Shown here in pieces: positions 1 to 64,000 of a stretch of 64,000 nt of DNA (positions are counted from its first letter, which is position 1; each line of letters starts with the position of its first letter). The notes below the pieces were generated by a model, which saw only the letters and a list, made by a program, of their open reading frames with translations, had not been told where the DNA came from and made no database searches. The translations under genes and the position numbers were made by a program. Source of the DNA: Chlorogloea purpurea SAG 13.99 (GTDB lineage: Bacteria > Cyanobacteriota > Cyanobacteriia > Cyanobacteriales > Microcystaceae); assembly GCA_016903695.1 (NCBI GenBank), contig JADQBB010000019.1, forward strand, positions 1 through 64,000, in the 5' to 3' direction.

Positions 1-31
1 GCATCCCAATTATGCAAGGTATACCTGACCC

Positions 32-113
32 GACCGTGATTAAAATCACGGTCTCATAGCAGAAGTCCTCTTAAGAGGACTTGGACTATGAGGCGGGGAA
101 TTGATTCCCCGCC
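32..113. repeat. Three consecutive perfect palindromes, possible IS200/IS605 right-end or RNA-like structure
   Basis: Three inverted repeats follow each other directly. At 32-53 a 10-bp perfect stem closes on 2 nt. At 63-82 there is a 20-bp perfect palindrome, enclosed by a further 7-bp stem (53-59 with 86-92, ctcatag/ctatgag). At 92-113 a 10-bp perfect stem, ggcggggaat/attccccgcc, closes on 2 nt. The nesting suggests a folded RNA or a transposon end rather than a plain terminator, and no T-run follows. From memory it resembles the structured right ends that follow tnpB in cyanobacterial IS200/IS605 elements, but no tnpB is visible because the window begins here. The last hairpin shares its core with elements at 29597-29630 and 30576-30606. 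Confidence 0.6.
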
Positions 114-190
114 GGTCGTTGCAAAAATGGGATGCTCCCAAAATAATCTTTGGTGTATTTATTGGAATACGAAAATGTACTCGTAGTCTT

Positions 191-664
191 TCATCGTGGC
201 TTACCGAATACTTGCGTCCAATAGTTATTGGCGTAGCCAACCCCGATTTCGGTGAATTCGGGGTTGAGAATATTTTTACGATGCCCCGCACTGTTCATCC
301 AATCTTTGACGACTTCACTAGCACTTCTTTGGCCGCTAGCGACGTTTTCCCCCACTACTGAATATTGATAATCCACTCGTTGGATGCGAGTTGCTAATGT
401 AGAGTTATCAGATCCTTTATGGCTGATTTTTTTCGCCTTAAGCATATCTAGTGTGTGCTTTTGAGCTGCTTCATATAATTGGCAGTTAACCTGCAGGGGT
501 TTTAAATTTTTTTGACCCCGCACTCCATTGGTGAGTTTGATAACTTCTGCTGCTTTTTGAGGAACTCGACATTGCGCCGGGTTCGATTCTCCGGGCAACA
601 CATGGATGTTGGCGATCATAATCAGGGATAAGAATACCGGAGTTTTTTTCAACAAATCTCGCAT
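191..664 (-). CDS. Secreted CAP/SCP-domain protein
   Basis: A 157-residue protein. The N-terminus (MRDLLKK then a hydrophobic run to about residue 25) is a signal peptide, so the product is exported. Residues about 35-155 match the CAP superfamily (cysteine-rich secretory / antigen 5 / PR-1): a helix with HTLDMLKAKKISHKG, then GENVASG, WMNSAGHRKNIL and a final IGVGYA...YWTQVFG. These are the family's conserved blocks, including the GHR segment. Bacterial members are mostly of unknown function, often linked to the cell envelope. The frame stays open upstream into the tRNA-Asn gene, but that extension only translates tRNA sequence, so I take the ATG at 664. The start lies about 60 nt downstream of the tRNA on the same strand, so read-through transcription is possible. 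Confidence 0.85.
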   Translation of the reverse strand: MRDLLKKTPVFLSLIMIANIHVLPGESNPAQCRVPQKAAEVIKLTNGVRGQKNLKPLQVNCQLYEAAQKHTLDMLKAKKISHKGSDNSTLATRIQRVDYQYSVVGENVASGQRSASEVVKDWMNSAGHRKNILNPEFTEIGVGYANNYWTQVFGKPR

Positions 665-723
665 TATTGCTCCATATTTTTTACCTCTAGCAACATTTGT
701 ACCATACGGAGGTATTTTTGTAA

Positions 724-795
724 CTCCCCAGGTAGGATTCGAACCTACGACCAATCGGTTAACAGCCGACCGCTCTACCACTGAGCTACTGAGGA
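724..795 (-). tRNA. trnN: tRNA-Asn (anticodon GTT)
   Basis: Read on the minus strand this gives a full 72-nt cloverleaf. The acceptor stem TCCTCAG pairs with CTGGGGA (one G-U pair), followed by discriminator G. The D arm carries AGCTCAGTGGTAGAGC, the anticodon loop is CTGTTAA with anticodon GTT, and the T arm has GGTTCGAATCC. The CCA end is not encoded. The gene lies just upstream of the CAP-protein gene on the same strand. Confidence 0.97.
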
Positions 796-948
796 AAGCT
801 CGCAACGATTAATAATCATAGCAACACTACTGGCATTTTAGCAAGGGGGTAATCAATATTTTTTAAAAATCCGTGACTACCCACTGGTGATCATCTCCCT
901 ATGGGTATATCTTATTAAATAGAGAACTCCAACTTTTGAGATAGATCC

Positions 949-1425
949 ATGCTTACTCATCACTGCCTCCCCGTCTCCCTATCCCTCGTCTCTACCGATT
1001 TACCGATTCTCGCCACCGTAGAAACTTCCGCCACACTCTACAAAAAAGATCAACACTGGTATCATTTGCTAATCAATCAACCGCCCCTGACCGATGAAGC
1101 GATCGTGGAAACCCTCAACAGGGAAAAAAACCATAACCAGTTACTGTGGTTGGAAATTTCCCCCTACCGGGTGATCATGACCATGCAGGGCAAAGGCAAT
1201 ATCGCTTACCGGCATTTCTGGGAGCAAGGCGTATTCGGCGTGAGTAGGTTCTGGTTGAATGCCTATAACCCGGACAATACTCATTCTTTCCGTTTGCGTA
1301 ACTACACCCGCAATCTTAAAGTTCTAGGGGACTCACTACCGGAGTATCTGCGGGTTGAATACGAATTATGGTCAGATAAACTACAATTGGGACATTATGT
1401 CCTGCACGTAGAAATCCACCATTAG
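949..1425 (+). CDS. Conserved-looking hypothetical protein
   Basis: A 158-residue soluble protein with no signal peptide or membrane segment. I do not recognise the family. It is rich in aromatic residues and has a beta-strand-like alternation in its second half (YRVIMTMQGKG, FRLRNYTRNL, LRVEYELWSD, GHYVLHVEIHH), which suggests a compact beta-rich fold. The start ATG at 949 follows an AT-rich intergenic stretch. The stop overlaps the stop of the convergent crr6 gene by a few bases. No function can be assigned from the sequence. Confidence 0.7.
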   Translation: MLTHHCLPVSLSLVSTDLPILATVETSATLYKKDQHWYHLLINQPPLTDEAIVETLNREKNHNQLLWLEISPYRVIMTMQGKGNIAYRHFWEQGVFGVSRFWLNAYNPDNTHSFRLRNYTRNLKVLGDSLPEYLRVEYELWSDKLQLGHYVLHVEIHH

Positions 1426-1889
1426 AGGCTCTCTAAGAACTGTTGGTCTAGATCATAACCGAATAGTTGCGCGAAGGCTTGGAGACGCGATAAAGACCCC
1501 GATCGTTGGCTTTTCAACCAGTCGGAGAAAATAAAAATTTTGTGCATGACGAAAATTTCCAAGGCTTCAGGGTTATATTGGATGCCCTCGGTGCGATGGA
1601 ATTGGTGCGGCACTAACATGGCACAATAACGGGCTAATTCTCCAGATTTGGGGTCTAGTAACAGGGGGAACCAAGGATAAGCTGCGTCGAGACGCACAAA
1701 CCAAAGTCTGATTTCGGGAATCTCGGATAATTCTCGGATGTCGTCTTCAGTGCGGGGCCACTGGATCGTAAATTGTACGGGTTGTTCGCCCGAAAGGGTA
1801 ATTTTCAGGGAATCGTCGATGACGTTATTAGCCGGGGATAGATCGAGGCTGTTAATATGGTCGGGGGTTAATACGATCGTTGTTGTCAT
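1422..1889 (-). CDS. crr6: CRR6 family NdhI maturation factor
   Basis: This 155-residue protein matches the CRR6 family (Chlororespiratory reduction 6, Synechocystis slr1097) over its whole length. Recognisable blocks are HINSLDLSPA near residue 11, DIRELSEIPEIRLWFVRLDAAYPW in the middle (given here only as family context), LARYCAMLVPHQF, and EGIQYNPEALEIFVMHKIF followed by SDWLK. CRR6 is needed to mature the NdhI subunit and assemble the hydrophilic arm of the photosynthetic NDH-1 complex, which drives cyclic electron flow and respiration. It is a soluble assembly factor in the cytoplasm. It is convergent with the preceding hypothetical gene and divergent from uvrC. Confidence 0.92.
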   Translation of the reverse strand: MTTTIVLTPDHINSLDLSPANNVIDDSLKITLSGEQPVQFTIQWPRTEDDIRELSEIPEIRLWFVRLDAAYPWFPLLLDPKSGELARYCAMLVPHQFHRTEGIQYNPEALEIFVMHKIFIFSDWLKSQRSGSLSRLQAFAQLFGYDLDQQFLESL

Positions 1890-1976
1890 TTTTTTCTTAC
1901 TTCACTCTCGCTTCAAATCTTACCGTCAAAGTCGTAAGTTAAACTAGAGATAGACATCCGTAATAATCCTTAAAGC

Positions 1977-3845
1977 ATGGTCAGCAGTCAACCTTTACTT
2001 AAAGATTCAGAGCGTTTAGAAACCAGGCTCAAAGAAATTCCCACCGAACCTGGCGTGTACTTCATGCGGGATAAAAACGGCGATATTCTCTACATCGGTA
2101 AGTCCAAAAAACTGCGCTCACGGGTTCGCTCTTACTTCCGTCCGGCGGGCGATTTAAGTCAGCGCATAGCTTTAATGGTGCAACAGGTAACAGAAATCGA
2201 ATTTATAGTTACGGATACCGAAGCAGAATCGTTAGCCTTAGAAGCCAATTTAATCAAACAGCACCAGCCGCACTTTAACGTATTACTCAAAGATGATAAA
2301 AAATACCCTTACGTGTGCGTAACTTGGTCGGAAACATATCCAAGAATTTTCATCACTCGCAAGCGCCGTTTAGATAATCAAAAAGACCGTTACTACGGCC
2401 CCTATGTGGACACTCGCTTATTACGCTACACTCTGGGTATCCTAAAAAAGATCTTTCCCCTCCGTCAACGCCCCCGACCTTTATTTAAAGACCGTCCCTG
2501 TTTGAACTACGATTTAGGTCGCTGTCCTGGGGTATGTCAACAGCTTATCTCTCCCGAAGACTACCGGAAAACTTTACAACAAGTGGTCATGGTGTTTCAA
2601 GGACGCACCGGGGAGTTAGTGGAAAGATTGACAGGGGATATGGAGAAAGCTGTAGATAATTTGCAGTTCGAGAAAGCTGCTGTGTATCGGGATCAAATTA
2701 AAGCTTTACAATCTTTGAACGCAGATCAAAAAGTTTCTTTACCCGACGATACTATCTCACGAGATGCGATCGCACTAGCCTCCGATGATACTAGAGCCTG
2801 TATACAATTATTCCAAGTGCGGGCCGGTAGATTGGTGGGGCGTTTGGGTTTCTTCGCCGATAGCCAATCGGGCACACCGGGGGAAATCTTACAGAAAGCC
2901 TTGGAAGAACATTATTTACAGGCGGAAGGCGTGGAGATACCCAACGAAATTCTCGTCCAGCAACCTTTAGCGGAGGCGGAAGTCTTACAGCAGTGGCTGA
3001 CGGGGAGGAAAGGCAGGAAAGTTAGTATTATCGTGCCTCAAAGACAGACCAAGGCAGATTTACTGGAGATGGTGGAGAGGAATGCGGGCTATGAATTGGA
3101 GCGGATACAGAAGACGGGCGATCGAGTGTTACAATCCCTACAAGACCTCACGGAAATCCTCGACCTGTCCGATATTCCCCGCCGCATCGAAGGTTATGAC
3201 ATCTCTCACATTCAAGGCTCTAACGCCGTCGCCTCGGAAGTGGTATTTATCGATGGAGTCCCCGCCAATCAACATTATCGTCACTACAATATCAAAAATC
3301 CGAGTGTGAGGATCGGTCATTCCGATGACTTCGCCAGCCTCGCGGAAGTAATCGGGCGTAGATTTCGCATCTACGCTCAAAATCGGGACACGATAGAAAC
3401 TAGTGAAGATTTCCCCGATTTAGTGATGATCGACGGCGGCAAGGGTCAACTATCTTCGGTGGTAGCGGTTTTACAAGAAATGAACCTGATGGAATACCTG
3501 CGGGTTGTCAGTTTAGCCAAACAAAGAGAAGAAATCTTCCTTCCAGGGGAATCTCAACCCCTAGCCACCGATTCCGAACAGCCGGGGGTACAATTATTGA
3601 GAAGAGTAAGGGACGAAGCCCATAGATTCGCTATTAGTTTCCACCGACATCAGCGTTTACGAAACACGAGACGTTCGCGACTCGATGAAATTCCGGGGCT
3701 GGGATTTAAACGGCAGAAAGAGTTATTAGCTTATTTTCATTCTGTTGATTATATTCGTGAGGCTTCGGTACAACAATTACAAGCGGTTTCGGGGATTGGC
3801 GAACAATTAGCTCAAGAAATCTATAATTACTTTCATCCTAATTAA
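1977..3845 (+). CDS. uvrC: Excinuclease ABC subunit C
   Basis: A 622-residue UvrC of normal length for the family. The N-terminal GIY-YIG nuclease domain is clear ([25 protein letters not shown], residues about 25-50). A UVR motif, which binds UvrB, lies near residues 210-245 ([20 protein letters not shown]). The C-terminal RNase H-like nuclease domain has [11 protein letters not shown] and [10 protein letters not shown]. Tandem helix-hairpin-helix motifs close the protein ([16 protein letters not shown] and [12 protein letters not shown]). With UvrA and UvrB it makes the 3' and 5' incisions around bulky DNA lesions in nucleotide excision repair. Cyanobacterial uvr genes are usually scattered, and no uvrA or uvrB is present here. 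Confidence 0.98.
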
Positions 3846-3868
3846 ACTAGTTTCCGATTATCTTTTTT

Positions 3869-5440
3869 ATGGCTAAAACCTATAATCCCAGGGCTGTTCG
3901 AGTGCGTATTCGATCGACTTTTGAAACGGTCATGGCCCTGATAGTCCTGCTCAATTTCATCTTGGTGGTATTCGATCTAACCTATATACCTTTACGAAAT
4001 TTCTGGTTACAGGGGCGTGTTAAAATTACTTTGATTCGTTTGGACAGGCCCGTACAGATTGGTTCCAGGCAGTTTGAATCTCTGGCGATTCCCCCAGGTG
4101 AAGCCTGGCAAGTGCCTTTCGTTACCGTTTTTTCTAAATACGATCGCGTTAAAGCCATTCAACCCCATCGGGAGACTATGGCTTATTTAGGAGAGGTGGA
4201 TGAATTAGAAAGCCATCTGAGTCAAATGGCCACCACTACAGGTATGGCTAATTTCGAGCAGAGGCAGAGAGTAGAAGCCATACTAAAAGATTTACGAGAA
4301 CGCAGTGATAGAATGATCGATACGAATCCTTTTCAATTAGCCAATAAAACCGGCACGTTGGAAAGGATTAAAAATTTGATGCGAAGCCGAGTTTTCGGCA
4401 GTGTTAATGTATCGGCTAGAGAATCTTTTCGGAAGTTTTGGAGTTTACCATATTTAGAAGAGAAAGGATACGAGGGCGAATTAGCTTTTTTTAATACCAG
4501 AATTCGCCCTTTGATGGAAACCAATTACTTTAGACCCATAGGAGAAAATGGCGAATTTGTCAATAATTTTAATGCGATCGATTTCCTTTTCTTTTTGATT
4601 TTCCTGCCGGAGTTTTTATTAAGAACTTGGTGGATCGGTCGCAGTCGTGCTGATTTGAACTGGCCGGAAGCCATGTTATGGCGCTGGTACGATATTTTTC
4701 TGTTAATACCCTTCGCCCGTTTTTTAAGGGTTATCCCCACGGCAATTCGTTTGAATAAAGTGGGCTTGTTGGATTTGAACGCGGTACAGCGTCAATCTAC
4801 TCAAGGATTGGTAGCGGCGATCGCTGAAGATATTACCGAGGTGGTCATCGTCAGAGTTATCAATCAATTGCAAGGCGTGATACGGGGCGGCGAAATCCGT
4901 AATTTGCTCAGTGGTGACGGCAAAAGCCAATTCGTTGATCTCAATAATATTAATGAGATAGCGGAGATAGCCAAGCTAATAATTCAGGTGACGGTGCAAA
5001 AAGTTTTACCGAAAGTGAAACCAGATGCCGAGTTCTTCATTCAATATAGTATTAAGAGAGCTATGGCAGCCACTCCTGGTTATGAGGCATTATATAAATT
5101 ACCAGGTATGGAGAGGATGCAGCAGGAAATGTCCCAGAGGATGGCTCGACAAATGTATCAAACTTTCAGTGAGATAGCCAATGGCTTGATAGCGGAAGAT
5201 TCGGAGTTTGACAATTTATTATATAAGTTAGTTACTAATTTTCAAATAAGTTTCAGCACCGAATTACAATCGGGTCATAGTATCGATAGATTGGAAGCTC
5301 TGATCGTCGCTTTCTTGGAAGAGTTGAAAGTTAGTTTCTCTAAAAATATCAGCGATGAGGATATGGAGATTATCCTAGAGCAAAGTCGGCAATTACAACT
5401 GAAAAATAAACCCGTCCTGCCGCCCTATACTTATGAATGA
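3869..5440 (+). CDS. Conserved cyanobacterial membrane protein, unknown function
   Basis: A 523-residue protein that I cannot assign. One hydrophobic segment sits near residues 20-40 (VMALIVLLNFILVVFDLTYI). Two more lie near 235-255 (DFLFFLIFLPEFLLRTWW) and 272-290 (YDIFLLIPFARFLRVIP). Between the first and second is a soluble domain with charged helices. The 240-residue C-terminal half is helical and soluble and contains no known catalytic motif. The arrangement, with a membrane pair followed by an arginine-rich helix (ARFLRVIPTAIRLNK), is faintly reminiscent of voltage-sensor-like ion-channel modules, but that is only an impression. It starts 23 nt after uvrC and may be co-transcribed with it. 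Confidence 0.75.
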   Translation: MAKTYNPRAVRVRIRSTFETVMALIVLLNFILVVFDLTYIPLRNFWLQGRVKITLIRLDRPVQIGSRQFESLAIPPGEAWQVPFVTVFSKYDRVKAIQPHRETMAYLGEVDELESHLSQMATTTGMANFEQRQRVEAILKDLRERSDRMIDTNPFQLANKTGTLERIKNLMRSRVFGSVNVSARESFRKFWSLPYLEEKGYEGELAFFNTRIRPLMETNYFRPIGENGEFVNNFNAIDFLFFLIFLPEFLLRTWWIGRSRADLNWPEAMLWRWYDIFLLIPFARFLRVIPTAIRLNKVGLLDLNAVQRQSTQGLVAAIAEDITEVVIVRVINQLQGVIRGGEIRNLLSGDGKSQFVDLNNINEIAEIAKLIIQVTVQKVLPKVKPDAEFFIQYSIKRAMAATPGYEALYKLPGMERMQQEMSQRMARQMYQTFSEIANGLIAEDSEFDNLLYKLVTNFQISFSTELQSGHSIDRLEALIVAFLEELKVSFSKNISDEDMEIILEQSRQLQLKNKPVLPPYTYE

Positions 5441-5612
5441 AATTTAATTTTCCGTTGTGGGGGCATCGAAAAAGCGATCATCAATAGACTAACTTGGTAA
5501 GCTCAAACATTCCCTTTTGTTCCAAGACAGCCAATTATTCTATTATGCGTTTTAAATTTAAGAATTGGGAGTTGATAATACGCACTTGATTATTTTGAGA
5601 AAGGCCGTAGGG

Positions 5613-8270
5613 TCAAACACTTTTGTTATTAAAAATTTTATTCCACAGGTCTTCGAGGGTGATATAAAGGACGGGGACGACAATAAGACTCAGCACCGAA
5701 GATGTGATCAAGCCACCCACTATAGTAACTGCCATAGGTTGGCGTAATTCCGCACCCGTGCCTAAACCTAACGCGATCGGCACCATGCCTAAAATAGTTG
5801 AAGCGGTAGTCATCAAAATCGGCCTCAATCTCACCACTCCCGTTTCTATCACTGCGTCTTCCCGATTCCATCCCTGGGAGCGCAGTTGATTGGTGTAATC
5901 GAGTAATAAGACGGCGTTTTTATTCAGTAATCCCAATAAGAAGATCAAACCTATCAGGGAGATAACGCTAAAATCACTGCCGGTAATCAATAACCCTAAC
6001 ATGGCCCCAGCTATGGATAGGGGTAAACATAAACCGATAACGATCGGTTCTAGGAGTCTGCCGAATAGTAATAATAATACTAATAACATCAGTGTTGTGG
6101 CAAAAGCCAGAGTCCTGCCGAAACTACTTAAGACATCGTTACTCTGGGCCGAACTTCCCCAGCGTTGTATGTTTATCTGGGGAGGTAAATTAGTTTTAGC
6201 GAGATTTTCCACCGCCGCCGCAGCATCTTCTAAGCCTAACCCCCCAGAGAGATTGGCGCTCAAAAAAATAGCACTCTGGCTGTTAAGCCTTTCTAGTTGA
6301 AGTATGTCGCCATTCTCGGCCACTTTTCCTGATAATTCTAAGTCCTTAATTCCAGAGATCGATCGCACTTCTCCCTTTAATTTCTCGGCTCCCTCCCTGA
6401 GGGTTTTTATATCATCTCCCCTGATAGCCAATTGTAGTGGCTTATCGGCTTCCGTTTGTACAAAGGGAATATCTTCGACGCTGACGGTGACACCTTTAAT
6501 CGGCGGCAGTGCCTCGCGGATTTGTTCTTGTACCATGCTGGTGTGGTAGGAGCGATCGTCTTTCAATCTCACGTACATCTTACCCCGGGTCGGCTCTCCT
6601 CGTAGTCCGGCGATACTAAACACCGACTCTACACTGGGGTTTTTTAAAATGACTTCTTCTAATCTGCCGCCGACGCGATTGACTCTCCTTAATAGAAACC
6701 CCTCTGGAGACTTGGCTATATTATCTATCCAGTCGAACGCGCCGCCTTGAGGATTAACCCCATCAGGCCCCGCAGGTTGCGTGCTGGTAATCTTCGGTAA
6801 GGCACTAGTATAGATAACATTAAATTCCCCTCTATCCAGTTTCGGGATGAAGCCTTTAGGTATGAGGGGAATTAAAGCGATACCGGCGACGAAACTCAGT
6901 AGGGCGATGGCGATGACTAATTTTTGATGATGTAATGACCAACCCAATAACCGACGATAGCCGCCGGTGATAATATCGAGTTTATGGCTTTCTGATTTAT
7001 CGGGTTTGGGCTTAATCCAACGAATAGCCAAGATAGGGGATAAAGTGCGGGCCACTAGTAGGGAGAAAATAACCGCCGCCGATACAGTTAAGCCGAAGGG
7101 TTGAAAGAATTTTCCTACCGCACCTCCCATGAAAGCCACGGGGAGAAATACGGCCACTATAGTCACCGTCGATGCCGTCACTGCGAGGCCGATTTCATTC
7201 GTACCTTTTATGGCTGCCTGTCTCGGTGTCTCGCCCGCGTCGATGAGTCGGGAAATATTTTCCACATCCACGATCGCATCATCTACTACAATCCCTATAA
7301 CCAATGCTAAAGCCAGTAGTGTGATCGTTTCCAAGTTATATCCCAATAGGGCCATAACGATACAAGTACCCAGTAGGGAGAGGGGAATGGCTAAGGCGGC
7401 GATGAAGGTGGCTTTCAATCTCCTTAAAAACGGGAAGATAACCAACACCGAAAGAATAATAGCCAAGATTAAATCGTCGATGGTGGCTTGAGTCGCGTCT
7501 TTAATATATTGGGCTTGAGTCTCGGCCAGAAGGATTTCTACATCGGGATTAACGGATTTTATTTCCCCCACTGCCTTCTCTACATCGTTCACCACGTCTA
7601 AAATATTAGCCGTACCTTTTTTAATAACTTGAAACGCTAGAGCAGGTTTACCGTTAAACCTCACTAAAGTCGGATGGGAAGCCGTTAAACTTTTGTCGTT
7701 ACCAGTATTTACGTCTTCCTGCCCCAAGAGATTCACCTTTAATACTCCAGGCAAACTTTGCAGACGCGGGATCATTTTTTCGGTGGCGATAGCGCTCAAT
7801 TGTTCTAAACTTTTACCATCGCTCAATAGGGCGTAGCTAACCACCGCCGATTCGTTTAAATCCACCGCTACCACATCGTAACTGCTATCAGGAGGTAGGG
7901 GTAATTTGTCTAACGACTTTCTGACTCCGTTGGTAGCGGTTTCTAGATTAGTGCCTATATCAAAGAAAACATTGACTATGCTTCTGCCTGGATAGGTGAG
8001 CGAATACACATCGCGTAAGCCAGGCAGACCTTTTAAGGGAGTTTCCAGGGGTTTGGTTAATGCTGTCTCCGTGGCGGGCGCGTTTTTTATGGGTGATTGC
8101 GCGTTGATTACCACCACGGGAAAGGATATATCGGGGAAAAGCGCGTATTTGAGGGAGGTGAAAGCGAATATACCCGCTACCGCTACGGAAGCCCAAAAAT
8201 ACAGGGTTAATTTACTGTAGTTGATGGCCCAACGTGATATGTTAAACCGTTCGCGTAGTGATTGATTCAT
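5613..8270 (-). CDS. RND-family efflux permease, short form
   Basis: An 885-residue inner-membrane transporter of the AcrB/AcrD/AcrF (HAE-RND) type. Family signatures include FPDISFPVVVI near the N-terminus, GIVVDDAIVDVENI in TM4 with the adjacent aspartates of the proton relay, and the second-half equivalents LIFLLGLLNKNAVLLLDY and RLRPILMTT. Classic HAE-RND pumps have about 1,030 residues. Here both periplasmic loops look shortened (roughly 218 and 240 residues against about 300 each), so the subdomain that docks to an outer-membrane channel may be reduced. No membrane-fusion protein or TolC gene is adjacent. A small secreted protein gene lies 5 nt upstream on the same strand. The substrate cannot be predicted. 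Confidence 0.92.
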   Translation of the reverse strand: MNQSLRERFNISRWAINYSKLTLYFWASVAVAGIFAFTSLKYALFPDISFPVVVINAQSPIKNAPATETALTKPLETPLKGLPGLRDVYSLTYPGRSIVNVFFDIGTNLETATNGVRKSLDKLPLPPDSSYDVVAVDLNESAVVSYALLSDGKSLEQLSAIATEKMIPRLQSLPGVLKVNLLGQEDVNTGNDKSLTASHPTLVRFNGKPALAFQVIKKGTANILDVVNDVEKAVGEIKSVNPDVEILLAETQAQYIKDATQATIDDLILAIILSVLVIFPFLRRLKATFIAALAIPLSLLGTCIVMALLGYNLETITLLALALVIGIVVDDAIVDVENISRLIDAGETPRQAAIKGTNEIGLAVTASTVTIVAVFLPVAFMGGAVGKFFQPFGLTVSAAVIFSLLVARTLSPILAIRWIKPKPDKSESHKLDIITGGYRRLLGWSLHHQKLVIAIALLSFVAGIALIPLIPKGFIPKLDRGEFNVIYTSALPKITSTQPAGPDGVNPQGGAFDWIDNIAKSPEGFLLRRVNRVGGRLEEVILKNPSVESVFSIAGLRGEPTRGKMYVRLKDDRSYHTSMVQEQIREALPPIKGVTVSVEDIPFVQTEADKPLQLAIRGDDIKTLREGAEKLKGEVRSISGIKDLELSGKVAENGDILQLERLNSQSAIFLSANLSGGLGLEDAAAAVENLAKTNLPPQINIQRWGSSAQSNDVLSSFGRTLAFATTLMLLVLLLLFGRLLEPIVIGLCLPLSIAGAMLGLLITGSDFSVISLIGLIFLLGLLNKNAVLLLDYTNQLRSQGWNREDAVIETGVVRLRPILMTTASTILGMVPIALGLGTGAELRQPMAVTIVGGLITSSVLSLIVVPVLYITLEDLWNKIFNNKSV

Positions 8271-8275
8271 AAAGT

Positions 8276-8626
8276 TTATTCGTATAACACTTCATCGAAA
8301 CAGGCTTCCCCCACTTGGGTTAAATTTCTCGCCGCGGTTTTATCGGTTTTAGATTTTTGTACGAGGGCCCGGAATTGATTGAGGTTGTAAGTTTGTTGGA
8401 ATTTCTTGATCGTACAATTACAGAGGTCGGCCGCTACATCGGCGGTTAATCCCTGTTGTTTCGCCCTCTGGGCGCATTCGCGTCGGTAACTCTCGAAAGT
8501 AGCGTTAGCGGTGCTATTTTGAATCAAGGGTGTCGCAGGTGGTTTCTTCGTCTCGGCTTTCAAAGCGCTCGTGGTTCCCATGAGACTAATTATTATAAAG
8601 TTAGTAATAAGCTTTTTCACTTTCAT
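8276..8626 (-). CDS. Small secreted hypothetical protein
   Basis: A 116-residue protein with a clear signal peptide (MKVKKLITNFIIISLMGTTSALKAE, cleavage probably after the ALKA stretch). The mature part has four cysteines, in C-A, the pair DLCNC and EACFDE, spaced as in small disulfide-bonded helical proteins. I do not recognise a named family. Its stop lies 5 nt before the start of the RND transporter on the same strand, so the two are very likely co-transcribed and it may be a periplasmic accessory of that pump. This role is an inference from position only. Confidence 0.75.
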   Translation of the reverse strand: MKVKKLITNFIIISLMGTTSALKAETKKPPATPLIQNSTANATFESYRRECAQRAKQQGLTADVAADLCNCTIKKFQQTYNLNQFRALVQKSKTDKTAARNLTQVGEACFDEVLYE

Positions 8627-8712
8627 AGATAACCGCTACTTATATACTTAGCACCTGTTATTATAGATCGATCGTTCCAATGGTTAGTTCCTTCAACGGA
8701 TATAAACTCTTT

Positions 8713-9279
8713 ATGAAAAATCTTATAGTAGCCACCAGTAATCCAGGCAAACTCAAAGAAATGGGGGCATACTTAACGGGTTTGGATTGGCAACTACAAT
8801 TAAAACCGGAGGAAATAGAAATAGAAGAAACCGGCGCAACCTTCGCCCAAAACGCTGCTTTAAAAGCCTCACAAGTAGCGAAAATATTAGGACAGTGGTC
8901 TATAGCCGATGATTCAGGATTATGCGTTACCGCCCTCGATAATGCCCCAGGAATCTATTCAGCCAGATACGGTAAAAATGATTCAGAACGTATTGCTAGA
9001 CTTTTGAGGGAATTGGGTGACAACTCTCAGCGTCAAGCCCGTTTTATTTGTGCTGTGGCTGTGGCTAACCCCTCGGGCGAGATAGTTTGTGAGAGTACAG
9101 GCATCTGTGAAGGGGAAATTATCTTCACCCCACAAGGCGATTCAGGCTTCGGCTATGACCCTATTTTCTATGTACCCGAATACAATCTCACCTTCGCTCA
9201 AATGCCTCCTGATTTGAAACGCCAAGTTAGCCATCGGGGTAAAGCTTTCGCCGCAATTATTCCAAAACTAATCCACTAA
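8713..9279 (+). CDS. rdgB: RdgB/HAM1 family non-canonical purine NTP pyrophosphatase
   Basis: A 188-residue protein starting MKNLIVATSNPGKLKE, the hallmark N-terminus of XTP/dITP diphosphatase. Other conserved blocks are ETGATFAQNAALKA, SIADDSGLCVTALDNAPGIYSARY, GDSGFGYDPIFYVPE and VSHRGKA. The enzyme hydrolyses dITP, dXTP and ITP to monophosphates, keeping deaminated purines out of DNA. An in-frame ATG 33 nt upstream (8680) is also open, but family members begin at the second ATG, so I chose 8713. The next gene, a TspO-like protein, starts 12 nt after the stop and is probably in the same transcript. Confidence 0.95.
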   Translation: MKNLIVATSNPGKLKEMGAYLTGLDWQLQLKPEEIEIEETGATFAQNAALKASQVAKILGQWSIADDSGLCVTALDNAPGIYSARYGKNDSERIARLLRELGDNSQRQARFICAVAVANPSGEIVCESTGICEGEIIFTPQGDSGFGYDPIFYVPEYNLTFAQMPPDLKRQVSHRGKAFAAIIPKLIH

Positions 9280-9291
9280 CCACTACTACCT

Positions 9292-9756
9292 ATGTTTTTT
9301 TTACCTTCTTGGCTCGTCATCGCCGTTGTCGCTATTTTGGTAGCCAGTACCAGCAGTCTGCTCGACTCTAACGATAGGCGCTGGTTCAATCGACAAATTC
9401 GCCCGCGGTGGCTTACTTTTGAACGCCTGATACCCTTTATCTGGATCAGTATTTTCATCTGCGGCGCTATCTCCGCTTATTTGGTTTGGGAATCGGGGAC
9501 GAGCGATCGAGTTTTCCTGATGCTATTTTATCTAGTAGTAGAATTGGCGGTCATGGCTTACACTCCCGTGATGTGTAAAACTCGCAGTCTCCGGGTTGGC
9601 ACTATTATCGGGGCTTTGGGTTTCGTCCTTGGTTGTATTTTGATCTTCCTCGTCTTTCGTGTTAGTTTCACCGCCGGGCTTTTACTACTACCTTTTGTTT
9701 TATGGAGTCCGATCGGTACTTATGTAACTTGGGAGATGAGTCGCCTTAACCAGTAA
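9292..9756 (+). CDS. TspO/MBR-like membrane protein
   Basis: A 154-residue integral membrane protein with about five hydrophobic segments. It resembles the TspO/MBR (translocator protein, tryptophan-rich sensory protein) family: RPRWLTFERLIPFIWISIF near residue 38, and a C-terminal LLLPFVLWSPIGTYVTWEMSRLN that matches the family's final transmembrane helix ending in a Leu-Asn. In cyanobacteria TspO homologues bind tetrapyrroles and are linked to stress responses. The fit is partial, with fewer tryptophans than typical, so a divergent member is likely. It is followed by the A-run and hairpin that terminate the convergent zinc-ribbon gene. Confidence 0.75.
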   Translation: MFFLPSWLVIAVVAILVASTSSLLDSNDRRWFNRQIRPRWLTFERLIPFIWISIFICGAISAYLVWESGTSDRVFLMLFYLVVELAVMAYTPVMCKTRSLRVGTIIGALGFVLGCILIFLVFRVSFTAGLLLLPFVLWSPIGTYVTWEMSRLNQ

Positions 9757-9785
9757 AAAAAGTGAGGCGAATTTTCATACCTCAC
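9755..9785 (-). terminator. Rho-independent terminator of the zinc-ribbon gene
   Basis: On the minus strand a 6-bp stem GTGAGG/CCTCAC encloses a 12-nt loop and is followed directly by seven T residues. It lies 30 nt beyond the stop of the small gene at 9815-9991, which supports that gene being transcribed. Confidence 0.75.
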
Positions 9786-9814
9786 CACTGCCGTCATGCT
9801 CGAATTTTGGAGCG

Positions 9815-9991
9815 CTATTTACTATAGGTCAATTCTTTCTCTTGCAATTGCTGAGTGGCCATTATAGCTTTGGTGAGTAAACACTGTAGCAAGTTGGGTA
9901 CTTCTTCGTGACATCTAGTGCAATACCAGTAAATTCGATTATGACTGATATGGCGTAGGGTCGGGCCGGAACAAATAGGGCAAGTATTCAT
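9815..9991 (-). CDS. 58-residue zinc-ribbon protein
   Basis: A short gene beginning ATG at 9991 and ending TAG at 9815. The product starts MNTCPICSGPTLRH and continues to YWYCTRCHEEVPNL, so CPIC and CTRC form a four-cysteine zinc ribbon (residues about 4-27). A helical, glutamine-rich tail follows. A convincing intrinsic terminator sits just downstream, and the spacing to the next genes is normal. I know of small zinc-ribbon proteins of this style in cyanobacteria but cannot name a function. Nucleic-acid or protein binding would be the usual guess. Confidence 0.7.
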   Translation of the reverse strand: MNTCPICSGPTLRHISHNRIYWYCTRCHEEVPNLLQCLLTKAIMATQQLQEKELTYSK

Positions 9992-10188
9992 TTTCTTATG
10001 GTTTTTGTTATGAAATTGTAATGTTTTATATGGGTTTTTTTAAGGATAAGATCGATGAAAGCTTTATATACTATCAACTTTTACCTTCATATAACTATTG
10101 TAATTCCCTTCTTTCAATAGCAACCTCTCTCGGATGATACAGGGAAATATCTAACCTTGGATAGATGAAAAATATATTTATGATTAAT

Positions 10189-10227
10189 AAAAACAGACTT
10201 TCAAGTATTACCTGAAAGCCTGTTTTT
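10189..10227. terminator. Strong hairpin with flanking A and T runs
   Basis: The stem aaaaacag-a-ctttca pairs with tgaaag-c-ctgttttt (one A/C mismatch) around a 9-nt loop. The runs on both sides would make it an intrinsic terminator in either direction. It lies 27 nt downstream of the stop of the minus-strand lipoprotein gene (10254-10853) and most likely ends that transcript. The rest of the 9992-10253 interval holds no supported gene. Confidence 0.75.
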
Positions 10228-10253
10228 AATGGGTCGGACTGTCAAAAAACGAT

Positions 10254-10853
10254 TTAATTCAGTACATCCTTAACGTTTTTGCCCGCTTCGTCAACGGCGG
10301 AACTCGCGTTATCTTGTAGATTACGGAAACCTCTTTTAGCACCTTCTTTCACGTCGTTAGCCGAATCGCTCACTTTGTTAGCGGCTTCGTCAAGTTTGTC
10401 TTTGACACCATCTACAGAAGCTCGACGCTGTAAGTTTTCCACGGGTGTGACACCTTTATCAAGACGTTTCTGTGCTTGTGTGACTAACTTTTCTGCTTTC
10501 TTTTCGGCTGCCGCAGTATTCTGACGACGATCGACATCACGGCCTTCATTCATCCCGCCTTGATAAGGCTCACTGGCGTAGCTTTCTTTCATGTGCCGTT
10601 CCATATTTTTATCTAACCGATAACTAGGGGGGTTATCTTTAGCACTGCGTTGGGTATCGCCGCCGGAAGTTAAACCATCTTCTTTGCCGGAAGGTTGAGC
10701 GGGGTAATTCTGGTCACTGGCAAAGCCTTTACTGACTTTAGTATTAGTCCCTTGGCTACACGCGGTGCTGACGAATAAAATCAACCCGGCGCAAACCACG
10801 ACTATTAAACGGGACAGACGTAACTCTTTGAGAAAATTGGTGATGCTATTCAT
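10254..10853 (-). CDS. Lipoprotein with amphipathic repeat tail
   Basis: A 199-residue protein. After a hydrophobic stretch (LIVVVCAGLILFVSTACSQ), a lipobox STAC with the cysteine at about residue 32 predicts lipid anchoring. The middle is polar and disordered (GGMNEGRDVDRRQ). The C-terminal 60 residues are alanine/lysine/aspartate-rich amphipathic helices of about 11-residue period (KDKLDEAANKVSDSANDVKEG style), like LEA or apolipoprotein repeats. Such cyanobacterial proteins are sometimes annotated as stress- or low-temperature-induced, but I cannot confirm that from sequence. The gene is followed by a strong terminator. Confidence 0.75.
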   Translation of the reverse strand: MNSITNFLKELRLSRLIVVVCAGLILFVSTACSQGTNTKVSKGFASDQNYPAQPSGKEDGLTSGGDTQRSAKDNPPSYRLDKNMERHMKESYASEPYQGGMNEGRDVDRRQNTAAAEKKAEKLVTQAQKRLDKGVTPVENLQRRASVDGVKDKLDEAANKVSDSANDVKEGAKRGFRNLQDNASSAVDEAGKNVKDVLN

Positions 10854-10903
10854 GGTAAACCTGCTTATATAATGCTATTTTTTCAGTTGCTAATTTTTAG
10901 AGA

Positions 10904-11344
10904 TTATTCGCCTTGGGAATAAAAACGGACTACGGGGCCGTGATAGGTGAAGGGGCCTTCTAAAGAGCCTTTTACTTCTTTCCAGGCTACCATTCCCCCT
11001 TCAATGTGGGCGACGCTGGTAAATCCCGCTTCCCTCAGCATATTGACCGCTTGTGCCGTCTCTTCGTCGTTATTACCGTAGACGTAAATATCGCGGTTTT
11101 TGGTGAGAGACCGATTGGCTGTTTCTACCAAGGTGTCCACAGGCATACTCATAGCGCCCATAATCCGCTCGTTATTGAAGTCCTGACGATTCCGCACGTC
11201 GATGATCGTTAACCCCGGTTCACCCCAATTCAAACGATCTTTCAAAGCTTTCGCACTAGAATTAGCCGTTAAAGGTGGCGGCGTTGGTAGGGGTTTTGTA
11301 ACGATTTCCTTAACTTGTTGAATATTCTCTTCTGCCGTAGCCAT
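10904..11344 (-). CDS. Rhodanese-like domain protein lacking the catalytic cysteine
   Basis: A 146-residue cytoplasmic protein with one rhodanese fold: LTIIDVRNRQDFNNERIMGAMSMPVD (residues about 45-70) and the closing VAHIEGGMVAWKEVKG. The active-site loop, normally C-X4-R after the fourth strand (VYC...), reads IYVYGNNDEETAQA, so the nucleophilic cysteine is replaced by glycine and sulfur transfer is unlikely. Such inactive rhodaneses are usually binding or regulatory modules. The gene sits 50 nt upstream of the lipoprotein gene on the same strand, and the two may be co-transcribed. Confidence 0.85.
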   Translation of the reverse strand: MATAEENIQQVKEIVTKPLPTPPPLTANSSAKALKDRLNWGEPGLTIIDVRNRQDFNNERIMGAMSMPVDTLVETANRSLTKNRDIYVYGNNDEETAQAVNMLREAGFTSVAHIEGGMVAWKEVKGSLEGPFTYHGPVVRFYSQGE

Positions 11345-11747
11345 ATATTAATTCCAAATAAACTATATTATGTAGAATAACAAGCTTTTTCCTATTATTT
11401 ATCTTTCTTTAGTTATAAGATTGAATTGATTATAAATACCGGGTTATGAGGCTTTTATTAAGTAAAATGGCGGGAAACCAAAACAGGGAAATAGAATAAG
11501 TTTGTTATATGTGAACCGCAATTACACTGTAAATTTATTAATTTAAAAATAATTATAAAATATTTCTTTGGGTAGATATTAAATCCCCATGTTAATGCTG
11601 GTAAAACGCCAGAAAATTTAATCGAGCATCCTTTCAAAGAACACTCGATAAAAGCTATCCCTATATCATCTAATTTGCTAACAGCGTTTATTAAAGGTAT
11701 TGAGAGAGGTTTCACTCAATAGCGCTTTACTCCGACGCTCCTACGGA
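11345..11747. other. 403-bp AT-rich stretch without a supported gene
   Basis: This interval is strongly AT-rich. The only sizeable reading frame (85 codons, minus strand, 11458-11715) has no recognisable domain, composition unlike neighbouring genes and no clear ribosome site. I see no tRNA or strong terminator. It should contain the promoter of the rhodanese gene at its left end. Confidence 0.5.
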
Positions 11748-11894
11748 TTAATTTTTTGGTTGTGGTTTGTCTTGAGCATTGTCCAAGTCGTGACCCATTT
11801 CACCGGCGGCTCTATTAAGCATAGTTTGCTGACGATTTTTTACTGAGTGTTGATGACGTGTCATTAATGCGCGAGCTTTTTGTTCAGCAGACAT
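11748..11894 (-). CDS. 48-residue hydrophilic protein
   Basis: A short gene from ATG at 11894 to TAA at 11748. The start is preceded by a strong Shine-Dalgarno sequence, GGAGG, about 8 nt upstream. The product (MSAEQKARALMTRHQHSVKN... ending QDKPQPKN) is charged, helical and has no cysteine or membrane segment. I do not recognise the family. The good ribosome site, codon use like that of neighbours and lack of overlap with other genes make it credible. Confidence 0.6.
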   Translation of the reverse strand: MSAEQKARALMTRHQHSVKNRQQTMLNRAAGEMGHDLDNAQDKPQPKN

Positions 11895-12059
11895 GACTAT
11901 ATCCTCCGATTGCTAATTCAGTTAGTAACTTTTTTAAATCACCCTGTTAATATATATAACATAAAAAACTGTAGCTAATGTTACAGAAAAGCCTAAATAA
12001 GAAAAAATTTACAAATCTTAACACAGTGACCAAGGGGGCAGGAGGCGGGAGGCTCTCGC

Positions 12060-12065
12060 TATAAT
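12060..12065 (+). promoter_or_regulatory. Candidate -10 box (TATAAT) for the globin gene
   Basis: A perfect TATAAT lies 35 bp before the ATG at 12100. No convincing TTGACA box sits 16-18 bp upstream, where the sequence is G-rich, so this may be an activator-dependent or weak promoter. Confidence 0.35.
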
Positions 12066-12099
12066 AGGGAAACAGCTTGATAAGGGGATCGAATAGCAG

Positions 12100-13518
12100 A
12101 TGTTAGAGGGTGCGATCGATAAAGAATCCGAGCTTTCAGAAATAATTACCCCGCCCATTCCAACCGATACATCATTAGAAACCCAAGGAGATAGAACCCC
12201 GGTACTAGCCCTATCGGAATTACCGGTCGAGCTTTTAGAAAATAGTTTTCTGAAAATCAAAACCGACGGCGAAGAATTCGTAGCATCTTTTTACAAAAAT
12301 CTTTTCGATGGCTCCCCGGAAATTAAATCCATGTTCGCTAATGTAGACATGGCACAACACCATAAAAAATTTTTAAGCTCCCTTATATTAGTTGTGGAGA
12401 ATCTCCACGAACCGCAAACACTGGGGCCTGTTTTAACGGCATTAGGAGCGAGACACGTAGGTTATGGCGCCATTCCGGGTCAATATCCCGCCCTCGGCAA
12501 AGCCCTACTATCAACCCTGGAAGAATATCTTCAAGAAGATTGGACACCGGAACTGAAAAAAGCTTGGACATCGGCTTATCGCACCATTACCGCCCAAATG
12601 TTACAGGATGTCGTGCAGAAGACTAATTCTGTTGTCAAGACGGAGGAAAAGCCCGTTAACCCTCCAGAAATCAACTTGCCCGATACCGAAACAGAAATTT
12701 TGCTCTGGCAAAAGTGTAAAGATTTCAGCCTGCAAATATTTCTCAAATTGTGGAAGAACTGGCCGCAAAAGATTCTTAAACAATCGATCTCTGCTTTCTG
12801 GGACGCTCCCATCTGGTTAGTAGTTCTCATCGCCCTGGTGGTGTGGTCATGGATCATCGTCGCCGCCGAAGAAAACTCGGCTCTAGATAAAATCATCGAG
12901 GGGGCCGATACTATCAGTTTAATTATAGCTCTCGTCCTCTTCATCAAAGAAGCGCCCGATCGACGTAAACAATTCCACTATCAAGCCTGGAGTACGATCG
13001 ACGCGGCTAACGGAGTTAAAGTTAGTTACGCCCGCATTCTCGCCCTCCAGGATCTTAACGCCGATGATATTCCCCTGAAAGGTTTAGACGTACCTGGGGG
13101 TGAATTCGTGGAAATCCAGTTACCTGGCGCTAATTTAAGCAATTCCAATCTCGGTGAAGCGGACTTCAGCAACGCTAATTTAAATCACGCTGACCTCAAT
13201 AAAGCCAATCTCCAAGGGATCAAATTAACGGGGGCGAATTTGAGCGCCGCCAATCTTAGCTTCAGCATCTTAACGGAGGCTAATCTCAGCAGCGCCAATC
13301 TCAAAGGAGCTAATTTAGTTTGCGCCGATTTAAGCGGGGCCAATCTCAGGGGTGCTAATTTAAAAAACGCCAATCTCAGCGGTGCAAATTTATCTAACGC
13401 CTATCTGACGGGAGTAAATTTAAAAGGAGCGAAAATTAATATCTCGGATCTAGAGGCCGAATTTATCGAGGGTGCGATTCTTCCCGACGGCGGCCGGTAT
13501 CGCAAGGACAAAAACTAA
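12100..13518 (+). CDS. Globin - transmembrane - pentapeptide-repeat fusion protein
   Basis: A 472-residue fusion. Residues about 40-172 are a flavohemoglobin-type globin: EFVASFYKNLFDGSPEIKSMF with the B10-type tyrosine, then GARHVGYGAIPGQYPALGKALL, where His119 is the proximal heme ligand. Two hydrophobic helices follow (about 238-256 and 271-283). From about residue 340 to 450 there are some 20 pentapeptide repeats of the A(D/N)LXX kind (GANLSNSNLGEADFSNANL and on), which fold as a right-handed beta-helix. No FAD/NAD reductase domain is present, so it is not a flavohemoglobin. A heme-based gas or redox sensor anchored in a membrane is a reasonable guess. Its stop overlaps the convergent methyltransferase gene. 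Confidence 0.9.
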   Translation: MLEGAIDKESELSEIITPPIPTDTSLETQGDRTPVLALSELPVELLENSFLKIKTDGEEFVASFYKNLFDGSPEIKSMFANVDMAQHHKKFLSSLILVVENLHEPQTLGPVLTALGARHVGYGAIPGQYPALGKALLSTLEEYLQEDWTPELKKAWTSAYRTITAQMLQDVVQKTNSVVKTEEKPVNPPEINLPDTETEILLWQKCKDFSLQIFLKLWKNWPQKILKQSISAFWDAPIWLVVLIALVVWSWIIVAAEENSALDKIIEGADTISLIIALVLFIKEAPDRRKQFHYQAWSTIDAANGVKVSYARILALQDLNADDIPLKGLDVPGGEFVEIQLPGANLSNSNLGEADFSNANLNHADLNKANLQGIKLTGANLSAANLSFSILTEANLSSANLKGANLVCADLSGANLRGANLKNANLSGANLSNAYLTGVNLKGAKINISDLEAEFIEGAILPDGGRYRKDKN

Positions 13519-14162
13519 ATTTTGTAGGCGATGACCGCGTGAAAAGGGTCAGCGCTCGTCATCCCCAGCATTTGTAGGAAACCAGGTAAGGAAGACCCGG
13601 AATGGATAATGGCCACCGGCTCGGAAAATCCTGGCACTGATTTAAAGTAAGATTTTACCAGATCCACCCTGCCGGAATCTGTATTATCTCGCCACGCAGA
13701 GATCGCTTTTTGATAGAACATTCTATTAGAAAAAGAGACGATGACGATACCCCCGGTGGTCAAAACGCGGGCGATTTCCGAGAATATGGCTTCAGGATAT
13801 TGCAGGTATTGCACCGAGACGGCGATTAATACTGCGTCGAAGGAGCCATCGGCTAGGGGAAGTTTTGGTTCTTTATTAAGATTTTGCAGGAAATAGTGAT
13901 TTAAACGGTGATTTTTCTTTAATTCGTCCTCGTTCATGCCATGACCTTCGACGTGACCCAATTCCACGTCATCGGGTAAGTGCGACACCCAACTGCTCAT
14001 CAGGTCTAAAACCCGACTGCCTAGCTGTAACTTCTCTCTGTACAGCACCGTCAGTCGATCGATAAATCCTTCATCTACATGGGTGACGAAACGGGGATAA
14101 GCGTAAAAATCCCTATCTTCCGTTTCGTCCAGTTTGCTTCTTTCTTGAGGTCTTAACACCAT
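13515..14162 (-). CDS. Class I SAM-dependent methyltransferase
   Basis: A 215-residue protein from the ATG at 14162. An ATG 42 nt upstream is in frame, but relatives I recall from cyanobacteria and plants begin near VLRPQERSKLDE, so I prefer the inner start. The Rossmann methyltransferase core shows a degenerate motif I (RVLDLMSSWVSHLP), an acidic strand-2 region, LADGSFDAVLIAVSVQYL as motif II-like sequence, and EIARVLTTGGIVIVSFSNRMF as motif III. The substrate is unknown. It is a cytoplasmic protein and lies downstream of rpoC1, separated from it by a terminator. Confidence 0.85.
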   Translation of the reverse strand: MVLRPQERSKLDETEDRDFYAYPRFVTHVDEGFIDRLTVLYREKLQLGSRVLDLMSSWVSHLPDDVELGHVEGHGMNEDELKKNHRLNHYFLQNLNKEPKLPLADGSFDAVLIAVSVQYLQYPEAIFSEIARVLTTGGIVIVSFSNRMFYQKAISAWRDNTDSGRVDLVKSYFKSVPGFSEPVAIIHSGSSLPGFLQMLGMTSADPFHAVIAYKI

Positions 14163-14201
14163 ATATCGCCATTCCTCGTTAACTTTCTTATCAAATGTTA
14201 A

Positions 14202-14227
14202 CAAAAATCCCCCCGAGAATTCGAGGG
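14202..14227 (-). terminator. Intrinsic terminator downstream of rpoC1
   Basis: On the minus strand CCCC-T-CGA pairs with TCG-GGGG around a short loop and is followed by ATTTTTG. It lies about 20 nt past the rpoC1 stop codon, where a terminator is expected because rpoC1 here has no rpoC2 behind it. It slightly overlaps the region just upstream of the methyltransferase start. Confidence 0.65.
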
Positions 14228-14247
14228 GAAAGGGAGTGATGTAGAGA

Positions 14248-16128
14248 TCAAGCTTGGAGTAGAGTATCTTGAATCGTCTTATTGTAAATAACCCGTCCTG
14301 GTGTGGTCACTATGTACTGGCACAGCACTTCACCATGAGCGCTTTCTCTGATTTTGCGCTCCCGATAGTGCTTCCAGACGCTACCATCACCTAAAGTTTC
14401 GGTTTCGAGGATTTCGTTATCGGGCTTATCGGTTTTCACCTCGCCCTCGTAACGCAGCCAGATTTTAGCGTGTAAATCCACCACTTTCTGCTCGTACGCC
14501 TTCATAACATCATTCATACTACCGAAGTAACGCCCCGCACCATTAATAGCTTTAGGATTATTAGCGGTGAGATAATAGCAACCCAAAACCATATCTTGGG
14601 AAGGAGCCACAATCGGCCGTCCGGTAGCGGGGGAGAGAATATTATGGCAGGCCAACATCAATAAACGGGCCTCGGCTTGGGATTCTATAGATAGAGGGAC
14701 GTGTACGGCCATTTGATCCCCGTCGAAGTCGGCGTTAAAAGCCGGACATACTAGAGGGTGTAACTGGATCGCCCGCCCTTCTACCAGAATCGGTTCAAAG
14801 GCTTGAATACCGAGACGGTGGAGTGTGGGCGCGCGGTTGAGTAGTACCGGGTGGCCCGTAATCACTTCTTCCAACACCCCCCAGATTCCGGGATCGCCCC
14901 GTTGGATCATTTTCTTCGCCGCTTTGATATTATTGACGATATTGAGTTTGATCAGCCGGTGAATGACAAAAGGCTGGAATAATTCGATCGCCATCTCCCG
15001 CGGTAAACCACACTGATAGATCTTCAGTTTTGGCCCCACGACGATAACGGAACGACCGGAATAGTCAACCCGTTTACCTAATAGGTTCTGACGGAAACGC
15101 CCCTGCTTACCTTCGATAATATCCGATAGGGATTTGAGGGCGCGGTTATTAGCACCTACTACTGTGCGCCCGCGTCTACCGTTATCGATGAGAGCGTCCA
15201 CGGCTTCCTGTAACATCCGCTTCTCGTTACGGACGATAATTTCTGGGGCGAGGATTTCTTGGAGACGGGATAAACGGTTATTGCGGTTGATCACCCGGCG
15301 ATAGAGGTCATTCAGGTCAGAAGTGGCGAAACGACCCCCATCTAACTGCACCATCGGGCGCAAATCGGGAGGGATGACGGGGATAACGTTTAAAACCATC
15401 CACTCGGCTTTAGATCCCGTGGCGACGAAATTATCGATCACCCGCAGGCGCTTGATCAACTTGGCCCGTTTTTGTCCTTTACTCTCAATGATTTCCGCGC
15501 GTAGTCTCTCCGCTTCTTCTTCTAATTTAATTTCTTCGAGGATACGCTGGATCGCTTCGGCTCCTATACCTACCTCTATGCCCGATAATTCCGAGTCTTC
15601 GGCGTAGATTTGCTCTTCTATTTCCAACCATTGATCTTCCGACAACAGTTGCTTGTAGGAGAGATTACCCGCATTACCCGGATCGAGAACTACATAGGCG
15701 TTAAAATAAACTATCTGCTCCACGTCTCTAAGAGCCATATCGAGAAGGATACTCAGATAACTGGGAATCCCTTTCAAATACCAGACGTGAGTGACGGGGG
15801 CGGCCAATTTGATGAAGCCCATGCGGTGACGGCGCACGCGGGATTCTGTTACTTCCACTCCGCAACGCTCGCAGACGATGCCACGGTGACGCACCCGTTT
15901 GTATTTACCACACCAACATTCCCAATCTTTGGAAGGGCCGAAGATTCGCTCACAAAATAACCCGTCCATTTCCGGCTTCAAGGTACGATAGTTAATCGTT
16001 TCCGGCTTGGTCACTTCTCCTACTAAAATACCGTTGGGTAAGGTTCTCTCTCCCCACTGACGGATTCTTTCCGGGGAGGCTAACCCTATTTTGACGTAAT
16101 CAAATCGATTATCTGCTGCTGGTTTCAT
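14248..16128 (-). CDS. rpoC1: RNA polymerase gamma subunit
   Basis: A 626-residue RpoC1, the N-terminal part of beta-prime that is a separate polypeptide in cyanobacteria and plastids. An N-terminal zinc ribbon is present ([20 protein letters not shown], four cysteines near residues 71-90). The catalytic [12 protein letters not shown] motif, whose three aspartates hold the active-site magnesium, is near residue 470, and [18 protein letters not shown] precedes it. The gene stands alone: NTRC lies upstream and a methyltransferase downstream, with no rpoB or rpoC2 nearby, whereas many cyanobacteria have rpoB-rpoC1-rpoC2. Synechocystis PCC 6803 also has rpoC1 apart. Confidence 0.99.
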
Positions 16129-16224
16129 GCTTATCTATTCGTTGAGTATGGAGGCTGATGAAGTAGGCGCGAATTTTCTTTTCAGTGTTTAGACGGTGAG
16201 TTATACTATTTCAGCATCATGGAA

Positions 16225-16245
16225 CTCAGGAAAAATTTTCCTGAG
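16225..16245. terminator. Perfect hairpin between NTRC gene and rpoC1
   Basis: The palindrome ctcaggaaaa-a-ttttcctgag has 10-bp arms and lies between the stop of the NTRC gene (16271) and the start of rpoC1 (16128), both transcribed leftwards. It probably ends the NTRC transcript, so rpoC1 would have its own promoter in the next hundred bases. The T-run is part of the stem rather than following it. Confidence 0.6.
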
Positions 16246-16270
16246 CCTAGAACATAGTATTATATCATCT

Positions 16271-17641
16271 CTAGCCTACTTTGGCCGTTAAATAGCTATC
16301 GATCGCGGCTCTGAATTCGCTTTTCTGTTTCACGCCCCGCAGTTCTTTGACCAGTTCCTTATCTTGGAAGATCTGCACCGTGGGAGTACCTGTTACCTGC
16401 CCCATTTTAGCGATTTCGGGATCGTCTTCGATGTCGATCTCGATAAAATAAATTTTACCTTCGTACTCGTCAACTACTTTATCTAAAATCGGCTTCAAGG
16501 TTTTACAGGGGCCGCAGGTAGGAGAAACGTATTTGACTACCAGTAAGCGATCGCCATCGTGGAATAGTTTTCTCAAGGCGTAACCACCGTAGTGACGGGT
16601 TTTATTAATATCGAAGGTTTCAGCGGTATCAGCGATAACCTCGTTTTCTTTTTTGGCTTCGTAGCGTTCGGAAGAGGGGGTTTGTTTGAACTCGTGAATT
16701 AAATTTCTCTCCGATAACCATCTTTCGGCTAACAGCGCTGCCATACAGCCAGTGCCGGCCGCGGTGATAGCTTGGCGGTATTCGTGATCTTGTACATCCC
16801 CTGCGGCGAATACCCCTTCAACGCTCGTGGCTACCGTACCTGGAGTAACTTTTATGTAGCCCAAGTCGTCTAATTCTAATTGCCCTTGGAATAATTCGGT
16901 ATTAGGGTGATGACCGATCGCATAAAATAGTCCTCTCACCCCTAAATCAGTTTCTTCTCCCGTTTGGCGGTTGCGAATTTTCAAGCCTTCCATTTTGCCG
17001 CCGCTACCGAACGCGTCCACGGCTTCGGTGTTATAGTGGACGGTGATCTTGGGATTATTCAATACTCTATCCTGCATCGCTTTGGACGCGCGCATCTGTT
17101 CCCCTCTCACCAGGAGATTAACGTGGGAACCGTATTTAGTCAGATACACCGCTTCTTCGGCCGCCGAATCGCCGCCGCCGATGACCGCCAGATTTTCATC
17201 TTTGAATAGGGGAGTTGCGCCGTCACAGATAGCGCAGGCGGAAATCCCGTTACTCCAGAAATGTCCTTCACTGGGTAATCCTAAACGTCTGGCGGTGGCC
17301 CCTGTAGCGATAATAATAGTGTGCGCCTGTACTTCCCTGTCGGTGGATGTGATGGTGAAGGGGCGTTGACTTAAATCCACGGAAATTACATCTTCGGTAT
17401 AACATTCCGCGCCCCAGCGTTCGGCTTGGGCTTTCATACTTACCATCAATTGCGGCCCGGTGATACCTTCGGGGAAACCTGGAAAGTTTTCTACTTCTGT
17501 GGTAGTCATTAACTGTCCCCCAGGGATGCCTCCTTTTTGTAGTCCTTCAAAGACGAGGGGCTTAAGATTGGCCCTCGCCGCATAAATGGCCGCGGTATAT
17601 CCCGCGGGCCCCGAACCGATGATCACTACATTCTCTACCAT
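16271..17641 (-). CDS. ntrC: NADPH-dependent thioredoxin reductase C (reductase-thioredoxin fusion)
   Basis: A 456-residue fusion. Residues 1-310 form a thioredoxin reductase: FAD site [16 protein letters not shown] at the N-terminus, redox-active CAIC near residue 137, NADP site [10 protein letters not shown], and [20 protein letters not shown]. Residues about 340-456 form a thioredoxin domain with active site CGPC near residue 380. This matches NTRC, which passes NADPH electrons to 2-Cys peroxiredoxin and other thioredoxin targets in plastids and most cyanobacteria. It is a cytoplasmic enzyme. A hairpin downstream probably ends the transcript before rpoC1. The symbol used here should not be confused with the nitrogen regulator NtrC. 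Confidence 0.97.
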
Positions 17642-17711
17642 AATTTATGTAAACTCATAATGACTACGTGTTTCTAGTATAACAAACATCGAGAGGCAGG
17701 GATAAGGAAAA

Positions 17712-18944
17712 TTAAGAATGAAGCAGAACTTCAGAGAATAGTTCCTCGTAACGATCGAGGGCGGTTTCAAAGCTATAGTGTTCCTCGGCGTACTGACGAC
17801 CGCGAAGGCTGAGTTCCTTCACTCGTAACGGGTCGCCGTACAATTCGAGAATTGCCTTGGAGAGAAGCTTAGGATTTTCGGGGGGGACGACGAGACCGCC
17901 GCCGCTGAGTTCGATCGCTCTGGCCGCCGTACCGGTGGCGGGAACCGAGGCGATGATGGGGCGGCCGCTGGCGAGGAGAACTTGTATTTTAGAAGGCATA
18001 TTGAAAGAGATGACATTACGTTTTTGTAACACCATAGAAATATCAGCGGCGGCTAACATCTCCGGTAACTTTTCCCGCGGTTGAAAGGGAAGTAAAAGGA
18101 GATTATGCGCACCCCGTTTCTGACGATATTTTTCTAACCGGATTAAAGCGTCATCTTTACCGACGATAACGACGGCCAGATCGGGGATATGAGTTAAAAG
18201 AGCGGCTGCGTCGATAAGCGTTTCCAAAGGTTGGGTCAGAGCGATATTGCCCGAATACAAAACCACGAATTTACCCTGTAAACCGTTTTCCTGGCGAAAG
18301 TAGCTCTCCTCTTTGGGAAGAGGCTTGACAAAATTGACATCAACCCAATTAGAAATTTCCACGATTTTCTCGGCGGGTACACTCTTACCGAGAAGATTTT
18401 TCGTGAAACCGTCGCTAATAACGCTAATTTTAGTAGCGCTATGATAAGCGAAAGCTTCCAGGGCGGCAAAGACCCGGATGATGTTTTTATTCTTGAGTAA
18501 TCCCACCTGAACGGCAGCGTCGGGGAGAATATCCTGCAAATTCAAGATAATAGGAGCGCGATAAATAGTACCGATTAAAGCGGCGGGAACAGCTACCGGT
18601 AAACCAGGCACTGTTAGAAAGATCAGTTCTGGCCGCCATCCCCGTAATGCTTGAAAAAAACTTAAAAAAACGAAACTAAGCTCGAATAAAATTCTATTTT
18701 TCAGATTTCTTTGCCCTTTTATCCAAACAAAACAACGTTGTATATTGACACCGTTACGAGCTTCTTTTTGATAGAGTTTGCCCTCGTATTCAGGGGGAAT
18801 GCAATTGGCGGGATACCAAGGGACGGCAGTCACTACCCGCACTTGATGTCCTCGTTTGACGAGACCCTCTGCTAGTTCTGTCATTAAGGGGGCGATGCCG
18901 ATCGGTTCAGGGTGATAGTTATAGGAATATAAAAGGATTTTCAT
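17712..18944 (-). CDS. Glycosyltransferase family 4, WcaI/WbuB type
   Basis: A 410-residue GT-B glycosyltransferase. The N-terminus YSYNYHPEPIGIAPLMTELAEGL matches the WcaI/WbuB group, and the middle LNLQDILPDAAVQVGLL and AFAYHSATKISVISDGF are typical of it. The C-terminal donor domain has VVLYSGNIALTQPLETLIDAA, KRNVISFNMPSKIQVLLASGRP and ELSGGGLVVPPENP, with the retaining GT4 glutamate region replaced by GGGLVVPPEN. It should transfer a nucleotide-activated sugar during exopolysaccharide or surface glycan synthesis at the cytoplasmic face of the membrane. No other glycan genes are adjacent, and it is 70 nt upstream of NTRC on the same strand. Confidence 0.9.
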   Translation of the reverse strand: MKILLYSYNYHPEPIGIAPLMTELAEGLVKRGHQVRVVTAVPWYPANCIPPEYEGKLYQKEARNGVNIQRCFVWIKGQRNLKNRILFELSFVFLSFFQALRGWRPELIFLTVPGLPVAVPAALIGTIYRAPIILNLQDILPDAAVQVGLLKNKNIIRVFAALEAFAYHSATKISVISDGFTKNLLGKSVPAEKIVEISNWVDVNFVKPLPKEESYFRQENGLQGKFVVLYSGNIALTQPLETLIDAAALLTHIPDLAVVIVGKDDALIRLEKYRQKRGAHNLLLLPFQPREKLPEMLAAADISMVLQKRNVISFNMPSKIQVLLASGRPIIASVPATGTAARAIELSGGGLVVPPENPKLLSKAILELYGDPLRVKELSLRGRQYAEEHYSFETALDRYEELFSEVLLHS

Positions 18945-19318
18945 TGTATGCGGTCGTATGAAAATTAATTTTAGTCATGGGTATTGACAGAGGTACCGTG
19001 CTGGCTACAATAACTGGCTGTTTTGATAGAACGTCTCCCTCGCCCACTTTCGCCATTAAAGATAAGTACACCCCCGCTTCTATGATTGTAACTACACGAA
19101 CATAATAAGATTTTTATAAGTATTTTGCTGTGAAAACTGATATTAATAAACTAAGTTTAATCACCATGATGGCTTTTTGCCAACAAATTGGATGGTGCCT
19201 CAACAAATGAGAACTTCTATTCCTCTGGGGTCATAGTCCTCAAAGACAAAAAAGTGAAAATTGAGAAAAATTTGGGTTAAAGTGAACATAGGTGAATTAC
19301 GCTATCGACACGAATAAA
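18945..19318. other. 374-bp intergenic region, no supported gene
   Basis: This divergent interval should carry the promoters of the glycosyltransferase gene (left) and of the small membrane-protein gene (right). A 42-codon frame at 18977-19105 (plus strand) has no ribosome site and no recognised domain. No RNA gene was recognised. Confidence 0.5.
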
Positions 19319-19609
19319 ATGATTAATGTAATCTGGCCACGCCCCCTTAAAAACGCTTACCGGAAGGAACCCATATCGGCGTTTATCTTAACGGTGGGGG
19401 CTGTAGATGCGGTTATCGGTGGTGTGGGTCAGCGCTGGAGCCTTTTATCGGTGGGAATAACGCTCGTCGCCGGGGCGGCCCTGATGCGGTGGCTACAGAT
19501 AGAGAAGAGTAAAGCGATCGCCATAGAAGAGAAGCCCCGTTATTATCTACCGCCTAGTTCCTCCCGTACCCCCCTACCGATGTTAACCAATAAAAAAAAT
19601 CAACGCTGA
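19319..19609 (+). CDS. Small two-helix membrane protein, conserved in cyanobacteria
   Basis: A 96-residue protein beginning MINVIWPRPLKNAYRKEPISAFI. Two hydrophobic segments lie near residues 20-40 (AFILTVGAVDAVIGGVG) and 42-57 (WSLLSVGITLVAGAALM), and the tail is polar. I recall similar proteins in other cyanobacteria starting with a W-P-R-P-L-K block, but no function is known to me. An in-frame GTG 27 nt upstream (19292) is possible, but the ATG matches the conserved beginning better. There is no strong Shine-Dalgarno for either. Confidence 0.7.
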   Translation: MINVIWPRPLKNAYRKEPISAFILTVGAVDAVIGGVGQRWSLLSVGITLVAGAALMRWLQIEKSKAIAIEEKPRYYLPPSSSRTPLPMLTNKKNQR

Positions 19610-19693
19610 GAACTTTCTGGGCGAAATTGACTCTTGAGTGCCCGGAGAGGATAAGATCTATGGCACGAATTGCGTTTATATTCAAGCGATGAT

Positions 19694-20797
19694 ATGAAAT
19701 CAATAAAAAGCAGGGGTGTGAGAGTATTAATCGCCGTAGGGGTGGGAGCGATCGCCGTCCTAGCCCCACATAATTCCGTGACGAGGGCCCAGTTACCTCC
19801 AGTACCTGCGAAGGTAACGCCAGAAAAGCCCGATAATATCAGATCGGGAGGGGATTCGTGGAATCAGGCTCATGTGGTGCGTAGCTTTAAAGGACAACTT
19901 TCCACCCCCAACTCTTTAATTTTCAGTCCAGATGGGCGCTACGTCATCAGTGGAGGTAGTTTAACCGATCCGATACTGAGAGTCTGGCTGGTAGACAATG
20001 AAAACCCGGTAGCGGCGATACGCGCTCAGAGAACGACCGTACAAACTTTACTGATCAGTCCCGATGGGAGAACTTTAGTCAGCAGCGGTGACGATGGAGC
20101 TATAAACGGTTGGGATTGGACGACCGGGGAGTACTTGGGTCTCTCCCTGACCCACGGCAGTAAAGTTCTCGCCCTCGCTTCCACGCCGGACGGCGGGGTA
20201 TTGATCAGCGGTGGTTTAGACGGGATCAGGATCTGGGATATGAAAGTACGCCGCCCGATTTATCGACTGGCATGGATAGGTAATGCAGTATATGCTTTAG
20301 CGGTCAAATCCGATGGTGTCACCCTCGCCGCGGGAGAAAACGACGGTAAAGTCAAATATTGGAACATCCGCCAGGGAAAACTGCTATCGGAATTCTCCCC
20401 CCATAAGGAAGCGGTGACGGCCCTGCTGTACACGAGAGACGGACAGAAATTAATCACGGGGAGCGTCGATCGAACTATCAAGATTTGGGACGCGGGCACT
20501 AACCGCTTACTGTATACCCTGAAGGGACATTCCGCGAGAATCAGGTCGATGGTTCTCCACCCGGACGGTCAAACCCTCGCCTCTGCCAGCGACGACGGGA
20601 TCAGGCTCTGGAATATCAGTACAGGAAAACTGATCAATCATCTGGGAAGCCTGGGCGATTGGGTAGAGTCCTTAGATTTCAGTCCCAACGGTCAATATTT
20701 AGTCAGCGGCGGCTATAATTCCAGCGTCTTACTCTGGCAATACGGGCCGGGCCCCGCACCTGGTTCGTCCCCGACTCCCGTATCTTCCCAACCGTAG
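19694..20797 (+). CDS. Exported WD40-repeat protein
   Basis: A 367-residue protein. The ATG at 19694 opens a signal peptide (MKSIKSRGVRVLIAVGVGAIAVLA...), so export to the periplasm or anchoring is likely. A TTG start 24 nt upstream is possible but less convincing. From about residue 60 to the end are seven WD40-type repeats, each with the S-P-D-G turn and a W/L-D ending (LIFSPDGRYVISGG, LISPDGRTLVSSGDDGAINGWD, LYTRDGQKLITGSVDRTIKIWD, LHPDGQTLASASDD, FSPNGQYLVSGG). This predicts a single seven-bladed propeller for protein interaction. The partner is unknown. The tail is proline/serine-rich. Confidence 0.9.
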   Translation: MKSIKSRGVRVLIAVGVGAIAVLAPHNSVTRAQLPPVPAKVTPEKPDNIRSGGDSWNQAHVVRSFKGQLSTPNSLIFSPDGRYVISGGSLTDPILRVWLVDNENPVAAIRAQRTTVQTLLISPDGRTLVSSGDDGAINGWDWTTGEYLGLSLTHGSKVLALASTPDGGVLISGGLDGIRIWDMKVRRPIYRLAWIGNAVYALAVKSDGVTLAAGENDGKVKYWNIRQGKLLSEFSPHKEAVTALLYTRDGQKLITGSVDRTIKIWDAGTNRLLYTLKGHSARIRSMVLHPDGQTLASASDDGIRLWNISTGKLINHLGSLGDWVESLDFSPNGQYLVSGGYNSSVLLWQYGPGPAPGSSPTPVSSQP

Positions 20798-20810
20798 AGA
20801 GTGACCGGTG

Positions 20811-20843
<33 letters not shown>

Positions 20844-22271
20844 TTAATCCCCGAAATGAGCGATGATCGCGTCGGCGAACTCGGAACACTTCAGGGGTGG
20901 TTCGACGGTAGGTTCGAGAAGACGGGCTAGATCGTAAGTAACTTCCCGATTAGCGATCGCCGCAGCGATCCCCTTCTTGATTAAATCCGCCGCCTCCTGC
21001 CAGCCCATGAATTCCAACATCATCACGCCGGATAAAATAACCGAGCCTGGATTGATCCGGTCTAAACCGGCGTGTTTCGGTGCCGTGCCGTGGGTAGCTT
21101 CAAAAATAGCGCAGGTATCGCCGATATTAGCGCCCGGCCCCATGCCCAAACCACCGACGATGGCAGCGGCAGCGTCGGAGAGATAATCACCGTTAAGATT
21201 CATGGTGGCGAGGATGGAATATTCATCGGGGCGGGTTTGAATCTGTTGGAAGATACTGTCAGCGATGCGATCGTTCACCATGATCTTATCTTTCCATTTA
21301 CCCGAACCGTGAGTTTCCCAGATAGAATCGAGTACGGATGTCACTTGTTCACAAACTTTCCCTTGTTTTTCCGGGGTGAGAGCATCGTAACCAGGTTCAA
21401 TCATCCTGGCGTTTTCTTCTACGGTTAGATCGGGCTTTTTCTCCTTGTTACTCAAGATCCATGATTCCATTTCCGTGACGCAATCGTTGCGGAATTCGCT
21501 GGTGGCCAGTTCATAACCCCAGTCTCGAAAGGCCCCCTCGGTGTATTTCATGATGTTACCTTTGTGGACGAGGGTCACTTGATTTTTCGGCTTGGGGAGA
21601 CGCAGGGCGTGAGCGATCGCTCTGCGTACCAAGCGCTGGGAACCGGTTTTACTGATTGGTTTGATGCCGATACCGGAGTCGAGGGGTATTTGTTTCTTAC
21701 CGTGTTCGGGCGTGGCCGGTATTAATTCCTTATTCAGGTAATCGATTAATTTATCAGCGATCTCGCTGCCTTGTTTCCATTCGATACCTAAATATATATC
21801 TTCGGTATTCTCCCGATAAACGATGACATCGAGTTTTTCCGGGGTTTTATGGGGCGAGGGCGTGCCCGCGTAGTAGCGGCAGGGACGCACACAGGCGTAA
21901 AGGTCGAAAATTTGCCGTAAAGCCACGTTGAGGGAGCGAATACCGCCGCCGATGGGGGTGGTTAACGGGCCTTTGATGGCAACCCCATATTCTTCAATAG
22001 CTGTCAACGTGTCTTGAGGTAGATATTGATAGGTGCCGTACAGTTCACAGGCTTCATCACCGGCGTAGACTTTAAACCAATGGATCTGACGTTTTCCACC
22101 GTATGCCTGTTCGACCGCCGCGTCGATAACTTTTTCCGTGGCGGGCCAAATATCAACGCCGGTGCCGTCGCCGCGGATGAAGGGGATGATAGGGTCGTCG
22201 GGAACGATCGGTTTACCGCGGTCAAAGGTGATTTTCGAGCCGGTAGCGGGGGGGGTGATCTTGTCGTACAT
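20844..22271 (-). CDS. icd: NADP-dependent isocitrate dehydrogenase
   Basis: A 475-residue enzyme of the isocitrate/isopropylmalate dehydrogenase family, matching cyanobacterial Icd in length. Motifs include [15 protein letters not shown] near the N-terminus, [20 protein letters not shown] with substrate-binding serine and arginines, [35 protein letters not shown], and the metal/cofactor region [19 protein letters not shown] followed by [13 protein letters not shown]. It oxidatively decarboxylates isocitrate to 2-oxoglutarate, the carbon skeleton for ammonium assimilation and the nitrogen-status signal. Icd is NtcA-controlled in some cyanobacteria, but I found no GTA-N8-TAC site in the 110 bp before this start. 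Confidence 0.98.
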
Positions 22272-22629
22272 AAGCTATGGAGAAAGGGATAGTTGCTATT
22301 AAATAATAGGTCGTGTTTGGAAGTCTACCGCATAGAATACAGATGTTTAAAAGGTTATAAGTAATTTCTTAACCATCTATCGAATCATGATCCGTATAAA
22401 TGTCATTGTCAAGGGTACTATTTTTTGCCTACCGACGGGGATGAACCGGAAAACACCGCCCCGAAAAAATTTTCGTGAAGCCTGATGATTACGGTCTGAA
22501 TTTGGGAATTTTAGGGATAGTAAAGCAGAGGAGCGTTTCGGTCTAAACTGACGGGCCCTCCTCTCTAGATGAGACTGAGACAAGTTCGTGATTCAACCAC
22601 ACGCAGACAATTCAGGGGTAAGGAATGAT
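22272..22629. other. 358-bp divergent intergenic region with hairpin
   Basis: The left part should contain the icd promoter. Near the right end (22527-22564) a 7-bp perfect stem, agaggag/ctcctct, with a short inner cgt/acg pairing forms a hairpin about 65 nt before the ATG at 22630, perhaps in the leader of the kinase gene. No coding gene or known RNA was recognised. Confidence 0.45.
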
Positions 22630-24084
22630 ATGCCACATTTTAGCAATCGAATTTTTTGCCGTTTAGATGGCCTTACCCCGGCTGTAAGAGAACAACAGCG
22701 CGTCAGTGTTCTGAACAAGCTGGGTTTATTGGACGCGGAATCCGTGCCAGTATTCGACGAAGCCACTCAAACCGCCGCCAGGTTTTTAGGCGCTCCTATT
22801 TGTATTCTGGGGTTAATGGTGCATCAACAGTTGTGTCTTAAGTCTGCCGTGGGGTTATCGCTACTAGGTTTGATGAATAATTTAGCCGCTTCGAGGAAAA
22901 TTCCCCGCGATGAATCCTATTGTACTTACGTGGTGGATAGTCAACAAACGATCGTTATCGAAGATACGTTTTCTTCTGGGGTTTTCGCAGGTAGTATACT
23001 AGCTCAACATTACGGTATTCGCGCATATTTGGGAACACCATTAATTACTAATGAGGGTTGGTGTATCGGTAGCTTGGCCGTAATGGATTCCACACCCCGT
23101 AACTTTACGACTAAAGATGTAGAATCTTTGAATTTAATCGCCCGTTGGTGTCTGCGGGAATTCGAGAGAGATTATTTATTGAAAATGCACTCCGATATAG
23201 AACCCCATTATAGTGAATTATCTTACTCGGAAGAAATAAATCCGGCTCATTATTCGATCGGTGATATAAAACTAAAACTATTAAAAGGATTAACCGAGCG
23301 ATTGCGTACCCCCCTGACTTCGATTATAGGAATGTCGAGCATTTTAAGAAGTGAAGTCTTCGGATCTTTAACTCAAAAACAAAAAGAATACACTAAGATC
23401 ATTCATAATAGTGGAACAACGATGAATGCTTTAGTGGATGAGATCCTCAAATTAGGGACGGGAATCGAGAACAATTCTCATGGAGAAATCGCCCCGGTTA
23501 ATTTAGAGATAATTTGTCATCAAATCGTCAATGATTTAATAGGAATAGCTCAAGACAAAAAGCTAGAACTGTCTCTAACAGTGGAACAAGGTGCGGGTAT
23601 CTGGCTATTGAGTAGAGAAAAAGTTCACCAATGTATTTATTATTTACTGATTAGTTTGATTAGATCGGTGGAGCCGAGAGCGGAAATTAAAATTAATTTA
23701 TCCCATCGTCATAATAATCTACAGGTCAATCTATGGAGCGCTTGCCCTTGGCAGGCAGATAATCATTCACCCCCATACTTACCCCCTATGAGCCTGCCTT
23801 TAAATTCCAGTCAAGAATCGGGTTTGAACGGTAAACAGGAGGAAGATGGGAAATCTTATCTGGGTGTGGAAACCCTCAACATTAGATCTTTAGAAGCCAC
23901 ATTAGCTAAATTAGATAATATCTCTACGGCCGATAGCGATAACTATCAAATATTACTGGGGCTGCTTCTGGCGGGTTATTTAGCCGACGCTCAAAATGGC
24001 AAGATACTGGTGCAGAACTCTTCCGAGTCGGTTAATCGTTACACTTTGATCTTACCCAAAATTCCGAGTCCCGCGGGAGAATGA
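22630..24084 (+). CDS. GAF-domain histidine-kinase-like protein with degenerate H box
   Basis: A 484-residue protein. Residues about 30-185 form a GAF domain (ESYCTYVVDSQQTIVIEDT, YGIRAYLGTPLITNEGWCIGSLAVMD). A HisKA-like dimerisation segment follows near residue 230, but the usual S-H-E-L-R-T-P-L reads TERLRTPL, so the phosphoacceptor histidine is glutamate. The remaining 230 residues hold only a weak ATPase-like region, without the N box or GXGLG loops, plus a polar insert. It is probably a non-phosphorylating regulatory relative of a kinase. The ATG at 22630 has AAGGA just upstream. A GTG 42 nt earlier lacks such a site. Confidence 0.8.
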   Translation: MPHFSNRIFCRLDGLTPAVREQQRVSVLNKLGLLDAESVPVFDEATQTAARFLGAPICILGLMVHQQLCLKSAVGLSLLGLMNNLAASRKIPRDESYCTYVVDSQQTIVIEDTFSSGVFAGSILAQHYGIRAYLGTPLITNEGWCIGSLAVMDSTPRNFTTKDVESLNLIARWCLREFERDYLLKMHSDIEPHYSELSYSEEINPAHYSIGDIKLKLLKGLTERLRTPLTSIIGMSSILRSEVFGSLTQKQKEYTKIIHNSGTTMNALVDEILKLGTGIENNSHGEIAPVNLEIICHQIVNDLIGIAQDKKLELSLTVEQGAGIWLLSREKVHQCIYYLLISLIRSVEPRAEIKINLSHRHNNLQVNLWSACPWQADNHSPPYLPPMSLPLNSSQESGLNGKQEEDGKSYLGVETLNIRSLEATLAKLDNISTADSDNYQILLGLLLAGYLADAQNGKILVQNSSESVNRYTLILPKIPSPAGE

Positions 24085-24150
24085 CAATTTTTGCTTACTG
24101 AAGAACTCTAAGTTAGGTACAATTTGTATCTAAACTAGAATAAATATCTT

Positions 24151-25533
24151 ATGAATGCTGTTTGGAAGCAATTTACTTTATTAAATTTTTCCCCTTCCCG
24201 CTGGCGTGGGGGTAGCTATTTATATCGCCTGGTAGGTTTATTGACCCACTGGCGCCAAGGTAGTTGGTTTATGCCCTGGGCTGAACCTTTAGGAGCCGTT
24301 CTAATTTCTTTAGTATTCGCTACCGCTCCTTTTTTCTCTAGTAATCAAATAGGAGCTTTATTGGTCGCCATTGCCGGTTATTGGATTTTACTGACCGTGA
24401 CCGATGAAGTTAAACAAGGTTTCACCCCTATCCATTTATTGGTATTATTGTATTGGTTTATAGCGGTAATGGCTACCGCCTTTTCTCCGGTCAAGTTATT
24501 CGCTGTAGAAGGGTTGGTCAAACTAACTCTTAATTTATTATTTTTCGCTTTTTCGGCGCGCATTTTGCGATCGGAAAAATTAACGGGCCCCATTATCACC
24601 ACCCTACTGTTAACGGCTTTAGTAGTGAGTATTTACGGCATCCGTCAGCAAATATTCGGAGCGGAACCGTTAGCGACGTGGAATGACCCGACTTCTGATT
24701 TAGCCAACGACACGAGAGTTTATAGCTATTTAGGTAATCCCAATCTATTAGCGAGTTATTTATTACCATCGGTCGCCTTTAGTGCCTCGGCTTTTTTCGT
24801 ATGGCGGGGATTAATAACTAAATCTCTAGCAGCTTTGATGACTTTAGCTAACGCGGCCTGTTTATTTTTCACGGAGAGTCGGGGAGGCTGGATAGGTATG
24901 ACGGTCATGACGATCGCTTTTTTACTGCTAATGTATTTCTGGTTTAAGCCTCACTTTCCCCCTTTCTGGCAAAAGTGGTTATTACCGATGGTTTTAGGTG
25001 GTTTTGCCCTAGGGATTCTCGGAGGTATTCTGGTTGTGCCTTCCTTGCGGATTCGAGTGCTGAGTATTTTCGCCGGGCGGGGAGATAGTAGTAATAATTT
25101 CAGGATTAATGTTTGGGAATCGGTGATCGATATGGTCAAAAGCTATCCCCTCTTGGGCATCGGCCCCGGTAACGATGCTTTCAAGAAGATTTATCCTCTC
25201 TTCATGCGTCCTAAATACTCGGCTTTGAGCGCTTATTCCGTCTATCTAGAGACGATGGTAGAAACCGGGATTATCGGCTTTAGTGCTTTTATGTGGTTGA
25301 TGATCACTACTATCAGTCAGGGGGTTAATAACATGATTTCCCTGCGGGATAAAAACGATCGACAGGGATTGTGGTTGATCGCCGCTATTGCCGCCATGGC
25401 CGGTTTGATGTCTCACGGTTTCGTGGATACCGTTTGGTATCGCCCCCAAGTCAGCACTTTATGGTGGTTTACTCTGGCTTTAATCGCGAGTCGGGTGACG
25501 ATCGAGTCGGAGTCTCGACCTGAACCTTACTAG
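24151..25533 (+). CDS. ictB: IctB family putative bicarbonate transporter
   Basis: A 460-residue membrane protein with about 10 hydrophobic segments. It matches IctB: opening region MNAVWKQFTLLNFSP, LVGLLTHWRQGSWFMPWAEPLGAVL, AGYWILLTVTDE and, near the C-terminus, SYPLLGIGPGNDAFKKIYPLFMRPKYSALSAYSVYLE. The Wzy_C/O-antigen ligase-like signature (FTESRGGWIGM) is also present. IctB was first linked to inorganic carbon accumulation in Synechococcus, although its direct transport role is disputed and the fold is that of O-antigen polymerases. Its last 65 bp overlap the 3' end of the convergent DUF3593 gene. Confidence 0.88.
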   Translation: MNAVWKQFTLLNFSPSRWRGGSYLYRLVGLLTHWRQGSWFMPWAEPLGAVLISLVFATAPFFSSNQIGALLVAIAGYWILLTVTDEVKQGFTPIHLLVLLYWFIAVMATAFSPVKLFAVEGLVKLTLNLLFFAFSARILRSEKLTGPIITTLLLTALVVSIYGIRQQIFGAEPLATWNDPTSDLANDTRVYSYLGNPNLLASYLLPSVAFSASAFFVWRGLITKSLAALMTLANAACLFFTESRGGWIGMTVMTIAFLLLMYFWFKPHFPPFWQKWLLPMVLGGFALGILGGILVVPSLRIRVLSIFAGRGDSSNNFRINVWESVIDMVKSYPLLGIGPGNDAFKKIYPLFMRPKYSALSAYSVYLETMVETGIIGFSAFMWLMITTISQGVNNMISLRDKNDRQGLWLIAAIAAMAGLMSHGFVDTVWYRPQVSTLWWFTLALIASRVTIESESRPEPY

Positions 25534-25822
25534 AATCACCACTCCTGGCCTCTTTAATGGCTTGGCGGAAACCCAGAACCACGAAAATATTAGAGAAGGT
25601 AAGGAAAAATTCAGCGCCGCCGTGTAACCAGTCCACGTTAGCTAATTCTAAACCGTAATGATTGCGGGCGTAGATTCCGGCGGGGATGGTGATAGCGACG
25701 AATAACAGTAGTAAATAGAATCCCGCTAAGGCTAATCGGGGAGTTTTCCCCGATCGCGTGAGGAACCAGAGGAAACCCAAGTAGGGAAACAAGGAGAGGG
25801 CGAATAAAGTGGTTTTGTCCAT
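25469..25822 (-). CDS. DUF3593 family membrane protein
   Basis: A 117-residue protein with three hydrophobic segments. The first (LFALSLFPYLGFLWFLTRSGK), the second (RLALAGFYLLLLFVAITIPAGIYA) and the third (EFFLTFSNIFVVLGFRQAI) match DUF3593, a family shared by cyanobacteria and plant plastids, as does the linker LELANVDWLHGGAE. Function is unknown. It follows the DUF2499 gene by 1 nt on the same strand and is the last gene of the grxC operon. The C-terminal 20 residues are polar and encoded opposite the end of ictB. Confidence 0.85.
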   Translation of the reverse strand: MDKTTLFALSLFPYLGFLWFLTRSGKTPRLALAGFYLLLLFVAITIPAGIYARNHYGLELANVDWLHGGAEFFLTFSNIFVVLGFRQAIKEARSGDSSKVQVETPTRSSPDSRLKPE

Positions 25823-25823
25823 A

Positions 25824-26129
25824 TTATAGAAGATTGACTCGGCTCGATCGCCAGATCCACCATCCGGCTAAACAAAGGGTGATATTACCGACTAGGGTGA
25901 GGGAAGCCTGAAGAGTTACCAACCAATCGAGGGCGGGGAGATTGTCGAAAAAGTGCCAGGTACAGGCACACATGGCGCTGATGAGAGCGGGTATCATGCC
26001 GTAGGATAGCATCCGCCACGATCGATCTCCTTTCACTTCCCCGTAACTCCACACGAACCAGATGGCTATCGTCCATTCTAAAACACTGGATACGTGGATT
26101 ATCCAGGTGGGTATCGATAAGGCTGTCAC
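25824..26129 (-). CDS. DUF2499 family membrane protein
   Basis: A 101-residue protein with about three hydrophobic segments: ALSIPTWIIHVSSVLEWTIAIW, RMLSYGMIPALISAMCACTWHFF and LQASLTLVGNITLCLAGW. It matches DUF2499, which like DUF3593 is conserved in cyanobacteria and plastids. I chose the GTG at 26129: AGGAGG lies 4 nt upstream and the GTG overlaps the TGA of gshB (GTGA), typical of translational coupling. A longer frame from 26150 lacks that support. The function is unknown, and the pairing with DUF3593 suggests one complex. Confidence 0.85.
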   Translation of the reverse strand: MTALSIPTWIIHVSSVLEWTIAIWFVWSYGEVKGDRSWRMLSYGMIPALISAMCACTWHFFDNLPALDWLVTLQASLTLVGNITLCLAGWWIWRSSRVNLL

Positions 26130-27091
26130 ACCGCCTCCTTTTCTAACCATTGAATGACTTGTTTACCCAAGCTGGTATCGTTCAATCGATCGATCTCCCT
26201 GATTCCCGTGGGGCTGGTGACGTTCACTTCCGTCAAATAACCACCGATCACATCCAATCCTACGAAATATAAGCCATCGGCCCGCAATCGCGGCGCTAGG
26301 GTTTCGCATATTTCTAACTCTCTGGGGGTGATGTGGGCTTTTTCCACCCGCCCGCCTACCGCCATATTGCCGCGAAATTCCTTGCCGGTAGGGACGCGAT
26401 TGACAGCGCCAATGGGTTCGCCGTTTAAGACGATAATCCGTTTATCCCCTTGAGCTGCGGCGGGGAGATAGGTTTGCACCATCACGGGTTCTTGGCCCCA
26501 TTTGGTGCTAATTTCGATCATGGAGTTGAAATTTCGATCGTCCGGGCCCAGAAAGAGAATCCCTTCCCCTGCTTTGCCTCCTAAAGGTTTTAATACCGCT
26601 GCTCCTTCTCCGGCCACGAACTCGCGGATAGTATTTTTATCTTGGCTGACTATAGTCAGGGGCATTACTTCCGTAAAAGCCAGAGTATAGAGTTTCTCGT
26701 TAGCGTTGCGTAATCCCGCGGGCGAATTGATCACCTTGGTGGTTTCGGCGTAGATCAAATCGAGGATATAGGTGGCGTAGAGATAGGGGGTATTGACCGG
26801 CGGGTCTTTCCTCATCCACACTATATCCATCTCTTCCAAGGGCATTAATTTACTTTCCCCCAGACGATACCAGTCTTTGACCGATACAGTGCGATTTTCT
26901 TCTAATCGTACCGGGGTGATTTCTACTGGCGTTAGGGTTGCCCAAGCTTTCCCCCCGATGACGCTGAGGTTATTGATGCCCGTAACCCACACTCCATGAC
27001 CTAAGAGCCATGCCGATTCCATTAAAGCTACACTAGTGTCATGACAGGGATCTAGTAGGGAGATCGGATCTATGATAAAAGCTAATTTCAT
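26126..27091 (-). CDS. gshB: Glutathione synthase
   Basis: A 321-residue ATP-grasp enzyme matching prokaryotic GshB in length. It shows MKLAFIIDPISLLDPCHDTSVALMESA at the N-terminus (family context), MDIVWMRKDPPVNTPYLYATYIL, VLKPLGGKAGEGILFLG as the ATP-grasp loop, GDKRIIVLNGEPIGAVNRVP, and the metal-binding end FVGLDVIGGYLTEVNVTSPTGIRE. It joins gamma-glutamylcysteine and glycine using ATP to form glutathione in the cytoplasm. Its start overlaps the stop of grxC by 4 nt (ATGA) and its stop overlaps the GTG of the DUF2499 gene, so it is the centre of a tight operon. Confidence 0.98.
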   Translation of the reverse strand: MKLAFIIDPISLLDPCHDTSVALMESAWLLGHGVWVTGINNLSVIGGKAWATLTPVEITPVRLEENRTVSVKDWYRLGESKLMPLEEMDIVWMRKDPPVNTPYLYATYILDLIYAETTKVINSPAGLRNANEKLYTLAFTEVMPLTIVSQDKNTIREFVAGEGAAVLKPLGGKAGEGILFLGPDDRNFNSMIEISTKWGQEPVMVQTYLPAAAQGDKRIIVLNGEPIGAVNRVPTGKEFRGNMAVGGRVEKAHITPRELEICETLAPRLRADGLYFVGLDVIGGYLTEVNVTSPTGIREIDRLNDTSLGKQVIQWLEKEAV

Positions 27092-27348
27092 CGGTTTAAT
27101 AGGGGGTCTAACTGTTGTCGTCCGTCTAAAGCGTACAAATCATCACAACCGCCTATGTGTTCCTCGTTGATGAAGATTTGCGGTAAACTGCGCCGCCCCT
27201 TAGCTCTTTCTGACATTTTACCCCGGGCCGTTTCGTCTCCGTCAATACAATACTCTGTAAACTCGATACCCTTCTTGTTCAATAAAGCTTTCGCCCGAAT
27301 ACAAAAGGGGCAGCTACTCCATGTATAGATCTCTACTTTAGCTGTCAT
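27088..27348 (-). CDS. grxC: Glutaredoxin 3
   Basis: An 86-residue dithiol glutaredoxin. The active site CPFC lies at residues 13-16 (WSSCPFCIRAKALLNKKG), with the glutathione-binding SLPQIFINEEHIGGCDDLYALD further on, including the cis-proline TVP-like position (LPQ) and GG-C/D-D loop. It reduces protein disulfides and glutathionylated proteins with electrons from glutathione. It is the first gene of an operon with gshB, which makes its cofactor. Confidence 0.97.
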   Translation of the reverse strand: MTAKVEIYTWSSCPFCIRAKALLNKKGIEFTEYCIDGDETARGKMSERAKGRRSLPQIFINEEHIGGCDDLYALDGRQQLDPLLNR

Positions 27349-27396
27349 GGCCTTGAAAATTAATTGTTAAGTTCTGTTTCAATTCTAGCGTTAACT

Positions 27397-28194
27397 ATGA
27401 ACGTTTTCTCCCCTCCTTTTTTCAGACTATCCCAGGGACATCTCAACCTACTACAAAGCTGTCCCCCTCAATTTCAAAGAATCCATCTACAGCAGTTAAG
27501 TTCGCCGCCGGAATTAGGGCAATTAGAAGCTCAAAGGTGGGGTAGTCAATTTCACCGTCTCATGCAACAGCGAGAATTAGGTTTATCAATAGAGGATTTT
27601 ATCGGGGAAGATAGGGAAATTTATATTGCTATTCAAGCTTTATTAGCTGTAGCACCGGAAATTAGTAATGGAAACGCCAATCAACAGAGAGAGGCCGAAC
27701 ATTGCCGAACTTTGTATTATCAAGATTATTTATTTACGGTTATATATGATCTGATTATTTTTGAAAACGATCGAGCGATGATATTCGATTGGAAGACTTA
27801 TTTAAAACCGGCTAAATTGGAGAAACTAAAAAGAAATTGGCAGACAAAACTTTATCTGTACGTATTAGCGGAAACATCAGATTATGTACCCGAAGACATT
27901 TCTCTTACCTACTGGTTCGTCCAATTACCGCAAACCCCACAAAAAGTGACGTTTAATTACGATAGTCAACAACATCGGCAGAACCGGAAAGAACTATCGG
28001 AGTTATTAGAGAGGTTAAAAAAATGGTTAGCCGATTATGAAGAAAGCGGTGTGGATTTTCCCCATATACCTGATTGCGTTAGCACTTGCTCCTATTTTCA
28101 ATATCTACAACAAGACCGAGATAAAGGGGAGTCGGAATCGGATGGAGTGTTAACCTCTTTAGAAACTATCGAGGAAATTAACCCTTTCATCTAG
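27397..28194 (+). CDS. PD-(D/E)XK nuclease superfamily protein
   Basis: A 265-residue protein. The N-terminal RLSQGHLNLLQSCPPQFQRIHLQ resembles the opening of RecB/Cas4-like PD-(D/E)XK proteins, with SQF-HRLMQ as the helix bearing a conserved histidine. The catalytic core is readable as VIYDLIIFENDRAMIFDWKT, giving the D-X(n)-D-X-K pattern (DWK), then a helix with Q-KLYLYVLAE, the conserved glutamine motif. A C-terminal CVSTCSYFQYL has two cysteines but not the four of an iron-sulfur cluster. It probably acts on DNA, though the role is unknown. ATG at 27397 is chosen over an upstream TTG frame start. Confidence 0.8.
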   Translation: MNVFSPPFFRLSQGHLNLLQSCPPQFQRIHLQQLSSPPELGQLEAQRWGSQFHRLMQQRELGLSIEDFIGEDREIYIAIQALLAVAPEISNGNANQQREAEHCRTLYYQDYLFTVIYDLIIFENDRAMIFDWKTYLKPAKLEKLKRNWQTKLYLYVLAETSDYVPEDISLTYWFVQLPQTPQKVTFNYDSQQHRQNRKELSELLERLKKWLADYEESGVDFPHIPDCVSTCSYFQYLQQDRDKGESESDGVLTSLETIEEINPFI

Positions 28195-28206
28195 ATATGA
28201 TAGCCG

Positions 28207-29478
28207 TTAATTCCACATTTCTAATACTCTTCCCCGTAAACATTGACCCCACCAGGGCGTATTATTTCCCAAAGTTTGTAAATTATCCCTTTGTACCCGC
28301 CAAACTTTTCGGGGGTCGAAAAGAATCCCGCAAGCCATATTATCGCTTATGAAATTAACGGGTGTTCGCCCCGAACACCCGGCGGGATTGATACTTAAAG
28401 CACTCCATAACTGTAGGGCCGATAACTCTCCCTTCGTGACAAGATTATCCCATAGTAAAGGCAGGGCTAATTCTAAACCGATCGCACCTGGGGGCGCTTC
28501 CGCGAAAGTGACGGTTTTTTCCTCGTAGGTGTAGGAACTATGGTCAACGGCGATAGCGTCAATCGTACCGCATTTAATCCCGTCTAATAAAGCCAGTCGA
28601 TCGATTTCATTGCCCAGGGGCGGCTCGAGGCGTAAACTGGTATCGTAGGATGCTACTGCCTCCGTATTTAGTAATAGGTGCATCCAAGACACGCTGGCGG
28701 TAATCGGTAATCCCATATCTTTCGCCCGCGCCACTAATCGCACGCCCCCCGCGGTAGAAATCCGCATCAGGTGGACGGGAGTATTCACCGCCGCCACTAC
28801 TTCTAAAATGGCGGCTAGAGCCGAAGTTTCCGCCATTTCTGGATTTCCTGGTAAGCCGAGACGGGTGGACATAATACCCTCGCGCATCACGCCGTTACCC
28901 TGTAATTGAGGGTTGAGGCCCACGAGAGCGATCGGTTTTCCCAGGGGTTTAATATATTCTAATAAGCGTCTCAGTAGTCCCAGATTTTCGATCGGTCGAT
29001 TATCGGTGAAGCCGATCACACCTGGCGCTAAATCCGCCAATTCCGTTAACTGTTGCCCGCTTCTCGCCATAGTTAAACTCCCCCAGAATTGTAAGCGGGC
29101 AGTACGGTTCGAGGTATGCCTTTGACTTTTTTGTAGTAGGGAATGAACTATATTAGTTCGATCGACCGGCGGGTCAGTATTGGGAAGTATACTGACGGAG
29201 GTAAAACCCCCCGCTGTAGCCGCTTTGATTAACGATACCAGTGTGTCTCTCTCTTCGTTACCCGGTTCGCCACTGCGACTGTAGAGGTCGTTCAATCCTG
29301 GTGCTAATATACATCCTTCGCCGTTGATGATATTAATTTCTTCGGGATAGGACGCGATTCGGGGAGCGATGGCTTTTATTTTCCCGTCTTCTAACCAAAC
29401 ATCAGCGATGTAGTCAGAGGCGGACAAAGGATTCAGGACTCTGACCTGTTGGACGAGTGTAGATGCTAGGGTAGTCAC
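28207..29478 (-). CDS. Dihydroorotase-like protein lacking metal ligands
   Basis: A 423-residue amidohydrolase of the class I dihydroorotase group by length and overall order (NGEGCILAPGLNDLYSRSGEPG, GGFTSVSILPNTDPPVD, AVDHSSYTYEEK, FAEAPPGAIGLELALPLLW). However, the zinc-binding D-X-H-X-H is DLYSRS, and the position of the HVST histidine reads MRIST. Active dihydroorotases need these histidines. It is therefore probably catalytically silent, as is known for PyrC' partners of aspartate transcarbamoylase. In cyanobacteria a second, intact PyrC usually exists elsewhere. I leave the symbol empty. It is convergent with the nuclease gene, 12 nt apart. Confidence 0.85.
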   Translation of the reverse strand: MTTLASTLVQQVRVLNPLSASDYIADVWLEDGKIKAIAPRIASYPEEINIINGEGCILAPGLNDLYSRSGEPGNEERDTLVSLIKAATAGGFTSVSILPNTDPPVDRTNIVHSLLQKSQRHTSNRTARLQFWGSLTMARSGQQLTELADLAPGVIGFTDNRPIENLGLLRRLLEYIKPLGKPIALVGLNPQLQGNGVMREGIMSTRLGLPGNPEMAETSALAAILEVVAAVNTPVHLMRISTAGGVRLVARAKDMGLPITASVSWMHLLLNTEAVASYDTSLRLEPPLGNEIDRLALLDGIKCGTIDAIAVDHSSYTYEEKTVTFAEAPPGAIGLELALPLLWDNLVTKGELSALQLWSALSINPAGCSGRTPVNFISDNMACGILFDPRKVWRVQRDNLQTLGNNTPWWGQCLRGRVLEMWN

Positions 29479-29596
29479 GGGGACGATAAAGAAAATCGAT
29501 CGTCCCCTATCATATCATCAAAATTTCGAGTGTGAAATCTTGCCCTTTTATTATGTGGGTTTCATGTTCAAGTAATGACTAGACGTTAATCAACCG

Positions 29597-29630
29597 GAGC
29601 GATCGAGGCGGGGAATATTTACCGCGCCTC
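29597..29630. repeat. Palindromic repeat element, copy 1
   Basis: The sequence gagcgatcgaggcgggg is followed by an imperfect hairpin gaggcg/cgcctc (29605-29630). The same 17-nt start recurs at 30576, and the ggcgggga core recurs at 92-113. It lies between the dihydroorotase-like gene and the PEP-CTERM gene. Confidence 0.6.
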
Positions 29631-29640
29631 TTAATAATGA

Positions 29641-29663
29641 GAGCTTTTATCTAACAAAAGCTC
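29641..29663 (-). terminator. Hairpin at the end of the PEP-CTERM gene
   Basis: An 8-bp perfect stem gagctttt/aaaagctc surrounds 7 nt and includes the stop codon of the minus-strand gene at 29662. The T-run is inside the stem, so it may be a weak terminator or a 3' stabiliser. Confidence 0.5.
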
Positions 29664-30432
29664 ATTTAACTAAATTTTTCGCTTTTTTTGCGCCTTTCAC
29701 GCCTAAACCCAATACACTAACAGTCAATAGACCGAGAATAGAAGCAGGTTCGGGAGTGGTTGGGCGCGGGCCAATATCAGATTCAAGTTTTACTTTTAAT
29801 GTATTTTCATACTGAATAAAGTTGTTAGCAATAAAAGCGGTACCACCGCCAGCAGCCGCAATATCGGCGAGATTAGCCTGTCCCGTGGGATCGGTTCCCA
29901 CGAAAAGGGTGTTAGTTTTAATGCCATTTGCTAAAGCATTTGTTGCCGCGGTTAACGCATCAGATTGGCTGTTAGGAATACCATCGGATGAGAGATCGAT
30001 TACTTGTCTGTCGGCAGTAATTCCGTTAGTGAGGAGCGCGTTAGCTACAGTATTGATCCCTTCTGCTGTATCCGTGCCGCCACTAAGTTGAGTCGTGTTA
30101 GCATTGATCAGGTTAGCGAAAGCTAGTGCTGTAGCATCGCTATCAATGGTAGTGAAGCCCACCTCTTCGACAACGTTAGAAGAAAATTGCCAAAAAGAAG
30201 CGTATAATGTATCTACGTCCCCGGACAGGAAGTTAGTAGCGAAGTTGTTACTAAAGAGATTCACGTAGGCATCTTTTTGCAGTGCGAAGTCACTAGGAGA
30301 AACACTTCCCGAACCATCGATGAGGAAACCGATTTCTACGGAAGCGGCTAAAAGAGCGCTAACGGGAACTAAGGTCGTTGCACCCACTATACCGGTGGCC
30401 AAGATAGATTTCAAGAAGAACTTTGATTTCAT
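29662..30432 (-). CDS. Exported von Willebrand factor A (DUF1194-like) protein with PEP-CTERM anchor
   Basis: A 256-residue protein. A signal peptide covers about residues 1-30. The VWA domain begins EIGFLIDGSGSVSPSDFALQK, which contains the D-X-S-X-S metal (MIDAS) motif, and includes TQLSGGTDTAEGI and QVIDLSSDGIPNS. At the C-terminus TPEPASILGLLTVSVLGLG followed by KGAKKAKN is a PEP-CTERM sorting signal, recognised by an exosortase-type system. No exosortase gene is in this window. The product is probably a surface adhesive or matrix protein. The gene is bracketed by two related palindromic repeats in the same orientation. Confidence 0.88.
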   Translation of the reverse strand: MKSKFFLKSILATGIVGATTLVPVSALLAASVEIGFLIDGSGSVSPSDFALQKDAYVNLFSNNFATNFLSGDVDTLYASFWQFSSNVVEEVGFTTIDSDATALAFANLINANTTQLSGGTDTAEGINTVANALLTNGITADRQVIDLSSDGIPNSQSDALTAATNALANGIKTNTLFVGTDPTGQANLADIAAAGGGTAFIANNFIQYENTLKVKLESDIGPRPTTPEPASILGLLTVSVLGLGVKGAKKAKNLVK

Positions 30433-30575
30433 TGAGATAATCCTCTAAATAGAATGAACTACAGTTAATTTTATAGAGATTTTAAGTTCATTCATGTCTT
30501 CAGACATATATCTTAAGGAGGATAAATAATTTTGATAATTATGGTGGCAGTTGAAACGAAGCCAAATCTTAGGGG

Positions 30576-30606
30576 AGCGATCGAGGCGGGGTACAGATTC
30601 CCCGCC
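30576..30606. repeat. Palindromic repeat element, copy 2
   Basis: The sequence gagcgatcgaggcgggg precedes a perfect 7-bp hairpin ggcgggg/ccccgcc (30585-30606). It lies directly downstream of the transketolase-like gene and may end its transcript, though no T-run follows. The core matches copies at 29597-29630 and 92-113. Confidence 0.65.
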
Positions 30607-30617
30607 AGTTATTTCTT

Positions 30618-32519
30618 CTAACCGAGGAGAGATTTCACCTTATTAGTTATACCTACCGGGTCGATACCTTGATGGGGATACTGTTCCCAGAGACCACCAC
30701 AACCCTCGTGATGAGTACCCAGATAAGCGAATTTCGGCGTTAAACCCCGCTCCAATAACCAAGAACCGAAACGACTACCCAAACCGGTGCGACGATTGAA
30801 AGGTTCTACTACCAGCACAAAAGGAGAATTACCAACAAGTGCGATCGTTTCCTCATCTACCACATTGAGAGTAGATTTATTAATTAAACCCACATCGATA
30901 CCCTCTTGTTTCAATCTTTCCACTGCGTCGAGAGAACGATAGAGAGCATCACCGAAACTGACTATATATCCCGCCGTACCTTCACGGATAATATCATCTT
31001 TACCCGGGGTGAAAGTATATCCAGATCCGAAGAAATCATTACCGTTGCTATCGAGAATATTAGGGGTTTTAGAACGAGTAGAGAAGATAAATCTCAAACC
31101 GGGTTGATGGAAAACTCTTTCCACACAAGCCGTCATCTGGGCCGCATCGGCGGGGAAATAAAGACGGGTTTCGTAACCATCGTCTAAACCGTTATCCGCA
31201 AAAAAATTATTCAAACCGAAGTGACAAGTATTATCCGCCATATCATCGATGCCCGAATGGGAGAAATGACACAGGAGGTTAGAGTAATTAAGGCGCGCCA
31301 TCGTGATTTCCGAGATACACATTTCTAAGAAAGCGGCGAAAGTGGCGAATATACCCTGCTTACCTTTCTCCATCCCGAAACCGGCGGCGGCGGACAGATT
31401 GCCTCTCTCCATGATGCCGGAGGGGATGAAGACTTCCGGGTGTTTATCATGAATTACTTTCAAGCCACAAGAGCCTTCTAAATCGCTATCGATAACGAGT
31501 ACCGAAGCTTTTCTGTCTTCCTCGCTCATCTTACCTAGTACCGACACAACCGCGTCACCGAAAACGTTACGATTGGAACCCCATTTCGTGCCAGAACCGA
31601 TGAAAGTGTAGGTTTGACTCGGTTTTTCAATAGCCTTGAGGTATTCTACTGCCTCTGTGTGACCTTTGGCTTCTAGATATTTGAGCGCTAAAGGTAGAGA
31701 GATAACATCGTGACCGTGGTTCGAGCCTTCTAAGCCTTCAATACCCGGACACATCGGGCGTTTGTTGATTACTGCCACCGGCCCTGTAGTATTTATGGCT
31801 TCGCAGATACGACTATAGAGACCGTCTATATCTTCACCGTCACCCACTAGAACTTTCACGCCATGCCCTTCTAGAGTTTTAGCTACATCGAAGCCGGGGA
31901 GGTAACGGGAGGGATGACCGGCGATCGTAACGTCGTTATCGTCGATGATCAGTTTAACATTGATATATTGGGCCACGGCTAAACGAGCCGCCTCCGCGTC
32001 GTTGCCTTCCTGTTGCGAGCCATCAGAACCTAAACAGAAGACCGTTTTACCCGGATGGGCGAGAGCCACACCATTAACGTAGGGCCACATATGTCCTAAA
32101 CGCCCTGAGCTAAATTTTACCCCTGGTGTGAGACCTAATTCCGGGTGTCCTGGTAGTTGAGAATTAGCTTCTCGATAGTGCATCAGTTGTTCGGCGGGTA
32201 AGGCTCCTTCTAAAGTCGCCATCAGGTATTGAGTGCCGACTCTGTGCCCCGCTTCGTCGAAGAAAATGGGAACGAATTTATCCGGCGCACCGCGGAATAG
32301 GGCATCTAAAATCATCACTTCCGGCACTGTATCGTAGGGGCCGCCGGTGTGACCGCCTACACCTCTAGCCGCGCCGGTAGCGGTGAAGAAGATTAAAGCA
32401 TCCCGGCATAGTTGGATGTTAGCTTTCAAAGCGCTGCGTTGTTCGTCGGTGAGGGTAGGGTTAGAAGGATCTAGGGTGATACGTTTATAGGCGTTCAAAT
32501 CAATGGGAAATGCTGACAT
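30618..32519 (-). CDS. Divergent transketolase-like, thiamine-diphosphate enzyme
   Basis: A 633-residue protein with the full transketolase order: N-terminal TPP domain (GVGGHTGGPYDTVPEVMI; GSDGSQQEGNDAEAARLA ending NVKLIIDDNDVTIAG as the TPP-binding segment), a pyrimidine domain with catalytic glutamate in IMERGNLSAAAGFG, and a C-terminal domain (GTAGYIVSFGDALYRSLDA). It lacks signatures of the main cyanobacterial transketolase (about 670 residues, GHPG and GDGC blocks), so it is a paralogue. It may act in a sugar-phosphate side path, but the substrate cannot be predicted. Confidence 0.75.
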   Translation of the reverse strand: MSAFPIDLNAYKRITLDPSNPTLTDEQRSALKANIQLCRDALIFFTATGAARGVGGHTGGPYDTVPEVMILDALFRGAPDKFVPIFFDEAGHRVGTQYLMATLEGALPAEQLMHYREANSQLPGHPELGLTPGVKFSSGRLGHMWPYVNGVALAHPGKTVFCLGSDGSQQEGNDAEAARLAVAQYINVKLIIDDNDVTIAGHPSRYLPGFDVAKTLEGHGVKVLVGDGEDIDGLYSRICEAINTTGPVAVINKRPMCPGIEGLEGSNHGHDVISLPLALKYLEAKGHTEAVEYLKAIEKPSQTYTFIGSGTKWGSNRNVFGDAVVSVLGKMSEEDRKASVLVIDSDLEGSCGLKVIHDKHPEVFIPSGIMERGNLSAAAGFGMEKGKQGIFATFAAFLEMCISEITMARLNYSNLLCHFSHSGIDDMADNTCHFGLNNFFADNGLDDGYETRLYFPADAAQMTACVERVFHQPGLRFIFSTRSKTPNILDSNGNDFFGSGYTFTPGKDDIIREGTAGYIVSFGDALYRSLDAVERLKQEGIDVGLINKSTLNVVDEETIALVGNSPFVLVVEPFNRRTGLGSRFGSWLLERGLTPKFAYLGTHHEGCGGLWEQYPHQGIDPVGITNKVKSLLG

Positions 32520-32657
32520 CTGGGTCGTCCTTTATGCTGTTTAGACTGATGGTTGCAATCATAGCTCACAAGGGGATCAAGTTTTTTAATGGTTGCCAAA
32601 TTTCTCGATGTTCTTTAAATGAACCAATCTTAACTATTTCATGGATTAATCTTCATA

Positions 32658-33431
32658 TTAGGATGATGCCATTTGTTTCACCGTTTCTATGTCTAGATCG
32701 AGGGCTGTGGCTATTTGCTCGCAGGTCAATCCTAGTTGGATTAAACGGGGTATGGATTCTAGTTTTCCCTCTAGTTTCCCTTCTAGTTTACCTTCTAGTT
32801 TTCCTCTTTCTCGCTCCTGTTGTGCTGCTTCTTCCGGGGATAGAACTAATTCCCCATCCGGGGTGAAATAGCGCAATTTATCGTCTTGTATTCCCAGATA
32901 TAATTCTAATTGTTGACTCCATAGCCAACCTCGATCGTTCCCCTCTAAAGGTTGATAAATACCGCTAACTAAAGTGAATCCTTGAAATTCGAGAGTTTCG
33001 GGGTCGAACCAGAAATAATCAGGGGTGCGGAATGTATCTTGATAGATCTGTTTCTTTTCTTCTCTATCAGTTTTCGCCGTGCTATCGGAGAGTATTTCAA
33101 TAATAACATTGGGATATTTCCCGTCCTCGTTCCACACCACCCAACTTCTGCGATTAGGCTTTCTGGTAGTATCCAGAACCAGAAAAAAATCGGGGCCCCG
33201 AAAGAATTCTGATTTCTTCTGGTTGGGACTATAGTAGATCGTCAGATTACCGGTAACAAAAAAATCATCCCTATCCCGCCAAAGCCACTCTAAGGACTTG
33301 ATTAATAAAATGATCTGCCGTAAATGTAAATCAGTTTCCAAGGGAGGTTCATCGCTCCAAAACTCGCCTCGAGGGAAAATTATCTCATTTTTGTGGTTGG
33401 TAAGGGAAGGGTTAGGCGTTGCTAGAGTCAT
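32658..33431 (-). CDS. Uma2 family (DUF820) putative restriction-like nuclease
   Basis: A 257-residue protein. The middle matches Uma2: GPDFFLVLDTTRKP, VIIEILSDSTAKTDREEKKQIYQDT and PDYFWFDPETLEFQG, with the PD-(D/E)XK-like core of the family (D...E-I-L-S). Uma2 proteins are very numerous in cyanobacteria and their biological role is unclear. Near residue 213 a GKLE block is repeated four times, followed by a helical end (IQLGLTCEQIATALDLDIETVKQM) that is typical of these proteins. The gene diverges from tsaE. Confidence 0.9.
   Translation of the reverse strand: MTLATPNPSLTNHKNEIIFPRGEFWSDEPPLETDLHLRQIILLIKSLEWLWRDRDDFFVTGNLTIYYSPNQKKSEFFRGPDFFLVLDTTRKPNRRSWVVWNEDGKYPNVIIEILSDSTAKTDREEKKQIYQDTFRTPDYFWFDPETLEFQGFTLVSGIYQPLEGNDRGWLWSQQLELYLGIQDDKLRYFTPDGELVLSPEEAAQQERERGKLEGKLEGKLEGKLESIPRLIQLGLTCEQIATALDLDIETVKQMASS
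32758..32805. repeat. 12-bp tandem repeat inside the Uma2 gene
   Basis: Four near-identical 12-bp units (tctagttttccc and variants) encode four copies of GKLE in frame. Copy number can change without a frameshift. Confidence 0.95.
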
Positions 33432-33505
33432 ACTTTTTTCGGCAGTACAGCAGTTCTTTTATGGTAGCATCGGATCTATTATTAATTCTCGCACCTACAA
33501 TACAG

Positions 33506-33964
33506 ATGACTCAAGAGAAAATAATTACTTTAGTCGATACGATCGCTACAAAAGCACTGGGAGAAAAATTAGGCGCGGCCCTGGGGCCCGGTAGCGTCAT
33601 CCTTTTAACCGGAGATTTGGGTGCAGGTAAAACCACTTTAGTCCAGGGTATCGGTGCGGGTTTGGGAATTAGAGAATTAATCGCCAGTCCCACTTTCACT
33701 CTGGTCAACGAGTATCACGAGGGACGTATTCCCCTTTACCATCTGGACTTATATCGACTGGAAACAGGCGAGATAGAAAATCTCTATCTAGAAAATTATT
33801 GGGAAGGAAAAGAAGTAACGCCTGGTATAACCGCGATCGAATGGTCTAGTCGTCTTCCCTATCTACCGATCGATTATATTACGATCGACCTACAACCAGA
33901 TCCATCAGCGGGGCGTGTAGCTATTATTAAAACTACAGAGACGGTATCCTTACCGCCTCTATAA
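33506..33964 (+). CDS. tsaE: tRNA threonylcarbamoyladenosine biosynthesis ATPase TsaE
   Basis: A 152-residue ATPase with Walker A GDLGAGKTTLVQGIGAGLG, then SPTFTLVNEY and YHLDLYRLET with the switch motif, and GITAIEWSSRLPYLP. TsaE works with TsaB and TsaD to place t6A at position 37 of ANN-decoding tRNAs. It is cytoplasmic. The frame is open 87 nt upstream of the start, but family members begin near MTQEKI, so 33506 is chosen. It is convergent with petG, 9 nt apart. Confidence 0.95.
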   Translation: MTQEKIITLVDTIATKALGEKLGAALGPGSVILLTGDLGAGKTTLVQGIGAGLGIRELIASPTFTLVNEYHEGRIPLYHLDLYRLETGEIENLYLENYWEGKEVTPGITAIEWSSRLPYLPIDYITIDLQPDPSAGRVAIIKTTETVSLPPL

Positions 33965-33973
33965 CTGTCAGGC

Positions 33974-34090
33974 TTAATCTAAGCCTAATTCCTTGCCCCG
34001 TTTGTATTGTAAATAAGCAGCTACGAACAAGCCAGCTAAAGTGATGGGGATAAGCCCTAAAGCAATACCCAATACTAAAGGTTCAATCAC
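33974..34090 (-). CDS. petG: Cytochrome b6f complex subunit PetG
   Basis: A 38-residue membrane subunit. The sequence [20 protein letters not shown] then [16 protein letters not shown] is essentially the PetG consensus. It starts at GTG (34090), with AAGGAG 7 nt upstream, and ends TAA at 33974. PetG is a single transmembrane helix at the periphery of the b6f complex, required for its stability. The gene lies 66 nt after miaE and a CCB-type assembly gene, all on the minus strand. Its neighbour two genes upstream also concerns b6f, so co-expression is plausible. Confidence 0.97.
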
Positions 34091-34155
34091 AGTGTTACTC
34101 CTTCTCTTTATCTTTACAGGTGTATTTTAACTATCTTATTGTCTCACAGGCCCGA

Positions 34156-34755
34156 TCAACTGTGAATTCTCGGCTCGTGATAGAGAGTCGAAAGAATCTC
34201 GCTCTCAGCTTGCGCCAATTCCTCTAATCTCGCCGCCACTACTTCCCTGGGGAAATAATTATCCGCCAGTAGCCAATACATCCCGTAATGACGCGCTTCA
34301 GAAACCATCAAACTACGATAGAACCTCGCTAAGTCCGGTTCGGGACAGTATTGGCCTAACAATCCTAAACGCTCGTGAGAACGAGCTTCTATTAAAGCGG
34401 AAATCAATAGAGAATCTAATAAACGTTCCGGTTCTTGATGACGTATGAGGGCTTTTAAAGAAGCTCCATAAGGAGGAGAATTAAGAGGAGCCAAGGGAAT
34501 TCCTTTCCTATCTAACCATTGATTAACTAACTCGAAATGCTCCAATTCTTCTTGAGCGATAGCTGTTAACTGCCTTACCAACATATTATAGGAAGGATAG
34601 CGAAACATCATATTTATCGCAACTCCCGCCGCTTTCCTCTCGCAGTGGGAATGATCTAATAAAATCACATCGAGATTATTAATCGCCTGCTGTATCCAAG
34701 CATCCGCAGTGGGAGAACATAATAAATTGATCCGGTTAGTTAATCCTTGAATCAC
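34156..34755 (-). CDS. miaE: tRNA-(ms2io6A)-hydroxylase
   Basis: A 199-residue ferritin-fold diiron enzyme. The carboxylate/histidine ligands are in CERKAAG, QEELEHFELVNQWL, EARSHERLGLL and VSEARHYGMYW. MiaE hydroxylates 2-methylthio-N6-isopentenyl adenosine at tRNA position 37, using oxygen. It starts within the last codons of the upstream CCB-type gene (ATGA overlap at 34752-34755), so the two are translationally coupled. Confidence 0.95.
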   Translation of the reverse strand: MIQGLTNRINLLCSPTADAWIQQAINNLDVILLDHSHCERKAAGVAINMMFRYPSYNMLVRQLTAIAQEELEHFELVNQWLDRKGIPLAPLNSPPYGASLKALIRHQEPERLLDSLLISALIEARSHERLGLLGQYCPEPDLARFYRSLMVSEARHYGMYWLLADNYFPREVVAARLEELAQAESEILSTLYHEPRIHS

Positions 34756-35276
34756 GGTTCTTGTTTTTCCAGAAACGATAAAGTTTGTTGTAGTTGTAGC
34801 AGCTCATCCCGATGTCCTTTCACTAATAACTGAGTACGATCGTCCACCGCGTCCACTTTAAATGATACCTGCTCCAATCGTCCTGCGTTACGCCAGTAGA
34901 AAACCCCCGCCCCAGGCGCTAGAAGTAACAGGGAGAATATAGCGGGCTTGAGTGCCGGAATCTGTATCGAGAGAACTAAAGCGAGACAAAAAAAGCCCAA
35001 GGCTGCTAATAGTGAGAGAAATATAGCCAGAAAGATGCTGGGGCGGACGAAACCTTCCAATCTGACGATATTTTGTTCCGGTTCGATCGCTTTCACCCCG
35101 TAAGCCCGTTTATCGAAATAGTCCCGCAACTCCTTCAATAAAGAATCTTCCGAGTTAGAGGTAGTAAAGAGAATTTGTTCGGTACGATCCTTAACAGACC
35201 CGCGGATGAAGAAGAATAACCCCACCATTAACAGTAGAGTCAGGAAAAAAGTCGAAGGCAGTACGGGAATATCCAC
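34752..35276 (-). CDS. Cofactor assembly of complex C subunit B (CCB2/CCB4-like)
   Basis: A 174-residue protein with an N-terminal membrane segment (STFFLTLLLMVGLFFFIRGSVKDRTEQ), where the FFIR-S-KDRTE block is characteristic of CCB2/CCB4. A second hydrophobic hairpin lies near residues 80-122 (ILAIFLSLLAALGFFCLALVL and ALKPAIFSLLLLAPGAGVFYW). The CCB pathway attaches heme c-i covalently to cytochrome b6 on the stromal/cytoplasmic side. It is the first gene in a minus-strand run ending with petG, which fits the assignment. Confidence 0.85.
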   Translation of the reverse strand: MDIPVLPSTFFLTLLLMVGLFFFIRGSVKDRTEQILFTTSNSEDSLLKELRDYFDKRAYGVKAIEPEQNIVRLEGFVRPSIFLAIFLSLLAALGFFCLALVLSIQIPALKPAIFSLLLLAPGAGVFYWRNAGRLEQVSFKVDAVDDRTQLLVKGHRDELLQLQQTLSFLEKQEP

Positions 35277-35322
35277 TTTATTTAAACGATCGAGAACATA
35301 CCTCCAATCTAATACAACCGGG

Positions 35323-36885
35323 TTAAAAAATAAACGTAGTCCTCAGCACTCCCTGGAAGATAGTGCTGTTATTGTTGTTGTAATTAGGAGAAGTAATGAC
35401 GATCAAGCCTGGTGTCAGACGGATATTATCATTGAGAATGAACTCATAGAAACCCTCGATATGATAGGAACTATCCTTATCCTGTAATCTCTGCCCGTCA
35501 GCCAATTTAACCGTAGAAGCCGAAACCCAAGGCTGCATCCCGAAGATGATACCGGCCCGATTGCCCTCCGCGAATAAATCCGTAACGGTGAAAGTAAGCG
35601 CCCAATTCCATATATCCAAACTACCGCGACCCAGTTGGCCATCGATAGAAGCGAGGGTATTAGCTTTAGAATAGCCCGCCCAACCACCGAGGTAGATTTT
35701 CTCGAATACCTTCGCACTGAATTGTAAACCCAGACTGTTAGCGCTTAGGGGGGGTGTCGAGCCGAAGGTGGTATCGGTGAAATATTGGAAATTAGAACGG
35801 GTACTACCGGTATTCGTATCCAATTGGTTATAACTGTGAATGTAGGTCAAAGCTATACCGGTTTCCCCATCGGGTATGTAACCAACTTGGGCGATGGCGC
35901 TGTAAGAGCCGTTAAATAAGCCGTTACCGGCGGTGGGCTCGTTGCCTTCCCCCGCCATATAGCCTAAAGTAATATCTAGACCGTTGAAATTACCGGTGAA
36001 AGCTAGACCAGTCTGTCCAGAAATGTAATAGATAGGGTTGCGAGTACCGAATAGGGAGAGGGCTCCAAAAGCTCCATCCCCGTCTAAAGTGTTTAAAGTA
36101 TTGGCAAAATCATCAGTTGCACCCCCAAAACCTTCTAAAACTAAGGTGATGTTGTCGGTGACGGGATAACTGTATTGCAATACCTCTACTGCAACTGCAT
36201 TATCATCCGGTTGTGCCATCCCCAAGACGGTTTGAAAGGTGCCTGTTTCTTCTACTAGCGTGGGGGCGTTTCCCGTGGCGAGACGGGTGTAGAGTAAATC
36301 TTTCCCTGTGAAGCTGGTATTAAGTTCTATCCGTGTTCTATACCCTAAAACCGGCACTTGGGGGATGGACTCCCCGCCATTTTTCTCGCCCCCGGCTATG
36401 CCGTAAAGGCTTATAACCGCCTCACCGCTAAGTTTTGTGGTGGTAGAAAATTGATGGTCTTCGAGGAAGGCGACGCGATTTTCTAATTTATCCACCCTAG
36501 CGCCGATGCTCGCTAATTCCGTCGCGAATTCTTGGCTTAAACGCTTGATTTTATCTATATCTTCTTGATAAATATTGTTGCCGTCTTGGATCAATCTTTC
36601 CAGGGCGTTGAGACAGGCGTTCAATCCAGCGGCGAATTCCCAACGGGTTAAGCTACGATCGCCGCGGAAAGTTTGGTCGGGATACCCGACAATACAACCG
36701 TAACGCTCTACCAAACTTCTCAAAGCTTCATAAGCCCACGCTGTAGGCTCTACATCTTTCAATTGATTGACGTTGGTTATCTGCGCCATCGGATTAGCGG
36801 GGCGCATTTGTGCTGTTGCGGGTAGGCTTATACCTACCAAGCTCGTTATTATAGCTAAAATACCGGATTTTAAAATCATTTTCAT
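35323..36885 (-). CDS. Iron uptake porin (SLH-domain, OprB-type)
   Basis: A 520-residue outer-membrane porin. A signal peptide is followed by an S-layer homology segment (LKDVEPTAWAYEALRSLVERYGCIVGYPDQTFRGDRSLTRWEFAAGLNAC region), a coiled coil (IDKIKRLSQEFATELASIGARVDKLE) and then a beta-barrel of alternating residues that ends in the aromatic LRTTFIF. This is the family often named iron uptake porin or SomA/B in cyanobacteria. The first in-frame codon is GTG (36888), and I start at the ATG 3 nt downstream. A Fur-box-like site precedes the gene. Confidence 0.93.
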   Translation of the reverse strand: MKMILKSGILAIITSLVGISLPATAQMRPANPMAQITNVNQLKDVEPTAWAYEALRSLVERYGCIVGYPDQTFRGDRSLTRWEFAAGLNACLNALERLIQDGNNIYQEDIDKIKRLSQEFATELASIGARVDKLENRVAFLEDHQFSTTTKLSGEAVISLYGIAGGEKNGGESIPQVPVLGYRTRIELNTSFTGKDLLYTRLATGNAPTLVEETGTFQTVLGMAQPDDNAVAVEVLQYSYPVTDNITLVLEGFGGATDDFANTLNTLDGDGAFGALSLFGTRNPIYYISGQTGLAFTGNFNGLDITLGYMAGEGNEPTAGNGLFNGSYSAIAQVGYIPDGETGIALTYIHSYNQLDTNTGSTRSNFQYFTDTTFGSTPPLSANSLGLQFSAKVFEKIYLGGWAGYSKANTLASIDGQLGRGSLDIWNWALTFTVTDLFAEGNRAGIIFGMQPWVSASTVKLADGQRLQDKDSSYHIEGFYEFILNDNIRLTPGLIVITSPNYNNNNSTIFQGVLRTTFIF

Positions 36886-36918
36886 CACGCCAGCTTAGAA
36901 TTATCGGTTAATTTTCTC

Positions 36919-36938
36919 ACTATTGACTATCATTAGCA
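36919..36938 (-). promoter_or_regulatory. Candidate Fur box upstream of the iron uptake porin
   Basis: The sequence TGACTAT-C-ATTAGCA (36924-36938) matches the 7-1-7 Fur consensus TGATAAT-N-ATTATCA in 11 of 14 positions, and the overlapping 19-bp form agrees in about 14 of 19. It lies roughly 35-50 bp upstream of the porin start, suitable for iron-dependent repression. Confidence 0.5.
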
Positions 36939-37011
36939 ATAATATTTAGATAGTTTTTAGATTTAAAATGACGTGCTGTCAAAGTTCAGTCCATGTAAAA
37001 GGGTCGGATAA

Positions 37012-37446
37012 ATGCTATTAATTATCAAAAAAGTCCTTTATTTAGAGGGGATTGATGAAATCAAATTCATTCGTACTGCCGTCTTTCAAGAAGAACAAGG
37101 GGTGGAGAAATCCTTAGAATTTGATGGTTTAGACGCAGAATGCACCCATATGTTAGCTTATTGGGATGATAAAGCCGTGGGAACGAGCAGAATTAGAGAA
37201 ATAAGCCAAGAAACAGCAAAAATAGAAAGACTCGCCGTTTTAAAACCATATCGAGGCTTGGGAATCGGTAAAGAGTTGATGAAATTTGCCATCAAAGAAA
37301 TTGAAGGCAACCAAAACTACAGGCAAATCGTCGTAAACGCTCAAGAATATGTGAAACTGTTGTATGAAAAGCTGGGGTTTGAAACGGTGGGCGATCGATT
37401 CGATGAAGCTGGCATACCCCATGTGAAAATGATCAAAAGGCTATGA
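37012..37446 (+). CDS. GNAT family N-acetyltransferase
   Basis: A 144-residue protein with the GNAT fold: GTSRIREISQETAKIERLAVLKPYRGLGIGKELMKFAIKE contains the acetyl-CoA binding R-G-x-G-I-G-x-x-L pattern, and VNAQEYVKLLYEKLGFETVGDRF the C-terminal beta-bulge region. It resembles the ElaA/YjcF group. The substrate is unknown. Its stop overlaps the start of the next gene by 4 nt (ATGA at 37443), so the two are co-translated. Confidence 0.9.
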   Translation: MLLIIKKVLYLEGIDEIKFIRTAVFQEEQGVEKSLEFDGLDAECTHMLAYWDDKAVGTSRIREISQETAKIERLAVLKPYRGLGIGKELMKFAIKEIEGNQNYRQIVVNAQEYVKLLYEKLGFETVGDRFDEAGIPHVKMIKRL

Positions 37447-39917
37447 CCGTAATGGAAGAGAAAACAGGGCAATGGCTGAAAGGATTAGGGGTTATCGCCC
37501 TTATCTGGCTGGGGGGAGTGATTATCGATCGCATCTGGTTCGCCGTCGATCATACCATCCCCGCGTGGGATCAAGCAGAACACTTGAACGGGGCGATTCA
37601 ATACTGGGAAGCCCTACAGAAACCGAGGTGGTTCGATTCTCACTGGTGGCGCAACCTGTGGCTATTATCTCCCAAAGTTCCGCCCCTCACCTATATCCTG
37701 ACGGTGCCTTTCTTCCATCTCTCCGGTATCAGCGAAGAATCGGCCACCCTTCTCCTATTACCCTTTAGCGCCATGTTACTCGTATCCATTTACGGATTGG
37801 GAACCATTCTCTTCGATATTTCCGTGGGGATTCTGGCCGCCCTCCTGTGCCAGTTGATGCCTGGATTATATTATTATCGCTTGGAATTTCTCCTCGATTT
37901 TCCCCTGGCAGCGATCGTGACTTTCAGTTTCTGTCTCTTGACGGTTTGGTATTTCTGCCATGAAGAAAAACCCTGGATAGGTTGGCTTAGGGCGATAGCT
38001 TTCGGCTTATCCGTCGGTTGTGCTTTCTTGATCAAACAACCGGCTTTATTCTTTTTATTCACCCCAATAGTGTGGGTGACGGGTCGAAGTTTATGGCAGA
38101 AAAGATGGGCCAGGGTAGGACAATTATTCGTCGCTTTTCTGAGTTGCTTATTAGTGGCTTACCCCTGGTATCGTACTAACTGGTTACTAATGATCACATC
38201 GGGAAAAAGAGCCACCGTAGATTCGGCGCTTATTGAAGGAGACCCAGCATTAAATACTATAGGGGCCTGGACATACTACTGGCAAGTATTACCCTATTAC
38301 CTATCTTGGATATTACTAATAGTTCCCATCGTCGCCCTGATTCTCTCTTGGATATACTGGCCCAGACGGAAACCCTTAAAAGAGGTACATCAAAAGTGGC
38401 TGTGGTTAGTTCTATTTCTCTTCGGCGGTTATTTCCTCTCCTCTCTCAACGTTAATAAAGATGCCCGTTATATTTTGCCCCTATTCCCGGTTATCTCCCT
38501 CGTTTTAGCCGTGGGTTTACTATCGTGGCGGGGCAGATACGCAAAATTAGTGCGATGGGCGACGGTGGGCGGTGCGTTTATCTTGATGCTGTTGAATATC
38601 TTTCCCCTGGGCGGAGATAGCGTCACGGCCCTACTGAGTCCGAAAATGTCCCATCACCCCACCATGAATCAACAATGGCATCACGAGGATGTAATCGGCG
38701 AAATTCTCGATACATCTCCCTACCTGCGAACGACTTTAGGAGTCTTACCCTCTACAGAAGAAGTTAATCAGAGAAATTATTCTTTTTACGGCGGCAAGGT
38801 TGGCTCTCAAGTCGCCGGGCGACAGGTGGGAGTGCGGGAAAAAGATATAGATCAAGATGTTCGATCGTTAAATTGGTTCCTCACGAAAACCGGCTATCAA
38901 GGTTCTATCCCCGCATCACAACCGCAGATAGTCCAGAGAGTCGAAACTGACCCAGAATTTCAACAAAAGAAAACCTGGCAATTACCCGATAATAGCACCC
39001 TATCTCTCTACCGCCGCACCGCCCCCCTGGTAGAAGTAAATCCCGCCCCCATTACTTCCCCGAAAGTAGAATTAACTAACATCACCATTCCCGAAAAAGC
39101 CCCGCCAGGTTCACCGGTACCCGTTACTTATGAATGGTCGGGTTCTTGGCAAGAATTACAACGAGGGATAGTCTTATTAAGTTGGGAAAATAGCGAATCC
39201 AATCAGCGCTGGTTGCACGACCACGGTATCGGTATGGGAGAATTACATTCAGGTAGATTACAGCCGCAAGACCTTAATAAAGGTTTTGGGGTGATAGAAA
39301 CTACGGCTATGCAAGCGCCACAAAATATAGCGCCAGGTGTCTACACTCTCAGTGCGAAGTATTTAAATCGCGATACGGGGGAAAGTTATCCCATCTCTAT
39401 TCCTAATATACAGATCACGATCGATCCCGACACCCCCGCCCCAGCCGCCCCAGAATTAGATCTCGGTACTCAATTACGTCTGTCCGCTTCTCGTATAGGC
39501 GAGGGGATTAAAGGTATCGAACCGATTTTCGAGTTAACCAACCGCATCAATCAATACGATGCCACTCAAGATTACGTGTTGCAGACGGATAAAGCTTTAT
39601 CGTACCGTTTTCAAAACGAGTCTCCCCCAGACAAATTATCTTTAGGATACGGGCTGGCCATATCGAAAGTCCTACAGCAAGACGTAGACGGTGCGATCGA
39701 TACTATCAAGAAAGTGATCGACATTGACGGTAATAATCCCTATCATCACGCGTATTTAGCTTTCCTCTATCTGTATGATTGGCGGCCCGCCCCTGCCCAA
39801 GAAGCTTTAGACGCGGCTATGAAAATTAATCCCGCTATTCCCGAATTAAAAACTTTAAAGGGCGTGGCTTTTATCATGCAAGGTAACTTGATTCAGGCTT
39901 GGAATCTCCTCAAGTGA
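37443..39917 (+). CDS. Membrane glycosyltransferase (family 39-like) with C-terminal TPR domain
   Basis: An 824-residue protein. The first 400 residues have about 10 hydrophobic segments and the early acidic pair DHTIPAWDQAEHL characteristic of PMT/ArnT-type (GT39) glycosyltransferases, which use polyprenyl-phosphate sugars at the outer side of the cytoplasmic membrane. A soluble beta-rich region follows (about 420-670), then a helical tail with tetratricopeptide-like helices (DGAIDTIKKVIDIDGNNPYHHAYLAFLYL, PAPAQEALDAAMKINPAI). The acceptor is unknown. Coupling to a GNAT gene, and nearby polysaccharide genes, suggests a role in surface glycans or lipid modification. Confidence 0.82.
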   Translation: MTVMEEKTGQWLKGLGVIALIWLGGVIIDRIWFAVDHTIPAWDQAEHLNGAIQYWEALQKPRWFDSHWWRNLWLLSPKVPPLTYILTVPFFHLSGISEESATLLLLPFSAMLLVSIYGLGTILFDISVGILAALLCQLMPGLYYYRLEFLLDFPLAAIVTFSFCLLTVWYFCHEEKPWIGWLRAIAFGLSVGCAFLIKQPALFFLFTPIVWVTGRSLWQKRWARVGQLFVAFLSCLLVAYPWYRTNWLLMITSGKRATVDSALIEGDPALNTIGAWTYYWQVLPYYLSWILLIVPIVALILSWIYWPRRKPLKEVHQKWLWLVLFLFGGYFLSSLNVNKDARYILPLFPVISLVLAVGLLSWRGRYAKLVRWATVGGAFILMLLNIFPLGGDSVTALLSPKMSHHPTMNQQWHHEDVIGEILDTSPYLRTTLGVLPSTEEVNQRNYSFYGGKVGSQVAGRQVGVREKDIDQDVRSLNWFLTKTGYQGSIPASQPQIVQRVETDPEFQQKKTWQLPDNSTLSLYRRTAPLVEVNPAPITSPKVELTNITIPEKAPPGSPVPVTYEWSGSWQELQRGIVLLSWENSESNQRWLHDHGIGMGELHSGRLQPQDLNKGFGVIETTAMQAPQNIAPGVYTLSAKYLNRDTGESYPISIPNIQITIDPDTPAPAAPELDLGTQLRLSASRIGEGIKGIEPIFELTNRINQYDATQDYVLQTDKALSYRFQNESPPDKLSLGYGLAISKVLQQDVDGAIDTIKKVIDIDGNNPYHHAYLAFLYLYDWRPAPAQEALDAAMKINPAIPELKTLKGVAFIMQGNLIQAWNLLK

Positions 39918-41026
39918 TTCTGAAGCCATTGTTGGTTGAACACCCGTTGATAAAGCCTATTTTTAACTTTCAGTTTGCCCGCTTTCTTAACTATTAACCC
40001 TGAGAGAATTAGTTCCCACTCTTCGGCTGTATCCGTGAAAGGGATCTGCCCTGCTTCTAAAATAGTCCCGTAAAGTTGTAACAGATCAAGAGGAGGTAGT
40101 GAATTGTAGAGAATGCGATCGCTAATTGTCTTCAAATGTTCTGGATTATCGTTTTCTTGCCAATTAATAATCATAAATTTTTGGATCAACTTGTCTAGCC
40201 AATGGGTTTCTTTATCTAACGGGCCTTCTAAAGCTAAATGATAAATTATCCAGCAAACTTTTTGAGTTAAAAAGGGCTGTCCTCCTGTCCACTGCAAGAT
40301 GGGTTTTAAGGTGTTTTTATTCGGATAAATAAACACAGACAATTGCTCTATTAAAGGATCAATTTCTGCTAATTTAAATTCTTTTATTTCTATTTTACGT
40401 CCTTTAATAAAAGGATTTAAATATTTTTCATCCATTAAACCACTGATCGTTGCAACCCCGAAAACTGCAAAATTCAAACGCAATAAGTCAGGATTATTAA
40501 CTCGCTCTGCGTATACACTGCCTATGATCTGAAAAAATTTATCAAGAGAAAAATTGACATTTTTAACACTATCTATCTCATCCAAGAAAATAACAATTTT
40601 TCTTTTTGTAAGCTTTAAAACAATTTCATCAATAAATTTTTTCAATCTGTCATGGGGTAATAAATGAACGTGGGAACTCCACCACTTACGAATACTAACG
40701 CAATTATATAAACCCAACTCGCTCACTAATAAATAAGTAAAACTACTGTACCACTGTTCCAAAGTAATTTCATGACTACCCACTAAAGAAAGATCGATAC
40801 TGACGCATTTAACGCCCTCCCTTTCTAAGCGATCCATAGTTTGTAGCCGTAGGCTGGATTTACCCACCTGCCGACAACTTAATACATAGGAAAAATATCC
40901 CCCCTGAAGACATTTATATAACTGTTCATCAGCTTTTCTAGTTACATAAGTTTCCGAATTCGCCTGTAAACTACCGCCCACTTGGAAAGGGCAAGTAAAA
41001 TTATGGTATCGAGCCATATTAACCAT
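39893..41026 (-). CDS. Stand-alone AAA-like (AAA_35) ATPase
   Basis: A 377-residue protein of the AAA-like domain family common in cyanobacteria (FQVGGSLQANSETYVTRKADEQLY at the start). Walker A is SCRQVGKSSLRLQ, Walker B is KIVIFLDEIDSV, and a winged-helix-like C-terminal segment includes ILQWTGGQPFLTQKVCWIIY. In most relatives this ATPase is fused to CHASE2, WD40 or TPR domains. Here nothing is attached. Its end overlaps the GT39-like gene on the opposite strand by 25 nt. Signalling or STAND-like regulation is possible, but the effector is unknown. Confidence 0.85.
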   Translation of the reverse strand: MVNMARYHNFTCPFQVGGSLQANSETYVTRKADEQLYKCLQGGYFSYVLSCRQVGKSSLRLQTMDRLEREGVKCVSIDLSLVGSHEITLEQWYSSFTYLLVSELGLYNCVSIRKWWSSHVHLLPHDRLKKFIDEIVLKLTKRKIVIFLDEIDSVKNVNFSLDKFFQIIGSVYAERVNNPDLLRLNFAVFGVATISGLMDEKYLNPFIKGRKIEIKEFKLAEIDPLIEQLSVFIYPNKNTLKPILQWTGGQPFLTQKVCWIIYHLALEGPLDKETHWLDKLIQKFMIINWQENDNPEHLKTISDRILYNSLPPLDLLQLYGTILEAGQIPFTDTAEEWELILSGLIVKKAGKLKVKNRLYQRVFNQQWLQNHLRRFQA

Positions 41027-41078
41027 ACAAAAAACTATTAGGGAAGGAAGAATCGATCGAAAGGAGAAATAAGTATTG

Positions 41079-42614
41079 TCATGACTGAGTTTCCTCTTCT
41101 AGTTCGGGCAACTTTAACAGAATTCCAGCAAACAACCAATAATAAACCGATACCGGCTCAACAGCAAGAGGATAATAGTAAGGATTATAACTAATAAATA
41201 ATATAAACACCCATAAACATAAACCCCAGAGACGTAAAGCCGGATCTTTAATCGAGCGATAAGCTTTAAAAGTTAAGATAGTTATGACAGTCACTACCGA
41301 CATGAAAGCGATAAAGCCAACTATACCTATTTCATAAAGCAACTTAACGTAATAAGTTTCAATTAACCGAGTGCCTTCTTCCCCGGCGAATTGACGCGCG
41401 CCGGAAGTAGCCACGCCCAAACCATTACCGAAAAGACTCAGGCGATTAGTAACCCAGTGTAACTGACCTAACATGAATTGTAGGGGGGGAGAATAGTTCC
41501 ATCGATCGATCAAACTGGCTATACTATTTTGAACTGCGCCCACTCCCGTGGCTAAACTTATCCCCAATAGGGCGATAAGAGCCAACTTGATGCCCAGCAA
41601 GTTGCGGCGGGTTTCTGTTATAACTAGTAGGACTATATAAATAAGCGGCACTAACAATAAAGCGATTCTCTGACCGGAAATTATCGCGCAGATTAATACT
41701 CCAGCCATAGCCACCCATCCTAAAACACGCCAACCCCGACGTGATTCACTAAAACTTCCTCCGTAGGTGATAAAACTACTAGAGATCAAAAACCAGCCCC
41801 ACTGCCAAGGGTCGGAGAAAGTTCCCGATAATCTTATTAAATTTTTAGCGGGGTTATAAAGTAAAGAACCACCCACGAAACATTGAGCTTTTAAAGTTAC
41901 CTTATCAATGATACTCGGATAAAATTTAGTTCGAGATAAATCCACTAGCGCTTTAGTTTTATTCAAGACCTCATTATCGGGGCATATACCTTGACTTAAT
42001 AATACGTATTGAATTAGTGTCAGTCCACAACAGATCACAACGAGGGTAATTAATAACCGATTGACAATCCACACATCTTCAATTTTTTGGATCAGATAAT
42101 ACCCGCAAAGGATCAAGGGAAGATAACCGAGAATAGTTTTCAAGCCGATGAAACCAACCGAAAATCCTCCTCTACCTTGTAGTAAATTAACGATAAAAAA
42201 AGTCAGCAACGAAGAGAGCGCTAAAAACCCTACAGCAATCGTTAAATGCTTGATTTTGGGTCTTAAATCCCCCCAACTCGAATTTTTATAGAGAATACCC
42301 GCCAGTGCGGGAAAATAAAAAGCATCTTTCGCTAATTTGAATAGAGGATAAGAACCATTGAATTTAATCATATTCCCCACCACTTTATATACCTTGACAA
42401 GGGAAAAAGCCAAGGTATTACCCAGGGGTAAATAAATCAATAAAGCTAGTAAACCTAGACGGGGAGAACGAAAAGAAACCACGATCGCAGGGATGAACAG
42501 TAACCCCCATAAAGCCGCTTTCGCATCTTTGAAAACAAAAGCTAAAATTAAGCTCAGGACTAAAGTTGCACCAACGGTGATAGAAATTAAAAAAATATTT
42601 TTCTCTTTCATCAT
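41079..42614 (-). CDS. O-antigen ligase family (Wzy_C) membrane protein
   Basis: A 511-residue polytopic membrane protein with about 12 hydrophobic segments. The family signature is in the large external loop region around residues 340-420: SGQRIALLLVPLIYIVLL, then NRLSLFGNGLGVATSGARQFAG and ETYYVKLLYEIGIVGFIAFMS. These proteins polymerise or ligate surface polysaccharides, or act like IctB. Substrate cannot be predicted. It lies next to AAA-like and glycosyltransferase genes. Confidence 0.83.
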   Translation of the reverse strand: MMKEKNIFLISITVGATLVLSLILAFVFKDAKAALWGLLFIPAIVVSFRSPRLGLLALLIYLPLGNTLAFSLVKVYKVVGNMIKFNGSYPLFKLAKDAFYFPALAGILYKNSSWGDLRPKIKHLTIAVGFLALSSLLTFFIVNLLQGRGGFSVGFIGLKTILGYLPLILCGYYLIQKIEDVWIVNRLLITLVVICCGLTLIQYVLLSQGICPDNEVLNKTKALVDLSRTKFYPSIIDKVTLKAQCFVGGSLLYNPAKNLIRLSGTFSDPWQWGWFLISSSFITYGGSFSESRRGWRVLGWVAMAGVLICAIISGQRIALLLVPLIYIVLLVITETRRNLLGIKLALIALLGISLATGVGAVQNSIASLIDRWNYSPPLQFMLGQLHWVTNRLSLFGNGLGVATSGARQFAGEEGTRLIETYYVKLLYEIGIVGFIAFMSVVTVITILTFKAYRSIKDPALRLWGLCLWVFILFISYNPYYYPLAVEPVSVYYWLFAGILLKLPELEEETQS

Positions 42615-42749
42615 CTCTACACTAATTGTCCACGGTTAGCAGCAAGTGTAACCTAAAAAACGCCGAATTAAATAATTTTTAATCCTATCGGTCTAAAATG
42701 ATCCTATATCATGGTGAAGAGACCATGAAATCAGTCTAGATTGGGCATT

Positions 42750-44666
42750 ATGGAGATTAGAAGTAAACAGAGTCAACTAGTTAGGTGGCTACTGAAAGAA
42801 GAAAGAAGCGAGAAAGAAAAACTGCACGCCCAGAAACACGCCTGGTGGCAGGTAATGTGTTTAACGGGGGTGGATTATTTTTCCACCCTCGGTTATCAGC
42901 CCGGCATAGCGGCGATGGCGGCAGGTTCACTATCCCCGGTAGCCACGCTCATATTAGTGTTACTCACCCTCTTCGGCGCGTTACCCATCTATAGACGTGT
43001 AGCTTCGAGAAGTCCCCACGGGGAAGGTTCGATCGCCATGTTAGAGCGCTTACTATCTTGGTGGCAGGGAAAATTATTCGTTTTGTGTCTATTGGGATTC
43101 GCCGCCACGGATTTTATCATCACCATCACCCTATCGGCCGCGGATGCCACGGCCCATATCATCGAAAACCCGATGATGCCGGATTTTTTAAAGGGTCAAC
43201 AAGTTCCCATCACCTTAGTCCTGGTGTCCCTATTGGGTATTGTTTTCTTAAGAGGATTCGGAGAAGCGATCGGTATAGCCGTGGTATTGGTCGCCGTGTA
43301 TCTTTTCCTCAACTTGATCGTCATCAGCGATGCGGGCTGGCATATCCTGCAACATCCCGATGTCATCGGCAATTGGCGAACCCAACTATTCGCCCAACAT
43401 GGAAACCCCCTGATGATCTTAGCCATGTCGGCCTTACTGTTCCCGAAATTAGCCTTGGGATTATCGGGCTTTGAAACGGGAGTAGCCGTTATGCCCCTGG
43501 TCAAGGGCAGTAGCGGCGACACGGAAGAAAACCCACAGGGGCGCATCCGTAACACCTATAAACTGCTCACCACCGCGGCTTTGATCATGAGTTTCTTTCT
43601 CATGACTAGTAGCTTCGTCACCATCCTGTTAATTCCCGCCGCGGCATTTCAAAGTGGCGGCCCCGCCAACGGTCGGGCGCTGGCTTATCTCGCCCACGAA
43701 TATCTAGGTAACGGTTTCGGCACGGTATACGACATCAGTACCATTTCTATCCTCTGGTTCGCCGGGGCCTCGGCTATGGCGGGATTATTAAACATCGTAC
43801 CCCGTTACCTACCCCGTTACGGTATGGCCCCCAACTGGGCCCGAGTGGTGCGGCCCCTCGTCCTCATCTATACTTTAATCGCCTTCGTGGTGACGATCAT
43901 CTTCCGCGCCGACGTGGATGCCCAAGGGGGTGCGTATGCTACCGGCGTTTTAGTATTAATGACTTCCGCCGCCTTCGCTGTAACTCTTCTAGCCCGTCAC
44001 CGTCGCTCGAAAAAGCATATTTTTCTCTTCGGACTCATTACCCTGGTCTTCTTCTATACTACGATCGTCAACGTGATCGAGCGCCCTGATGGGGTGAAAA
44101 TCGCCGCTTTCTTCATCGGTACTATCATCGTCACCAGTTTGATCTCCAGGGTCTGGCGGTCAACGGAAATCCGCGCCGAATCCGTGAATATGGATGAAGC
44201 AGCCCAGAATTTCATCCGCGAAGAAAGCGCCCATAATATCCGTATCATCGCCAACCGACCTAACGCCGGAGACATCCAAGAGTATTATCATAAAGAACAG
44301 GAAGTGAGGGAAGATAATCATATACCTCCCACCGACCCGGTAATCTTTTTAGAAATCAAAATATCTGATGCGTCAGAATTCGCTGAGAAGATTTATATAG
44401 AAGGTGTGCAAGTCGGCCCTTATCGTATCCTCAAGGCTAGAAGCGCCGCCGTACCCAACGGTATCGCCGCTATCCTCCTCTCGATCCGCGATCAAACCGG
44501 CAAATTACCCCACGCTTATTTCGGTTGGGTGGAAGGTAATCCGATTCAATACGTCCTGCGTTATCTTCTCTTCGGGGAAGGTGATACGGCAGTGGTGACG
44601 AGAGAAGTGCTTCGCCGCGCCGAGAAGAATCCGCACCGGCGGCCCGGTATTCACGTAGGCGGTTAG
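42750..44666 (+). CDS. APC superfamily permease
   Basis: A 638-residue membrane protein. The N-terminal 460 residues hold about 12 hydrophobic helices of an amino-acid-polyamine-organocation transporter ([32 protein letters not shown] for TM1, [14 protein letters not shown] in the middle, [20 protein letters not shown]). The C-terminal 175 residues form a soluble cytoplasmic domain ([33 protein letters not shown]), as in KUP-like or GtrA-independent regulated permeases. The cargo, an amino acid or a cation, is not clear. The ATG at 42750 is chosen over a TTG 9 nt earlier. Confidence 0.8.
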
Positions 44667-44760
44667 GGAAATCGCCTGGCAATTTTCAACTTGTATACCT
44701 AGGATAGATAAAAAATATACCCTTAGACATAGAAAAAAAGTATACCCGAATAAATGACCC

Positions 44761-47172
44761 ATGAACTCTGTAAGCAATCAAGATCTACTGAGCCTGAAAA
44801 AAGAAATAGAGCAGCTCAAAAACGAGTTAGAAACAGAAAAAAAGCTTAATTTGGAAAAAGAGCGTCGTTACAAAGCTATTTTTGATAATACGGTTCAATT
44901 TATTGGCTTACTGACGAAAGACGGCATATTAATAGAAGCTAATCAAACGGCTTTAGAATTCGGGGGGCTGAAAGCCGAGGCGGTTATCGGTAAACCCTTT
45001 TGGGAGACCCCGTGGTGGTCGATTTCTACAGAGATACAGGAACAGTTAAAAGCGGCTATTAAAGGGGCGACAGAGGGGAAATTAGTTCAGTATGAAGTAG
45101 ACATCATCGGGGCTGGAGGAACCATCGTGACGATCGATTTCTCCCTCAAACCCTACTTTCAAGATGGGGAAGTGATGTATATCATCTTTGAAGGGCGGGA
45201 TATTACCGAGAGGAAACAGAGCGAAAGTCAGATCCGCCGCCTCAACGAAGTCTTGGAAGATAGAGTGAGGCAACGCACCGAAGAATTAGAAAGCACTTAT
45301 AAAGAGCTAAAAAATTACACCGAGCGATTGAATCTGGCTATGGACGGGGTCAGAATGGGCCTATGGGATTGGGATATAAACACAGGGGCTGTTTATTGGA
45401 CCAAAGAACACGAGATCATTTTGGGTTACGAGGTGGGTAAATCGGCGCAAACTTATAACGAATGGCGAGAGCGAGTTCATCCTGAAGATATTGCGGAAGC
45501 GGAAGCCAAAATTCGCTCAGCCCTGGAATTAAGGCAAGATTTCCGCCTACAATACCGCGTTATCTGGCCCGATGGCAGTATTCATTGGCTAGAAGGATTA
45601 GGAAGGGCTTACTATGACGAAAACGATCAGCCCCTTAACGCGGCGGGGGTACTATACGAGATTACCGAAAGCAAACAAACGAGCGAGAAACTATTTTTTC
45701 AAGCCCAGTTACTCGATAACGTCCAAGAATCGATCGTCGCCACCGACCTAGAATCACGCATCACCTATTGGGGCAAAGGGGCAGAAGCCCTCTACGGTTA
45801 TCGTAGCCAAGAAGTTTTAGGGAGGACGATAGATTTTATCGTCTCTTCTGAAAAGCAAGCCGAAGAAATAGAGAGAGTAAAATACGCTCACCAACACGGA
45901 CAGTGGCGGGGTGAATACGAACAACGTCGGCGGGATGGGTCGAGCTTCTGGGGGGAGACGGTGATTTCCGTGGTTCGCGAACCCGATGGCACGCCAAACG
46001 GTTACATCGGCATCGATAGGGACATTACCGAGCGTAAGCGAACCGAACAAAGATTGCTCCAGAGTGAAGACAGATTGAAAACTTTATTTGATGCCAATGT
46101 CATCGGCATTCTTTACGGAGACATCTACGGCAAGATCAAAGAGGCCAACGATGAGTTTTTACGGATAGTGAATTATTCCAGGGCCAGTTTAGAAAGCGGC
46201 GGATTAGACTGGGCCGCTATCACCCCCCCGGAATTTTTATATCTTGACGAGGCGGGAGTGGCGGAAGCGATCGCTAGAGGAGCCTGCAAACCCTATGAGA
46301 AAGAGTATATCCGTAGTGATGGCAGTCGCGTTCCCATACTCGTCGGTTACGGATTGGTGGGGGAAGAAAGGGAAGAATCCGTCGCTTTCATCTTGGATTT
46401 AACCGAGCGCAAGCACTTTGAAAGCATACTGCAACAACAAACCCAAGAATTATTACAATTAAATCGGTCTCTAACTCACAGTAGCGCTCTCCTCGCCCAG
46501 CGCAACACAGAATTAGATCGTTTCGCCTACGTGGTATCTCACGATCTCAAAGCACCCCTGCGAGGGATAGCCAACCTTTCAGAGTGGATAGAAGAGGATT
46601 TAAATTCTGTATTCAACGAGGAAACCCGTCGTTACATGGATTTACTAAGGACTCGCGTTTATCGTCTCAATGGGATGGTCGAAGGATTATTAGCTTATTC
46701 TCGTGTTGGTAGGAGGCATATCCCCGTTGAAGTAGTGGATGTGTCGGTCTTGATAGAAGAAATTATCGATTCTCTCTCCCCACCTCCAGGATTTCGGATC
46801 ATCAGCGCTACAGGAATGCCGACTTTCGAGGCGAAAAAAATTCTTCTATTTCAAGTGCTTTCCAACTTGATTGATAACGCCATCAAGCACCACGATCGTC
46901 CGGCTGAGGGACAGATAACCATAGCCGCCGTCGAGAAGGGGAATTTTCACGAGTTTTCCGTCAGCGATAACGGTGACGGTATAGATCCGCAGTTCCATGA
47001 AAAAATCTTCGGGATGTTCCAAGTTTTAACCCGCCGGGACGATAAAGAAAGTACGGGACTAGGCTTGGCACTGGTGAAAAAAATTATTGAAACCGAGGGG
47101 GGGCAGATAACCGTTACCTCCGGTTTGGGACAGGGGGCCACTTTCTCCTTTACCTGGCCGAAGATATGTTAA
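44761..47172 (+). CDS. Multi-PAS sensor histidine kinase
   Basis: An 803-residue soluble kinase. After a short coiled coil, four PAS/PAC modules follow (about residues 40-150, 185-300, 310-420, 430-550), each ended by a D-I-T-E-R-K or similar PAC sequence. A coiled coil leads to the HisKA domain with H box VVSHDLKAPLRGI (histidine near 593) and an HATPase with N box NLIDNAIKHH (about 702), DNGDGID and STGLGLALVKKI. All key residues are intact. It has no membrane segment and no receiver, and no response regulator gene is adjacent. The domain order resembles bacteriophytochrome-type kinases. Confidence 0.95.
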   Translation: MNSVSNQDLLSLKKEIEQLKNELETEKKLNLEKERRYKAIFDNTVQFIGLLTKDGILIEANQTALEFGGLKAEAVIGKPFWETPWWSISTEIQEQLKAAIKGATEGKLVQYEVDIIGAGGTIVTIDFSLKPYFQDGEVMYIIFEGRDITERKQSESQIRRLNEVLEDRVRQRTEELESTYKELKNYTERLNLAMDGVRMGLWDWDINTGAVYWTKEHEIILGYEVGKSAQTYNEWRERVHPEDIAEAEAKIRSALELRQDFRLQYRVIWPDGSIHWLEGLGRAYYDENDQPLNAAGVLYEITESKQTSEKLFFQAQLLDNVQESIVATDLESRITYWGKGAEALYGYRSQEVLGRTIDFIVSSEKQAEEIERVKYAHQHGQWRGEYEQRRRDGSSFWGETVISVVREPDGTPNGYIGIDRDITERKRTEQRLLQSEDRLKTLFDANVIGILYGDIYGKIKEANDEFLRIVNYSRASLESGGLDWAAITPPEFLYLDEAGVAEAIARGACKPYEKEYIRSDGSRVPILVGYGLVGEEREESVAFILDLTERKHFESILQQQTQELLQLNRSLTHSSALLAQRNTELDRFAYVVSHDLKAPLRGIANLSEWIEEDLNSVFNEETRRYMDLLRTRVYRLNGMVEGLLAYSRVGRRHIPVEVVDVSVLIEEIIDSLSPPPGFRIISATGMPTFEAKKILLFQVLSNLIDNAIKHHDRPAEGQITIAAVEKGNFHEFSVSDNGDGIDPQFHEKIFGMFQVLTRRDDKESTGLGLALVKKIIETEGGQITVTSGLGQGATFSFTWPKIC

Positions 47173-47310
47173 AATTATTTCAAAGGGAATTTGAGCGCTA
47201 ACAAGGCTTAAATTTCACCTCAATTACAGGTAGGAAAAGCTCTCTCCGAACCCAAAGCCTGCGGACTAATGGAGTGCCTTCACCCTTAGACAGAACAGGA
47301 AGCTAATATG

Positions 47311-47366
47311 GCTCTAACAAGAGTGAGTTTAGCAGAGCGAGAAGTGGGTAGATCCCGCTTTTTTTT
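47311..47366 (+). ncRNA. Structured leader with intrinsic terminator before rimP
   Basis: The 208-bp gap upstream of rimP contains a hairpin (gctct/agagc, 47311-47338) followed immediately by a 7-bp terminator stem aagtggg/cccgctt (47342-47360, one G-U pair) with eight T residues. The terminator ends only 14 nt before the rimP ATG, so it can attenuate the rimP-nusA-infB operon or end a separate small RNA. I cannot match it to a known RNA family. Confidence 0.5.
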
Positions 47367-47380
47367 ATTGCTTCATAACC

Positions 47381-47842
47381 ATGACACATCCTCTCGTACC
47401 CACCATCTTAGAGTTAGCCGCCCCGATCGCGGAATCCTTAGGGCTAGAAATTGTCGAAGTCGTTCTTCAAACAAACAAACGCCCCCCCGTGTTGAGGGTT
47501 GATATTCGCAATCCCAACCAGGACACGGGGTTAAATGACTGTGAGCAAATGAGTAGGTCTTTGGAAACGAGTTTGGAAACTGGGGAAATCATCCCCTTTG
47601 CTTACGTGCTGGAAATCTCTAGCCCCGGAATCTCCCGACAACTGGACAGCGATCGAGAATTCGATGCCTTTAAAGGATTCGCCGTCATCGTCACCACCAC
47701 CGATGGCGAAGGAGTAGATAAACAATGGCGGGGAAAACTCAAAGGACGTGACGAGTCCAGCCTCTACCTCAACCAGAAAGGGCGCGAATTGTCTCTACCA
47801 CGCTCTGAGGTTGTCAAAGTCCAATTAGATAATAATCCCTAA
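47381..47842 (+). CDS. rimP: Ribosome maturation factor RimP
   Basis: A 153-residue RimP (YhbC) with the conserved opening ILELAAPIAESLGLEIVEVVL, the middle DCEQMSRSLETSLE, VLEISSPGISRQL as its signature, and the C-terminal SH3-like domain DKQWRGKLKGRDESSLYL. RimP binds 30S precursors and assists assembly near ribosomal protein S19. It is the first gene of the rimP-nusA-ylxR-infB operon, with an intrinsic terminator directly upstream suggesting attenuation. The next gene nusA begins 33 nt downstream. Confidence 0.97.
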   Translation: MTHPLVPTILELAAPIAESLGLEIVEVVLQTNKRPPVLRVDIRNPNQDTGLNDCEQMSRSLETSLETGEIIPFAYVLEISSPGISRQLDSDREFDAFKGFAVIVTTTDGEGVDKQWRGKLKGRDESSLYLNQKGRELSLPRSEVVKVQLDNNP

Positions 47843-47875
47843 ACTGAATAACCATCAATCAGGAGAATAATATAT

Positions 47876-49054
47876 ATGGCGATCGTTAGTTTGCCCAAAT
47901 TACGCGAGATGATCGAAGAAATCAGGCAACGGCATAATCTGCCGGAATCCGCCGTCCAAGAAGCGATCCGGGAAGCTTTACTGAAGGGTTACGAGCGTTA
48001 CCGTCGCGCCCTGACCATGGAGAGAAATCAGTTTCACGACGAATATTTCAAAAATTTCGACGTGGAATTAGACGTGGAAGAAGAAGGCTTTCGTATCCTC
48101 TGCACCAAAAAAATCGTCGAGGAAGTCACCAACGAAGATCACAATATTTCCCTCAAAGAAGTGCAGGAAGTCGCCGACGAAGCCCAGATAGGCGATGAGG
48201 TGGTGTTGGACGTGACACCGGGGCAAAAAGAATTCGGACGGATGGCGGCGATTCAAACCAAACAGGTACTTTTACAGAAACTACGCGACCAGCAACGGAA
48301 AATCATTCAAGAAGAATTTCAAGAATTAGAAGGCACTGTATTAAACGCGAGAGTAGTGCGCTTCGAGCGTCAGGATGTGATCGTCATGGTGTCCAGCGCA
48401 TACGGACAGCCGGAAGTAGAAGCGGAATTGCCAAAGCGGGAACAGCTACCCAACGATAATTATCGGGCTAACGCCTCTTTTAAAGTATTCCTCAAAAACG
48501 TGCGGGAAGGTTCCCAGCGCGGCCCCCAGTTAGTGGTCTCCAGGGCGGCGGCGGGATTGGTGGTTTACCTGTTCGCCAACGAAGTACCGGAAATCGAAGA
48601 AGAAGTGGTGCGGATTGTGGCGGTGGCTAGAGAAGCCAATCCCTCATCACGTTACGTGGGTTCCAGGACTAAAATAGCAGTGGATACCCTAGAAAGAGAT
48701 GTTGATCCCGTAGGGGCTTGTATCGGGGCGAGGGGTTCAAGGATTCAAGCCGTGGTCAACGAACTACGGGGAGAGAAAATCGACGTGATTCGCTGGTCTC
48801 CAGACCCTTCCACCTATATCGCTAACTCCCTCAGCCCCGCTCGTATCGACCAAGTTCTCTTGATCAATCCCGATGAAAGACAAGCTTTAGTATTAGTTGC
48901 CAACGATCAATTAAGTCTCGCCATCGGCAAAGAAGGTCAAAACGTGCGTTTAGCCGCCAGGTTAACGGGCTGGAAGATAGATATTAAAGATATAGCGACC
49001 TACAAAACGGAACAGGATAGCCCCGATAAAACCGCCGCGGAGGTAGAAAATTAG
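47876..49054 (+). CDS. nusA: Transcription termination/antitermination factor NusA
   Basis: A 392-residue NusA. The N-terminal domain (AIREALLKGYERYRR) binds RNA polymerase. An S1 domain follows (ELEGTVLNARVVRFERQDVIVM) and then KH domains with VDPVGACIGARGSRIQAVVNELRGEKIDVIRW and LSLAIGKEGQNVRLAARLTGWKIDI. This is the short cyanobacterial form without the acidic repeats of E. coli NusA. It affects pausing, termination and antitermination. It is part of the rimP-nusA-ylxR-infB operon. Confidence 0.98.
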   Translation: MAIVSLPKLREMIEEIRQRHNLPESAVQEAIREALLKGYERYRRALTMERNQFHDEYFKNFDVELDVEEEGFRILCTKKIVEEVTNEDHNISLKEVQEVADEAQIGDEVVLDVTPGQKEFGRMAAIQTKQVLLQKLRDQQRKIIQEEFQELEGTVLNARVVRFERQDVIVMVSSAYGQPEVEAELPKREQLPNDNYRANASFKVFLKNVREGSQRGPQLVVSRAAAGLVVYLFANEVPEIEEEVVRIVAVAREANPSSRYVGSRTKIAVDTLERDVDPVGACIGARGSRIQAVVNELRGEKIDVIRWSPDPSTYIANSLSPARIDQVLLINPDERQALVLVANDQLSLAIGKEGQNVRLAARLTGWKIDIKDIATYKTEQDSPDKTAAEVEN

Positions 49055-49066
49055 GAGAAATCCCCG

Positions 49067-49327
49067 ATGGAGACCAACTATCGCCGCTGTCCCATTTGTC
49101 GTCGCACCGCGCCGAAAGGAGAATTTTGGCGAATAGTCCGAGTCTACCCGTCCAAACAGGTACAATTAGATCAGGGCATGGGTCGATCGGCATACCTATG
49201 TCCCTCACCTACCTGTTTAAAACTCGCACAGCAGAAGAATCGACTGGGGCGGGCATTAAAAACCCATATACCTGAAACCATTTATCAAACTCTTTGGAAA
49301 CGCCTGGCAGAAAATCAAAATAATTAA
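49067..49327 (+). CDS. ylxR: YlxR family RNA-binding protein
   Basis: An 86-residue basic protein with RRCPICRRTAPKGEFWRIVR and GRSAYLCPSPTCLKLAQQKNRLGRAL, the family hallmarks, including four cysteines in this variant. YlxR proteins are always found in the nusA-infB operon and are thought to bind RNA or to affect transcription. It starts 12 nt after nusA. A roughly 100-bp gap then precedes infB. Confidence 0.93.
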   Translation: METNYRRCPICRRTAPKGEFWRIVRVYPSKQVQLDQGMGRSAYLCPSPTCLKLAQQKNRLGRALKTHIPETIYQTLWKRLAENQNN

Positions 49328-49424
49328 ATTAATTAAAACAACCAATATGTACTCAGATAAAACTGTTGACTTGATCTACCAACAATCACCAAAAAAATTA
49401 AAGCCTTTAGTAGGGGGATAATGG

Positions 49425-52400
49425 ATGAATAACGCAAAAGTGAGAATATACGACCTATCCAAAGAACTAAATCTGGACAACAACGATGTATTAGACATTT
49501 GTAAGCAGCTAGAGATAGCGGTTAAAAGTCACAGTAGCACGATAACCGAGGAACAGGCCGAACAGATCCGAACCGCGGCGCCGAAACACCAACCGGTTGC
49601 CGGTAAAGTTCACCACGGTCAAGAGCGATCGCACCAACGCACCGAAAATAAAACCAAAGAAGCCCCAGTGATCGATAAAAAACCGCAAATTAGAGCCATA
49701 CATCACCGTCCGGGCAGTACGGAAACCGTGGAACAGCCCAAGCCTAGCAAGTCCCTAACCCCCCCCGCGATGACGATTAACGCCAACAGTACCCTAGTTA
49801 AGCCGGAACCAGAAACAGCCACCGTTACCCCAGAGGTGATAGAAGTTACCGAAGACCCGACAGAAATTGATAATTCTGCTAAAATTAGTCATAATCAGTC
49901 AAAACCAGTAACTGCTAAAGAAGCTTTGAAAGAGCCGAATTCTACGCCAGTGGATCAAAATAAACTCTTGGAACCGCCTTCTCGCTCCGGTGCCAAACCA
50001 GGTGGGGAAACCATACCAAGCAGAAGCGTACGAACCGAAGCCCCCAAGTTGATAACGTCCCCTGCCCCCCAAAGCGTTAACGGGGACAAGCCGCGTCGGG
50101 AACGACCGGAAAAACCGGAAAAACCGGAGAGAGCGGCTAAACCCACGAATGGCGATCGCCCGGCGAGAAGCGAGAGGGTAGAGAGACAGGATAAGCCCGA
50201 AAAATTAGATAAACCGGCCCTGAAATTAACTCTCAAGCCCCAACAGAAAGGCACGGAACCAGGTAAAGAAACTGCCGAGGTGAAACGTCCTCCGCGCCAA
50301 GCGATCGCACCGAAACCACCAGTTTCCGCGGCGAATTCGGGTGATGACATCGAGTTATTAGAAATCGAAGAATCCGATACAGAGGAATTAGGGGCGGACG
50401 GAGTTAGCAAACCGACGAAAGCCACTAAAATTAAACGACCCATACCCCCCCAGAAAAAACGCGCCCCCTGGGAGGAAGAAGAAGAGGAAGAAAAAGCCAA
50501 AACAGCGAAACTGGCGAAAAATACCGGCAAAGCCAAACGCAGATCACAGGTGCTGTTCGACGAAGATGAAGACCTGGATTCACAATTGGAAGAAACCGGA
50601 CTCGCTCAAAGCTTCAGCCTCTCGATCGCCCGGCCCCCGAAACCCAAATCCACAACTCCCGCTAAAACAACGGCTCCAGTAGCGGTAAACGCCATCAAGG
50701 TCAAGAAAACCGGGAAAACCGAGACCGCACAATCGAGGAGAGCGGCAGAGCGCAAAGAAGTCAAAGAAGAACAATCACCCGAGAGCATCGTCGTCCAAGG
50801 TAGCCTGACGGTGAGAGAACTGTCGGAACTACTGAAAGTTCCCGAAACGGAAATTATCAGGAATCTGTTCTTCAAAGGGATGGCGGTAAATATCACCCAA
50901 ACCCTCGACAAGGACACGATTAAAGTCATCGCCGAAGAATTGGGCGTGAAAATAGAAGCGGGTAGCCAGACGGCGGCAGCTACGAAAGTAACCGAGATGC
51001 TCGACGCGTCGGATCTAGAAAACCTGCAGCACCGCCCGCCGGTAGTAACGATCATGGGTCATGTGGATCACGGCAAAACCACCCTACTCGATTCGATCAG
51101 GAAAACCAAAGTCGCCCAAGGAGAAGCCGGGGGTATCACCCAACATATCGGCGCTTATCACGTGGACGTGGAACACAACGGCGTAACCCAACAGATCGTT
51201 TTCTTAGATACTCCAGGTCACGAAGCCTTCACAGCTATGCGCGCCAGGGGTGCGAGAGTGACCGACATAGCGATCTTGGTAGTGGCAGCCGATGACGGCG
51301 TACAACCCCAGACGAAAGAAGCCATCAGCCACGCTAAAGCGGCGGAAGTGCCCATCATCGTCGCCATCAACAAGGTGGATAAACCCGACTCTAACCCCGA
51401 TCGGATCAAACAAGAATTAGCCGAACAGGGACTCGTACCGGAAGACTGGGGCGGCGATACGATCATGGTGCCAGTGAGCGCTCTCAAAGGACAGAATCTG
51501 GATAACCTCCTAGAGATGATCATCCTCGTTTCCGAGATCGAAGAATTATCCGCCAACCCCAACAGAGCGGCAAAAGGAACCGTGATCGAAGCTAACCTCG
51601 ATCGGACGAAAGGCCCCGTCGCCACCCTCCTCGTACAGAACGGAACCCTGCGCGTCGGTGATTGTATCGTCGCCGGTTCCGTATTCGGTAAGATCCGCGC
51701 CATGATCGACGACAGGGGAGAAAAAGTAGACGCGGCCAGCCCATCTTTTGCGGTGGAAGTTCTCGGCTTGAGCGATGTACCTTCAGCCGGGGATGAATTC
51801 GACGTATTCGAGAGCGAAAAAGACGCAAGAGCCTTAGCAGATCAGCGTTTCGATGCCAAACGCCAATCTCGCCTACAACAAGTCATGTCCGCCCGTCGCG
51901 TCAGCCTCGCCACCCTTTCGGCTCAAGTGCAAGAAGGACAACTCAAAGAACTGAATCTGATCCTCAAAGCCGACGTACAAGGTTCGGTAGAGGCGATTCT
52001 CAGTTCCTTGAACCAATTGCCCCAGAACGAGGTACAACTGCGAATCTTACTCTGCGCCCCAGGGGAGATTACAGAAACCGACGTGGATCTAGCCGCAGCC
52101 AGTGGCGCTGTTATTCTCGGCTTTAATACCACCCTCGCCAGCGGTGCCAGAGCAGCCGCCGACCAAGAAGGCGTGGATATTCGCGACTACAACATCATCT
52201 ATAAACTCCTTGACGACGTTCAGGGGGCGATGGAAGGTTTACTCGACCCCGAAGAAGTGGAAGAACACCTCGGACAGGCGGAAGTGCGCGCGGTATTCAC
52301 CATCGGACGCGGCGCGGTGGCCGGTTGTTACGTGCAATCGGGTAAACTGGTACGTAACCGCCTCATCCGCATTCGCCGTAAAGGTCAGATCGTTTACCAA

Positions 52401-52562
52401 GGCGGTTTGGAATCCTTAAAACGGATGAAAGAGGACGCGAGGGAAGTCAACGCCGGTTACGAGTGCGGTGTGGGCGTATCGAAGTTTAATGACTGGCAGG
52501 AAGGCGACATTATCGAAGCCTACGAGATGCTCAGTAAACGTCGTACCCTCTCCCCTAATTAA
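49425..52562 (+). CDS. infB: Translation initiation factor IF-2
   Basis: A 1045-residue IF-2, long because of a roughly 500-residue low-complexity N-terminal region rich in proline, lysine and glutamate (residues about 60-460). The start has the IF2_N fold ([25 protein letters not shown]), and a second IF2_N-like segment precedes the G domain. G1 is [17 protein letters not shown] (residue about 545), then [24 protein letters not shown] and NKVDK. The C-terminal domains bind fMet-tRNA. It recruits initiator tRNA to the ribosome with GTP. A GGGGGATA sequence lies upstream of the ATG. Confidence 0.98.
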
Positions 52563-52585
52563 CTACTCAGGAAGGGTTAACCAAG

Positions 52586-53179
52586 ATGAGATCAGAACCG
52601 TTTTTATGGATTCATTTGGCAGGTATAGCCGCCGTACCTTTGTTTCTACAAGTGGCTTGGCTGGGTTTGGCCATCGGCTCCCCCCTGCCCCTCATCTGGT
52701 TGGAATATATATTTCTTGCGGCGATCGCTGTCATCCCGGTACTTTGGATGCAGTGGTCTCGCCCCTTCGATATTTTCAGCCTTTTGGTGGTGGCTCTCAA
52801 GCCTGGTAATCTCACACCAGAACAGTTAAAAATTCTCGCCCTGTTCAGAACCCCCAAACACAAACTCATCACTTTACTGGGTGCGGTACTATTTTTAGGC
52901 CTCGCCTATACCATTTATCAAATCGCTCCTCTAGCGGCCTCGAAAGTGGCTTTTTTACCCCAATGGCGTTTACTCGGTTTGAGTATCGCCGGGGTGGGAT
53001 TTTTATCAAGTCATCTGTTTTTACAAGTGCCGTTAGGCGTTTTGGGCGTTTTATCTACCAAGCCGGAAAAGTTCAACACGGTAGAGCCAATACCTGCGGA
53101 AGTCGTACCGGCCCTATTCAGTGTCTTGGGATTCAAGGTTAATAAAATAGGCACAGGGATGAACTTGAGCGAGCCATGA
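52586..53179 (+). CDS. Low-complexity-tail-type membrane protein, cyanobacterial
   Basis: A 197-residue membrane protein beginning MRSEPFLWIHLAGIAAVPLFLQ, with four or five hydrophobic segments and the conserved LVVALKPGNLTPEQLKILALF and FKTPKHK-like (FRTPKHKLITLLG) region. It matches a cyanobacterial family that I recall being annotated as low-complexity tail membrane protein. Here the tail is short. Function is unknown. It starts 24 nt after infB with AGGAAGG about 12 nt upstream, so it likely joins the operon. Confidence 0.8.
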   Translation: MRSEPFLWIHLAGIAAVPLFLQVAWLGLAIGSPLPLIWLEYIFLAAIAVIPVLWMQWSRPFDIFSLLVVALKPGNLTPEQLKILALFRTPKHKLITLLGAVLFLGLAYTIYQIAPLAASKVAFLPQWRLLGLSIAGVGFLSSHLFLQVPLGVLGVLSTKPEKFNTVEPIPAEVVPALFSVLGFKVNKIGTGMNLSEP

Positions 53180-53238
53180 AAAATTAATGAATCGGCTCTG
53201 GTAATATCTATTTTTCAAAAAAAAGATTATCGAACAAT

Positions 53239-53637
53239 TCATGGTAATTTATAGCTGGCAACTCTAAGTATTAATACTCCCTGGCGGGGATTTTTGCGAA
53301 ATATAAAAGCCCCCTTCTCTTTTTCACCGGAAGCCAAAAAATCTATTTGCTGCTGACCTGATTCTTCTATTTTTCCCCCGGTTTGTAATTCCCCGATTAC
53401 TTCTACGCTCTCGGCTGTTTCTCCCCCGGTATTAATAACAGTGAAGCTCACATAAAAACTGCCGTCTATCTCTTGAATATTATCACTGGCAGTAACGGAA
53501 ATGATGGGAGGTTGATCGCTTTTAGTCAGCCAACTATGTAATACTAACCCGACTAAAAGGGAAACGATCGCAGTTGATACCAGAAAAGTGACCCACTCGG
53601 CTTTAAAGTGTTGCGGAGATCGATTCTGCCCCGTCAT
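53239..53637 (-). CDS. TIGR02588 family protein
   Basis: A 132-residue protein with one N-terminal membrane helix (WVTFLVSTAIVSLLVGLVLHSWL) and a periplasmic immunoglobulin-like domain (SFYVSFTVINTGGETAESVEVIGEL, GEKEKGAFIFRKNP). This matches TIGR02588, which is usually encoded directly after TIGR02587. I use the ATG at 53637, which overlaps the stop of the TIGR02587 gene (ATGA). A longer frame to 53715 is less likely. The function is unknown. Confidence 0.85.
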   Translation of the reverse strand: MTGQNRSPQHFKAEWVTFLVSTAIVSLLVGLVLHSWLTKSDQPPIISVTASDNIQEIDGSFYVSFTVINTGGETAESVEVIGELQTGGKIEESGQQQIDFLASGEKEKGAFIFRKNPRQGVLILRVASYKLP

Positions 53638-54500
53638 ATAGCCAGCCTCCCCGCCGCGCCGCCGATAGTCGCAGGTAAGCCCAGTACCAAAGTTTGGCTT
53701 AGCCATAATGACCAAGGGTCATCAAAGGTTAAACGATGAAAAAACCATAACATAGCGGCTGATGATAGGAGAGAGAGAAAATAGCATAAAACCGTTTCTT
53801 GTAGAGGTTTTTGAAACGGGCCCCCATGTTGTTGTCGATGGCCTTGGGTGGTGAATCCCGCCACGAAAACGATACCGTAAGACACTATCAATGAGGTGAA
53901 GATAACTGCCAATAACCGGGGGGTAGAAATAGCGGCTGATAGCATGGTAATTTCATCGGTGGGGGCGATATTTAAACCGATAAAAATAGAGCCGATGAGA
54001 GTGGCACCAATATCGGGGAGAGTATTACTTTTTCGAGGTGGACTATCCTCATTACCGTCACGATTTCCCTGCAATATAGAATTAGCCAAGGCTACGCCCA
54101 AGGCGAAAGGTACTCCCTCGAAAATTATCTTTCCCAGTGCTTCATTAAGGGAGGTTTCTAAAGTAATTTCCCGCAGTAAAATTAAGATCAAGGTGGTGCA
54201 AACGATGCCGATGGCTAATTCTTCAATACTATCCATCGAAGCTTCTTTGAAGTTAGCGGCATTGGTATTACGAAAACCATCGGTGCGATTGAGGAGGAAG
54301 ACGATGGCGAAAGTTACGAACAGAACTAGTAACATGACCGGTGGTTGCACATAAGAGCCGATCCACCATACTTCCATAGTATAAATTAAAGGAATGCCAA
54401 ACAAAAAACCCCCGCTCGCACCGCGGATAACGTCATTGACTTCGTTTCGCCAGGGTGGTAGGGATTTTTGATTTTTTTCCTTTACCGAATCAGCCTTCAT
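53634..54500 (-). CDS. TIGR02587 family integral membrane protein
   Basis: A 288-residue protein with about eight hydrophobic segments (GASGGFLFGIPLIYTMEVWWIG, VMLLVLFVTFAIVFLLN, ELAIGIVCTTLILILLREI, and others), ending WSLWLSQTLVLGLPATIGGAAGRLAI. It matches TIGR02587, a family of unknown function paired with TIGR02588 in several bacterial phyla. Its start is 1 nt before the stop of the NblA-like gene upstream. That forms a three-gene operon NblA-like, TIGR02587, TIGR02588. Confidence 0.85.
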   Translation of the reverse strand: MKADSVKEKNQKSLPPWRNEVNDVIRGASGGFLFGIPLIYTMEVWWIGSYVQPPVMLLVLFVTFAIVFLLNRTDGFRNTNAANFKEASMDSIEELAIGIVCTTLILILLREITLETSLNEALGKIIFEGVPFALGVALANSILQGNRDGNEDSPPRKSNTLPDIGATLIGSIFIGLNIAPTDEITMLSAAISTPRLLAVIFTSLIVSYGIVFVAGFTTQGHRQQHGGPFQKPLQETVLCYFLSLLSSAAMLWFFHRLTFDDPWSLWLSQTLVLGLPATIGGAAGRLAI

Positions 54501-54680
54501 TTAGGCTAACATTCCTTGTCTGATTAAATTTTTAATCGCATTATCTTTCATCATTAACAAGCGGGAGGTTTGGACTAGCAGATCCATGATTTGTTCTCTA
54601 TCCATCTGTTGAGCCGATTGCTGGATCAAACGCATCTGGAATTCTTGCTCTAAAGACAGTTCAAAAAAATTGCTTTCCAT
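54501..54680 (-). CDS. NblA/Ycf18-family-like small protein
   Basis: A 59-residue protein reading MESNFFELSLEQEFQMRLI, then QQMDREQIMDLLVQTSRLL and ending LIRQGMLA. The FELSLEQEF-R start, the M-X-R-E-Q turn and the L-hydrophobic second helix are the features of NblA (phycobilisome degradation protein, Ycf18). NblA guides the Clp protease to phycobiliproteins during starvation. The C-terminal helix diverges from typical NblA, so it may have another target. It is directly followed by TIGR02587/TIGR02588 genes. Short length would hide it from ordinary gene calling. Confidence 0.72.
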   Translation of the reverse strand: MESNFFELSLEQEFQMRLIQQSAQQMDREQIMDLLVQTSRLLMMKDNAIKNLIRQGMLA

Positions 54681-54726
54681 AGCTTAAAATCTCTTTTTAT
54701 ATTATAAAGGTGGACTATTAAAGATA

Positions 54727-54757
54727 GACTCTCCCTCTCTAACGAGTCGAGAGAGTC
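54727..54757 (-). terminator. Hairpin downstream of the GlsB-type gene
   Basis: On the minus strand GACTCTC pairs with GAGAGTC over 31 nt, followed by TATCTTTAATA. It lies about 60 nt past the stop of the gene at 54818 and upstream of the NblA-like gene, separating the two transcripts. Confidence 0.55.
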
Positions 54758-54817
54758 ATAACGAGAACACAAACGAAACACTAGCGATTAGGCCCTTACT
54801 ACTTAGCACCGTGGAAT

Positions 54818-55090
54818 TTACACATCGTTATTTCTAGCGATAAGACCCCAGAGGAAGATCGCGACCATAGCGCCTATTACCGCTACGAATAGCCCAGGAA
54901 TACTTAAAGTAGTAGCCGTTAGTTGTAAAGTACCCGCCGTTAAGAGGGTGTAAAGTGTACCGCCGATGAAAGCGCCGATAATACCTAAAATGATCGTGGC
55001 GATAATGCCACCGCCTTGCGCCCCAGGATAAATCGCTTTGGCGATAGCGCCTGCTAAAAGCCCTAAAATAGCCCATGCAATGATATTCAT
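54818..55090 (-). CDS. GlsB/YeaQ/YmgE family stress membrane protein
   Basis: A 90-residue protein with three hydrophobic, glycine-rich helices: WAILGLLAGAIAKAIYPG, GGGIIATIILGIIGAFIGG and SIPGLFVAVIGAMVAIFLWGLI. This is the transglycosylase-associated/GlsB family, induced by stress in other bacteria and of unclear function. I start at the ATG at 55090, as an upstream TTG in frame is less likely. GGAGAT lies just before it. Confidence 0.92.
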   Translation of the reverse strand: MNIIAWAILGLLAGAIAKAIYPGAQGGGIIATIILGIIGAFIGGTLYTLLTAGTLQLTATTLSIPGLFVAVIGAMVAIFLWGLIARNNDV

Positions 55091-55198
55091 TATATTTATC
55101 TCCAAAAAAGTTTTGTTTTATCTATTACTATGTTCTCTGAAAATCATCACACCGGCTTCTTTCGTAAGTGGGAACATATAGGAGTCTAAAGAAATATC

Positions 55199-56530
55199 TC
55201 ATGACTTTTTAAATCCCTTGTTCGTCTTACCCTTGGTATTCTTCTCTTTGACTTTAGCTTTATTTACCTCTAACACCGCGTCTTGGAAGAGATTATGTAG
55301 ATGGAGGGGTACGCTGGCAATTTCCGGTAGAGTAGGTTCGATCGCTTTATTATATTGAGCCAATAAGGGCATTAAATGAGTTTCAATAGTAAAATCGGGA
55401 CGGTCTAACATATCCCGCAATTGTTTTTCTAATGCCTCGGGGTATTTTCGGGCTAGATATTTCCAAGGTAAAATATTAATCTCCGGCGATTCTAAATAGT
55501 ATTTGACTAATTTATCGCCGCCGGGGATGCTTTCCGGGTCTGTTGATTGGAGTAAAGTTTCAAACTGCCTGTAGGTGGAGAGGAATACTTGCCCCCAGCG
55601 TGGATGGGCTAAAATCGTCACATTCTCCGCTTTTTTCAGGTTAGGGGGTAATTCAATCTGGGGCTGTACCATTTGCGTCATCGCTTTGCTATTTAACCCC
55701 TTAAGGTTGCTTCCCATCGCCCCGGCTATCTCTTCTAATTCTTCCGCCGATAAGCCCGCTTCCACGGCTAATTCTTCTAAAGATTTATCAGGGTCGAGTC
55801 CCGATTCTTGTAATTGCTTTTCACTACTGAGTTTTTGAAATTCCTGTAGCTTTTTGCCCAATTCGTAGCCCGATAGCGTGACTTCGGGGCCACCGAAGAA
55901 ATCCACGAACTCACGATAGAACTTTTCTACCGATTGCCAAGCTTGCTCTAATAAATCCTCGGCATCGCTATAGAGATACTGGGGATAGTTTTTCTTGAAA
56001 TTGCCCACGGCCACGGCTAATTTCGGTTTACCCAATTTTCCCAGACTCGTGCAGGGACTAGAAAAAATCCAATTATCTTCATCTAGGGGGGTAATTTGTA
56101 CGAGGAGGATTTCCCCCGGTTTATACCTTTCCATCGCCGCGGCGATAGCGACATCGTTGGGAATCACTACATAAGTTTTAGCCGTGGTCATATTCATGAG
56201 TTTGAATCGGCCTTCGCTAATTTCTTGAATCATGAATAAACCGATAAAACTGCGATGCCAATGGGCTAGTAACTGGCGGTCTTCAGGGGTGAGAGAAAAA
56301 GATGAACCGTCATCTTGAAATAATTGAATGACGGTTTTATCTCCCACTTTACCTTCTATTAGAAATCGATCGATCAACAGTTCCTGCTGGCTCATATTAT
56401 CTTGGGGCTTGAAGCGCATTCCCTCGGCACAGAACTTTTCTAAAGCCACGGCTAACTCGCCCTCTGCGTCCATCACGAAGTCCGTTAGACACTGTTTGAC
56501 AAATTTTGATCGTTCTAATAATCCCTGCAT
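55199..56530 (-). CDS. Conserved cyanobacterial hypothetical protein
   Basis: A 443-residue soluble protein with no signal peptide and no membrane segment. I do not recognise a characterised family. It has a beta-rich first half (VIQLFQDDGSSFSLTPEDRQLLAHWHRSFIGLF, LVQITPLDEDNWIFSSPCTSLGKLGKPK) and a helical second half (SAEELEEIAGAMGSNLK, LPWKYLARKYPEALEKQLRDM). The C-terminus is lysine-rich (KVKEKNTKGKTNKGFKKS). It begins 20 nt after the SDR gene on the same strand and could be co-transcribed with it. Confidence 0.75.
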   Translation of the reverse strand: MQGLLERSKFVKQCLTDFVMDAEGELAVALEKFCAEGMRFKPQDNMSQQELLIDRFLIEGKVGDKTVIQLFQDDGSSFSLTPEDRQLLAHWHRSFIGLFMIQEISEGRFKLMNMTTAKTYVVIPNDVAIAAAMERYKPGEILLVQITPLDEDNWIFSSPCTSLGKLGKPKLAVAVGNFKKNYPQYLYSDAEDLLEQAWQSVEKFYREFVDFFGGPEVTLSGYELGKKLQEFQKLSSEKQLQESGLDPDKSLEELAVEAGLSAEELEEIAGAMGSNLKGLNSKAMTQMVQPQIELPPNLKKAENVTILAHPRWGQVFLSTYRQFETLLQSTDPESIPGGDKLVKYYLESPEINILPWKYLARKYPEALEKQLRDMLDRPDFTIETHLMPLLAQYNKAIEPTLPEIASVPLHLHNLFQDAVLEVNKAKVKEKNTKGKTNKGFKKS

Positions 56531-56550
56531 GATCCATCCCTATAAAAAAT

Positions 56551-57408
56551 TTAACTGTTAACTACTTCACCGCCGTTAGGGTGTAGTATTTGACCAGAGA
56601 AATAACTGCCATCGGCGGAAGCTAAAAACACGAAACTCGGTGCTACTTCTTCCGGTTGACCCGCCCTCTGCATCGGTACTTGTGCGCCGAAACTTGCTAC
56701 TTTTTCCTCATCGAATGTGGAAGGAATTAAAGGAGTCCAAATCGGCCCAGGTGCCACGCCGTTAACCCTGATTCCCTTCTTAACTAAAGATTGAGAAAGG
56801 GAGCGGGTAAAAGCGACTATTGCGCCTTTTGTCGATGAATAATCCAATAATTGGGGATTACCTTTATAGGCAGTGACGGAAGTGGTATTAATAATACTAC
56901 TACCTTCAGGCAGATGGGGTAAAGCTGCTTTGGTAAGATAGAACATGGAGAAAATGTTAGTTCTAAAAGTCTTTTCCAGTTGTTCGGCAGTAATATCCTC
57001 GATACTTTCTTGGGGATGTTGTTCGGCCGCGTTATTAACGAGAATGTCTAAACCTCCGAATTCTTCCACAGTTTTTTCTACCGCTTCCCGACAGAAACTT
57101 TCGTCACCTATATCTCCCGCTATTAACAAACAATGCTGGCCGATTTCCTCCACTATCTGTTTAGTTTTTTCCGCGTCTTCGTGTTCGTTGAGATATACGA
57201 TCGTCATATCAGCACCTTCTTTCGCATAAGCTACAGCTACGGCTCTACCGATGCCACTATCTCCCCCGGTAATCAGGGCCACCTTGCCTTTCAATTTGCC
57301 GCTACCGGGGTTAGAACCTTTAAACTCGGGGCTAGGAGACATTTCCGATTCTTTACCAGGTTGGGATTCTTGAGTCTGGGGCGGTTGCAGTTGTTTGCTC
57401 TCGGACAT
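56551..57408 (-). CDS. SDR family oxidoreductase
   Basis: A 285-residue short-chain dehydrogenase. After a polar N-terminal extension, the cofactor motif is VALITGGDSGIGRAVAV, then LVNNAAEQHPQ, catalytic Ser in NTTSVTA and Tyr-X3-Lys in LLDYSSTKGA, with GVAPGPIWTPLIPSTF and the family end SYFSGQILHPNGGEVV. It resembles the YhdF/GsiB-type stress SDRs. Substrate is unknown; NADP(H) or NAD(H) use cannot be decided by eye. Confidence 0.93.
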   Translation of the reverse strand: MSESKQLQPPQTQESQPGKESEMSPSPEFKGSNPGSGKLKGKVALITGGDSGIGRAVAVAYAKEGADMTIVYLNEHEDAEKTKQIVEEIGQHCLLIAGDIGDESFCREAVEKTVEEFGGLDILVNNAAEQHPQESIEDITAEQLEKTFRTNIFSMFYLTKAALPHLPEGSSIINTTSVTAYKGNPQLLDYSSTKGAIVAFTRSLSQSLVKKGIRVNGVAPGPIWTPLIPSTFDEEKVASFGAQVPMQRAGQPEEVAPSFVFLASADGSYFSGQILHPNGGEVVNS

Positions 57409-57659
57409 AAATAATTACTCCTTAAGTATGAATGTTTTAAAAATCTCACAATCTGTAAGTTCATACATCAATAATTAGAGGTATTATCTATGGCAACTTT
57501 AGGTATAAAAACCACAGTAAAGCAGGTGTTTGAGCGTCTTTCTATCCCTAATGAGATAGATTTGCCAGTTAACAATATTGACCCTTGACAGATGTGTTTA
57601 ATGATGAGCTTAGGGCAAACTAATAATTATTAATTTTAAAACTAAATTAAGAGGTTTAT

Positions 57660-57896
57660 ATGAAAGGACAAATGTGCTGGCTTTGCCAAAGCTCAGGTGA
57701 TGGAGAAAAAATTCTTTACCTGAGATTAAGCCCTTACGAAGCTTGGCAACCTTATTATTCTCTACCTAAAATTTCCGTACCCGATTACAGAGATTTTCCT
57801 AACGGTTCTAAAGGTTGGGCTACCTGTCAAAAATTATTAAAGGCGGGTTGGAAATTGTTGCCGAGTTATCAAACCTCGGAACTTTTAGCTAGTTAG
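57660..57896 (+). CDS. Small hypothetical protein with paired cysteines
   Basis: A 78-residue soluble protein beginning MKGQMCWLCQSSGDGEKILYLRLSPYE. The C-W-L-C pair might bind a metal or be redox-active, but a second pair is missing (only one further cysteine, in WATCQKLLKAG). AAGAGG lies about 6 nt before the ATG. It is in no family I know. It overlaps the 3' end of the convergent PEP-synthase-like gene by 8 nt. Confidence 0.65.
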   Translation: MKGQMCWLCQSSGDGEKILYLRLSPYEAWQPYYSLPKISVPDYRDFPNGSKGWATCQKLLKAGWKLLPSYQTSELLAS

Positions 57897-60111
57897 AATT
57901 TCGGGCTTTCTCCAGTAATAACCGTCTCTCCGCGCGAGCGATCGCCGAATAAGTATCTACGACGGCTTCCGGTTCCACAGAAATTGCAGTGATGCCCCAC
58001 TTGACTAAATTCTCGATAATATCAGGATATTGAGTCACTCCATGACCGCAGATAGAGCATGGAATCCCCGCATTATTGGCCCCTGTGATCAATTGTTGTA
58101 GGGCGACTGATAAAGCTTGGTGTTGTAAATTAAAATAGTTACTTCCTAAAGGGTCTTCTCGATCGACTCCTAACATTAATCGAGTTAGATCATTACTACC
58201 TATAGCAATTCCTTGGACTCCCGCTTCGGCAAAATACGGCATTAAAAATAACACGGAGGGCACTTCCGCCATGATCCATAATTTAAAAGCGGGAATCTGG
58301 AACAGTTGCCACTGGGTGACACGATTTTTACAAAAGATGAATTCTTCCACACCGCGCACGAAAGGCAATATGAGATTAAAGTTACCGTAACCGGCTAGCT
58401 GTACCCGCCGCAGTGCCTGTAATTGTATATCAAATACGATCGGTTCTAATGTATACCCGTAAGTTCCTTTTTGGCGCAAAAACCCAGTGTCAATTTCTCT
58501 TTCCGTGACCGACCAATCCCAAGAGCGATAAAATATCGGTTTGGGGCTGAAAGCGCGGGCGAATGTAAGCATTAATAGACTTAACTCTTCGATGAACTTA
58601 TCGCGTTTGGAAATTTCCAACCATTGCTGTAAAGGTTTCCGGGCGAGTAATTCCAATATCATCCATTCTCCCCTCAATAAACCCACCCCATCCACTGGCA
58701 AATTAATCACGTCCCCTAGTTTGTCGGTTTGGCTCAAATTCACCATCAATTTTGTCCCCAGAGGAGAAGATAAATACTCTTCGGGTGCGATCGAGGCGGT
58801 CACGCCAGGTGCGACAGATGATAAAGTGGTGGAAACTATCCCCTTATAACCATCTACCACGATTTTATCCCCCGAAGTTAGCTTGCTCGTGGCCCCATTC
58901 ACCCCTACCAAGCAAACGATACCCAACTCCCTGGCTAAGATAGCCCCGTGACTCGTCATGCCACCCCGCTCGGTTATGATGCCTTTTATACTCTTTAAAT
59001 AGGGCAACCAATGAGGATTAATTGCTGGTGTGACGAGGATAGTATCTTCTCCTAAGTTTTCTGTTAACACCGTCTCCCCGTCTAACACCCGTACCATTCC
59101 CTGTACTATACCGGCAGAAGCGATCATGCCTTTCAATAGGGGTTGATTTTCCAAGTGTCCCCAGGAGTAATCCCAACCCAATATGTATACAGAGGGAGAG
59201 GAATCAGGGGATTCTTTAACTAATAACCACTTCATCGATCGTACTTGTAAGTATTCCCGCGCCAATCGATGCCATAAATCCCATAATAAATTTAAAGATT
59301 CTCTCTCTAAAGTGTAGCTATCCTGTTCGCCGTTATCAAATAGCTTAAAAGCTAAAGAGCTATCTTCACCGCGGATACTGTAAACTAAATTTTTATTACC
59401 CAAATTTTGTTCGTAAATTTCCCCGGTTTCAGCATCTAGCTTGTAAATATCGGGTAGAACTTGCCCCCCTGACAAACTGTGTCCTAATCCCCAGGTGGAT
59501 TCTATAATTAATCCCGTATCTTGGAGTTTTATCGTTCCTGAAATATCGGCATTAATAACAGGTTGAACGATAATTGCCATCTGCACTTTTTCTATGGCTA
59601 TTCCCAACTTTTGCCAGTAAAATAAACTCTTCGCCGTGAATAGATTCGCCCATATTTTTTTAATTCCCCTGGATAGGGAAGCCACATCATTTTTGATAAT
59701 CTCCGAAGGAAATAATCCCCCGGTTTTTGGGAGGGAGTAATTAGAAGCCAGTGGGGAGGCGCGTAAAATTAGAGCGGGTGAATTTAGTTTTTGCGCCGCC
59801 GTCTCTATTTCTCTTAACCATTCCCCGGAAAAATTAGCGGCTAAAATACATTGCCGCATCTGTCGGGCTACTAACTGTAAAGCTTGATAGTTGTCTATAT
59901 CTATATACAAAGAAGATTGAGGGAAATCCGCTAGTAGAGATTCGGTATCATCTAAACCATTGATGAAAGCGTTAAAAGTTGCGGTACTAATTACAAAACC
60001 TGGTAATACGGGGAAATTACGCTGTTTTAATCGGCTCAAAGCCAAAGCTTTTTCACCTACTAAAGTAAGTTGCGGGGACTGAATACGATCGAGCCAATAA
60101 AGACTTAACAC
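57889..60111 (-). CDS. PEP synthase-like phosphohistidine enzyme
   Basis: A 740-residue protein with the three-part PEP synthase/PPDK order. The N-terminal ATP-grasp-like region has LVGEKALALSRLKQRNFPVLPGFVIS but a degenerate ATP site (ILRASPLASNYSLPKTGG). The swivelling histidine domain has ERGGMTSHGAILARELGIVCLVG (histidine near residue 385). The C-terminal TIM-barrel includes GVGLLRGEWMILE, GVQGIAIGSNDLTRLMLGVDRED and the cysteine motif CSICGHG. Canonical PEP synthase is about 800 residues. Here the ATP part is altered, so the reaction is uncertain. Phosphoryl transfer between pyruvate and PEP or another acceptor is the family role. Confidence 0.8.
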   Translation of the reverse strand: MLSLYWLDRIQSPQLTLVGEKALALSRLKQRNFPVLPGFVISTATFNAFINGLDDTESLLADFPQSSLYIDIDNYQALQLVARQMRQCILAANFSGEWLREIETAAQKLNSPALILRASPLASNYSLPKTGGLFPSEIIKNDVASLSRGIKKIWANLFTAKSLFYWQKLGIAIEKVQMAIIVQPVINADISGTIKLQDTGLIIESTWGLGHSLSGGQVLPDIYKLDAETGEIYEQNLGNKNLVYSIRGEDSSLAFKLFDNGEQDSYTLERESLNLLWDLWHRLAREYLQVRSMKWLLVKESPDSSPSVYILGWDYSWGHLENQPLLKGMIASAGIVQGMVRVLDGETVLTENLGEDTILVTPAINPHWLPYLKSIKGIITERGGMTSHGAILARELGIVCLVGVNGATSKLTSGDKIVVDGYKGIVSTTLSSVAPGVTASIAPEEYLSSPLGTKLMVNLSQTDKLGDVINLPVDGVGLLRGEWMILELLARKPLQQWLEISKRDKFIEELSLLMLTFARAFSPKPIFYRSWDWSVTEREIDTGFLRQKGTYGYTLEPIVFDIQLQALRRVQLAGYGNFNLILPFVRGVEEFIFCKNRVTQWQLFQIPAFKLWIMAEVPSVLFLMPYFAEAGVQGIAIGSNDLTRLMLGVDREDPLGSNYFNLQHQALSVALQQLITGANNAGIPCSICGHGVTQYPDIIENLVKWGITAISVEPEAVVDTYSAIARAERRLLLEKARNSN

Positions 60112-60178
60112 AGATTTTTTTGGGAAAAGGCGGTCTGGAAGGAAATTTTATGAACGGCTAAAATTGGCAATAAGGGGT

Positions 60179-60448
60179 TTAAATCGCCTGTATCCACTCT
60201 TTCACCTCGTATTCCGTCCAGATCCCGTTTTTCCAGTAGGGATCGGATTGAATTAATTCTCGCACTTCTATTTCATTTTCCGCCTCATAAATGCCGAATA
60301 CTTTACTAATATCGGCGGTAGGCCCTATAGTTACCAATATTCCCCGTTCTTTTTGACTTTTTAACCCCTGTAAATGAGCTTCTCTATAGGGCGATCGTTT
60401 TTCCTGAACATCCTCGCAGTAACTACCCCACATCACGTATTTCGGCAT
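60179..60448 (-). CDS. YciI family protein
   Basis: An 89-residue protein with the YciI/ferredoxin-like alpha-beta fold: YVMWGSYCEDVQEKRSPYREAHLQGLKSQKERG and GIYEAENEIEVRELIQSDPY. Conserved histidine and arginine in REAHL are the putative active site of this family, whose reaction is unknown in general. It is a small soluble protein, 67 nt upstream of the PEP-synthase-like gene on the same strand. Confidence 0.9.
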   Translation of the reverse strand: MPKYVMWGSYCEDVQEKRSPYREAHLQGLKSQKERGILVTIGPTADISKVFGIYEAENEIEVRELIQSDPYWKNGIWTEYEVKEWIQAI

Positions 60449-60536
60449 AATTTTTTTTCGATTATAAATTAGTTATTGGGCAAATTTTACCTCATAGATG
60501 TTAAAAATAGGGGACGAATCCAAAATTAATCGATGC

Positions 60537-61682
60537 TTAATCGAGGGGTTTCTGGAGTTGAGACTGTAAAGACTCACTACCATCGATCGTTAAACCGCAC
60601 AGGTGACGGGTCTTTAAAAAAGTTACCGATTTAGATTCGGCATTGCTGAAGTATAGCCAGCGACTGCCATCGGGTAAATCCTCTAGAGATGCGAGACTTT
60701 GGGTTAACCAAATAACAGGTAATACAGGTAAAGAAAGGGGATTAGCTGTTTCTAGGGGTTCTATTGCCGCTAAGGTTTCTAAAACCGCCCCGTTGCCGTG
60801 TATCAAGCCGGTTTCCGCCGTCCATAGTTGTACGTTCAACTGACAGCGACTCGCGTAGAAATAAAGAGTCGCTGCAGCGATCACGGCCCTTTCAAATTCT
60901 TCTCTATCCCAGGGCGAGGAAGTATCCAGACAGATGATAATTTCCTGTCCACCGGTGATGACCTCTAATTCCCTGACGCGAAATTCCCCCAGACGGGCGC
61001 TACTACGCCAATGGATCAAACGGGTAGGGTCTCCGTAACGATAGGCCCTCAAGGTGCGAGTTACCCCCTCGGTGGCGTTTTGATAACGGGAATTACTTTG
61101 GAGATTAATATTATCGTCCCTGCCGATCGTATCCACAATAGGACACCTGGATAAATTATACACCCGGGGATAAACGATCGCTTTCGCTCCGGCGCTGCGC
61201 CCCCGACGACTCCAGAATAAACCGAAGGGCGCACCGGTGCGTAACTGCACATCCTGCCAGCGATAAACACCCCTGACGCTCGTAGGTAGCACGTAAGTCC
61301 AGCGATAATGGCTATCTGGTGCGATCGCTTCGATACTTTCTTTCTGGGGTAGGGCCAACACAGAAGGCACTAAATCCCAACACTCCAAAAGACTGGCGAG
61401 ATGTTTCCCCGTATTCTTCACATTTAACTGTACTACCATCTCATCCCCGGCGTGAACGGCGGCTATCGGTAAACGCTGAACCTGTAAAGGTCGTAAACTA
61501 CGCCCCGGTAATACCGCGCCGATAATCAATAAAGCCAACATCGTGCCGCAGAGTACGTATAACCATCCCGCCATAGTATTAGTGGCAGCGCCGAAAAAAC
61601 AAATAGCCACGCCGATAATCACCCCCCCGGCGTAGGAAGGTAGACAATAACGATTTTCTAGGGCTGACAGTCTATCAAGCAT
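60537..61682 (-). CDS. DUF58 domain-containing protein
   Basis: A 381-residue protein with two N-terminal hydrophobic segments (about 18-36 and 38-58), then a beta-rich region, and the DUF58 signature GDPTRLIHWRSSARLGEFRVRELE near residue 225, leading into a VWA-like IIICLDTSSPWDREEFERAV. DUF58 proteins are membrane-linked, usually paired with a MoxR AAA ATPase that is not seen here. A role in envelope or protein-complex maturation is plausible. It diverges from the multicopper oxidase gene. Confidence 0.88.
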   Translation of the reverse strand: MLDRLSALENRYCLPSYAGGVIIGVAICFFGAATNTMAGWLYVLCGTMLALLIIGAVLPGRSLRPLQVQRLPIAAVHAGDEMVVQLNVKNTGKHLASLLECWDLVPSVLALPQKESIEAIAPDSHYRWTYVLPTSVRGVYRWQDVQLRTGAPFGLFWSRRGRSAGAKAIVYPRVYNLSRCPIVDTIGRDDNINLQSNSRYQNATEGVTRTLRAYRYGDPTRLIHWRSSARLGEFRVRELEVITGGQEIIICLDTSSPWDREEFERAVIAAATLYFYASRCQLNVQLWTAETGLIHGNGAVLETLAAIEPLETANPLSLPVLPVIWLTQSLASLEDLPDGSRWLYFSNAESKSVTFLKTRHLCGLTIDGSESLQSQLQKPLD

Positions 61683-61779
61683 GGTTTCAATAATTTTTTA
61701 AGATTTATATCTTTATTTTGCCCATTAACTTCTTAACTATAACTACCGTCGTCTCGACTATAGAGCTTTCCAGTACAAT

Positions 61780-61794
61780 TGAGAATTATTATCT
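61780..61794 (+). promoter_or_regulatory. Candidate Fur box upstream of the iron-uptake operon
   Basis: TGAGAAT-T-ATTATCT matches the 7-1-7 Fur consensus TGATAAT-N-ATTATCA in 12 of 14 positions. It is 52 bp before the ATG of the multicopper oxidase gene, in the divergent region after the DUF58 gene, and overlaps a possible -35 element TTGAGA. This fits repression by Fur when iron is plentiful. Confidence 0.6.
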
Positions 61795-61846
61795 ATTGTT
61801 GCAGTAAAATTATACGGTAGTTGAATTTTATTATCTTTAGCCCCTC

Positions 61847-62842
61847 ATGCCATCGGAAAAATCAGATAACTTGTTTCTTCATCGCCGTCACTTTCTCAAA
61901 TTGTCTTTAGGGACTGGTTTAGGACTCGGCGGTGCCTTTTCCCTGTGGCAGATGTGGCGAGATTCATCGGTTTCGCGGTCGAAGACGATCGCCCCCGTAT
62001 CTCCCCCGCCAACGAGCGCCCCCCCCAACCCGATGACTTTCCTGCGTAATTTCGATTATGGAACTATAAAACAGGAAGGGGGTAAAACCGTCAGAGAATT
62101 TCGGGTGGAGGCTCGTACTTCCCCCCTGCAACTCAACAAAGCAGTTTCTTATATTACGTGGAATCTCAACGGACAAGTACCCGGCCCCACTTTTCGGGCT
62201 ACAGAAGGCGATCGTATCCGAGTTATATTCTACAACCGCGCCGGTCATTCTCATTCTCTGCACTTTCACGGCATACATACCGCCGATGCCGATGGTGTGA
62301 AGCCGGTGCGTAATAACAGCGTTTTCATCTATGAATTCGACGCGAAACCCTACGGCGTACATCTCTACCACTGTCATATCGCCCCTGTGACCCGACACAT
62401 TACTAAAGGGCTATACGGTATGCTTATTATCGATCCGCCCCAACCTAGACCCCCAGCAGACGAGATGGTAATGATCATGGGAGGTTACGACATTAACGAA
62501 GATCGTAAAAACGAACTTTACGCCTTTAACGGTCTACCCGATTATTATATGAATCAACCGATCGCCATCGAGAAAGAGCGTTTGATCCGTCTCTATCTCC
62601 TGAACATGATCGAATACGACCCGGTGGCTACCTTTCACATTCACGCTAACTTTTTTCAAGTCTATCCCACGGGGATGACCCTGACTCCCAGCCACACCAG
62701 CGATGTAATCACCATGGGCACTGCCGAGAGACATATCTTAGAGTTCGCCTATCCCTACACAGGCAAATATATGTTTCACCCCCATCAGGATGACATTGCT
62801 GAGTCAGGTTGTATGGGATTATTCGATGTTAGGGAAACCTAA
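61847..62842 (+). CDS. Tat-exported multicopper oxidase, putative ferroxidase
   Basis: A 331-residue protein. The N-terminus has the twin-arginine motif RRHFLK (residues 13-18) before a hydrophobic stretch, so it should be exported folded. Copper ligands are readable: HFHG (139-142), HCH (175-177), H184, HIH (264-266) and HPH (311-313), forming two cupredoxin domains as in two-domain multicopper oxidases or nitrite-reductase-like enzymes. It follows a Fur box and precedes a lipoprotein and an FTR1-type permease gene, so iron oxidation for uptake is the likely role. Copper-enzyme function is from the family, iron is inferred. Confidence 0.85.
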   Translation: MPSEKSDNLFLHRRHFLKLSLGTGLGLGGAFSLWQMWRDSSVSRSKTIAPVSPPPTSAPPNPMTFLRNFDYGTIKQEGGKTVREFRVEARTSPLQLNKAVSYITWNLNGQVPGPTFRATEGDRIRVIFYNRAGHSHSLHFHGIHTADADGVKPVRNNSVFIYEFDAKPYGVHLYHCHIAPVTRHITKGLYGMLIIDPPQPRPPADEMVMIMGGYDINEDRKNELYAFNGLPDYYMNQPIAIEKERLIRLYLLNMIEYDPVATFHIHANFFQVYPTGMTLTPSHTSDVITMGTAERHILEFAYPYTGKYMFHPHQDDIAESGCMGLFDVRET

Positions 62843-62960
62843 AATTATCAAAAATTATTGATATTATTTCGCAATAATATCTTAAAGTAGAAAGATAGTT
62901 TTTTATCTGTGAGACTCATTGACAAGAAACTATTTGCTCTTATATCTTTCCGTAAAGACC

Positions 62961-63959
62961 ATGCTGAATCGTCGTTTTTGGACGTTTACCACTGCCGTCA
63001 GTCTGACCTTACTGGGTGGCTGCACCCAAAGTGATAAAACCGATACTAGTGTTAATATCTCTCCGTCCCCAGTATCTACAGCCCATAATATGAGCCACGG
63101 GGCGAAGATCAATATTAATAACGCCATACTGTCAGAGTTGGATAAATTAGAAGCCAAATTAGGAATCCCCGCCCTATCCAATCAGATTCAAGCGAGTCGC
63201 CCCTACGGGAGTATTGAAGAATTGGTAACGAAAAAAGTGGTGGCTCAAGACGAATTCGATCGGATAAAAGACATGATCACGATCGAGGATGTAGTCTTAG
63301 TAGGAGAAGCCAGAGACGTAGACTACATAACCAAACTGGGATTGATGAAAGGTCATCTGCTAGTGGCCGACGAACTTTTACAACTGAAAAAACCCCAAGA
63401 AGCCGAACCTCATATCGGTCATCCCGTCGAAGAAATTTATGCTGACGTGGAAGACCAATTAACAGAGAGAAAAGTCCCAGAGTTTAAAACTACTTTAATC
63501 GCCCTGCAAGACCAAGTGAAAGCGGGAGCGAAAGACGCAGCAAAAGTAACGAGCGAGTTTAAAAGTTCCATGCAAGCTGTGGATAATGCGATCGCTGTTC
63601 TGCCCGAATCCCAGCGTCAGTCACCGGAATTTATTTTCAAAGTGATCAACGGGTTATTAGATACCGCTAACTCGGAATACGGGGCCGCCGTATCTAATAA
63701 TAAAATAACGGCGGCGATCGAGTATCAAGACTCGAGAGGCTTCGTCATCTACGCTGATCGATTATATGCAATGATCGCCCCTACCATCAAGAAAAGCGAT
63801 GCCAAAAGTCACGGAGAGATAGAAAAAAATCTCACCGAGTTAAAAAAAGTGTGGCCCGACGTGCAACCGCCTGCGACTCCGGTAAAAACACCCGAAGAAG
63901 TCACCACACTGATTAAAAATATCGAGAAAGCCACTACAGCAATAACAACAAAACCGTGA
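62961..63959 (+). CDS. Lipoprotein with helix-hairpin-helix domain, iron-uptake associated
   Basis: A 332-residue lipoprotein. The signal MLNRRFWTFTTAVSLTLLGGC has lipobox LGGC with Cys21. Residues about 48-105 form a ComEA-like helix-hairpin-helix (ININNAILSELDKLEAKLGIPALSNQI, RPYGSIEELVTKKV). The rest is helical, with a histidine-bearing segment KGHLLVADELLQLKKPQEAEPHIGHPVEEIY that could bind metal. A weak likeness to imelysin/EfeO-type iron proteins is possible but unproven. ATG at 62961 is chosen over a TTG at 62919. Its stop overlaps the FTR1 start by one base. Confidence 0.75.
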   Translation: MLNRRFWTFTTAVSLTLLGGCTQSDKTDTSVNISPSPVSTAHNMSHGAKININNAILSELDKLEAKLGIPALSNQIQASRPYGSIEELVTKKVVAQDEFDRIKDMITIEDVVLVGEARDVDYITKLGLMKGHLLVADELLQLKKPQEAEPHIGHPVEEIYADVEDQLTERKVPEFKTTLIALQDQVKAGAKDAAKVTSEFKSSMQAVDNAIAVLPESQRQSPEFIFKVINGLLDTANSEYGAAVSNNKITAAIEYQDSRGFVIYADRLYAMIAPTIKKSDAKSHGEIEKNLTELKKVWPDVQPPATPVKTPEEVTTLIKNIEKATTAITTKP

Positions 63960-64000
63960 TGGATTATAGTTCAGCTTTACCAACTTTTATCATTACCCTG
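63959..64000 (+). CDS. FTR1 family iron permease (partial, cut by window edge)
   Basis: Only 14 codons are visible: MDYSSALPTFIITL. This matches the N-terminus of FTR1/EfeU-type high-affinity iron permeases, which begin with S-A-L-P-T-F-(V/I)-I-T-L followed by R-E-G-V-E-A. The ATG overlaps the stop of the lipoprotein gene (TGATG), so translation is coupled. Continuation beyond 64000 should show R-E-G-x-E motifs. The assignment rests on a short but distinctive stretch. Confidence 0.7.
   Translation, partial: MDYSSALPTFIITL

Follow-up and report, generated by a model that had tools for sequence, protein, structure and literature searches.

The last genes of the window, by which we mean the whole 64,000-nucleotide stretch of Chlorogloea DNA that was analysed, form a putative iron-uptake operon comprising a multicopper oxidase (MCO), a lipoprotein (LIP) and an FTR1-family permease, preceded by a Fur-type box. 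The features, all coordinates referring to the window unless a contig or locus is named, are as follows:

61780..61794, strand not assigned: Fur-type 7-1-7 palindromic box, 12/14 match to the consensus
61847..62842, + strand: MCO, Tat-exported, two-domain, 331 amino acids (from Pfam, PDB matches and ligand conservation)
62961..63959, + strand: LIP, 332 amino acids, with lipobox Cys21 at 63021-63023
63102..63281, + strand: N-terminal helix-hairpin-helix (HhH) domain of LIP, residues 48-107, PsbU/ComEA-like
63288..63956, + strand: conserved C-terminal domain of LIP, residues 110-332, predicted as two tandem four-helix bundles
63959..64000, + strand: start of the FTR1 gene, which continues past the window to C6:64903

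The first-pass annotation had taken the frame opening at 63959 for an FTR1 gene, and extension beyond position 64000 bears this out. The complete gene (L002:3960-4904, on the same contig as the window) starts with an overlap of one base with the LIP stop and encodes a full permease of 314 amino acids from the ATG that matches PF03239 with 196 bits (cut-off 25.3; E=7e-58) and carries two REGxE motifs, REGVE at residues 15-19 and REGFE at residues 141-145, whose R-E-G-x-E letters are identical in all 17 sequences compared. It is the only FTR1 found by PF03239 search in the Chlorogloea assembly, which is 79% complete, and the operon, read to its end, contains MCO, LIP and FTR1 only.

The oxidase was described at the outset as Tat-exported with all four HXH clusters, and both features are confirmed. 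Cu-oxidase_3 and Cu-oxidase_2 domains are found by Pfam search. In addition to its two cupredoxin domains the protein has four HxH pairs (H139/H141, H175/H177, H264/H266 and H311/H313) and a type-1 Cys; these pairs, the twin arginines R13 and R14 of the RR signal, and H136, C176 and H184 are all invariant in 22 sequences. Comparison with motifs known from multicopper oxidases and from copper nitrite reductases leads us to infer a type-1 copper in domain 1, with H136, C176 and H184 as its ligands and Leu189 in the place expected for the axial residue. The nearest solved structures by sequence are 3gdc (E=3e-84) and 7rab (E=9e-76). Because the copper sites are complete and because of the genes with which it is partnered, the MCO is a predicted ferroxidase that probably oxidises iron.

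LIP, which likely starts at 62961 and stops at 63959, has a lipobox Cys21 that is at least 90% conserved, and an AlphaFold2 model of the full-length protein has a mean pLDDT of 87.8. The first-pass annotation had described it as a ComEA-like HhH domain joined to a histidine-bearing helical region; both elements are seen, but the HhH domain is weak here and optional, the conserved part of the protein being the His/Glu-containing two-bundle domain. HHH_3 is detected in the Chlorogloea protein at E=6e-4, under the curated cut-off, and is matched by 34 of 38 aligned LIP sequences, with structure comparison pointing to PsbU (probability 0.99) and to 2duy (Z 9.2 over 62 residues, rmsd 2.1). Since LIP members without it exist, some with a Gly-Glu-rich linker in its place, the HhH domain is dispensable. 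The LIP relatives at L004, L071 and L073 share this repeat linker (GGEGGEGG), in their N-terminal parts, with a cyanobacterial EfeO-like M75 protein (L085:1183-2223).

Residues 110-332 of LIP match no family in a Pfam search. Conserved positions in this domain are H132, E138, H151, H154, E157, E158, Y160, E164 and E239, together with the run EYQDSRGF (254-261), of which Arg259 varies in one HhH-less member. AlphaFold2 predicts two tandem four-helix bundles (pLDDT 95.5, pTM 0.92), and when the domain is compared by Foldseek with 350,542 PDB chains the top four are EfeM, EfeO (two chains) and Algp7, at E values of 0.03-0.19 that are below significance and TM scores of about 0.4, with unrelated chains from E 0.6. 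According to published work on EfeM (PMC9174327), an HxxE motif and a GEEDRY motif carry its metal site III, which sits between two bundles, and HPVE (154-157) and EYQD (254-257) of LIP are found at comparable places. The modelled likeness to the EfeM/EfeO fold is no more than a lead, since no homology emerges when profiles are compared. In VIA-align many unrelated helical bundles rank above imelysin 3pf0 (Z 9.4, rmsd 3.3, 113 residues), and EfeM and EfeO are absent from the best 50 matches.

A relationship of LIP to EfeO/imelysin, for which the first-pass annotation had proposed a profile search, was not supported by sequence: the Pfam search of LIP gave no PF09375/M75 match and hhalign returned probabilities of 0.6% and 7.6%, as against 94% for two M75 subfamilies used as a positive control. 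The M75 profile matches 2 of the 38 aligned LIP sequences (best E=0.0045), and the best that a profile search of the PDB with LIP yields is an HhH protein (E=0.015), all other matches being weaker. LIP would be a helical protein of a new type, anchored at the surface and probably binding iron.

The Fur box claimed 52 bp before the oxidase is present, TGAGAATTATTATCT at 61780-61794 agreeing with the 7-1-7 consensus TGATAATNATTATCA at 12 of 14 positions and ending 52 bp from the MCO ATG. Because the 64-kb window contains two sites of at least 12/14, with 0.37 expected and two reached in 7 of 100 shuffles, a single such site taken alone is weak evidence; within the 220 bp upstream region it is the top site, equalled in 0 of 100 shuffles. 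Comparison across loci is more informative. A box of at least 11/14 precedes 53% of MCO genes (60 loci) and 10% of 224 control upstreams, an odds ratio of 10 with p=6e-12, a value that, like the other p-values for box enrichment, is optimistic because related loci are not independent. At a threshold of at least 12/14 the proportions are 28% and 2% for the same 60 and 224 upstreams, and the TGAGAAT/ATTCTCA core is found in 25/60 and 17/224, respectively. The published Anabaena FurA 19-mer (PMC4005646) separates the two groups only slightly, with 12.9 matches as against 12.0 (p=3e-7), the top match in the Chlorogloea locus falling outside the 61780-61794 box. The 7-1-7 model has been discussed for Anabaena FurA as for Zur (PMC4005646), and the box type, from its letters, fits Fur, though Zur, PerR or another Fur-family regulator could read it too. 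The other 12/14 Fur-type box of the window lies at 37013-37027.

Adjacency of the trio in related genomes, on which the first-pass annotation had made its reading depend, is indeed what is observed. A LIP scan over 84,980 species genomes gave 65 loci, every one under a cyanobacterial title, and 57 of these, from many cyanobacterial families, have MCO, LIP and FTR1 together, in the order MCO, LIP, FTR1 in 56 of the 57. Several of the remaining loci stop at contig edges; L005 and L018 lack a neighbouring MCO despite adequate upstream sequence, and L067 has no FTR1 at the locus. A survey of 116 genomes sampled evenly across the phylum agrees, with LIP in 26, MCO in 22 and FTR1 in 45. All 22 MCO genomes have LIP (Fisher 5e-20), within 3 kb on the same strand in 20, and 21 of them have FTR1 (Fisher 1e-9). 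In 15 genomes FTR1 lies no more than about 1 kb downstream of an HhH-bearing LIP, a further case being cut by a contig end; in the HhH-less LIP genomes of this sample FTR1 is elsewhere or not found, and the Nostocales loci L064-L066 have an HhH-less LIP with FTR1 nearby. Because FTR1 lies apart from MCO-LIP in five genomes (G027, G052, G064, G077 and G099) and the search gave none in G110, the MCO-LIP pair may not serve FTR1 in every case. MCO and LIP make up the tight core, and FTR1 is a frequent third part. In two genomes without MCO (G048, G112) several of the conserved histidines are no longer present in the LIP relatives. In one genome ferritin and FTR1 persist, but of LIP there is no more than a remnant and MCO is absent (L077:6188-6622; remnant G046:C1:1593803-1594069), which looks like decay of the module.

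The genomic context is one of iron, since ferritin-like, PKHD-hydroxylase and FutA-like genes adjoin elsewhere. A ferritin-like gene (144 residues) lies inside the cluster at 16 of the 65 loci, and HhH-less MCO-LIP pairs have near them a PKHD-type 2-oxoglutarate oxygenase (L071, L073), ferritins (L073), a FutA-like solute-binding protein (L072) and OprB porins (L072, L073). The 144-residue ferritin also adjoins FTR1 in many cyanobacterial genomes that have neither MCO nor LIP, a conserved ferritin-FTR1 pair seen at L093, L094, L095, L097, L100, L102, L105, L108 and L109.

The identity of the FTR1 gene, the adjacency of the trio, the enrichment of the box and the iron-related neighbours together support the initial reading of a putative iron-uptake operon. 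We favour, with a probability of roughly 0.7, ferroxidase-coupled iron import through FTR1 with a new partner lipoprotein, a system that would be iron-responsive and copper-dependent. During iron shortage a Fur-family repressor would leave the box, allowing co-expression of MCO, LIP and FTR1. The MCO, exported in folded form by the Tat route, would oxidise periplasmic Fe2+ to Fe3+ with O2, as its complete copper sites and its partner genes suggest; lipid-anchored LIP may then bind the iron through its conserved His, Glu and Asp residues and pass it to FTR1, whose REGxE motifs would carry Fe3+ over the inner membrane. MCO and LIP would be the invariant functional pair, standing in place of the EfeO/imelysin and haem peroxidase of other FTR1 systems. 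More tentative, and in our estimate somewhat short of an even chance, is the proposal that LIP is the founding member of a new family of iron carriers outside the cytoplasm and forms a physical link between a multicopper ferroxidase and FTR1. The result would be a bacterial device akin to Fet3/Ftr1 in which a third subunit, added for channelling, took over from EfeO/imelysin and the haem peroxidase within FTR1 systems.

Three other explanations, each with less support than iron import, have to be weighed. MCO and LIP might oxidise and sequester periplasmic Fe2+ as a protection against damage, FTR1 or ferritin serving only to store or clear the product; the ferritin-like genes in or beside the cluster and the several lineages that have MCO-LIP with no adjacent FTR1 would fit such a role, which is nonetheless unlikely given that FTR1 belongs to an importer family and that a Fur-type box is enriched before MCO. 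A Fur box usually marks genes of iron starvation, and Fur can also activate. Still less probable is a function in copper tolerance, with the MCO a CueO/CopA-like cuprous oxidase and FTR1 a chance neighbour. Copper is the substrate of many bacterial MCOs, and the CopA and CueO models do score against this one, weakly and far under their cut-offs; however, no copper-export genes were recognised beside MCO in the loci inspected, iron genes adjoin it, and the Fur-type box and the occurrence of FTR1 in nearly every MCO genome of the survey speak against this role as well.

The least likely of the three, by a little, is that the oxidase has some other redox function, like that of a laccase or of copper nitrite reductase, and that the iron genes are co-regulated and no more. 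By sequence the MCO does resemble copper nitrite reductases (9cck, E about 1e-41), a family with which it also has the type-1 copper of domain 1 in common. Eight histidines at a trinuclear cluster are the pattern of multicopper oxidases, whereas the nitrite reductase site has three, and all eight are invariant here, which favours a predicted trinuclear centre that reduces O2 and speaks against assignment as a nitrite reductase.

Import coupled to a ferroxidase has a precedent in yeast Fet3p/Ftr1p, where a multicopper oxidase gene is likewise paired with a REGxE FTR1 permease, and the trio looks like a bacterial counterpart of this iron pump. We take the Leu at the type-1 copper axial position (Leu189) to be common to Fet3p as well. 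The systems differ in that Fet3p is a three-domain, membrane-anchored protein whereas the MCO considered here is two-domain, soluble and Tat-exported, and in the presence here of an extra lipoprotein and of a bacterial operon with a Fur-type box. EfeUOB/EfeUOM of E. coli and Pseudomonas syringae similarly combine FTR1 (EfeU) with an extracytoplasmic two-bundle helical protein, an architecture predicted in LIP, and a secreted redox enzyme; in contrast, our operon has an MCO where the DyP peroxidase EfeB stands, with no DyP gene in the operon, and a LIP without detectable M75 sequence homology. The FTR1-family permease of the FtrABCD system of Brucella and Bordetella is thought to need a ferrous oxidase, FtrB being a cupredoxin, and the oxidase there is unsettled, with no MCO co-expressed (PMC11966278). 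The present operon differs in its full MCO, and no FtrA, FtrB or FtrD is seen in it.

A cyanobacterial FTR1 permease has been characterised previously, Synechocystis cFTR1 (slr0964), a target of IutR1 (PMC11221513) for which a reduction/re-oxidation route has been proposed, as far as the citation of Xu et al. (2016) in PMC7676907 goes. In a tree of 48 FTR1s all 27 operon-linked copies fall in one clade of 32 (99/97), and the FTR1s of L091 and L092 fall in a separate one (100/95), the L091 copy having 44% identity with the trio FTR1. Neither MCO nor LIP lies beside FTR1 at L091 and L092, where the neighbouring genes presumably match the slr0963-slr0966 order of Synechocystis. Because the linked FTR1s are in a clade apart from these two, the trio FTR1 is, by sequence, probably not an orthologue of cFTR1.

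Other FTR1 loci are equipped differently. M75 proteins are found in 9 of the 45 FTR1 genomes with no overlap with MCO (P=0.0015 under independence), and a PF09375 search of the Chlorogloea assembly (G000, 79% complete) gives no M75 gene. Imelysin, a di-haem oxidoreductase and a ferritin of the 144-residue type lie beside FTR1 at L100/L080, and L085 has EfeO, a DyP peroxidase and a PKHD oxygenase of the kind seen at L071 and L073. We therefore see a recurring module around FTR1, in which a periplasmic redox enzyme is accompanied by a helical protein that probably binds metal; MCO plus LIP is one version of it.

Yeast already provides the principle of an oxidase joined to FTR1; a bacterial combination of MCO, LIP and FTR1 was not found in the openly readable literature, nor was any description of an MCO-HhH-FTR1 or MCO-FTR1 operon in cyanobacteria. 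The operon offers a genetically testable candidate, across many cyanobacteria, for an oxidase that feeds a bacterial FTR1, with an uncharacterised LIP family as the likely go-between of MCO and FTR1, and if the reading is true copper supply would be tied to iron uptake in these organisms.

Two further observations concern neighbouring or distant sequence. An alphaproteobacterial plasmid of Indioceanicola profundi (NZ_CP030127.1; L004:5761-8001) encodes a LIP-domain relative whose gene is immediately followed by one for a di-haem peroxidase of the MauG type with a fused cupredoxin domain, no FTR1 being found in the L004 stretch around it. Outside the window a Guanidine-I riboswitch (RF00442, 84.6 bits) lies at L002:5031-5138 (C6:65030-65137), followed by agmatinase-family, hypA-like and hypB-like genes and an ABC transporter, the genes extending to L002:10182; we take this stretch to resemble the cyanobacterial nickel-dependent guanidine hydrolase operon.
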